Shown here one piece after another: positions 1 through 34,937 of a stretch of DNA of 34,937 bases; position 1 is the first letter of the stretch, and the number at the start of each line of letters is the position of its first letter. The DNA is taken from contig QOOS01000012.1 in the NCBI GenBank assembly GCA_003331425.1, forward strand, positions 1-34,937, written 5' to 3'. Under the pieces are notes generated by a model. The model did not search any database. It saw only the letters and a list, made by a program, of their open reading frames with translations, and was not told where the DNA came from. This DNA comes from Candidatus Nitrosopumilus sp. (GTDB lineage Archaea; Thermoproteota; Nitrososphaeria; Nitrososphaerales; Nitrosopumilaceae). The translations under genes and the position numbers were made by a program.

Positions 1-864
1 ATGGACAAATGTATTGTTGTAAAAGGAAGCAAGGCATTTTGTGTTCCAGTTCGCGATGTAAAAAAAGGCGATGAAATAATTGTAGGTGAAGCAGGAATTA
101 AAATTACACCACCTGAACGTCCAAGAGAAGGTGTTAATGTGTTTGAATTTATGGGAAGTTCAAGTTCCAGTGAAAGACCAACACAACATATTGCAAAACA
201 AGTAGCTGATGATATTTACAATACAAAAAAGAATGGTGGAAAGATAGTCATTGTTGGCGGTCCAGCAATTGTTCATACTGGTGCAGATGATTCAGTATCA
301 GAATTAATTAGATCAGGTTACATTGATGGGGTTTTAGCAGGAAATGCACTTGCTGTTCACGATATAGAATATGCAACACTTGGAACTTCATTAGGAATGA
401 ATGTCAAAGATGCCACATTAGCATATCATGGTCATAGAAATCATATGGATACCATCAATGCCGTGTTTAAGGCAGGTTCAATTGCTAAGATGGTTAAAAG
501 TAAAAAATTAACTAAAGGAATTATGTATGAATGTGTAAAAAATAATGTTCCATTTGTTTTAGCAGGTTCAATTCGTGATGATGGACCATTACCTGATGTA
601 ATTACTGATGTTGCAGAGGCTCAAAGACAATACAAAAAAGTTCTCAAAGGTGTAGATATGGTGATAATGATTTCTACTATGCTTCACTCTATTGCAACTG
701 GAAATATGCTACCAGCTAGTGTGAAGGTAATTGTTGTAGATATCAGTCAACCAACTGTCACTAAATTGATGGATAGAGGTACATGGCAAGCACTAGGAAT
801 TGTATCTGATGTTGGTGCATTTTTGCCAATGGTTGCTCAACAAATCAAAAAAAGATCTAAATAA
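1..864 (+). CDS. Archaeal-type ornithine cyclodeaminase (LOR/SDH-like, TIGR00300 family), probably 5'-truncated
   Basis: The 287 residues match the C-terminal part of the archaeal TIGR00300/LOR-SDH family. The Methanococcus maripaludis member was shown to convert ornithine to proline plus ammonia. Visible signatures are ITPPERPREG followed by FEFM and a Ser-rich stretch (about 35-60), a nucleotide-binding-like KIVIVGGPAIVHTG (about 81-94), the GNALAVHDIE block (about 114-123) and LAGSIRDDGPLPDV (about 188-201). Family members are about 400 residues, so the ATG at base 1 is probably internal and the true start lies left of the window. The likely role is cytoplasmic proline synthesis from ornithine. 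The next gene is convergent, only 4 nt away. Confidence 0.75.
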   Translation: MDKCIVVKGSKAFCVPVRDVKKGDEIIVGEAGIKITPPERPREGVNVFEFMGSSSSSERPTQHIAKQVADDIYNTKKNGGKIVIVGGPAIVHTGADDSVSELIRSGYIDGVLAGNALAVHDIEYATLGTSLGMNVKDATLAYHGHRNHMDTINAVFKAGSIAKMVKSKKLTKGIMYECVKNNVPFVLAGSIRDDGPLPDVITDVAEAQRQYKKVLKGVDMVIMISTMLHSIATGNMLPASVKVIVVDISQPTVTKLMDRGTWQALGIVSDVGAFLPMVAQQIKKRSK

Positions 865-868
865 TTTT

Positions 869-2698
869 TCAATTATTTATCAAATGCTCAATTGAAACAA
901 TCATGTCACCTATGGTAAGTTTGTCTTCCGATACCCACAAAGCTAGGTTTGCAACCCATGGAGGCAACTGTTCATCTGCAATTCCTAATAATATTGCAAG
1001 TTCTGAAACATCTTGTGTTGAACCAGTCCAATCTGAAACCACATCATTGAGCATTGACTCATCATAGAAACCCAACACCTTTTGATTTACTTTTGATTCA
1101 AAAACTAGCGGCTCGTTTCCTGCAACCTTCAAAGTTAGTGGTAAAGATACCTTGAAGAAATTTCCTGACCTGTCAGTTCCTTGAACCCAAACATCAGTAG
1201 TCTGCATCGGTTGCAAAAATTTCATGTTAAATGAGATGGTAAACGTGCCAGTCAAATCGTCCTGATTACAACAAACTCTGTTGTCTAATTCTCCAGATTC
1301 TTCAATTACAACATCAGCTTTTGACCATTCTACAGTTTGATCATAATCATAAAACAAATCATCGCCAGTGTTGTGCCATTCATAAAATGTTGTACTTACC
1401 TTTCCATATTCATCAAAATTGTTTGCATAAAAATTATTCATGTCATTTGGTTTGTGTAAAAAGTTCGTATACGTTCCACTATCTGCAATTCTCTCCAAAG
1501 TTCTGTTGTCAGTTAACTCTAAAACAATTTCAACTTGATCTCCAGGGTCTGCAATAATTGGAGTCTTGTAATCATCAAACATTGGGTATGGTGTTTTTTG
1601 ATCAAATGTCCATACATAGTCACGTGTTTCCGATATTTGTGGAGAATTTTCATTAATTATCTCATCAGATGTGTTTGATGTGATATTCACCTCAACTTTG
1701 GCCAGTTTTGGAGCTTCACAGTCATAACATTCATCAGATTTCTTAACTTCTTCTTCACCACATGTTCCAGTTAATTGCCATGGACACGATAATTCAAATT
1801 CACGAATAAACTCTCCAGTTCCATTCCATCTATGATTACCATCTCCTCTATTTGTTCCAAGAACATACATACTTGTTCCATCGGGACTGAATCCTAAACC
1901 CTGGGCATCTTGTTCCCATTCAAGTACATCAAATTCACCTTCATATGAAAAAGAGTCTACATCATAAGCGATGCCCAAGGTAAACTCATGAACTTTTGCA
2001 ACATCAAAACATGCACTTGCACAATCAGCTTCAATAACATAAAATTTATTTCCGTCATCACCAAATTCCATTCCTCTTAGTGACTTTGTTAAATGATCAC
2101 TAATATCAATAGTTCTCACTACACTACCTAATGGTTTGATATCAAATGCATCAATATGAAATTCTAATACGCTTTGTCCTCTATTATTTAGAAATATTTT
2201 TGTTCCATCACCACTGAACTCCATTCCATGCGGACCAGTACCAACAGTATTAGTAATGTCGATTTTTTGTGCGAAACTTGCAGTCTTCACGTTAAAACCA
2301 GTCGATAATGAGTATTGATTTATCTCATCAGCAGCATTACCAACTACAAACATTTTTGTTCCATCACCATTAAACTCTATTCCTCTTGGTTGACCGTCAC
2401 CTGTTCCACCTGAATTTGAATTGAATCGTTGACCATTACCTGCATACGAAAGTGTTGTTAAATCATATCCTGTTGAAAGTGTATATTGTTCAATGAAATC
2501 AGTTGCACCTTCGACAATTATCAATCTTGTACCATCTTCATTAAAATCAAAATAACGAGGTGTGCCGCCAGAACCTGTTAATTCATGACTCTCTACAAAA
2601 GTTACAGTTGCATCAGTAATTTCAGCAAAAGCATCAGAAGGTACAAGAAATACTAGGGAAAATAATGCTAAAACGGATAAAATTATTTTAATTTGCAT
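869..2698 (-). CDS. Secreted beta-propeller-like protein with C-terminal Ig-like region
   Basis: A 609-residue exported protein. Residues 1-25 form a signal peptide (basic start, hydrophobic core, cleavage around DAFA-EIT). Residues about 47-305 hold five related units (about 47-90, 104-145, 156-190, 207-255, 265-305). Each contains an F(N/S)xDGT(K/R)-hydrophobic strand followed by an EYTLST-like strand, as in beta-propeller surface proteins. A Cys-rich linker follows (C305, C313, C324, C327), then a long region without repeats that looks like beta-sandwich domains. There is no obvious C-terminal membrane anchor, so it is probably secreted or bound to the S-layer. Function unknown; adhesion or cell-surface binding is a guess. 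Transcribed alone. Confidence 0.7.
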   Translation of the reverse strand: MQIKIILSVLALFSLVFLVPSDAFAEITDATVTFVESHELTGSGGTPRYFDFNEDGTRLIIVEGATDFIEQYTLSTGYDLTTLSYAGNGQRFNSNSGGTGDGQPRGIEFNGDGTKMFVVGNAADEINQYSLSTGFNVKTASFAQKIDITNTVGTGPHGMEFSGDGTKIFLNNRGQSVLEFHIDAFDIKPLGSVVRTIDISDHLTKSLRGMEFGDDGNKFYVIEADCASACFDVAKVHEFTLGIAYDVDSFSYEGEFDVLEWEQDAQGLGFSPDGTSMYVLGTNRGDGNHRWNGTGEFIREFELSCPWQLTGTCGEEEVKKSDECYDCEAPKLAKVEVNITSNTSDEIINENSPQISETRDYVWTFDQKTPYPMFDDYKTPIIADPGDQVEIVLELTDNRTLERIADSGTYTNFLHKPNDMNNFYANNFDEYGKVSTTFYEWHNTGDDLFYDYDQTVEWSKADVVIEESGELDNRVCCNQDDLTGTFTISFNMKFLQPMQTTDVWVQGTDRSGNFFKVSLPLTLKVAGNEPLVFESKVNQKVLGFYDESMLNDVVSDWTGSTQDVSELAILLGIADEQLPPWVANLALWVSEDKLTIGDMIVSIEHLINN

Positions 2699-2701
2699 TA
2701 G

Positions 2702-2715
2702 ATCTGATCTCAGAT
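2702..2715. promoter_or_regulatory. Perfect inverted repeat at the start of the propeller gene
   Basis: ATCTGA-tc-TCAGAT lies 3 to 17 nt upstream of the ATG at 2698. In a short-leader transcript it would overlap the transcription start or ribosome landing site. It could be a repressor operator or a 5' hairpin. A six-base-arm repeat can arise by chance, so confidence is low. Confidence 0.3.
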
Positions 2716-2819
2716 TTTTTCAATATGTAAGATTTTTCTATAATTTTAGGCACAAATATCCAATTTATAGGAAAATTACTGTGTGAGAATTAATTGAAAA
2801 TAATTTTAAAATTAAATTA

Positions 2820-4178
2820 TTAATTTGGTATTCTTACATTATTTTTTAACATCATCAATTCATCTACTGCATCTCTTTTGAGTGCATCAAAGAACTTTTC
2901 AAGCATTGTTAATCCTGCAACAATTTTAGGTGCATTGTTTTGGACAAATTCAGTTCTTTCAGAATGTGTTTTTGGGGTTTGTTGTTGATAAGCATCAAAA
3001 ACTTTAGCGCCATCATAATCAACATATGCAATTCTTGCACTAAAGTCAGTTCTTTCCAAAACTAGACTATCTCCCCCTACTATTGCAGTATGATATGGAT
3101 GAACAATTAATGCTTCAGATAATTTTTGGGACGTAGTGATTTTTGCTTTTTGTAATTCTGGTGCATATGCATTAAAATCAGCTAAAAGATAAAACGTTGC
3201 CTCAGGTTTTGTAGCTTTAATCCCATCAATTGCAGTTAATGTATTGTAAGTATATTCCCCCATAATTTTATGAATATTTCTTGTAACTTTGAAATACTCA
3301 TCCATTTCATGACTTATTTCAAATCCTGCAACTGCAGCATGCTGAATTGGAGTAGATACTGCAGTGTATTCAGTTGCAAGAATTTTTTTGAATTGAGCTT
3401 TAAGATCAACAGCATGTTGAGGAAATACCACATATCCTAATCTGTATCCCCCAGCAGCATGGGATTTTGATAATCCGTTTGTAACAAAAGTTCCTTCAGG
3501 ATAGATTTTTCCCATACTAACAAATTTTGAAAAATCATACGTAGTTTGAGCATAAATTTCATCAGAAATTACTGTAATGTTTAATTCTCTACATACATCT
3601 GCAAGCTCCTCTAATTCCAATTTGTTGTAAAGCATTCCAGTTGGATTGTGAGGATTATTCAAAATTAGGATTTTTTGCCTATCTTGCAATCTTAATGCTA
3701 ACCGTTTAAGATCATTTGGAGCGATTTTTCCATTTGCCCTAGATGGTAACATGTGGAAATTTTTTTTCAAAAATCTAATTTGTGGTAGATATCCTAGCCA
3801 TGCAGGAGTAGGTAAAATTACAGTTCCGTGTAAAATTTCTAAAAGATTGAAAATCAGTTCTTTTGTGCCAGGACCTACATAGATACGCTCAGGGGCTACA
3901 TCTATTCCAAAATAATGTTTATTATATTTTGAAATTGCATTTCGTAACTGTGGTATGCCTGGAACTGCAGCATATTCTCCTTTGTTTGCATTTTGAATTA
4001 ATGCTTCTTGAATTAATCTAGGCACAGGAAATGGGGATTGTCCAAAAGCAAATCCATAAAATCCAAATTGACATTCAGGATGAGTGCAATCTGAATGAAA
4101 TTCTTGTAAAAATGTATTTAGTTTTAGATTCTCAGGCATCTCAATGTCTTCAACTTGTTGATCAACTATGAATCTCAA
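2820..4178 (-). CDS. PLP-dependent class I/II aminotransferase
   Basis: A 452-residue fold-type I aminotransferase. It shows NNPHNPTG (174-181), SDEIY (205-209, cofactor-ring Asp 206), the Schiff-base lysine K238 in NGLSKSHAAGGYRLGY, and R246 in the phosphate site. These are diagnostic of the aspartate/alanine aminotransferase group. The usual length is 390-400, so this protein has extra N- and C-terminal segments. The C-terminal part (from about residue 395) looks helical and is not typical of the family. An alternative start is Met14 (MPENLK). The amino donor cannot be read from sequence. Confidence 0.85.
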   Translation of the reverse strand: MRFIVDQQVEDIEMPENLKLNTFLQEFHSDCTHPECQFGFYGFAFGQSPFPVPRLIQEALIQNANKGEYAAVPGIPQLRNAISKYNKHYFGIDVAPERIYVGPGTKELIFNLLEILHGTVILPTPAWLGYLPQIRFLKKNFHMLPSRANGKIAPNDLKRLALRLQDRQKILILNNPHNPTGMLYNKLELEELADVCRELNITVISDEIYAQTTYDFSKFVSMGKIYPEGTFVTNGLSKSHAAGGYRLGYVVFPQHAVDLKAQFKKILATEYTAVSTPIQHAAVAGFEISHEMDEYFKVTRNIHKIMGEYTYNTLTAIDGIKATKPEATFYLLADFNAYAPELQKAKITTSQKLSEALIVHPYHTAIVGGDSLVLERTDFSARIAYVDYDGAKVFDAYQQQTPKTHSERTEFVQNNAPKIVAGLTMLEKFFDALKRDAVDELMMLKNNVRIPN

Positions 4179-4233
4179 TATTTCAAATTATGAAATTTTA
4201 ATTATTATTCCAAAGTTAAAAAGAAGAAATCAA

Positions 4234-4256
4234 AGGGGTTGATTTTCTAAACCCCT
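4234..4256 (-). terminator. GC-rich hairpin, possible terminator of the 50-aa ORF
   Basis: AGGGGTT and AACCCCT form a 7-bp stem with a 9-nt loop, and read on the minus strand it is followed by a T-rich tract. It lies downstream of the small ORF ending at 4321 and upstream of the aminotransferase start at 4178. Archaeal termination mostly depends on T-tracts, so this may instead be a leader structure. Confidence 0.4.
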
Positions 4257-4320
4257 GTTCTGTATTTTATGAAGATATTTTACAATAATGATGTGCATTT
4301 ACAATTAATTGCACATATTT

Positions 4321-4473
4321 CTACAAATGATAACTAGGACGCTTGAGAGTTTCACTTTCTTTCAAAGCTAATTCCTTTTTTTCAACAAACGTTAACTGCT
4401 TTTGATTATTGATGGAATCAACTTTCTTTTGAAAATCAGTTACTATTTTTTCATTAGTTGTGGATGAAATCAT
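4321..4473 (-). CDS. Small hypothetical protein (50 aa)
   Basis: ATG at 4473 to TAG at 4321. The product is polar and Lys/Glu-rich (starting MISSTTNEKI, ending KRPSYHL), predicted helical, with no Cys or membrane segment. It fills the only gap between the acyl-CoA synthetase and the aminotransferase and is followed by a hairpin. I do not recognise a family. Coding potential rests on the open frame, composition and position only. Confidence 0.45.
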   Translation of the reverse strand: MISSTTNEKIVTDFQKKVDSINNQKQLTFVEKKELALKESETLKRPSYHL

Positions 4474-4515
4474 CGTATAGTTATAGTGAATAAAAGATAT
4501 AAGATTTTTCTATTT

Positions 4516-6441
4516 TCAATTGATTTTTTGAATTTCATTTAAAATGTGAGGATTCTCTAATGATGATAAATCTCCCAATGGCTTACCCAAAATCTTTGAT
4601 TTCAATAGTCTGCGCATTATTTTTCCTGTACGTGTTTTTGGAAGATCAGTCAACTGAATAATAAATCGAGGTTTTGCAATTTTACCAATCTTTTTGGAAA
4701 TGTGTTCTGTAATTTCATTTTCTAAATTTGTGTCGTCCTTATTTTCTGCGACAAAAAATACCACAATTGCCTCCCCTGTGATTTCATCAGGTATTGCAAT
4801 GGATGCTGCATCTGATATTTTTTTATGTGAAATTACAGTGTGTTCAATTTCTGCAGTACTCATTCTATGACCTGATACATTGATTACATCATCAGTTCTA
4901 CCTTGCATGTACCACAAATTATCCTCATCTTTTAGTACATAATCTCCATGAAACCAAATGTTTTCAAATTTTGACCAGTATGTCTCAACGTATCTCTGAT
5001 CATCATTTAACAAGCTTCTGGTCATTCCAGGCCAAGGGGATTTGATAACCAAATATCCGTTTTCTCCTGTAACTGATTCTCCATCATCATTAACAACATC
5101 TAGATTCATTCCAGGAACTGGAATTCCTACAGTTGATGGTTTTAACTTCATTCCTGGAAATACAGATAACATTGCACCTCCAATTTCAGTACCTCCTGAT
5201 AAATTCATTATTGGAATTTTTTTATTTCCAACATTTTCAAATAACCACCACCATGAGTCTTCATCTAATGGTTCTCCAGTCGTAGGAATATTTTGTAAGG
5301 AATCTAAAGAATATTTGTTGAGAGGATTTGAATTAATTTTTTTAAATAATCTTACAGCAGTTGGAGAAATTCCAAATATTGTTGCCTGATATTTTGATAA
5401 TATCTCCCACACCCTATCAGAATTTGGAAAATCTAAGGCTCCATCATAAATTACCGCACTGGAGCCTACCAGCAAGAGTCCATACACGTTCCAAACTAGA
5501 CCTGTTATCCAGCCAATATCAGCAGGCCAAAACAGCCTATCCTCTTTACCCATATTCACCAAATATGATGCCTGATGACCTGCAAATACAGAAAAACCAC
5601 CATGTGTGTGAACCACGCCCTTGGGTTTTCCGGTAGTTCCAGACGTATACAAAATAAACAATGGGTCTTCTGAATCCATTATCTCAGTATCACATGTATC
5701 CTTTTGCTGTAAAACTAATTCATCATAAAATTGAATTTTTTCTGATTTTTCAAATTTATCAATTCCTTTGTAATAAACAACAATAATTTTTTCAATGTCT
5801 GTATCTATTATTGCATTATCTACGGTAGTTTTTTGAGATATGGCCTTACCTTTTCTATGAAATCCATCAGAAGTTATCAATATTTTTGCATGACAATCTT
5901 GCAATCTTGTTTTTAATGATTCAGAGCTATATCCTGAAAAAACAATAGTTTGAACAGCTCCAATTTTTGCTGCAGCAAGTATTGATACGATTGCTTCTTC
6001 AATCATTGGCAAGTATATTGCAATTACATCCCCCTTTTTGACCCCTAAAGATTTGTAGACATTTGCAAGTTTTGAAACCTTTGTGTTTAATTCAACATAT
6101 GATAATTTTGTTTCAATCCCATCTTCAGAAATAAAATTATAAGCTATTTTTTCAGGAGTTTGTTTTGTAAATTTTTCTACAGATGATTTATAGAGATTTG
6201 TCTTTCCATCAACAAACCATTTTGTCCATGGGATTCCATTTGAAGTATCCAGTGTTTTTGTATATGGTGTATCCCAAACAATTCCAATATCTTTTTCAAC
6301 AGATTCCCAAAACCACTCCAAATTAGTTTTTGATTTTTCTGATAATTCTTCTAATGATGAAATGTTGTGTTTTTTCATAAATTTGTAAATATTGGAATTT
6401 TGATATTGCTCCTCATTTGGAATGAATTCAAAATTTGACAA
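4516..6441 (-). CDS. AMP-forming acyl-CoA synthetase, Acs-like with altered acyl pocket
   Basis: 641 residues, close to acetyl-CoA synthetase in length and order. An ACAS N-domain (about 40-90) is followed by the P-loop YTSGTTGKPKG (265-275), the hinge region GDYVLKDEDNLWYMQGRTDD (499-518), VSGHRMSTAEIE (522-533) and the catalytic lysine K607 in PKTRTGKIMRR. In true acetyl-CoA synthetases WQTETGG carries the Trp (W414 in Salmonella) that caps the acetate pocket. Here the aligned stretch is G416-GTEIGG, so Trp is replaced by Gly. This change is known to enlarge the pocket in Acs relatives, including the Metallosphaera synthetase engineered to use 4-hydroxybutyrate. A C3-C4 (hydroxy)acid substrate is therefore more likely than acetate. 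Confidence 0.85.
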   Translation of the reverse strand: MSNFEFIPNEEQYQNSNIYKFMKKHNISSLEELSEKSKTNLEWFWESVEKDIGIVWDTPYTKTLDTSNGIPWTKWFVDGKTNLYKSSVEKFTKQTPEKIAYNFISEDGIETKLSYVELNTKVSKLANVYKSLGVKKGDVIAIYLPMIEEAIVSILAAAKIGAVQTIVFSGYSSESLKTRLQDCHAKILITSDGFHRKGKAISQKTTVDNAIIDTDIEKIIVVYYKGIDKFEKSEKIQFYDELVLQQKDTCDTEIMDSEDPLFILYTSGTTGKPKGVVHTHGGFSVFAGHQASYLVNMGKEDRLFWPADIGWITGLVWNVYGLLLVGSSAVIYDGALDFPNSDRVWEILSKYQATIFGISPTAVRLFKKINSNPLNKYSLDSLQNIPTTGEPLDEDSWWWLFENVGNKKIPIMNLSGGTEIGGAMLSVFPGMKLKPSTVGIPVPGMNLDVVNDDGESVTGENGYLVIKSPWPGMTRSLLNDDQRYVETYWSKFENIWFHGDYVLKDEDNLWYMQGRTDDVINVSGHRMSTAEIEHTVISHKKISDAASIAIPDEITGEAIVVFFVAENKDDTNLENEITEHISKKIGKIAKPRFIIQLTDLPKTRTGKIMRRLLKSKILGKPLGDLSSLENPHILNEIQKIN

Positions 6442-6485
6442 GTTTCATTTTTTTCAACACTTTGACCGTAAAAAGATTTTTTAAT

Positions 6486-6746
6486 TTATGAGATATCTAT
6501 GCCGAGACGTCGTGCACATGCTATTGCTGCTTTGCCATCATCTTCAGTAATTCCAAATTTTAACAACTGATCTGTACACTCTGTGCCTGTATTTCGGGTG
6601 TTTTCATGATAGTATTCGCGTAAAATTACCCCTACTCTATCATCTAATCTTTTTTTTGTAGCCTCATTCATGCCTGCTTGTAAAATTGTTGCATCTGATG
6701 TTGCAAGAATTTTTATGAATTCTATATCTTCTAGAGATAAATCCAT
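6486..6746 (-). CDS. Small helical protein at the end of the gatCAB operon
   Basis: 86 residues; its start overlaps the gatB stop by one base, so it is probably translationally coupled. The sequence (MDLSLEDIEFIKILATSDAT...) is helical and acidic at the N-terminus, without motifs I recognise. Cys 57 and Cys 76 are not arranged as a metal site. Its position suggests co-expression with the tRNA amidotransferase; whether it works with that enzyme is unknown. Confidence 0.65.
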   Translation of the reverse strand: MDLSLEDIEFIKILATSDATILQAGMNEATKKRLDDRVGVILREYYHENTRNTGTECTDQLLKFGITEDDGKAAIACARRLGIDIS

Positions 6747-8152
6747 TATATCCCAATCTGTTTTTTTAATAAATTCAATGTAGATGTAGGATCTGCCTTT
6801 CCTTTTGTAGCTTGCATTACTTTGCCTACCAGATAGTTAATTGTTTGAGGATTAGATTTTGCTTGTTCTACAGCTTCTGATTCATCAGATATTATTTTGT
6901 CTATGATTTTTAGTAATTCTGATTCATCAGATACATTACCTAAATCTAAATCAGAAATAATTTGAGATACACTTTTTCCTGTTTTTAAAATTTCATGTAA
7001 AGCGTTTTTAGAAGAGTTTCTTGATACCTTGCCAGTTTGAATTGAATCTGCCAGGTCTCTTAAATGAGTGGCTGTAAGTTTAGATGACTCACGTTTTTCT
7101 CTAGTGTCTTCTAATCCCATTAATTCAGTTGTTATGATATTTGCAACTTCTTTGGCATTTGATTCAGTATGTGACTTTTCAAACATATCAGAATAAAATT
7201 TATCTGAAGATAATACATCTGCAACTTGTTCTGGAATATTATATTTTGTAACATATCTTTCTTTTTTAGAACTAATACTTTCAGGCATTTCAGATTTTAA
7301 TTCAGTGCGAATTTCTGGATTTATCTTTACCCAAGGTATGTCACCTTCAAGAAAATATCTGTAATCCATGTCTTCCTCTTTTGAACGTGAAGACACGGTA
7401 ATTTTTCTCCTATCATCCCAGTGTCGTGTTTCTTGTGCAATTGGTATGTCTCTGTCATGCAAACTCTCTTGTCGGGTAATTTCAAAATGAGCTGCTTTTT
7501 CTAAATCATGAAAAGAGCCAATGTTTTTGATTTCAACTTTATTTCCGCCATGTACAGATACATTGGCATCTGCACGCATTGCTCCTTCTAAAGTAGGGTC
7601 TGCAACCCCTAGGTTTTTGAGTAAATCTGACAATATGTTAAGAAAATCACGCACTTCTTTAGGTGTCTCAAAGTCTGGTTCAGTTACAATTTCAACTAAA
7701 GGAGTGCCTGCACGGTTGTAATCCACCAAAGTTATTTGATTTTTTGAAGAACTTCCTTCATAGATTAACCTACCAGGATCTTCTTCTAATTGAATTCTAG
7801 TAATTCTAATTTTCTTATCTCCTACAGAAATTGTTCCAGAACCACCAACACTGGTATCACCGTAAATATTCAATTGTGTAATTTGGAAATTTTTAGGCAA
7901 ATCAGGATAAAAATAATTTTTTCTAAAAAATGCAATTTTTTCAGGAGTAGAGCAATTCAATGCCATTGCAATCATGGTTGCTTTTTTTACTGCTTCTTGG
8001 TTTAATCTGGGTAAACTACCTGGCATTCCTGCACACACAGGACATATGTTTTCATTTGGTTCAAATTCACGATAGTTTGCCTTACATGAACAAAATAACT
8101 TACTTTGTAAATTTGTTAATTGACAGTGAATTTCTAAACCAATTTTTGTCAT
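6746..8152 (-). CDS. gatB: Asp-tRNA(Asn)/Glu-tRNA(Gln) amidotransferase subunit B
   Basis: 468 residues, normal for GatB. It begins with the family block KIGLEIHCQL and the zinc site CSCK...CPVCAGMPGSLP (about 22-46), then has the kinase-like cradle blocks FFRKNYFYPDLPKNFQITQ, LEEDPGRL, DYNRAGTPLVEIVTEPD and RADANVSV. The C-terminal YqeY-like tail domain is complete. GatB binds the mischarged tRNA and phosphorylates its Asp or Glu before amidation. The start ATG overlaps the end of gatA by 4 nt. Confidence 0.97.
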   Translation of the reverse strand: MTKIGLEIHCQLTNLQSKLFCSCKANYREFEPNENICPVCAGMPGSLPRLNQEAVKKATMIAMALNCSTPEKIAFFRKNYFYPDLPKNFQITQLNIYGDTSVGGSGTISVGDKKIRITRIQLEEDPGRLIYEGSSSKNQITLVDYNRAGTPLVEIVTEPDFETPKEVRDFLNILSDLLKNLGVADPTLEGAMRADANVSVHGGNKVEIKNIGSFHDLEKAAHFEITRQESLHDRDIPIAQETRHWDDRRKITVSSRSKEEDMDYRYFLEGDIPWVKINPEIRTELKSEMPESISSKKERYVTKYNIPEQVADVLSSDKFYSDMFEKSHTESNAKEVANIITTELMGLEDTREKRESSKLTATHLRDLADSIQTGKVSRNSSKNALHEILKTGKSVSQIISDLDLGNVSDESELLKIIDKIISDESEAVEQAKSNPQTINYLVGKVMQATKGKADPTSTLNLLKKQIGI

Positions 8153-9594
8153 ATTGGTACCTCCGGTAAGGTAACTGTTTGTTCTAATGCATGAGCTGCT
8201 TGTAAAAGCAGTTTATCGTCCATAGAATTTGCTAATAATTGAATTCCAATTGGCAAGCCATTTACAATTTTAAACGGAATTGAAATGGCAGGTTTACCAG
8301 TTAGATTAGCTGTAACTGTATTGATATCTACTAAAAATAGAGACACAGGATCATCAATTTTTTCTCCAATTTTAAATGGCAATATTGGAACAGTTGGTGC
8401 AATCAAAAGATCAAATTTCTTAAATGCTTCATTGATTTGTTTTGTAAGTTTACTTTTTACTTTCATAGCTTTGAGAAAATATTTTCCTGCATGACCTGCA
8501 GATGGAACAAATCCTCCAATGATCATTCGTCTAGTTACTTCAGGTCCAAAGTTTTTTCTAGCTTTTGAAATGTAGGAATTAAATTCATAACCTTCAACAG
8601 GCATTTCATATCCATATCTCAAATTATCGTATCTTGCTAGATTACTACCAGCTTCTGTTGCAGTTATTGTATAATATGCGGCTACAGAATATTTTACCAT
8701 ATCTAAGGATACTTCTTCACAGGTAGCACCTAATCCTTCAAGTTTAGAGATAGCCTCTTTTGTAGCAGAAAGTACTTCAGGATCAATTCCTTCTCCCATC
8801 ATTTCTGTAATTATTCCAATTTTTTTGCCTTCTATTCCTGATTCAATTCCTTCCAAATAGTCTTCATTATTGTTGTTAATTGTAGTATTGTCATTTGGGT
8901 CAATTCCTGCGATGAGATTTAACATGAATGCAGTGTCCTTAACAGTTCTAGTTAGAGGGCCTATCTGTTCAATACTATTTGCGTATGAAATTAATCCAAA
9001 TCTACTGATTAATCCATAAGTTGGTTTGTATCCTACAGTTGAGCAAAAACTGGCAGGGTTTCTAACTGAACCCCCAGTATCAGAACCCAATGACGCAATA
9101 CATTCGTATGAACTAACAGATACTGCACTTCCACCAGATGAACCTCCCGGAACATGTTCAATATTCCACGGGTTTTTGCTGGGTCCAAAAGCACTAAACT
9201 CAGTAGTTAGACCCATGGCAAATTCATCCATGTTTACCTTGCCGATGAAAATTGCATCTTGTTTTTTTAATTTTGAGATTACTGTTGCGTCATATGGTGC
9301 AACAAAGTTTTCAAGCATCTTTGATGCACATGTAGTTTTTGTATCTTTGATACACATGTTGTCTTTAATTGAAATTGGCATCCCGTAACATGCCCCTACA
9401 TTTTCTCCAGATTTTATTTTCTTATCGATATTACGGGCTTGATCAATTGCATCATCATTTACAGATAAAAACGCATGAAGTTTGTCATCAACTTGATTAA
9501 TTCTTTCAATTGTTTTTGCAGTGAATTCCTCTACAGTAATATTTCCAGTTTTTACTTCTTCGATAAATTCAAGAGCAGATATTTTTAGATTCAT
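8149..9594 (-). CDS. gatA: Asp-tRNA(Asn)/Glu-tRNA(Gln) amidotransferase subunit A
   Basis: 481 residues of the amidase-signature family. The catalytic Lys is in GMPISIKDN, and the cis-Ser and nucleophile Ser are in GGSSGGSAVSV and LGSDTGGSVRNPA. GatA hydrolyses glutamine (or asparagine) and passes ammonia to GatB. It starts 1 nt after the gatC stop and overlaps gatB, so gatC-gatA-gatB is a tight operon. Confidence 0.97.
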   Translation of the reverse strand: MNLKISALEFIEEVKTGNITVEEFTAKTIERINQVDDKLHAFLSVNDDAIDQARNIDKKIKSGENVGACYGMPISIKDNMCIKDTKTTCASKMLENFVAPYDATVISKLKKQDAIFIGKVNMDEFAMGLTTEFSAFGPSKNPWNIEHVPGGSSGGSAVSVSSYECIASLGSDTGGSVRNPASFCSTVGYKPTYGLISRFGLISYANSIEQIGPLTRTVKDTAFMLNLIAGIDPNDNTTINNNNEDYLEGIESGIEGKKIGIITEMMGEGIDPEVLSATKEAISKLEGLGATCEEVSLDMVKYSVAAYYTITATEAGSNLARYDNLRYGYEMPVEGYEFNSYISKARKNFGPEVTRRMIIGGFVPSAGHAGKYFLKAMKVKSKLTKQINEAFKKFDLLIAPTVPILPFKIGEKIDDPVSLFLVDINTVTANLTGKPAISIPFKIVNGLPIGIQLLANSMDDKLLLQAAHALEQTVTLPEVPI

Positions 9595-9595
9595 A

Positions 9596-9859
9596 TCACA
9601 TCTTTGGTGCTCTTACGTAGGTTCCTTTGTAATGATTCATCTTCTCAATTAATTTTTCATCAAATGGAATGTATTCATCATTTCGTAATTGTTCAATTGG
9701 GATTTCCGGCATTGATATTTCTTCAGATTCAACTCCTGCAGAATCCAAAATATCAAAATAACTAATTATGGTTTGAACTTTTTCTAGATATTCACTATGA
9801 TCATCTACATCTATTTTCATCAATTTTGAAACATGTTCAATTTCTTCAACGGTAACCAT
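9596..9859 (-). CDS. gatC: Asp-tRNA(Asn)/Glu-tRNA(Gln) amidotransferase subunit C
   Basis: 87 residues with the GatC pattern: an N-terminal VTVEEIEHVSKLMKIDV helix, an SYFDILD helix, and the C-terminal extended YVRAPKM that wraps GatA. It is the first gene of the operon. An AGGAG sequence sits about 8 nt before the ATG, a Shine-Dalgarno-like signal that most genes here lack, so this transcript probably has a real leader. Confidence 0.92.
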   Translation of the reverse strand: MVTVEEIEHVSKLMKIDVDDHSEYLEKVQTIISYFDILDSAGVESEEISMPEIPIEQLRNDEYIPFDEKLIEKMNHYKGTYVRAPKM

Positions 9860-9896
9860 TTTCTATACTCCTATGAGGTGAATCTATCAATCTTAC

Positions 9897-9903
9897 TATA
9901 AAA
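9897..9903 (+). promoter_or_regulatory. TATA box on the plus strand, divergent from gatC
   Basis: TATAAAA in the context CTATAAAATGG. An archaeal start site would fall about 25-28 nt downstream, around 9925-9930, just before a strong stem-loop and with no plus-strand protein gene following. Confidence 0.45.
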
Positions 9904-9925
9904 TGGTAGGCACAAAATACTTTGA

Positions 9926-10010
9926 TCTGATTGTTTAGCCACGTGGTAGAGCGATAATCCCAAAAGATGCGTTAGTTTGAATTATCGCAGCCCAGCATTA
10001 CCCATGGCAA
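9926..10010 (+). ncRNA. Candidate structured small RNA upstream of gatC
   Basis: Two stacked helices are visible. The lower one pairs 9938-9948 (GCCACGTGGTA) with 9999-10008 (TACCCATGGC), nine pairs with one mismatch and one bulge. The upper one pairs 9951-9958 (GCGATAAT) with 9981-9988 (ATTATCGC), eight perfect pairs with a 22-nt loop. The asymmetric internal loop has 2 nt on one side and 10 nt on the other. The 5' end is inferred from the TATA box at 9897. It lacks tRNA arms and has no clear C/D boxes. An H/ACA-type guide is possible but unproven. Confidence 0.45.
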
Positions 10011-10095
10011 TATTTTCTATTGAAAAATTATGATAAATAAAAAAATGAATAAAAAAATTGATCTTGTCATTAATTTTCATTAATACAAAAAGTAT

Positions 10096-10162
10096 GCCCA
10101 GATTACATGAATTCCGGTTCGGTTCAAATCCCCCTTCTTTTCATTTCCTTTGTAATCTTGGC
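10096..10162. other. Second inverted-repeat structure between gatC and the AhpD-like gene
   Basis: GCCCAGATTACA (10096-10107) pairs with TGTAATCTTGGC (10151-10162), 11 of 12 positions. Directly on top sits a smaller helix, TGAA-TT-CCG with CGG-TTCA (10108-10126), leaving a pyrimidine-rich 24-nt strand unpaired. Direction is unclear and no good TATA box was seen. It could be an RNA, an operator region or a leader of the gat operon. The rest of the gap 9860-10241 shows no protein gene. Confidence 0.35.
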
Positions 10163-10241
10163 TTGACTTATCTCATAAATTTTTGTTAAAATTAAAAAAG
10201 TGTGAAAAACTTGATTAGCAGATCAAAAATTATCTAAAAAA

Positions 10242-10769
10242 CTATGCTTCCATATCGGTACCTAATGCATCTGCGATGATATTTGCCCAATTAAAAGCAG
10301 CTACTACAGAAGTAATTTCTACGATTTGTTTATCATCATATCCTAATTCATTTAAAATTCTATGATCTTCTGCAGTTGTTTTGTTTGCAGAGTTGTTAAT
10401 TTTTAATGCATAATTTAATACAGCTTTTTCCTTTTCTGGAAAATTTTCAAAATCATTTTTTAGATCATTGATTTTATCCTCATCAAACCCCATTAATTGT
10501 AATAACATTGAATGTGCTTGTGTGCAATAATTGCAGGAATTTGCATTTGATACAACTACTGCGATGGATTCCTTCAAAGTTCTTGGAATAGAAGATTCTC
10601 GAAGTAAGATAATTTTAACACCATCCCAAAACCATTTTGCTATGGGTGGATCAATTGATGTAGTTTTTAGGATATTTGGAATCTTGCCAATTTTTAATTC
10701 ATCATCAATTTCCTTGTACAGTGATGAAACATCTGGATTTGATTCGTCTCCCTCTTTTACAAATGGCAT
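10242..10769 (-). CDS. AhpD-like (carboxymuconolactone decarboxylase family) protein
   Basis: 175 residues, all-helical. The AhpD redox motif CNYCTQAH has Cys 79, Cys 82 and His 86, preceded by a conserved RTLKESIAVVVSNAN helix. The family includes alkylhydroperoxidase AhpD and 'peroxidase-related' proteins, so a thiol-dependent peroxide or disulfide reaction in the cytoplasm is likely. The partner is unknown. It is 30 nt downstream of the Nramp-like gene on the same strand and may be co-transcribed with it. Confidence 0.8.
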   Translation of the reverse strand: MPFVKEGDESNPDVSSLYKEIDDELKIGKIPNILKTTSIDPPIAKWFWDGVKIILLRESSIPRTLKESIAVVVSNANSCNYCTQAHSMLLQLMGFDEDKINDLKNDFENFPEKEKAVLNYALKINNSANKTTAEDHRILNELGYDDKQIVEITSVVAAFNWANIIADALGTDMEA

Positions 10770-10799
10770 GTACTGACTAAATTTATTTCAAATAAAAAT

Positions 10800-12068
10800 T
10801 TAGTTTAAAACAAATTTTAATAAAATAAAGTATCCTGCAAAGCCTGATAAAAATAAGATTCCTCCAATGCTTAGAATTTTCAATATCAGTGAGGGCTGAT
10901 CAGATTTTTCTAAATATTTTCCAGTAACTAACCTATAATTGAAAATAGCAATTACAGGAGCAATTACAAATGACAAGATAGTTGCAAAGTCAACTAATTC
11001 CTTTAGGTTATCTCCAAACTGAAGCACTGTAACTAGTGATCCTGAGGCTAAAACAACAAGAAAAACAGAATACAGTTTTCTTGAACTTTGGGACTGATTT
11101 TTCTCATTTTTTCCAAATAGTAATTCAACGGTTCGATTAAGAGCCCTAGAATATCCGTCAAACACTGCAAGAATTGTTCCAAACATTACAGTAAATGCTG
11201 ATGCAGCAATTACGATATAGCTCCAATTACCCATTACACTGCTATACATTGTGATTATTGCATGGGCAAATTGTGAATTATTGTTGGGAAGTTCTTCTCC
11301 AGAACCATAAAAGATGAAAGTACCTAGGGTGACAAACATTATTGCCAGGATTCCAGTTAGAAGATAAGAAATTCGAAATTCTAACAAAGTTACTTTTAGT
11401 TTTGGTCTATAGTTTGATTGCTTTATTTTTTCTAATGTCCATAGACTGTTCCAGCTTGACAAGTCAATTGCAGTAGGCATCCATCCCATCAGTGCCAGTA
11501 AAAAGAAGATTCCTGTAGTAGTCCACAGTTCTTTTGGAACAAAGTTTTCAACTGGTTCAATTGGTCCATTAATTACAGTTAGTGAAAAGGCAAGTACAGT
11601 TGATACAACCAAAATAGTTACAATAACTTTGATCAAATTATCTAATAGGTGGAATTTGCCTATTGCCAAAATCAGTACACATGATATGAATAGTAAAATG
11701 ATGGACCATTCTCCTAAAAATTCTAAATTAAATAGATTCTCAAAAAATCCTGCAGCTACAAATCCAACTGCACCAGTAACAAAAAACATTGAAGATACTG
11801 TAATTATCAGATATAAAACCAGAATTGGCGTTCCTAGTTTTTTGTAACCATCAATTATGCTTGTTTGAGTAGAATTTGCATATCTGGAACCATATTCAAA
11901 AAAAGGATATTTCAGCACACTAACTAGTACTACAAATCCAATTATCATTAATCCAAAATCAGCACCTGCCCTAGTGGACTGAATAAGATGAGATACGCCT
12001 ATTGCAGTACTTGCAAAGAGCAACCCAGGCCCACTAATTTTAATGATTTTTGATAAGGTTTCTCTCAT
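10800..12068 (-). CDS. Nramp-related multispanning transporter lacking the classical metal motif
   Basis: 422 residues with about 11 hydrophobic helices. The N-terminal block GPGLLFASTAIGVSH (13-27) and the middle block ALMGWMPTAIDLSSWNS fit the Nramp/divalent cation transporter fold (LeuT-like). In canonical Nramp the first block carries DPGN and the second MPH, which coordinate Mn/Fe. Here they read IGVSH and MPT, so the usual ligands Asp and Asn are absent. The substrate cannot be assumed to be Mn2+ or Fe2+; a different ion is possible. Confidence 0.75.
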   Translation of the reverse strand: MRETLSKIIKISGPGLLFASTAIGVSHLIQSTRAGADFGLMIIGFVVLVSVLKYPFFEYGSRYANSTQTSIIDGYKKLGTPILVLYLIITVSSMFFVTGAVGFVAAGFFENLFNLEFLGEWSIILLFISCVLILAIGKFHLLDNLIKVIVTILVVSTVLAFSLTVINGPIEPVENFVPKELWTTTGIFFLLALMGWMPTAIDLSSWNSLWTLEKIKQSNYRPKLKVTLLEFRISYLLTGILAIMFVTLGTFIFYGSGEELPNNNSQFAHAIITMYSSVMGNWSYIVIAASAFTVMFGTILAVFDGYSRALNRTVELLFGKNEKNQSQSSRKLYSVFLVVLASGSLVTVLQFGDNLKELVDFATILSFVIAPVIAIFNYRLVTGKYLEKSDQPSLILKILSIGGILFLSGFAGYFILLKFVLN

Positions 12069-12112
12069 ACTAATTAATTCAAAAATTATTTTACCGTATT
12101 AAACTTAAAAGA

Positions 12113-12751
12113 TTATTCTGCAGACTCGATATCAGAATTTTTTTGATGATTTTCAGTGAATCCCAATACTACAGAATTGATACTTGCCAATTCCCCGTGA
12201 AGTTCACCGATACTTAGGGAGATTTCAGTCCCATCAGGTTCCTCATAAGTGAATTCAAAATTATTGTTTATCCACCAAGAGTCATTTGTTAAAACATTTC
12301 TCAAATCCACATTGAAAAATGTTCTAAGACCGGCTTTGTGAAATACAGATACACCGTCATTTTTGTAATCACCCAAATGGTCAATCATTTCATTATAACC
12401 AGGGTTAGATTTTGTTATTCCAAGTTTTTCAAAATTTAAAGAGAATTTCAAACATGATTTGTATATCTCAAAATATGATAGTGTTGCTTGGGCAAACATT
12501 GCAATCAAATCAAACATTACAGATTTATCAAAATCTTCAACTTTATTTCCATCAGACATATGTTGTTTTAATTGAGATACTTTATCTTCAATTGATTTTT
12601 TTTGTAGTTCTATTCTATCAATTCTTTTTTGAAAAGAATGGTATACTCTTCCAGTATTTTTATGAATTAATTGATTAGATACCAATAAGGGGAAAATCTC
12701 TATATCGAATTTTTCTCGGTATTCTTGTAAAAGTTCAGCATACACAGTCAA
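12113..12751 (-). CDS. Hypothetical helical protein (212 aa)
   Basis: No family recognised. Residues about 40-72 are charged and may form a coiled coil (IDRIELQKKSIEDKVSQLKQ). The middle (about 80-110) is hydrophobic-helical (MFDLIAMFAQATLSYFEIYK) but too polar for a clear membrane span. The C-terminal third contains an aromatic-rich segment with an adjacent Trp pair (SWWINNNFEF). It is cytoplasmic by appearance and lies between aspS and the transporter on the same strand. Confidence 0.65.
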   Translation of the reverse strand: MTVYAELLQEYREKFDIEIFPLLVSNQLIHKNTGRVYHSFQKRIDRIELQKKSIEDKVSQLKQHMSDGNKVEDFDKSVMFDLIAMFAQATLSYFEIYKSCLKFSLNFEKLGITKSNPGYNEMIDHLGDYKNDGVSVFHKAGLRTFFNVDLRNVLTNDSWWINNNFEFTYEEPDGTEISLSIGELHGELASINSVVLGFTENHQKNSDIESAE

Positions 12752-12789
12752 TACAAATTAAATCATTATCTGGATAATAAATTACTAAT

Positions 12790-14100
12790 CTATGGAGTAA
12801 GTCTATCAACATCTCTTGGATAAAATGTTGTATCTCTAATATTTTCAGTACCAGTTAGTGCCATAATTAATCTCTCAAGACCAATACCGCAACCAGCGTG
12901 TGGTGGGACTCCATAATCAAATGCATTAAGGTGATACTCAAAGGAATCTGTTTTCATACCTTTGTTGCTCATTCTTTGAGCTAATTCATCACGTTTTTCA
13001 ATTCTTGTACTGCCTGAAGATAATTCCAAATCTCCAAACATTAAATCAAATGATTCAGAAATTTTTGGGTTAGATTTACTATCTTTTACATAAAATGGCT
13101 TTGGACCTAAAGGCCAATCAGTAATAAAGTAAAATCCATCTAATCCAATTTTTTTAAGATTTGATGGATACAAGTCATCACCCCACTCTGTTTTGGCACC
13201 TGCTTTTTGCATTCTGTCTACTAAATCATCATAAGTGTATCTTGGAATAATTTCAGGAACGGGTGTTGGAGTAAATTCAGAATCAGGATTATTTTTAATA
13301 TATTCATTTACTGCGTTAATTGAAACTTTTATGATTTCTTCAATTCGATTCATTACGTCATTGTAATCTACAAAAGCTTCTTCCAAATCAATAGAAATTG
13401 CTTCAGCTAAGTGTCTGTTGGTTCGAGATGGTTCTGCTCTAAAAATTGGTGCAATTTCAAATACTTTTTCAAAACTCATTGTCAATTGTTCTTTGTACAA
13501 TTGGGGACTTTGAGCTAAGAATGCTTCTTTGTTATAGTAAAATATTGGAAATAGTGCAGCACCGCCTTCAGTAGCTGTTGCAATCATTTTTGGAGTATTG
13601 ATTTCAACAAAGTTTTGATCATTAAAGTAATCCCTAATTGTTTTTAGAACTAAACTTCTAGTTTTGAAAACATGTTGTAACACATTTCTTCTAAGATCAA
13701 TTGGTCTTACTTCTAAACGAGTATCAATATTTTTTACAGTTTTTACTGTTGGTTCAAATGGAGGAATTTTTGATACTTCAGAATAAACTCTTAATTCAGT
13801 TGGAATAATTTCATATCCTCCAGGAGCTTTTTCAGAGGATTTTACTTTTCCCGTAACCCCTATTGATGAATGAGCTTTTAGTGTTGAAATTTTTTCACGT
13901 ATTTCATCAGAACAATCCCCCTTTTTGGCAATAATTGAAAGACTTCCATTTTTATCTTTGATAGTTGCAAAACTGATATTTCCATGTCCTCTAACTGTTA
14001 AGATCCACCCCATTACTGTTACCTCAACACCATCCATTGATGCGTTAATTTGATCAGAATAATGAGATCTTCGTAAGTTTCCAAGTTCAGTTTCAATCAT
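12790..14100 (-). CDS. aspS: Aspartyl-tRNA synthetase, archaeal type
   Basis: 436 residues, the usual archaeal length. An N-terminal OB-fold anticodon domain (about 1-105) precedes the class II core, with motif 2 FRAEPSRTNRHLAE and motif 3 GCGIGLERL. It lacks the bacterial insertion domain. With GatCAB encoded 3 kb away and no AsnRS seen here, a non-discriminating enzyme that also charges tRNA(Asn) with Asp is plausible. At the OB-fold position where discriminating archaeal enzymes have Trp (after GW), this protein has Leu, which agrees, but the test is weak. Confidence 0.95.
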   Translation of the reverse strand: MIETELGNLRRSHYSDQINASMDGVEVTVMGWILTVRGHGNISFATIKDKNGSLSIIAKKGDCSDEIREKISTLKAHSSIGVTGKVKSSEKAPGGYEIIPTELRVYSEVSKIPPFEPTVKTVKNIDTRLEVRPIDLRRNVLQHVFKTRSLVLKTIRDYFNDQNFVEINTPKMIATATEGGAALFPIFYYNKEAFLAQSPQLYKEQLTMSFEKVFEIAPIFRAEPSRTNRHLAEAISIDLEEAFVDYNDVMNRIEEIIKVSINAVNEYIKNNPDSEFTPTPVPEIIPRYTYDDLVDRMQKAGAKTEWGDDLYPSNLKKIGLDGFYFITDWPLGPKPFYVKDSKSNPKISESFDLMFGDLELSSGSTRIEKRDELAQRMSNKGMKTDSFEYHLNAFDYGVPPHAGCGIGLERLIMALTGTENIRDTTFYPRDVDRLTP

Positions 14101-14211
14101 AATTTATAATATTTCCATATTTTCAGCTATAATTAATTTTTTCAAAATGATCTTTGAAATATCGTGATTTTCATAATGTTTTTACAGCCCTAAAGGTGGA
14201 TTCATAACAAT

Positions 14212-14406
14212 ATGGCAAATATCTTGATAGCACTGGTAATTGTAATGTTCATCAGTACTGCAGTCTATGTAGGGTATCATGCTTCACAAAACACTTCAGA
14301 TGACGGATATGGTCATAGTATTCCAGTAGATCTAGAAATTCTTGAAACAACACCTGAATTATTACAAATTATTGAGAAACAAGAAGGATTTCAATCAATA
14401 ATTTAA
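14212..14406 (+). CDS. Small single-span membrane protein (64 aa)
   Basis: An N-terminal hydrophobic helix (residues 3-23, ILIALVIVMFISTAVYVGY) is followed by a polar acidic tail, so it is a signal-anchor type with the tail probably outside. The ATG is divergent from aspS, 111 nt apart. No family recognised. Confidence 0.6.
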   Translation: MANILIALVIVMFISTAVYVGYHASQNTSDDGYGHSIPVDLEILETTPELLQIIEKQEGFQSII

Positions 14407-14451
14407 TTGGAATAGTCTTAGATTAATTAGCCAGAATTTTTGATAATTGAT

Positions 14452-14682
14452 ATGACTCTCACAAACAAAGAAAAAATGATTTCAGTGATTTCAAATGGTA
14501 TTGCAGTATTTTCATTATTACAAGAACGGGATGAATTACCAAAAAATACAACAATGTATGATTTTGTATTAAAAGTAATTCCTGAAGATATCAAATCAGA
14601 ATTAAGCGTAGAATTAATTGATGAAGTATTTCGGTATGTCACATCTGCACATAGTTCATCAAAAATTAACCAATCAAAATAA
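14452..14682 (+). CDS. Small hypothetical protein (76 aa)
   Basis: I chose the ATG at 14452 (MTLTNKEKM); the upstream in-frame TTG at 14440 adds only four residues. The product is helical with alternating charge and no Cys. The stop is 2 nt before the next gene, so the two form an operon. A minus-strand frame over the same bases is considered a shadow. Confidence 0.6.
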   Translation: MTLTNKEKMISVISNGIAVFSLLQERDELPKNTTMYDFVLKVIPEDIKSELSVELIDEVFRYVTSAHSSSKINQSK

Positions 14683-14684
14683 GA

Positions 14685-15302
14685 ATGAACATATCTAACA
14701 AATCAAATTCTGATGAAATCATATCAAATTTAACTTCAATTGATTTTGTAGTACTTGCAGCAATGCATGATACAGATTTGAAAACTATGATCAAAATTAA
14801 TGCATTAGAGTTGGTAAAAAGTTGTGAGAAATTTTTTGATTTAGAAATTATGCAAAAAATGAATCATGAACCATCACCAGAATTAAAAATGAAAATTCAG
14901 AATTGGTTAGTTTCAATTGAATATAAGCAATATACTCAAAATACAAATCAAACGTTAAGTGTTGATGATAAAGAAAGTATCCGAAGAATTTACTCAAAAT
15001 TAGGACTAAAACCTCATGATTTATCTGAATTAACACAAGCAGGTGAGGTATTTCTTGAAAAGAAAATAAATGAAATAAAAAATAAATGGAAAATATTGAT
15101 TGAGTATAACAAATCAAACAATCCAATTAAACTAAAAGAGGAGATTGACAAATGTAGTAAAATTATTCCAATAATGTTTACAATTGGAATAGCAAATACA
15201 AAATTATTTTCTGAAATGTTTAAAACAATGAATTTGAGTATGTATGATTATCTTTCAAAAAATAAAAACATCCATCCAATATTTCTTGATTACTTAAAAT
15301 AA
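14685..15302 (+). CDS. Hypothetical helical protein (205 aa)
   Basis: Lys/Glu/Asn-rich and almost entirely helical, with no signal peptide or membrane span. Only two Cys are present (47 and 157). The C-terminal segment (IIPIMFTIGIANTKLFSEMF) is the most hydrophobic part. It probably pairs functionally with the 76-aa protein just upstream. No family recognised. Confidence 0.6.
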   Translation: MNISNKSNSDEIISNLTSIDFVVLAAMHDTDLKTMIKINALELVKSCEKFFDLEIMQKMNHEPSPELKMKIQNWLVSIEYKQYTQNTNQTLSVDDKESIRRIYSKLGLKPHDLSELTQAGEVFLEKKINEIKNKWKILIEYNKSNNPIKLKEEIDKCSKIIPIMFTIGIANTKLFSEMFKTMNLSMYDYLSKNKNIHPIFLDYLK

Positions 15303-15335
15303 AACAGATAAATTTTACAGATGCATTAGTCTCAT

Positions 15336-15497
15336 ATGCATTGTGATGACAAAAGAACATTATTTGTCCTAAAACAAGAAATTGAAAAAACTTGGGATGA
15401 GTTAAAGGAAGCGGATTTTAGTAAAGAGGAACTCATCAATAAACTATCTGAAGAAATTCAAGAGTATTTTGAGTACAAAAATTCACCTTCGAATTAA
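15336..15497 (+). CDS. Small acidic hypothetical protein (53 aa)
   Basis: ATG at 15336 (MHCDDKRTLF) to TAA at 15497. It is a single amphipathic helix pair rich in Glu/Lys (IEKTWDELKEADFSKEEL). It follows the 205-aa gene by 33 nt on the same strand. Codon use resembles neighbours (AAA, GAA, ATT rich). Function unknown. Confidence 0.5.
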   Translation: MHCDDKRTLFVLKQEIEKTWDELKEADFSKEELINKLSEEIQEYFEYKNSPSN

Positions 15498-15678
15498 AAA
15501 TCTAAAAAATACAAAATTAGTATTATGATAAAATTACCTTGGCTTCTTTAATCAACGATCAATAGTTTTAACGTAGTCAGATGTTAATTCATTGTACTCT
15601 ATGCACAAATCAATCTACAATTACTGTAAGAGTCATGGATTTTCATTATTTTATTGATAATAACATTAAACCGCGATC

Positions 15679-15686
15679 TAAATATA
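15679..15686 (+). promoter_or_regulatory. TATA-like box before the 15.7-kb hairpin
   Basis: TAAATATA, centred about 27 nt before the foot of the hairpin at 15709. It sits between two direct copies of GCGATCT (15673-15679 and 15692-15698), 19 nt apart. Confidence 0.4.
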
Positions 15687-15708
15687 CTAGTGCGATCTGA
15701 TGTTAGGT

Positions 15709-15758
15709 ATGTCTTGGTGAGGTAAAGAACGTCGATACGTCATATCTCTTCAGGACAT
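15709..15758 (+). ncRNA. Candidate small structured RNA
   Basis: GTCTTGGTGAG (15711-15721) pairs with CTCTTCAGGAC (15746-15756): ten of eleven positions, two of them G-U, extended by two A-T pairs. An inner ACGT-cgat-ACGT stem (15729-15740) lies in the loop. The patch is richer in G+C than its surroundings, carries no open reading frame and has a TATA-like box at the right distance. The 3' end is unknown. The rest of 15498-15840 shows nothing I can support. Confidence 0.45.
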
Positions 15759-15799
15759 CGAAATTATCTTAATTACAGTTATTTTCCAATATTGAATTT

Positions 15800-15818
15800 T
15801 TGAGGCATTACTCCTCAA
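15800..15818 (-). terminator. Hairpin after the 36-aa membrane peptide gene
   Basis: TTGAGG-cattact-CCTCAA, a 6-bp stem. On the minus strand it follows the stop at 15841 by about 22 nt and is itself followed by an A/T-rich stretch. A terminator is the simplest reading. Confidence 0.35.
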
Positions 15819-15840
15819 CAAATTATTAATTGATATATTA

Positions 15841-15951
15841 TCAGCCTATAGGTAATTTGATAATTCCATTAGCTACTAAAATCATCAATCCGACAGGAAT
15901 ACCTGCTCCAACTAAAATTGAGCATAAAACCAAAATGTCTCTTTTGTCCAT
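15841..15951 (-). CDS. Tiny membrane peptide (36 aa)
   Basis: ATG at 15951, TGA at 15841. The product is MDKRDI followed by one uninterrupted hydrophobic span (LVLCSILVGAGIPVGLMILV) and a short tail. A charged cap followed by a clean Gly-rich membrane helix is unlikely by chance in AT-rich intergenic DNA. It could be a subunit of a membrane complex. No family recognised. Confidence 0.45.
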   Translation of the reverse strand: MDKRDILVLCSILVGAGIPVGLMILVANGIIKLPIG

Positions 15952-16067
15952 AATATGATAAAAAATAGACTGTATTTATTTCAAAATAAATCAATGATTT
16001 ATGGGTTATATCATCGAATTCTAATTGTAAAGTTTTTTTAGATTGTTAAATATTTTAAAAAAATTCT

Positions 16068-16247
16068 CTATTTCCCAACTTCCTTTTTCTTCATTTCTGA
16101 AATGGCCTCCATCTTTCCTTTGATAAAAGCTAAATCATATGTTCTTAGCAATACCTCTTCCCCATCTTCAAAATTAGTCTGTAGGTGTTTTGCCATATTT
16201 TTAATAATTTCTTCTTTTGTTGGAATTTCTGAATTATCACTCATCAT
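16068..16247 (-). CDS. Small hypothetical protein (59 aa)
   Basis: ATG at 16247 (a second ATG follows at 16244) to TAG at 16068. It is charged and helical, ending KKKEVGK, with no Cys or membrane segment. It lies 9 nt after the stop of the 45-aa ORF and so is the last gene of the rhodanese operon. Confidence 0.5.
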   Translation of the reverse strand: MMSDNSEIPTKEEIIKNMAKHLQTNFEDGEEVLLRTYDLAFIKGKMEAISEMKKKEVGK

Positions 16248-16256
16248 GAAAACCTG

Positions 16257-16394
16257 TTAGAAATTGTCATCAGGATCTTCACCCCTATCTATTGCATCAT
16301 TATACTTGTCAACTTTGATATTGTATTCATCTATCTTTTTATTTTCTTCATCTATCTTTTTATTTTCTTCATCTATAGAATTTTTTACATCCAT
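16257..16394 (-). CDS. 45-aa heptad-repeat microprotein overlapping the rhodanese gene
   Basis: ATG at 16394, TAA at 16257. It contains a perfect duplicate heptad IDEENKK followed by IDEYNIK, expected to form a short coiled coil, then an acidic tail (DRGEDPDDNF). The start lies 10 nt inside the end of the rhodanese gene, so translation is probably coupled. Function unknown; it might bind the rhodanese. Confidence 0.45.
   Translation of the reverse strand: MDVKNSIDEENKKIDEENKKIDEYNIKVDKYNDAIDRGEDPDDNF
16326..16377. repeat. 21-bp tandem repeat, about 2.5 copies
   Basis: Two identical 21-base units (16326-16346 and 16347-16367) and a 10-base partial copy. The unit length is a multiple of three and encodes the repeated heptad of the overlapping microprotein, so copy number can change without breaking the frame. 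Confidence 0.8.
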
Positions 16395-16675
16395 GTTGAA
16401 TAACCCCCTTCTAGGGTTACTGCATTGAATCCACCTTTAATCAATTCATCAGCTGCAATATTGCCTCTATATCCAGTTCCACAATATGTACAAATTTTCT
16501 TATCTTTCAAATCTTCAATTTGATTTTTCTTTACATTTCTAATACACAACCCCAAAGGCATATGGATAGAATTCTCAATAATTCCACCAGTTAATTCATC
16601 AGATTCCCTAACATCAATAATCACAAAATCATTTTTTTGAGACATCAGTTCTTTTGCAGTAATTTTATCAGCCAT
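16385..16675 (-). CDS. Single-domain rhodanese-like sulfurtransferase
   Basis: 96 residues. Rhodanese hallmarks are FVIIDVRESDE (about 17-27), HMPLG (38-42), and the active loop C65-GTGYRG with the catalytic Cys, preceded by another Cys (C62). The C-terminal GGYSTWM is also typical. Such proteins move sulfane sulfur from thiosulfate or persulfides to thiols, in the cytoplasm. The usual length is about 100, so it is complete. Confidence 0.85.
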   Translation of the reverse strand: MADKITAKELMSQKNDFVIIDVRESDELTGGIIENSIHMPLGLCIRNVKKNQIEDLKDKKICTYCGTGYRGNIAADELIKGGFNAVTLEGGYSTWM

Positions 16676-16808
16676 ACATTATCTGATACATAGAGTAATT
16701 TATCTTTGAAGGTGAGGTTTTTGAGACAGATTATCAGTAAATTAGGCGTGATTTTATAGGATATCCCCAATAGTTCATAAAGTACAAAATTTGAGTTAGT
16801 TTAAGAAA

Positions 16809-17834
16809 ATGACTGCCATAGCAACGTTGGGATCTCATTGCTCTCTACAGGTTTTAAAAGGTGCAAAAGATGAAGGCCTCAAAACAATGTTAGTTTGTGA
16901 GAAAAAACGTGAAAAATTATATCGCAGATTTCCATTCATTGATGAATTAATTATTGTAGACTCATTTAAGGAAGTTTTAGATCAAAAATGTCAAAAAACA
17001 CTTGAAGAAAACAATGCAGTTTTGATTCCACATGGAACTTTAATTGCACAAATGAGTTCTGAAGAAATTGAATCTATCAAAACCCCAGTATTTGGAAACA
17101 AATGGATTCTAAGATGGGAATCAGATAGAGAAATGAAAGAAAAACTCATGAGAGAAGCAACACTTCCTATGCCAAAACCAGTTACAGAACCAAAACATAT
17201 TGAAAAATTAGTTATTGTAAAACGACAAGGTGCTGCTGGGGGTAAAGGATACTTTATGGCAGCAAATGAAGATGATTACAATACAAAAAGAAATCAGTTA
17301 ATTTCTGAAGGTATACTTTCAAAGGATGAAACATTATACATTCAAGAATATGCTGCAGGAGTTTTAGCATATTTACAATTCTTTTATTCACCATTAACAA
17401 ATGAATTAGAATTTTTTGGAGTTGATCAAAGACATGAATCAGATATTGAGGGTCTTGGAAGAATTCCAGCTGAACAACAAATGAAATCAACAAAAGTTCC
17501 ATCATTTAATGTGATTGGAAATAGTCCTCTAGTTTTGAGAGAATCTTTACTGGATGAAGTATACACAATGGGCGAAAATTTTGTTGAAGCAGCAAAAAGA
17601 GTTGTTTCTCCAGGCATGAATGGTCCATTTTGTATTGAAGGAGTGTATGACGAAAATGCTAAATTTACATCATTTGAATTTTCAGCAAGAATTGTTGCAG
17701 GTACCAATATCTACATGGACGGTTCTCCATACTATTCATTATTGTTTAATGAAAATATGAGTATGGGTAAAAGAATTGCAAGAGAAATAAAAACTGCAAC
17801 AGAATCAAACCAGCTAGATAAAATTACTACTTAG
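16809..17834 (+). CDS. purP: Formate-dependent FAICAR synthetase (PurP)
   Basis: 341 residues of the archaeal PurP family, which makes FAICAR from AICAR, formate and ATP in step 9 of purine synthesis. It begins IATLGSHCSLQVLKGAKDEG, with the AICAR-site His/Ser region, followed by ATP-grasp blocks: LVIVKRQGAAGGKGYF, VLAYLQFFYS, GVDQRHESD and FEFSARIVAGTNIYMDGSPY. The length is normal. The ATG follows a spaced AT-rich promoter (CATAAAG) and lies divergent from the rhodanese gene. Confidence 0.93.
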   Translation: MTAIATLGSHCSLQVLKGAKDEGLKTMLVCEKKREKLYRRFPFIDELIIVDSFKEVLDQKCQKTLEENNAVLIPHGTLIAQMSSEEIESIKTPVFGNKWILRWESDREMKEKLMREATLPMPKPVTEPKHIEKLVIVKRQGAAGGKGYFMAANEDDYNTKRNQLISEGILSKDETLYIQEYAAGVLAYLQFFYSPLTNELEFFGVDQRHESDIEGLGRIPAEQQMKSTKVPSFNVIGNSPLVLRESLLDEVYTMGENFVEAAKRVVSPGMNGPFCIEGVYDENAKFTSFEFSARIVAGTNIYMDGSPYYSLLFNENMSMGKRIAREIKTATESNQLDKITT

Positions 17835-17839
17835 AAATA

Positions 17840-18067
17840 ATGGGATTAAAAGATAAAATTAATAAAATTTCTGCAGTAGGATTAATTTCATCTGCAGTAA
17901 TTATAGCAGCAGGGTATGTTTTAGAAAATAAAACATTATTTGGATTTGAAAATGCAATGTTGCTTTATCTATTATTGCCATCTGCATTCATTTGGTTTGG
18001 TACAAGAAAGAATGGGTGTGGTAGTTGTAATCAGATTCCGTTAGATTCTGAAAAAAAATCTAACTAA
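17840..18067 (+). CDS. Small membrane protein with Cys pair (75 aa)
   Basis: Two hydrophobic helices (about 12-29 and 36-54) are separated by a short polar loop, then a C-terminal tail with GCGSCNQIP, a CxxC pair that could bind metal or undergo thiol chemistry. It starts 5 nt after purP, so it is probably co-transcribed. Its end overlaps the convergent phnE gene by 8 nt. No family recognised. Confidence 0.6.
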   Translation: MGLKDKINKISAVGLISSAVIIAAGYVLENKTLFGFENAMLLYLLLPSAFIWFGTRKNGCGSCNQIPLDSEKKSN

Positions 18068-18875
18068 ATAGAGATTTTTTACGTTTTACTTCTACACCAT
18101 GTTGAGATTTAATTATGTATTTATCTCGGATTTTTACGCTTACCCAATCAATAATCAACACAGTAATGAGAACTATGACTAAAAATATCGCAGCTTTTCC
18201 ATATTCAAAGAATTTGATATAATTAATTATGAAGAATCCAATTCCGCCAGCTCCAACGATTCCCAAAATACTAGTTTGTCGTACATTATAATCAAACATA
18301 TACAATATCTGACCCAATAAATGAGATGCAGATTCAGGAAGTACAACGTATCGAATTAATTGAAATTTACTAACACCGATTGAACTAACAGCATCCATAG
18401 GATCTGAATCAATGGTTTCAATTGATTCGTATTGTAGTTTTGTAACAAATCCTATAGTATACATCACGATTGCTAAAACTCCGGCATATGGTCCCAGACC
18501 CACCATAATTACAAACAATAATGCCCACAGTATGGATGGAAAAGTACGAATTATGGCCAATAAAGCACGAGTAGGTGCATAAACATACTTGCTATTCAAA
18601 TTACGTGCAGATAACATACTAAGAGGCAATCCAACTACAACTCCTATCACAGTTCCAATGAATGCCATTTGAAGAGTCTCAAGCATGGCCCATAATGCAG
18701 TTGGAATATATTTCAAATCTTCAATTATATTTTCTAAAACAAATATTTCTGAAGCAATTGTTGCTAAATGTGGTATCCCTTCCGCAAAATCTAAAGGGTT
18801 TGCCTCTACATTATATGATGCAACAACAACAAGTCCAACAATTATTGCAATTATGATATTATTCTTTGGAGTCAG
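18060..18875 (-). CDS. phnE: PhnE-type ABC transporter permease; start codon uncertain
   Basis: A permease of the phosphonate/phosphite importer group. The core from the TTG at 18716 (218 residues) carries WAMLETLQMAFIGTVIGVVVGLPLSML and the cytoplasmic coupling loop around ESIETIDSDPMDAVSSIGVSKFQ. The same frame continues upstream for over 50 codons, encoding a first membrane helix (IIIAIIVGLVVVAS) and the linker NPLDFAEGIPHLATI that PhnE proteins have. No ATG, GTG or TTG exists in that extension; a CTG at 18875 inside the end of phnC is the best candidate. The frame is closed by TAA just above 18890. Confidence 0.8.
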   Translation of the reverse strand: MTPKNNIIIAIIVGLVVVASYNVEANPLDFAEGIPHLATIASEIFVLENIIEDLKYIPTALWAMLETLQMAFIGTVIGVVVGLPLSMLSARNLNSKYVYAPTRALLAIIRTFPSILWALLFVIMVGLGPYAGVLAIVMYTIGFVTKLQYESIETIDSDPMDAVSSIGVSKFQLIRYVVLPESASHLLGQILYMFDYNVRQTSILGIVGAGGIGFFIINYIKFFEYGKAAIFLVIVLITVLIIDWVSVKIRDKYIIKSQHGVEVKRKKSLFS

Positions 18876-19674
18876 TATTATACATCTCCATTATTTCTTC
18901 AATACTCATATCTCCAGTTTGAAAATCAACGATAGTATCACCTTCAACACCAATCTCCAAAATTTTCTGACCTTCTTTAATTACTGCAACACGGTTAGCA
19001 AACTCTAATGCAAGTTTCATATCGTGATGAACCATTATTGCAGTAAGATTCATTTTCTTTTGAGCATCTAAAACTAAATTCATTATCTCTCTAGATGTTA
19101 CATGATCCAATTCAGAAACTATTTCATCAGCTAGTAAAATTGTAGGTTTTTGCATTAATGCTCTAGCTATTGCCACTCTTCTTTTTTCACCACCACTTAA
19201 CATGTATGCTTTACGTGATTCTTTTCCTGATAGTCCTACTAATTTTAAAATTCTTTTTGCTTCTTGAATTTCATGTTCAGGGAATTGTTTTAAAATAGAT
19301 TGTAATTTATTTAATCTAGGTAAAGCACCAATCAAAATATTATCTAGTACACTGACATTTTTTACTAATCCTAAACTTTGGGGAATATAACCAATTGTAT
19401 GCATTATTTTTTTAAATTTTTTATTATTCATGTTAGGAGTTAGATAATCAATTTTTATGGCACCTTTGCTAGGAGTCATCATTCCGTTCATTAATTTCAA
19501 AAGTGTTGATTTACCTGAACCCGATTGTCCAACTATTGCATAATTTGTACCTCTATCAATTGAAAGATTTACTCCTTCCAAAGCATAACTTTGAGAATCA
19601 TACGATGTCCACACATCATTCATTTGGATAATTTTTTTTGTAGAAATTAATGAAAAAGGAGGAGTTTTGGCCAT
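18859..19674 (-). CDS. phnC: PhnC-type ABC transporter ATPase
   Basis: An ATP-binding subunit. Counted from the longest frame (ATG at 19722) it has Walker A GQSGSGKST (65-73), the Q-loop at GYIPQS, the signature LSGGEKRR (175-182), Walker B ILLADE (195-200) and a switch His in MVHHD. I chose the ATG at 19674 (MAKTPPF), because the longer form would overlap phnD by 17 nt and adds residues unlike the family. It powers import through PhnE. A variant after Walker B, EIVSELD instead of EPVASLD, is mild. Confidence 0.88.
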   Translation of the reverse strand: MAKTPPFSLISTKKIIQMNDVWTSYDSQSYALEGVNLSIDRGTNYAIVGQSGSGKSTLLKLMNGMMTPSKGAIKIDYLTPNMNNKKFKKIMHTIGYIPQSLGLVKNVSVLDNILIGALPRLNKLQSILKQFPEHEIQEAKRILKLVGLSGKESRKAYMLSGGEKRRVAIARALMQKPTILLADEIVSELDHVTSREIMNLVLDAQKKMNLTAIMVHHDMKLALEFANRVAVIKEGQKILEIGVEGDTIVDFQTGDMSIEEIMEMYNTDSKE

Positions 19675-19705
19675 TGAATTTATATCAATTCTAATGTGCC
19701 AGTTT

Positions 19706-20704
19706 TTATTTGCTCTTATCATATTTGTCTAGGATTTTTTGATCAAGACCAGTTAAGGCATCAATAAAGGTTCCAAATTCACCAATATGCATGGTAGTTG
19801 TTGTTGGAACAAGTGCCTGAGCACCATACAAATCAGTTAGAATTGAATTATGCTCATCATAATTGAGTTTAATCAATGAACTAACTAAGTTATCTTTGGT
19901 GACATCAGACATGCTGGAACTCACCATAAAGACGTGTGATGGTACAGGTCCAATTGTAGTAACTGGACGTAATTTTGCTTGATCTTCTAAACTAAGGTAT
20001 TTTTTTGGAGCAATATCGGATCCAAATGCAACATCAACATCACCTTTTAGCAGTAAATTCAATGCTGCTTTGTAACCGCCAGCAAATGTATAACTTTCAA
20101 AGTTATTTGCAAGTGCTTGCTCTAAAGCAACAATATCATTACCTTCAATGTTGATATGACCATCAGTTACTAAAGTTCCCATAGGTCTAACAAACCCAGA
20201 GGAACCAGTAATGCTAGTAAATGCAACACGTTTGCCCACAGTGTCTTCAATTGTATTAATTGAATCATTGTCTGCGGATGTCCAAACAGTTGCTTGATAG
20301 TTTACCTTACCCTTGACTAATTCTGCCAATACAGCTTCTGCACCTGTTCTTTCATGGGTAATCCATGCAGGTCCAGTATCCATAAATGCAGCATCAATAT
20401 GACCAAATCGCATTCCTTCAATGATAGCTTCATAGTTTGTTGGTACAACTATTTCAACATCAATTCCTAATTCAGATTCTAAGAATTTTTCTAGAACTTC
20501 AGCTTTTGGAGTTAATTCATCAGCTTTTTCAACTGGAATAAATCCAATAGTTAAAGAATCGACGTCGATTGTATTTGCATCAACAGTAACATATTCAACC
20601 TCAGTTGTTGTCGGAGCACTCATCATTGTAGATGAAACAGCTAATGTAGAAACACCAACTATTGCAAATACAGCAACTAATGCTAGAATTATGTTTTGGT
20701 TCAT
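19706..20704 (-). CDS. phnD: PhnD-type periplasmic phosphonate/phosphite-binding protein
   Basis: 332 residues. A signal/anchor hydrophobic stretch (about 5-24) without a lipobox suggests an N-terminal membrane anchor. The binding domain follows: LTIGFIPVEKADEL, GHIDAAFMDTGPAWITHERTG, and a ligand loop TSITGSSGFVRPMG that matches the PhnD phosphonate pocket. It is the first gene of phnD-phnC-phnE. No C-P lyase genes are in the window, so the substrate could be phosphonate, phosphite or something else. A palindromic operator and TATA box lie 30-78 nt upstream. Confidence 0.88.
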   Translation of the reverse strand: MNQNIILALVAVFAIVGVSTLAVSSTMMSAPTTTEVEYVTVDANTIDVDSLTIGFIPVEKADELTPKAEVLEKFLESELGIDVEIVVPTNYEAIIEGMRFGHIDAAFMDTGPAWITHERTGAEAVLAELVKGKVNYQATVWTSADNDSINTIEDTVGKRVAFTSITGSSGFVRPMGTLVTDGHINIEGNDIVALEQALANNFESYTFAGGYKAALNLLLKGDVDVAFGSDIAPKKYLSLEDQAKLRPVTTIGPVPSHVFMVSSSMSDVTKDNLVSSLIKLNYDEHNSILTDLYGAQALVPTTTTMHIGEFGTFIDALTGLDQKILDKYDKSK

Positions 20705-20733
20705 TTAATTCGAAAATTAGTGTCAGCTAAGAT

Positions 20734-20741
20734 TATTTAAA
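20734..20741 (-). promoter_or_regulatory. TATA box of the phnDCE operon
   Basis: TTTAAATA on the minus strand, 30-37 nt before the phnD ATG, predicting a very short leader. The operator palindrome ends 23 nt further upstream. Confidence 0.5.
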
Positions 20742-20764
20742 GTCAGACAAGTTTCTAATTTATT

Positions 20765-20782
20765 ATTCTAAATCTATAGAAT
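20765..20782. promoter_or_regulatory. Operator palindrome, copy 1 (phnD promoter)
   Basis: ATTCTA-AATCTA-TAGAAT: perfect six-base arms with a six-base spacer. AATCTATA also occurs as a direct repeat 15 nt apart here (20771-20778 and 20786-20793), and AATGAGAATC (20780-20789) recurs in reverse orientation at 21529-21538. It lies upstream of the TATA box, an activator-like position. Confidence 0.6.
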
Positions 20783-20812
20783 GAGAATCTATAATATGTT
20801 TAAGAAATTGAT

Positions 20813-21151
20813 TTAGAGTTTAAAGGGGTTAGGGTGTAAATGTAGTTTAGGTTCTAGGTCTTCTAAAGTAATTTCCACTTTACCAATTCTACTTCGGTAA
20901 AGTTTAATTTTTTTACCATCGGGGGTTATCACATATTTATCAATTTCAGCCAATGCAAGTTCTTCCAAATTAGATAATGTTTTGTAGACTGTGGATATTG
21001 AAATTTTTAATTCTTCAGCGATGGTTGGCACGTCTTTTGATTCATTTTTTACTGAAAACAATACTGAACGAGTACAGACGTTGCTCATAGCCTCTATGAT
21101 TTTTTGATTGATATCAAATTCAGATAATTGAATTATGCTTTTTTTAGACAC
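20813..21151 (-). CDS. Winged-helix transcriptional regulator, twin copy 2
   Basis: 112 residues. The HTH core PTIAEELKISISTVYKTLSNLEELALAEI (about 41-69) is typical of ArsR/TrmB-like winged helices; a basic wing KKIKLYRSRIGKVEITLEDLEP follows. A Cys at 27 replaces Ser/Glu of the twin. It starts 1 nt after the twin's stop and clearly arose from it by duplication. No ligand domain is present, so it may work as a homo- or heterodimer. Likely targets are the palindromes at 20765, 21530 and 30863. Confidence 0.8.
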   Translation of the reverse strand: MSKKSIIQLSEFDINQKIIEAMSNVCTRSVLFSVKNESKDVPTIAEELKISISTVYKTLSNLEELALAEIDKYVITPDGKKIKLYRSRIGKVEITLEDLEPKLHLHPNPFKL

Positions 21152-21152
21152 A

Positions 21153-21488
21153 CTATTTACTATTTGAAACCAATATTAAAACTGGTTCAGGCTTTTTAAT
21201 AGATATTTCAGCCTGTTTAATCCTACTTCTATAGACTTTGTATTTTCTACCTTTATCAGACAACATCCATTTCTCTACCTCAATCAATGTCAATTCTTCA
21301 AGATCTGATAATTTTTTGTAAACTGAACTAAGTGGGATTTTTAATTTGTCTGATAATTCTGCAGCAGTGTTTCCTTTTTTGACGATAGAAAATAAAATTG
21401 CTCTTGATTCAGAATCAGCTAATGCTTCAATTACCTTTTGACTAATATCATATTTTTTTAATTGAGGAAGCGTTAACTTTCTAGACAT
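21153..21488 (-). CDS. Winged-helix transcriptional regulator, twin copy 1
   Basis: 111 residues, the same architecture as the downstream twin: SQKVIEALADSESRAILFSI, then the recognition region TAAELSDKLKIPLSSVYKKLSDLEEL, then a basic wing KVYRSRIKQAEISIKK. By eye nearly half the positions are shared with the twin, including the VYRSRI/LYRSRI wing. It is the first gene of the pair; an operator palindrome and a TATA box sit directly upstream, so autoregulation is likely. Confidence 0.8.
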   Translation of the reverse strand: MSRKLTLPQLKKYDISQKVIEALADSESRAILFSIVKKGNTAAELSDKLKIPLSSVYKKLSDLEELTLIEVEKWMLSDKGRKYKVYRSRIKQAEISIKKPEPVLILVSNSK

Positions 21489-21508
21489 ACATCGTCTTTT
21501 ATCATTTG

Positions 21509-21547
21509 TTATTTAAACAGAGTAGTCTGATTCTCATTATCTAGAAT
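21509..21547. promoter_or_regulatory. Promoter of the twin regulators with operator palindrome, copy 2 (21530-21547)
   Basis: ATTCTC-ATTATC-TAGAAT at 21530-21547 has one arm base different from copy 1. On the minus strand GTTTAAATAA (21509-21518) is the TATA box, 21-30 nt before the ATG, so the transcript should be leaderless. The operator lies 11 nt upstream of the TATA box. Confidence 0.55.
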
Positions 21548-21552
21548 AAGAA

Positions 21553-22278
21553 CTAAGAATCTTCCAGATTGGACGTCTTATCAAATTTTTTCCAAAACAA
21601 TCCCAAGATTATTCCAACAGAACCCCAAAATGATGAAACACCTAATACAGATACAAATCTAAATTCATTAACTAAATTCATCGGTGCAGTTATTTCATCG
21701 GGATTATCAGGCATTGCAATAAATGCAACTACCATCAATCCGGCATATCCAACTAGTGAAAGATATCTTTTATTGCCATTTAATTTCTTTGATAATTTAT
21801 AAAATATAACAACTCCAATGCCAGAAATAATTATGAAAGAAACGTACAAAATTGCTCTTAACACTACAGTTTCACCATCTCCCACAGTTGGGGGGTTTGC
21901 AGGATATTTCAAAAATGGAATCAAATAAAGTGTAAACCACATAAGAACCGATAAAAATACAGCTTTGGATACGACATTTTTTCCAGGTAATGAATTTCTA
22001 GATAATCCAAATACAATACCAAATAACGAACCCATTGCAAGTCCCAAAATTACTCCAGCTAAAACTTGACCACTTTTTTGCCAAATTCTATAGCTTTCGT
22101 ATTCTGCCCAAAATTCCAAAGTGTCTTCAGCCTCACCAGATGCAAACAAACTCTCATTTTCAAGTCCAATTGCCTGATCCAAATATGGCTCAACTATTGC
22201 AAAATTAACAGTTCCATGAACTAAACCTGCTAAACCACCAGAGATTAGTACAATTACAATAAAAACAAGGGTTTTCAA
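21553..22278 (-). CDS. cbtA: Predicted cobalt transporter subunit CbtA
   Basis: 241 residues with five to six membrane helices: the N-terminal helix ISGGLAGLVHG, the amphipathic loop with EFWAEYESYRIWQKSGQ, then GVILGLAMGSLFGIVFG and the FLKYPANPPTVGDGET loop characteristic of CbtA. In bacteria and archaea CbtA sits next to CbtB and is assigned to cobalt uptake from its linkage to cobalamin genes; this role is predicted, not proven. Ammonia-oxidising archaea make cobalamin and need cobalt. Confidence 0.85.
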   Translation of the reverse strand: MKTLVFIVIVLISGGLAGLVHGTVNFAIVEPYLDQAIGLENESLFASGEAEDTLEFWAEYESYRIWQKSGQVLAGVILGLAMGSLFGIVFGLSRNSLPGKNVVSKAVFLSVLMWFTLYLIPFLKYPANPPTVGDGETVVLRAILYVSFIIISGIGVVIFYKLSKKLNGNKRYLSLVGYAGLMVVAFIAMPDNPDEITAPMNLVNEFRFVSVLGVSSFWGSVGIILGLFWKKFDKTSNLEDS

Positions 22279-22338
22279 TGTTATTATAAAAATTGACTTG
22301 AATTAATAATAATCTATTATTTCAAAATAGAATTGACA

Positions 22339-22557
22339 CTAGTGACAAGGAAATCCTGCTGCATGTCTCATATCGTGAGTGAGTTCATGAATTGTAAGAT
22401 CAACAAATGCTTGTTCACCATATACTATACTAAAGATATGGCCTTGATCAAAACCTACAACAAATAATCCTGCTGCAAATACTATGGCTAATGCCAAAAT
22501 TGCTACTTTTGATACAGCAAATTTGGATTTGTTAATTTGTCTAACTTCAGACATCAA
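22339..22557 (-). CDS. cbtB: Predicted cobalt transporter subunit CbtB
   Basis: 72 residues: one membrane helix (about 17-36) and the conserved C-terminal metal-binding tail HELTHDMRHAAGFPCH (57-72) with four His and one Cys, the hallmark of CbtB. A second ATG one codon in is an equally good start. It is the first gene of cbtB-cbtA (60 nt apart). No cobalamin riboswitch was seen upstream. Confidence 0.88.
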   Translation of the reverse strand: MMSEVRQINKSKFAVSKVAILALAIVFAAGLFVVGFDQGHIFSIVYGEQAFVDLTIHELTHDMRHAAGFPCH

Positions 22558-22769
22558 AATTACCTTTAGTTGAATCTATTTATGTTCTTTGATGGGGGAA
22601 AAAGATCCATAATTAGTAATCAAAAATACAATTTACAGAAGATAATTAATTTAGGAATAAATTTTTTCAATAATTATCAAAATCAGATTATCTAAAAAAC
22701 CCAAATACAACATGATCTAAAATTATAGACCTTGACAAGATATTTACAATATTTATCAAATCTGAAAGT

Positions 22770-23414
22770 ATGAAATATTATTATTTTTTAATTCCCATTT
22801 TAATTGGAATTATCGCAGGTTCATTTTTGGTACTATATCAACCGCAAAATGTAGATTCTAAAATATTAACAGAGTCAAATTTGATAGAAAATGGCTCCCC
22901 CGTTTTAGGCGATTCTAATGCACCCATTACAATTTTGGAATGGGGTGATTATCAGTGCACATATTGCTACAAATTTCATCAAGAGACTTTAGAAATAATC
23001 AATGAGGAGTTTATTCAAACAGGCAAAGTGAAAATCATTTTCAAGGACTTTCCGTTAAACGGTCCAGATTCAAATCTTGCTGCACAAGCAAGTTATTGTG
23101 CTAATGATCAAGAAAAATATTGGCAATACCACGATGAATTATACAAAAATTGGGGTGGCGAAAGAACTGGATGGATCACACGAGATTCATTAACTGAATT
23201 TGCAAAAGAAATACAATTAGACATCAATGAATTCAACAAGTGTTTAGATGAAAACAAGTACGAAAATAAAATTAACAAAATGTATGATTTTGGAAAAGAA
23301 ATTGGAATTGATGCAACACCATCATTTTTAGTATTTAATAATGAAAACATCATTAAAATCAGAGGAAATCAACCATTAGAAGTATTTTTGAAAACATTTG
23401 ATGAATTAAGATAA
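22770..23414 (+). CDS. DsbA-like membrane-anchored thioredoxin-fold oxidoreductase
   Basis: 214 residues. An N-terminal anchor helix (about 4-24) is followed by a thioredoxin-like domain with the active site C63-TYC66 in EWGDYQCTYCYKFH, and a cis-Pro loop ATPSFLVF near the end. KDFPLNGPDS and the inserted helical domain match DsbA/thioredoxin_4. It probably oxidises or isomerises disulfides of exported proteins on the outer face. Additional Cys residues at about 108 and 159 lie in the helical insert. Confidence 0.85.
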   Translation: MKYYYFLIPILIGIIAGSFLVLYQPQNVDSKILTESNLIENGSPVLGDSNAPITILEWGDYQCTYCYKFHQETLEIINEEFIQTGKVKIIFKDFPLNGPDSNLAAQASYCANDQEKYWQYHDELYKNWGGERTGWITRDSLTEFAKEIQLDINEFNKCLDENKYENKINKMYDFGKEIGIDATPSFLVFNNENIIKIRGNQPLEVFLKTFDELR

Positions 23415-23471
23415 TAAAAAAATTATCCAAATCAATATTGATTAATATCCGAGAATTAGGACAATTATTGA

Positions 23472-24752
23472 ATGGTTAAAATCAACATAGAAAAACAAGA
23501 TTCAGTTAAACTCTATAAAATAAGAAAGACCTTAGAAGAATTATCTAAAAAATCAGGTAGAGGAACTGAATTAATTACAGTATACATCCCAAAAGGAAAA
23601 CAACTTCACGAAATTATCGGCTCATTACAACAAGAACAAGGTACTGCAGATAACATAAAATCAGATTTAACAAGATCTCATGTTGTAGATTCTCTTGGAA
23701 AAGTAGTTTCAAAATTAAAAATGTACAAAAAAACACCTGAGAAAGGATTGGTTGTATTTTGTGGTGCCCTACCACCAGAAGAAGGAGGACCTCTTGGAAG
23801 TGAAGTAGTTACAGCATGGGAGATTGAACCTCCAAAAGATTTGAATCAATATCTATACAGATGTGATGACCATTTTCATGTTGATATCCTAAAAGATATG
23901 CTAAAAGATGATAATCTGATTGGATTTTTATCTATAGATGCAAAGGATGCAGGTTGGGGATTATTACATGGTGACAAAATCGAGGTTTTATCGCAGACAG
24001 GTTCAGGAGTTGCAGGAAAACACAGACAAGGTGGACAATCTGCAAAAAGATTTCAAAAATTAAGAGAAATGGAATTAAGTTATTTCTACAATCGAGTTGC
24101 ACAAACTACAAGAGAATATTTTATCGACATTTATCCAGTAAAGGGATTAATTATTTCTGGGCCTGGACCAACAAAAGAAGATTTCATTAATGGAAATTAT
24201 CTAGAATACCGATTACAAAATAATATTATCAATACTATTGATGCAAGTTATTCAGGAGCTGAAGGCATTAGAGAAGCATTTGCCAAATCAGGAGACATCT
24301 TAGGTAATTTTAGATTAGTTGAAGAAAAAAAATTAGTTGAAGATCTGTTTAGAGAAATTAATACAAATACAGGTAAGGGTTCATACGGATTAGAAGAAGT
24401 AATTGAATTTCTAAAAAATAATGTTGTTCAAATTTTACTGATTACAGACAATACAAATCTACATAGAGTAGAGGCAGAATGCAAACGTTGTAAAAAAATT
24501 CAAGAAGATATTGTAGAAAGACAATTAGTCATTCCAAAAAAAACAGAATACAAAAACAATCCATGTCCAGATTGTAAAGCAATGGATATGGAAGTTAATG
24601 AACAAGATATTGTAGATTATTTACAAATTCTTGCAGCAAAAACAGGAACACAGTTAGAAGTTATTTCAGGTAGTGCAGAACATGGAAACATGTTGTCAAG
24701 TTTAGGAAAAATTGGAGCAATTCTGAGATATAATCCAGGTCACACTAAGTAA
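23472..24752 (+). CDS. prf1: Archaeal peptide chain release factor aRF1
   Basis: 426 residues. All class-1 release factor hallmarks are present: NIKS (61-64) and YRCDDHF (129-135) for stop-codon reading, and GGQ (187-189) in KHRQGGQSAKRF for peptide release. Domain 3 has a four-Cys zinc-like site (CKRCKK...CPDC), as in many archaeal members. It recognises all three stop codons. The ends of this gene and the convergent HIT gene overlap by 8 nt. Confidence 0.97.
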   Translation: MVKINIEKQDSVKLYKIRKTLEELSKKSGRGTELITVYIPKGKQLHEIIGSLQQEQGTADNIKSDLTRSHVVDSLGKVVSKLKMYKKTPEKGLVVFCGALPPEEGGPLGSEVVTAWEIEPPKDLNQYLYRCDDHFHVDILKDMLKDDNLIGFLSIDAKDAGWGLLHGDKIEVLSQTGSGVAGKHRQGGQSAKRFQKLREMELSYFYNRVAQTTREYFIDIYPVKGLIISGPGPTKEDFINGNYLEYRLQNNIINTIDASYSGAEGIREAFAKSGDILGNFRLVEEKKLVEDLFREINTNTGKGSYGLEEVIEFLKNNVVQILLITDNTNLHRVEAECKRCKKIQEDIVERQLVIPKKTEYKNNPCPDCKAMDMEVNEQDIVDYLQILAAKTGTQLEVISGSAEHGNMLSSLGKIGAILRYNPGHTK

Positions 24753-25152
24753 TAGCAGATTTTATTTTTTCTGCTAATTCGGATAATACATCATCAGTTG
24801 GAATCTGGCGTTTAGTCCAAACAGTTCCTTTGTCATTGTATCTTGGAATTATGTGAATATGTACATGAGGGATAATTTGTTTTGCAGCCTTTCCATTATT
24901 TTGAGCCAAACTAAATGCATCTGCACCAGATCCTAGCAAAACAGCTTTTGCAATTTTTGGAACCAAAGTGAAAATTTTGCCTACATCCTCAGGATCCATA
25001 TCGGTAATTCTTTCATAATGTTTTTTTGGAATTACAAGGGTATGACCATCATCAATAGGATATTTGTCTAAAAATACCAAGTGACTGTCATCTTCGTATA
25101 ATATGTGACCATCACGTTTTCCTGATAAGATATCACAAAAAATACATGCCAT
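24745..25152 (-). CDS. HIT-family nucleotide hydrolase/transferase
   Basis: The catalytic histidine triad HVHIHIIPR is at residues 100-108 of the longest frame, and the N-terminal CIFCDI zinc-type pair and DKYPIDDGHTLVIPKKH are Hint/HIT hallmarks. I chose the ATG at 25152 (MACIFC), because family members start just before CIFC; the longer frame starts at 25164. The substrate is likely a nucleoside phosphoramidate or dinucleotide. Confidence 0.9.
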   Translation of the reverse strand: MACIFCDILSGKRDGHILYEDDSHLVFLDKYPIDDGHTLVIPKKHYERITDMDPEDVGKIFTLVPKIAKAVLLGSGADAFSLAQNNGKAAKQIIPHVHIHIIPRYNDKGTVWTKRQIPTDDVLSELAEKIKSAIT

Positions 25153-25229
25153 GACTAAGGGCATTTTTGATTTTATTTATTGTTTATATCGAATCTTTTA
25201 TAGGGGTAAATTCTAGAGTTTGAACGGTT

Positions 25230-25826
25230 ATGGGTCGAAAAGAAAGAAAAGAGCGTGAAATAAAGCGTGAAAATTATGCTACTAAACACTCTGCAGAAAA
25301 AAGAAAACAGACCCTAATTGCAGTAGGTGTTTTAGGAGTTATTGCAGTAATTGTAGGATATGCAGGATTTTTGTTTTTGACAATGACTGTTGAAGCCCCT
25401 GGAGGTCCTGAAAATGCAGGAGCGCTAGGAAGTGACCATTCACATGCAGCAATTTTAGTAAAAATATTTGGTGATGAATTTGATTTTTCAGCACCAGCTT
25501 ACCAAATTAAATCCCCATGGATACACTTTGAATCTCGAGATGGTTCGACTATTCACAAACATGCTACAGGTGTAGAGTTGGAATATTTGTTTAATTCATT
25601 ATCCATTGGATTAGATGATCAATGTTACATATTTCCAGATGGAAAATCATTTTGTAGTAATGAGGAATATTCATTGAAGTATTTCATCAATGGTGAAAGA
25701 GTTTCAGATATCAGAGCATATGAGATAATGGAAGATGACAGAATTCTGATAACATTTGGAGGAGAAACAGATGAACAAGTTCAAGAATATGTAAAACAGT
25801 TAGAAAATCAAGAAATTATTAAATAG
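25230..25826 (+). CDS. Membrane-anchored His-rich exported protein (198 aa)
   Basis: A strongly basic N-terminus (residues 1-27) precedes one membrane helix (28-51), so the rest faces outside. The outer domain has a conspicuous set of His (70, 72, 99, 109, 111), in HSHAAI, WIHF and HKHATG, and two Cys in DQCYIFPDGKSFC. This pattern could bind Cu, Zn or heme. The C-terminal part looks like a small beta-grasp domain (KYFINGERVSDIRAYEI). I do not recognise an established function. Confidence 0.7.
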   Translation: MGRKERKEREIKRENYATKHSAEKRKQTLIAVGVLGVIAVIVGYAGFLFLTMTVEAPGGPENAGALGSDHSHAAILVKIFGDEFDFSAPAYQIKSPWIHFESRDGSTIHKHATGVELEYLFNSLSIGLDDQCYIFPDGKSFCSNEEYSLKYFINGERVSDIRAYEIMEDDRILITFGGETDEQVQEYVKQLENQEIIK

Positions 25827-25868
25827 ATAATTTTTTTATTGTATTGATAACAATCAAGAGTGATAATA

Positions 25869-26015
25869 ATGAAAAGATGTTGTGATAAAACTGAAAAATA
25901 CTTTATAGAATTTAGAAAAAGAGACGATAATGAATTGATTTGGCTAGTATGTGAGGAGCATTTTCAAAAAGAAGAATTTAGAAAAAATGTTCGAAGAATT
26001 CAACCTGTTAGTTAG
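25869..26015 (+). CDS. Cys/His microprotein (48 aa)
   Basis: ATG at 25869, TAG at 26015. It starts MKRCCDK and has VCEEHF further on, so Cys 4, Cys 5, Cys 28 and His 31 could make a zinc site. The remainder is basic (KNVRRIQPVS). It ends exactly where the convergent zinc-ribbon gene ends. No family recognised. Confidence 0.5.
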   Translation: MKRCCDKTEKYFIEFRKRDDNELIWLVCEEHFQKEEFRKNVRRIQPVS

Positions 26016-26237
26016 TTAAGATTTAGATTCTTCCTTAGTAGTAAACTGAGCTTGTTTGTCAAAGAACATGAAATAGCCACATTTAGTACATTTTAAAACA
26101 GTCAGTTCAGTTGTTAAAAATTCCTTATCTTCAAATTTTCCACCTAATTTGACATTTTCTCCTGCTATCATTGCTTTATTACTTTGACAAACAGGACATG
26201 CAAGAGCCTTTTGTTCAACTTTGGAATCATCAGACAT
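26016..26237 (-). CDS. Small zinc-ribbon protein (73 aa)
   Basis: Two CxxC knuckles, CPVCQSNK (14-21) and CTKCGYFMFF (50-59), separated by a beta-rich stretch, form a zinc ribbon typical of archaeal nucleic-acid-binding or accessory proteins. The length suits a single domain. A specific partner cannot be read. Confidence 0.75.
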   Translation of the reverse strand: MSDDSKVEQKALACPVCQSNKAMIAGENVKLGGKFEDKEFLTTELTVLKCTKCGYFMFFDKQAQFTTKEESKS

Positions 26238-26291
26238 ATTCTAAAGATTAAATTTTTACAATTTAAATGATTAAAATTTTTACAAAAATAA

Positions 26292-26441
26292 CTAACATTC
26301 GTGTAATGGTAAACAGCAGCTTTTACACATACTTCTCAAAGTAAATTTTTTTAGATTTTCTTCTAATGTTTCACCTTCAGCAACTACAGCATTTGTGTAG
26401 TGACCATTATCACATTTTAGTTTATGAAGTTTAAACAACAT
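26292..26441 (-). CDS. Cys/His microprotein (49 aa)
   Basis: ATG at 26441, TAG at 26292. His 5 and Cys 10 near the start, His 14, and a C-terminal CKSCC...HEC cluster give five Cys and several His in 49 residues, which suggests a metal-binding fold. The centre is acidic and helical (EGETLEENLKKF). It accounts for most of the gap between the zinc-ribbon gene and ilvD; nothing else is visible there. Confidence 0.5.
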   Translation of the reverse strand: MLFKLHKLKCDNGHYTNAVVAEGETLEENLKKFTLRSMCKSCCLPLHEC

Positions 26442-26551
26442 AAAATGAATGAAAATGATTTCAACTTAAGCGTTTTGATAAGTTAGATCCAGAGACAGAT
26501 AACAAATTATTCAACAAAGTCTAAATTATACCAATTTGAAAATTGTCTATT

Positions 26552-28225
26552 ATGGAAATATCTAGTAGAAATGTTGTAGAAGGTACAGCTAGATCACCAC
26601 ACAGAGCCATGTACAAGGCCATGGGATTAAATGATGATGATTTATCAAAACAATTTATCGGTGTATGTCACACGGGTAATGAAGCAACTCCATGTAATAT
26701 TCATCTTCCACAATTAGCTTTAGAAGCTAAACGTGGAGTATCAGATACAGGTGCAACACCTAGAGAATTTTCAACAATTGCAGTAAGTGATGGAATTGCA
26801 ATGGGTCATGAAGGAATGAAATCATCATTAGTATCTAGAGAAATAATTGCAGATTCTATTGAAGTAATGGTTAGAGCACATCAATACGATGCATTAGTTG
26901 GAATTGCAGGTTGTGACAAAAGTTTGCCTGGAACAATGATGGCTATGGCTCGATTAAATATCCCATCAGTATTTGTGTACGGCGGAACAATTAAGCCAGG
27001 AATGTTAGATGGAAAAGAACTCACAGTTGTAGATGTTTATGAAGCCGTTGGTGCTTATGATGCAGGAAAATTATCACTAGAAGATTTAAAAAATATTGAA
27101 AATGTAGCATGTCCTAACGCAGGATCATGTGGAGGAATGTTTACTGCAAATACTATGGCATCAATTTCAGAAGCCATTGGTTTAGCATTACCAGGTAGTG
27201 CCAGTCCTCCGGCAGAAGACAGTAGAAGAAATAATGTTGTATACGATACAGGTGTTGCATGTGCTAAACTTTTAGAGATGAATATTAGACCTAAAGAAAT
27301 CTTAACTTTTGAAGCATTTGAAAATGCAATTATGATGCTAAATTCTGTAGGAGGTTCAACTAATGGCATATTGCATTTACTTGCACTTGCAAATGAGGTA
27401 AATATTGATTTAACATATGATGATTTTGAAAGAATTAGAAAGAAAACACCTCATTTAGCAGATATGAAACCTGGAGGAAATTATGTTATGGAGTCATTAG
27501 ATAGAATTGGAGGCATACCATTTGTATTAAAAAAATTATTGGATAAAGGATTACTAAATGAAGATTGTATCACAGTTACAGGTAAGACAATTAAAGAAAA
27601 TCTTAACTCATTCAAATTTCCTAGTGCTGAACAGAATATTGTAAGAACCATTGAAAATCCTATACATGAAGTTGGTACTGCAGTTATTCTCAAAGGAACA
27701 CTTGCACCTGAAGGAGCAGTAATCAAAACAGCAGGAGTAGAAATGACAAAATTCACAGGAAAAGCCAAAGTATTCGACAGAGAGGAGTTGGCATTTGATT
27801 CAGTATCTAAAGGAGAAATTGATGAAGGAGATGTAGTTGTGATTAGATATGAAGGACCAAAAGGTGGACCAGGTATGAGAGAAATGCTAGCAACCACTGC
27901 CGCATTAGTGGGTCAAGGATTAGGAAAGAAAGTAGCAATGGTAACTGATGGTAGATTTTCTGGAGGTACTCGTGGATTTATGGTAGGACATGTTGCACCT
28001 GAAGCATATGTTGGTGGACCAATTGCATTAGTCAAAAATGGAGATAAAATCACAATAGATACAGAAACCAACATCATTGACCTTCACGTATCAAATGAAG
28101 AATTAGAGAGTAGGAAAAAGGATTGGAAAAAGCCTGAAGCAAATTATACCACAGGGGCACTAGCAAAATTTGCAACACTTGTAGGTTCAGCAGCCAACGG
28201 TGCAGTCACATATGCAAATCCTTAA
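26552..28225 (+). CDS. ilvD: Dihydroxy-acid dehydratase
   Basis: About 557 residues. It dehydrates 2,3-dihydroxy acids in valine, leucine and isoleucine synthesis and uses an Fe-S cluster. Visible blocks are [90 protein letters not shown]-like and [10 protein letters not shown]. Cluster Cys candidates are in CDKS and SCGG. I chose the ATG at 26552 (MEISSRN); the TTG three codons upstream is less likely. Confidence 0.97.
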
Positions 28226-28290
28226 GAAATATTTTAAAAATAATTATCAGATAAATAAGAAATAAAACACTATACTATTTACTGAAAATA

Positions 28291-28716
28291 TTGGAAGATT
28301 CAGAAGTTTATCAATGTGAACATGAAAGTAAGATAATTCGAAAAATTAATTCAGATTACACAGTTAATGTTTGTGATAATTGTTTTGATGAATTTAACAA
28401 TACTAACACAAGACCATTGTTTTTAGCAAAACAAATCTTAACCCTAAGCAATAACATGATAAAGAAGTCTCCTGAATTTCTTAATAATTCAGATAAATCA
28501 ATTAAACTTTGGCACGATTGTAACAATGATGTTTTAGATCAATTAAAAAAATTAAACAAATCTACAAGCGATAACAAAAAAGATCCAGTAGAAGATGAGA
28601 CTGAATATAATTTTGATGAGATTTTACACGATACAGAATTAGATGATAATGAACAAAATCTAGATGGTAAAAATCTTCATGATTTGTATAGACACTCTAC
28701 AAAATTAATAAAATAA
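28291..28716 (+). CDS. Hypothetical acidic protein with N-terminal Cys/His finger (141 aa)
   Basis: A TTG start gives MEDSEVYQCEHE. The N-terminal 40 residues hold C9, H11, C34 and C37 (CxH...CDNC), a possible zinc finger. The rest is polar and very acidic (DPVEDETEYNFDEILHD), likely unstructured in part. No ATG precedes the Cys motif in frame, so TTG is the most reasonable start. It is convergent with the helicase gene, 10 nt apart. Confidence 0.6.
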   Translation: MEDSEVYQCEHESKIIRKINSDYTVNVCDNCFDEFNNTNTRPLFLAKQILTLSNNMIKKSPEFLNNSDKSIKLWHDCNNDVLDQLKKLNKSTSDNKKDPVEDETEYNFDEILHDTELDDNEQNLDGKNLHDLYRHSTKLIK

Positions 28717-28726
28717 TTTTTAGAAA

Positions 28727-30406
28727 TTAAACTTCATCCATGCCTAAAACATCATAATACGCCTTAGGTATCATTTGTTGTGCCTTAAAAAAGACATTAT
28801 TTACTGCAGTGTCCAAAACATATGTTTTTGCCCAATCTTTATCACTTCGAATTGAACGACCAAATCCTTGTAACAGTTTTGTTAATGTTTGAGAAGTATA
28901 CCATAAGGGAAACTTGTTCATTTTTGCTTTTGTTCTTTTTTCAGTATAATTTGGGTATGGTACTTTAGCAATAATTTGAAAGCGTGACAAATCATCTTTA
29001 AGATCAACGCCTTCCCATAATGATGAAGAAAGTAAAACTCCAGTTGGATCAGTAGAATGCTCAGAAATTACTTCGTCCTGAGTTTTATCATCTTTATTTT
29101 TACTGTGACATAGTCGAATTCGTTGAGTATTTTTTGGGGATAAATATCGAATAATTTTTTGACAACGAGGAATAGACGAAGTTAAAATCAAACCTCTTTC
29201 ATCGGAGTGTTCATCTAAAATTCTATCAATTGTTTTAATGACTTCTAATTCATCATCTTCAGTTGAACCATAACTTAATCGTCTAATGTTCAAAAGATCA
29301 ATTGTTCTATTTTCTATAGGAAATGGAGATTTTGGAGTATCCACAAATGCAACATCATCTTTATCCAATCCCATATTTTCACAAAAACCAAGTTTATCAA
29401 TTGTTGCAGACATGAAGATTTGAAACTCAGTATCAAAAAATTGATTTGCAAATTTTGATACATCAATTGGTTTTACAGAAATGGTTCTAAAATTTCCATT
29501 TAGGTCCTTTACAGGTTCATTAACTATGAAATTATCTTTATCAGCAATTATGTCAATTTTAGCCTGTGCAGCTCTGTCATAACGTCTTTCCAATCCTGTA
29601 ATTAATTCAAAATCAGGATTGTTTTGAAATACAGGGCTTTCTTTGATATCTTTAATTTTTTTAGCATATGAAAATGCAATATCGTCAGTTAATTGTATCA
29701 TTGAATCTAAATCAGTAAAATTGTATTTTTCAGTATTTAGATTACATTCATCAACTTGTCCAGCAAAAATATCAAATCCAACAAACTGAATTATTTGATC
29801 CTCAATTTTATGAGCCTCATCAAATACAGTAACTTTCCTATCCAGATAATCTTCAAATAATTTTTTGTTAAATTTCATTATTGTAAAAAATGCATGGTAA
29901 TTCCATAAGGAATGCTTTGAAACTAATGCATCATATTTTTGCATATAGTAATGACAAGACAAAGAATCCTGAGTATTATCTTCCACTTGTTTTATTGTGG
30001 GTTTAAAATCACAAACTTTAACAATTTCTTTACCATTTTTATTTACGCGTTCTTGACATTGACCTTTATCACAAGTTAACCCCCATCGCATAGCACGTCT
30101 ATCATTATCAACTTTCTCTGCAGACATTAATTTTAGACAAGGAAAATTTTGTTTGCCTTTAACTGGTTTTAAAAAAGGAATGTCTTTGATATATTGATCT
30201 TGCAAATGTTTTGAAGCCGTAACAGTAAATGAACTATCAAAATAATTTGAAACAGTTGCACCCACTAAGGATTTACCAACTCCAGTAGGAGCACAAATAA
30301 CAATTTTTTTAAATCCAGATTTCAAATTTGATTCAATTTCATCAAGAATAGTTTTTTGAATTTTTCTAGGAGTAAATTGATCGGGAAATTTTTCTATAAG
30401 AGACAG
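28727..30406 (-). CDS. XPD/Rad3-family DNA helicase with Fe-S cluster; start codon uncertain
   Basis: A superfamily 2 helicase. Counted from the TTG at 30325, Walker A is APTGVGKS (12-19), DEAH is 169-172, and five Cys (63, 85, 90, 105, 124) lie where XPD/DinG place the four-Cys Fe-S cluster. The C-terminal motif VI is QGFGRSIR. Function: 5'-3' unwinding in repair or recombination. The frame extends upstream with FTPRKIQKTILDEIE, the usual Q-like region, but without an ATG, GTG or TTG. CTG at 30406 is the best guess; the ATG at 30416 is one frame off. Confidence 0.85.
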   Translation of the reverse strand: MSLIEKFPDQFTPRKIQKTILDEIESNLKSGFKKIVICAPTGVGKSLVGATVSNYFDSSFTVTASKHLQDQYIKDIPFLKPVKGKQNFPCLKLMSAEKVDNDRRAMRWGLTCDKGQCQERVNKNGKEIVKVCDFKPTIKQVEDNTQDSLSCHYYMQKYDALVSKHSLWNYHAFFTIMKFNKKLFEDYLDRKVTVFDEAHKIEDQIIQFVGFDIFAGQVDECNLNTEKYNFTDLDSMIQLTDDIAFSYAKKIKDIKESPVFQNNPDFELITGLERRYDRAAQAKIDIIADKDNFIVNEPVKDLNGNFRTISVKPIDVSKFANQFFDTEFQIFMSATIDKLGFCENMGLDKDDVAFVDTPKSPFPIENRTIDLLNIRRLSYGSTEDDELEVIKTIDRILDEHSDERGLILTSSIPRCQKIIRYLSPKNTQRIRLCHSKNKDDKTQDEVISEHSTDPTGVLLSSSLWEGVDLKDDLSRFQIIAKVPYPNYTEKRTKAKMNKFPLWYTSQTLTKLLQGFGRSIRSDKDWAKTYVLDTAVNNVFFKAQQMIPKAYYDVLGMDEV

Positions 30407-30505
30407 GATTAATCATCTCGATTTTAGGTATTAAAAGCATGAAGGTTCTTGTGATATACAAAATTTTCCATCATCGTTTTAATATCAATTGAAAATATAG
30501 ATAGT

Positions 30506-30820
30506 ATGGAATTACTTGATGACAAAATGAGAGTATGGTTAGAAAGTGCAAAATTTGTTAAGTCAATTTCAGGAATTTATGTATTCTATAACAGAAATAA
30601 AGAACCAATATTTGTTGGTGAAACAGAAAATCTCGAGAAAACATTTACTAAATTTTTAGATACTGATTTTGAAGAAAATGAATGTTTGAAAAAAACAGCA
30701 TTTTACCAGAGAATTTTTACAGACAACCAAAAACAAGAACAATTAGAATTAATTAATCAAATTAAAAATGAAACTGGTAATTATCCATCATGCAATTCAG
30801 AAATTGAAATACAAACATAA
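30506..30820 (+). CDS. Diverged GIY-YIG-like domain protein (104 aa)
   Basis: GIY at 23-25 (SGIYVFYNRNKE) and FVG at 36-38 (PIFVGETENLEKTF) match the two strands of the GIY-YIG nuclease fold. The Arg normally following (as in NLRKR) is absent: here it reads NLEKT. It is therefore probably not an active nuclease, or acts differently. The C-terminal helix is Gln/Glu-rich. It is divergent from the helicase gene. Confidence 0.65.
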   Translation: MELLDDKMRVWLESAKFVKSISGIYVFYNRNKEPIFVGETENLEKTFTKFLDTDFEENECLKKTAFYQRIFTDNQKQEQLELINQIKNETGNYPSCNSEIEIQT

Positions 30821-30862
30821 TAAAAAATTATTATAAAATATAGGTAAAACAACCAAAAAATA

Positions 30863-30907
30863 ATTCTAAATCAATAGAATAACAAAAGGATTTGTCCATT
30901 TATAAAA
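30863..30907 (+). promoter_or_regulatory. Operator palindrome, copy 3 (30863-30880), and TATA box (30899-30907)
   Basis: ATTCTA-AATCAA-TAGAAT differs from copy 1 at a single spacer base. TTTATAAAA begins 18 nt downstream, predicting a transcript starting around 30927 that leads into the C2H2 gene. The geometry matches the other two copies. Confidence 0.55.
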
Positions 30908-30949
30908 AAATCATGAAAGTGATAATAGTGATAATGCCGTAATGATACC

Positions 30950-31069
30950 ATGCACCAATGTTACTATTGTGATCAAATATTTGATTCAAAAGAGGACTTG
31001 TATGAACATTCAGAAGTTCATTCAGATAGTGAGAGAAATAAAGAAATCAAAGATAGACAAAAAAAATAA
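30950..31069 (+). CDS. Single C2H2 zinc-finger microprotein (39 aa)
   Basis: ATG at 30950 to TAA at 31069. Residues 4-24 form a textbook C2H2 finger: CYYC, then IF, L and twelve residues between the second Cys and the first His, ending HSEVH (Cx2C-x12-Hx3H). A basic tail follows (KEIKDRQKK). A longer overlapping frame (from 30942) is Lys-rich and featureless and I take it as the shadow. It probably binds DNA, RNA or protein as a one-finger module. The strong promoter supports expression. Confidence 0.65.
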   Translation: MHQCYYCDQIFDSKEDLYEHSEVHSDSERNKEIKDRQKK

Positions 31070-31161
31070 AAATAGGCTCAAAAAATTACTAAAAAAAAAT
31101 AGAGTAAGAGTTAGAATAAATCAAATTTAGATTATCATATAAGAATTTAAAAATAAAAAAT

Positions 31162-31425
31162 ATGGATTGGGTAGAATTACTATTACAAAAGTCATGTGAC
31201 AAAACACTTCAAAAAGGTGAAGTACTTCACAGTCTTTTTCACATGATTGAAGTAAATGAAAAAACACTAAACCATATTGAAACAGACAAAAGAGATTTTG
31301 GGCCAGAGTTAGAAGAATTAAAACAAACTGAAATCAAGGACATAAATTTTCATTTAAAATATTATCGTAGTTTGGTAAATTACATAAATTCAATTCCAGA
31401 AAGTAAAATGATAAAAAATCAATAA
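31162..31425 (+). CDS. Hypothetical helical protein (87 aa)
   Basis: All-helical with many His/Glu/Lys residues (HSLFHMIEVNEKTLNHIETDK), possibly a two-helix hairpin resembling four-helix-bundle halves. Not membrane-bound. It is convergent with the DUF922-type gene, 4 nt apart. No family recognised. Confidence 0.55.
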   Translation: MDWVELLLQKSCDKTLQKGEVLHSLFHMIEVNEKTLNHIETDKRDFGPELEELKQTEIKDINFHLKYYRSLVNYINSIPESKMIKNQ

Positions 31426-31429
31426 CAAA

Positions 31430-31975
31430 TTATTTTCTTAATTTAACAAAAATTTCATCATATTTTTCTTGTTCAGGAATATTTTTTCCAAAATTAGTTT
31501 CCTGATCATATTCATCACGTTTTTCTTTTAAGTGTAAATTCAATTTTTCAACTTCTAATGAAATCATTTTACCAGAATCGCCTTTTGCATATTGTTTTCT
31601 TTGAGCATCATTTTGGCCCCTTGTAGGAAACTGTTTATTATAAAATTTATTTTCAAATATTTTTTGATGTTTTCTTTTAATAATTTCAGCAAGATCAAAA
31701 TGACCTTGTTCATGTTTTAATAAACCATCATTAAATTCAGACATTCTAATCCAAGATAAAAGTGGATTAAATTCTACACTGAGTTGTATATTCTCAACAG
31801 AAAAAACAACCTGATCATCTAGTTGTTCAGAATTAACAACCCATGTAAAACCATATTTTATTACACTATGAGAATCCTCAAAAATTCCAGGGTTGGGTTC
31901 GGCCATAAAATTTGATACATTTAGTATGGGATTATCAGACCAGTGAATTACCTCATTTTCAATCATAATTTTCAT
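31430..31975 (-). CDS. DUF922-type putative zinc metallopeptidase
   Basis: 181 residues. The motif HEQGHFDLAE (88-97) is an HExxH zinc site followed by FD, as in DUF922 proteins, which are predicted secreted or cytoplasmic Zn peptidases. The region before it (EFNPLLSWIRMSEFNDGLLKHEQ) also fits. No signal peptide is visible, so it appears intracellular. A second ATG at 31966 is an alternative start. Substrate unknown. Confidence 0.65.
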   Translation of the reverse strand: MKIMIENEVIHWSDNPILNVSNFMAEPNPGIFEDSHSVIKYGFTWVVNSEQLDDQVVFSVENIQLSVEFNPLLSWIRMSEFNDGLLKHEQGHFDLAEIIKRKHQKIFENKFYNKQFPTRGQNDAQRKQYAKGDSGKMISLEVEKLNLHLKEKRDEYDQETNFGKNIPEQEKYDEIFVKLRK

Positions 31976-32116
31976 CTATTGACTTATACAATAAATTATT
32001 TGATTTGAGATGTTGAAAATTTATGCCTGATAAAAAAAAGGATAATTTTTTTAACCCATTTTGAGCAAATAACACGACACATTTTATTTTATCAATTTGT
32101 AGAAATCAAAATCAAT

Positions 32117-32210
32117 AGATTCACGAGAACAGGATTTGTGCTGGTTAAATCATAATGTAACTCCCAAAGAGTCGATGATAGTGATTTAACTTGCCTGTTT
32201 TCATGATTCT
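32117..32210. ncRNA. Long stem-loop, candidate structured RNA
   Basis: Three stacked helices: 32117-32133 with 32194-32210 (14 Watson-Crick pairs and one G-U out of 17); 32144-32152 GTTAAATCA with 32182-32190 TGATTTAAC (nine perfect); 32160-32163 ACTC with 32169-32172 GAGT around a 5-nt loop. Internal loops are 10/3 and 7/9 nt. TTTTATTTTAT at 32082-32092 could be a plus-strand TATA box. The strand is not certain. The rest of 31976-32243 holds no gene I can support. Confidence 0.5.
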
Positions 32211-32243
32211 AAAGTATTAATTTTAGACAAATAATCAGTATCT

Positions 32244-32321
32244 ATGAATAAAAAATTTTATGCATGGATGGGAATATCATTAGCTGCTTCGGCAGTTGGT
32301 TTATTCTTGCTATTTTCTTAA
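32244..32321 (+). CDS. Tiny membrane peptide (25 aa)
   Basis: MNKKFYAW followed by a membrane helix (MGISLAASAVGLFLLFS). The positive cap and single span resemble small subunits or regulators of membrane complexes. It starts 34 nt after the stem-loop. At this length the open frame alone is weak evidence. Confidence 0.4.
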   Translation: MNKKFYAWMGISLAASAVGLFLLFS

Positions 32322-32418
32322 TGATTACAGGTTTTTTAAAAATGAAATTTTTTGTTAGGTGTTATTGAAATATTTTTAAAAAATTTAATTATTAGTTAAA
32401 AAATATCAGAAATTGAAA

Positions 32419-32625
32419 ATGACATTGTGTCCAACATGTAAATTATCTATGGAATCACATTCTACTCCAGAATTAATGGAATGTTGTATGAAACAAGTGA
32501 ATGATGGACTAATAGATAATCAAAAAGGTACATGTCCAAATTGCAAACATCAAATAGAAAAACATTCAGATAAACAATTAGCTGAATGCACATTAGAATT
32601 TTTAAAATCAAATAACAGCAATTAA
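32419..32625 (+). CDS. Duplicated zinc-knuckle protein (68 aa)
   Basis: Two copies of a CPxCK-x4/5-H-S-x4-L-x-E-C unit: CPTCKLSMESHSTPELMEC and CPNCKHQIEKHSDKQLAEC. Each unit supplies three Cys and one His, a likely zinc site. The copies are separated by about 19 residues. I chose the ATG at 32419; the in-frame TTG at 32413 is an alternative. It is first in a run of small plus-strand genes. Confidence 0.65.
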   Translation: MTLCPTCKLSMESHSTPELMECCMKQVNDGLIDNQKGTCPNCKHQIEKHSDKQLAECTLEFLKSNNSN

Positions 32626-32662
32626 AGATAAGATTAAACAAGAGAAAGTATGCCAATTAACC

Positions 32663-33256
32663 ATGAATCAATTAACTAAAAAAATTATCAGCGAGTTTTC
32701 ACCAATGTGGACAAATAAACAAGTCTGGGAATTTGATCAAACCAATCCTGAATTGACTTTTGATTTAATTTATGTTGAACCTGGTAAATATGATGAAAAA
32801 TTATGGGAATCAAAATCAGCTCACTTGGATTCAGAGGTTAGAGATCTAATTGTTAGAACATTTGATAATTTGTTAGATAATGAGGAATTATGGATTTCCA
32901 ATAAAAGTGAAAAATCATTGAACAAAAATAATGTTGCATATCTAATGGCAGTAATTGTTGACACCATGATTGAAGAGGAAGTTTGTCTAAATTTCAGACT
33001 AGATAGAGACTTCTTAGTGTTATCAATAGATAGAGATGCAGATGTAATTGATTGTAAAGAATTTTTTGAGGAGTTTTATCATTTGGCTACGGGTTTCAAT
33101 TATGATACAGATACAGGAATTCCAGATGATGAAACTGAAGCAGAAATGTATCTAACACGATTGCAAGAGGAATTTGATGAAAAAATGAATGGTTTTCTTG
33201 GAGACAAGTACTTGCCAGGAAATAATGATCCAGATACCATCAATGCAGAAGAATAA
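32663..33256 (+). CDS. Hypothetical acidic protein (197 aa)
   Basis: A soluble, mixed alpha/beta protein with a very acidic C-terminal third (GIPDDETEAEMY...NNDPDTINAEE). It has two Cys (about 109 and 133) in different blocks. It follows the zinc-knuckle gene by 37 nt and precedes two coupled microgenes. No family recognised. Confidence 0.6.
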   Translation: MNQLTKKIISEFSPMWTNKQVWEFDQTNPELTFDLIYVEPGKYDEKLWESKSAHLDSEVRDLIVRTFDNLLDNEELWISNKSEKSLNKNNVAYLMAVIVDTMIEEEVCLNFRLDRDFLVLSIDRDADVIDCKEFFEEFYHLATGFNYDTDTGIPDDETEAEMYLTRLQEEFDEKMNGFLGDKYLPGNNDPDTINAEE

Positions 33257-33280
33257 TTAAAACTACAAATGAAATTGATA

Positions 33281-33364
33281 ATGATGAATGAGGAGAACTT
33301 ACCAGCACAATGTCATCCAATCATTAAAGCTAAAAAGAAGAAATCTAAGGAAAATGAAAAATGA
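33281..33364 (+). CDS. 27-aa basic microprotein coupled to the next gene
   Basis: MMNEENLPAQCHPIIKA followed by a Lys-rich tail. The TGA overlaps the ATG of the next gene as ATGA, a common coupling arrangement. An in-frame ATG at 33269 would add four residues. Short enough that it could be a translated leader rather than a functional protein. Confidence 0.4.
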   Translation: MMNEENLPAQCHPIIKAKKKKSKENEK

Positions 33365-33510
33365 AGCAATGTAAATTATGTGGTAGTCCATTAGGAAAAG
33401 AACCAACAAGAGAGGAATTAGACAAACATTGGAAAAAACATCATAGTTGGCATTGGGAATCAAATAAAGAAAAAACTCCAGAGGACGCCTTATTGAAAAA
33501 TAAATCATAA
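33361..33510 (+). CDS. Cys/His finger microprotein (49 aa)
   Basis: MKQCKLCGSPLG gives a CxxC knuckle, and HWKKHHSWHW provides His 23, 27, 28 and 31. Together they look like a CxxC...HxxxH zinc finger with extra His. The C-terminal tail is polar. The start overlaps the preceding stop, so it is translated from the same transcript. Confidence 0.5.
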   Translation: MKQCKLCGSPLGKEPTREELDKHWKKHHSWHWESNKEKTPEDALLKNKS

Positions 33511-33614
33511 AAATAGAAAATATTTTCTAGTGCTAAAAGTAAATTCAATACAAATCAGACATTTATTTTCTCAAACTAGAATAAATCATACGATTATTTT
33601 TTATACTTCTAAAA

Positions 33615-34310
33615 GTGTTTTTTGTTAATTTGATTTCAATAAAAATAACAGCCTTACTAGTAATAATGGGATTAATTGCAACTGTAGGAATATCACCATC
33701 ATATGCATATTGGGATAAAACAGAATATCCTGCAATTCAAGGTACAATTCCTTTAGAAAATGAAGAAGTAGATTCTAGTCTTGCTCAAATTACTTTAGTT
33801 GATGCAATGACAATTGCTGAAAATGAAATTTCAGATAGTAAAAGTATGTACGGAAAGCTTGTATCAATTAACGGATATTTAGTGTACAAAATTGTAGTAT
33901 CAAATGATGATCATGACTACAAAAAATTATTAGTTGATGCAGGAAGTGGAGAAGTTCTTTACGTAACAGATTCAAAGAAACAAGATTCTAACAAAAAGAA
34001 AAGGTATAATGAAAATAGACATGATAAAAAAATGAAGGATTACTTTAAGGGAATGACTCCTGAACAAATTGCTGAAAAGAAAAAGCAATTTAAAGAAATG
34101 GGTGAAGCATGGAAATCACTATCAATTCAAGATAAAGCATCAATGATTATGCATTTTATGCAAATGAAGTTGCAATGGGATATGATGTCAGAAGAAGATA
34201 AACAGAAACAAAAAGAAGAAATGAAAGAAAAGTGGAAAGGACTTCTAACACTAACACCAGAAGAGAAAAAGCAGAAACTTGAAGAATATGCTCAGACAAT
34301 TAAATCATAA
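33615..34310 (+). CDS. Exported PepSY-domain protein with charged helical tail
   Basis: A GTG start gives an N-terminal signal sequence (about 5-30, ending SPSYA-YW). Residues about 58-117 form a PepSY domain (TLVDAMTIAENEI ... YLVYKIVV ... LLVDAGSGEVLYV), a fold often found in secreted regulators of peptidases. The C-terminal half is Lys/Glu/Met-rich and helical, with two LTPEEK-like segments. A TATA-like stretch (around 33597-33605) lies shortly upstream. Acts outside the membrane; function unproven. Confidence 0.75.
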   Translation: MFFVNLISIKITALLVIMGLIATVGISPSYAYWDKTEYPAIQGTIPLENEEVDSSLAQITLVDAMTIAENEISDSKSMYGKLVSINGYLVYKIVVSNDDHDYKKLLVDAGSGEVLYVTDSKKQDSNKKKRYNENRHDKKMKDYFKGMTPEQIAEKKKQFKEMGEAWKSLSIQDKASMIMHFMQMKLQWDMMSEEDKQKQKEEMKEKWKGLLTLTPEEKKQKLEEYAQTIKS

Positions 34311-34325
34311 AAAATATTTTAATTA

Positions 34326-34937
34326 CTAATTATTTTTAGAAGCATCTAAATATTTTTGAACTTCTTCAACATCCTTATCACCTCTACCAGAAAGTGTTAC
34401 AACTATGGATTCAGAAGGTTTAGATTTTCTGGCAACTTTCATAGCTTCAGAAATAGCATGAGACGATTCCAATGCAGGTATAATTCCTTCAGTTTGGGTT
34501 AAAATCAAAAATGCATCTAAAACTTCTTTGTCAGTGGATGAATGGTATTTTACACGTTTTGTGTCTTTATAGTAGGCATGTTCTGGCCCAACACCAGGAT
34601 AATCTAATCCTGCAGAAATACTATGAGTTTCTGTAATTTGACCTTCACTATCTTGAAGCAAATATGTCATCATTCCATGTAAAACACCCTTACTTCCTGC
34701 AGATAAAGTGGCTGAATGTAATTTGGATTTTAGCCCCATACCAGCAGCTTCAACACCAATAATTTCAGCACTTGTGTCAACTAAAGGATAGAATGTTCCA
34801 ATGGCGTTAGAACCTCCACCAACACATGCAATTACAGTATCAGGTTCTTTGTTATTGATTTTTTTCATCTGAGATTTGATTTCATTTCCAATAACACTTT
34901 GAAAATCTCTGACCATAACAGGATATGGATGAGGACC
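34326..34937 (-). CDS. trpB: Tryptophan synthase beta subunit, C-terminal half (cut by window edge)
   Basis: The frame runs off the right end of the window, with [17 protein letters not shown] as its first residues. The PLP-phosphate loop GGGSNAIG and the conserved [10 protein letters not shown] and [13 protein letters not shown] segments are present, as is SGRGDKD near the end. The PLP lysine lies outside the window. TrpB joins indole and serine to make tryptophan. Confidence 0.95.

Follow-up and report, generated by a model that had tools for sequence, protein, structure and literature searches.

The 34,937-nucleotide stretch of Nitrosopumilus DNA analyzed here (the window) contains a minus-strand gene, predicted with high confidence, for a small RNA that we designate RNA1 (Table 1). 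Genome comparisons demonstrate its homology among relatives, its strand, two covarying helices, a promoter at fixed spacing, a location that shifts between genomes, and degeneration in some lineages. RNA1 is probably best explained as a regulatory small RNA or RNP that is encoded by a single-copy gene, acts in trans and is not essential.

Table 1. Positions of RNA1, its parts and adjacent features in the window.
Feature	Position	Strand	Evidence or remark
gatC	9596-9859	-	Downstream neighbour, outside RNA1; Pfam GatC E 0.0097, below cut-off
TTTTATA	9897-9903	-	Likely box A of gatC; TATAAAA when read on plus
RNA1, small RNA gene of ~80 nt	9930-10012	-	Covariance-model match; predicted 5′ end ~10011-10010; P1 ends at 9938
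Inverted repeat with two helices	9938-10008		Outer arms 9938-9948/9999-10008; inner arms 9951-9960/9979-9988
P1 3′ strand (TACC, bulged A, CGTGGC)	9938-9948	-	Folding, pair counts
P2 3′ strand	9951-9960	-	Folding, consensus structure, pair counts
Apical loop (AAACUAACGCAUCUUUUG)	9961-9978	-	Kept within clade
P2 5′ strand (GCGATAATTC)	9979-9988	-	Folding, consensus structure, pair counts
GCUGG, internal loop 5′ side	9992-9996	-	Conserved; GAAGG or GATGG in some relatives
P1 5′ strand (GCCATGGGTA)	9999-10008	-	Folding, consensus structure, pair counts
RNA1 promoter core (ATCAATTTTTTTATTCATTTTTTTATTTA)	10034-10062	-	Conserved; TATA-like box ends at 10034
Upstream dyad TTAAT-N6-ATCAA	10058-10073	-	Possible operator, by inspection; consensus TTGAT-N6/7-ATCAA
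RNA2, second candidate RNA hairpin	10086/10096-10164	-	Near-copy of RNA1 promoter at 10187-10215

The DNA at this locus forms an inverted repeat whose two helices, P1 (outer) and P2 (inner), are separated by an asymmetric internal loop, and a TATAAAA on the plus strand lies 34 nt from the repeat. This is much as the original prediction had described it, including the G+C content of the stem (49% in the hairpin core versus 27% in the flanks) and the lack of a plus-strand protein gene, with no plus-strand open reading frame of at least 60 aa over the hairpin in the list compiled for the window. The RNA itself reads 5′-(U)AUUGCCAUGGGUAAUGCUGGGCUGCGAUAAUUC-loop-GGAUUAUCGCUCUACCACGUGGCUAAA. The GCCAU...GUGGC of P1 is kept among relatives, 50 of 58 sequences having a U.G pair there, and the variation in P2 is compensatory. 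The GCUGG of the internal loop is not invariant across relatives and the 3′ side of this loop is variable between clades, as is the apical loop, both in length and in sequence.

RNA1 is assigned to the minus strand because G.U pairs far outnumber C.A pairs when relatives are read on that strand and because the minus strand folds better. Among 21 of 22 sequences aligned on both strands (alignment A1; L038 was left out as a duplicate), RNAalifold predicts a structure of 17 pairs at -18.2 kcal/mol on the minus strand versus 12 pairs at -8.6 kcal/mol on the plus strand. A larger alignment (A4) contains 52 loci, leaving out further copies from the same genomes and L170, which also gave a spurious second match. 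In 52 distinct sequences, standard pairs occupy 846 of 870 cells (97.2%) on the minus strand versus 751 (86.3%) on the plus strand, and reading the minus strand gives 100 G.U cells versus five C.A. The minus strand has the more stable fold in 50 of the 52, and also in all seven sequences that were folded individually on both strands. In the window itself, the 83-nt minus-strand RNA has a fold z-score of -2.41, and the 114-nt plus-strand interval one of -0.11, with 87 of 200 shuffles folding equally well or better. A strand call made from a hairpin alone can thus mislead, and wobble pairs in relatives settle it.

Both helices are supported by covariation. In 58 distinct rows, fitted to the covariance model and so favouring the model's own structure, 97.2% of cells are paired and 11 of the 17 pairs have changed on both sides (tree-free counts). 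The covariation score of 0.290 compares with 0.160 for shuffled alignments, no shuffle scoring as high, and with at most 0.086 for versions in which the pairing was slid along the sequence, which leave 21–56% of cells paired. When the set is reduced to 19 representatives with less than 80% identity, 96.2% of cells remain paired and eight of the 17 pairs are doubly changed. Such compensatory changes in relatives were one half of the refutation test proposed with the original prediction, and that half is passed; a small RNA gene is well supported, although not on the plus strand to which it had been assigned.

Upstream of RNA1 on the minus strand is the element ATCAAYTTTT-N5/6-TTTTTTTATTTTA, at a near-constant distance from the gene. 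A logo of 56 distinct upstream regions shows mostly more than 80% conservation at positions -34 to -22, and a TATA-like box occupies -27 to -22 relative to the first model position. Archaeal TATA boxes follow a rule of about 25 bp from box to start, by which this one would start transcription close to the A of ATTGCC. The dyad situated farther upstream (-61 to -46, read by eye) is a possible operator of the RNA1 promoter, to judge from its sequence. When eight genomes were searched for the promoter element with up to three mismatches, it was found mainly at RNA1, at RNA2 in the window clade, and at scattered places with three mismatches, a distribution that rules it out as a general promoter of stable RNAs.

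Relatives of RNA1 recur in many marine ammonia-oxidizing archaea: within the window's genus, in a few further genera of its family, and in a single distant genome. When 61 genomes were searched at the DNA level, four apart from that of the window had a clear relative, and following up a weak match (L006) revealed a family that keeps the plan but has quite different stems. A gapped pattern based on the conserved RNA1 end recovered further members, whereas its reversed control gave few matches in the same genus. Model R1 (E ≤0.1) matches 55 of the genus's 95 genomes, and 38 of the 56 good ones among them, with one RNA1 per genome except for a single genome with two; the E-values of the models are rough, and any training sequence matches by construction. 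In a sample of the class, 42 of 200 genomes match at E ≤1, 34 of these at E ≤0.006, and model R2 (E ≤0.05) matches 56 of 400 genomes representing five of 82 genera, one of them weakly (G321, 0.02) and one belonging to the R2 training set (G215). Stricter filters were applied in searches spanning more than 40 genomes.

The remaining 40 of the 95 genomes of the genus, some of them complete, have no RNA1 match, indicating that its function is not universal. Judging from these genomes, RNA1 is dispensable: several have lost it or carry a decayed copy. When the search was repeated with higher sensitivity on 33 genomes, none of which had given a strong match before, the only matches were weak ones in nine genomes. 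In three of the nine (L219, L220 and L221, at ~1501-1581) the match looks like a degenerate RNA1 that still lies beside the neighbour genes of the common place.

In most relatives RNA1 lies away from gatC and is convergent with an unrelated gene, and in the window clade it is upstream of or near gatC. A small zinc-ribbon-like gene, named from its sequence and lacking a Pfam match, adjoins RNA1 at 39 of the 57 loci that form the rows of the upstream-region set, and a matrixin-like gene is often on the opposite flank at the common place; the comparison of neighbours itself covered every collected locus. The counterpart of this place in the window (32413-33256, plus strand) retains two neighbour genes; the window's RNA1 sits at 10 kb, and neither the zinc-ribbon-like nor the matrixin-like gene was found in the window. 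The changing place of RNA1 among relatives suggests that it acts in trans.

Two further observations concern the 3′ end of the gene. In L034 (region 1651-3001), and likewise in L132 and L251 of the same species, a 378-aa gene is situated between RNA1 and gatC, and ~20 bases of the RNA1 3′ end (CTCTGCCTTGTGGATAAACAA) are duplicated beyond it, 99 bases from the gatC start and at the site where RNA1 ends in other genomes; weaker traces of the 3′ end occur at the same distance from gatC in L037, L039 and L058. Separately, ~18 bases that equal the RNA1 3′ end as found in the window are present inside two small coding sequences of one genome (L013, 772-798; L249, 1019-1041), in which they are read as part of an LPRGRA peptide that we take to be AT-hook-like. 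This second likeness is probably due to chance.

A protein-bound regulator is a tentative mechanism for RNA1. The dedicated TATA-type promoter, perhaps with its upstream operator, would start transcription at ~10011, and the folded RNA would consist of P1 and P2 on either side of the asymmetric internal loop, whose 5′ side carries GCUGG, with the apical loop closing P2. The nearly fixed P1 sequence together with the GCUGG loop would constitute a putative protein-binding site, and contacts with a target might be made by the apical loop, which changes faster, by the GCUGG strand, or by the two together; RNA1 would then be a regulator, as an RNA or RNP, that cells can do without, and not a housekeeping RNA. 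Our searches identified neither a target nor a protein partner. A search of the window genome for extended antisense matches to the apical loop gave nothing except RNA1 itself, and other genomes contain scattered one-mismatch matches that form no consistent set. A 16S rRNA complement of the GCUGGGA loop (UCCCAGC, SSU 739) was considered and discarded; RNA1 variants keep only 4–8 bases of it, which we estimate to be no better than chance. Ammonia-oxidizing archaea rank with the most abundant marine cells, and an RNA1 transcript could be sought in existing metatranscriptomes. The natural losses and the dedicated, possibly regulated promoter also mean that strains with and without RNA1 can be compared.

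The main rival to a regulatory RNA is an atypical archaeal H/ACA-like RNA in which the internal loop forms the pocket, an ANA lies 3′ of P1, and Cbf5 is bound so as to guide pseudouridylation; we regard this as unlikely. Following the H/ACA criteria in the available text of PMC7991803, where the distance from target site to box in archaea is given as 14–16 nt, RNA1 has the two helices around an internal loop that are typical of an H/ACA hairpin. An ANA triplet is located 13–15 nt after P2 in 40 of the 52 distinct sequences, and RNA2 also has one right after its P1. However, the triplet is missing at that spacing from the other 12 sequences, and its context is A+T-rich DNA in which ANA is favoured. 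There is no K-turn or K-loop 5–6 nt above the pocket, where P2 is continuous Watson-Crick pairing that covaries; the UGA at the top of P2 varies together with its partner as C-G/U-G/U-A. The pocket's 3′ side differs from clade to clade, and the best bipartite target scores of three RNA1 variants against the window genome's own rRNAs (23–26) are within the range for shuffled sequences (mean 22–23.5, 95% at 29–30).

A palindrome acting at the DNA level, such as a transposon end or an integration site, is very unlikely. It would be in keeping with a gene that changes place and with the partial duplication of the RNA1 3′ end around an inserted gene in one species, but G.U-rich pairing on one strand is expected of RNA and not of DNA; moreover, RNA1 is single-copy with fixed promoter spacing, and no viral contig matches either of two exact RNA1 patterns.

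Two readings that tie the hairpin to gatC are barely credible. Naming of this gene accords with adjoining open reading frames that are gatA- and gatB-like (named from their sequences), and its closest counterpart in the genome collection is that of Nitrosopumilus sp. AH-558-J19 (99% protein identity). The original prediction envisaged a plus-strand small RNA started from the TATAAAA and antisense to gatC, and the box and the hairpin are both present, but the hairpin begins 79 bases upstream of the gatC start codon, on gatC's own strand and not opposite the gene. Read on the minus strand the TATAAAA likely belongs to the gatC promoter as its box A, since TTTTATA is kept before gatC in L034, L038, L039 and L058, where an intact RNA1 is non-adjacent or was not seen. 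A plus-strand RNA was therefore rejected on its promoter as well as on its chance-level fold and the wobble bias. The second reading, a cis-acting leader or riboswitch of gatC, agrees with how RNA1 is placed in the window, ahead of gatC and on gatC's strand, but the conserved box A and a GGAG intervene between them and RNA1 is elsewhere in most relatives.

RNA2 and RNA1 may share a common plan of promoter element, P1, 5′ bulge, P2, loop and an ANA after P1, with no K-turn. The RNA2 hairpin (GCC.AGATTAC...GTAATCT.GGC) is conserved, with ANA directly 3′ of P1 in eight of nine complete rows, and includes GGGATTTGAACC, a 12-nt antisense of what we take, from the tRNA T-arm consensus, to be a tRNA T-arm. 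Strong RNA2 matches come from close relatives only, with E <1e-24 in 13 of the genus's 95 genomes, and in G001 the two RNAs are on different contigs. That RNA1 and RNA2 represent an unrecognised small RNP class of ammonia-oxidizing archaea, acting on tRNA or rRNA in a manner unlike standard H/ACA guides, is a speculation that we consider quite unlikely.

Database comparisons place RNA1 in no known class. At gathering scores Rfam 15 has no match in the window, and when the window and three relatives were scanned permissively, all matches fell far below those scores. ARAGORN predicts no tRNA or tmRNA genes in the window; a tRNA or degenerate tRNA, suggested by the D-arm-like TGGTAGAGC, was ruled out by this result and by the non-tRNA-like alignment of the family. 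Box C/D sRNAs contain C (RUGAUGA) and D (CUGA) motifs, and neither was seen by eye in the family sequences. A survey of the open-access literature, with subscription journals mostly outside its scope, brought up no account of RNA1, nor of any lineage-specific regulatory RNA conserved in ammonia-oxidizing archaea, including in the available text of PMC5069720, PMC2864571 and PMC7991803. Older small-RNA surveys of the ocean may already include some members of the RNA1 family among their unnamed transcripts.

Tan1, as described in the available part of PMC5069720, is like RNA1 a lineage-specific marine archaeal ncRNA without an assigned function; its length of 229 nt, its complex structure and its occurrence in marine Euryarchaeota set the two apart by description. 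With archaeal H/ACA guide sRNAs RNA1 shares a single hairpin with a lower helix, an asymmetric pocket-like loop, an upper helix and often an ANA, and it differs from them in lacking a K-turn or K-loop, an rRNA target scoring above shuffles and a conserved 3′ pocket strand. Although no Rfam 15 family matches it in sequence or structure, RNA1 resembles the intergenic regulatory sRNAs of archaea in being short, intergenic and trans-located, in having its own predicted promoter and in being dispensable in some lineages.
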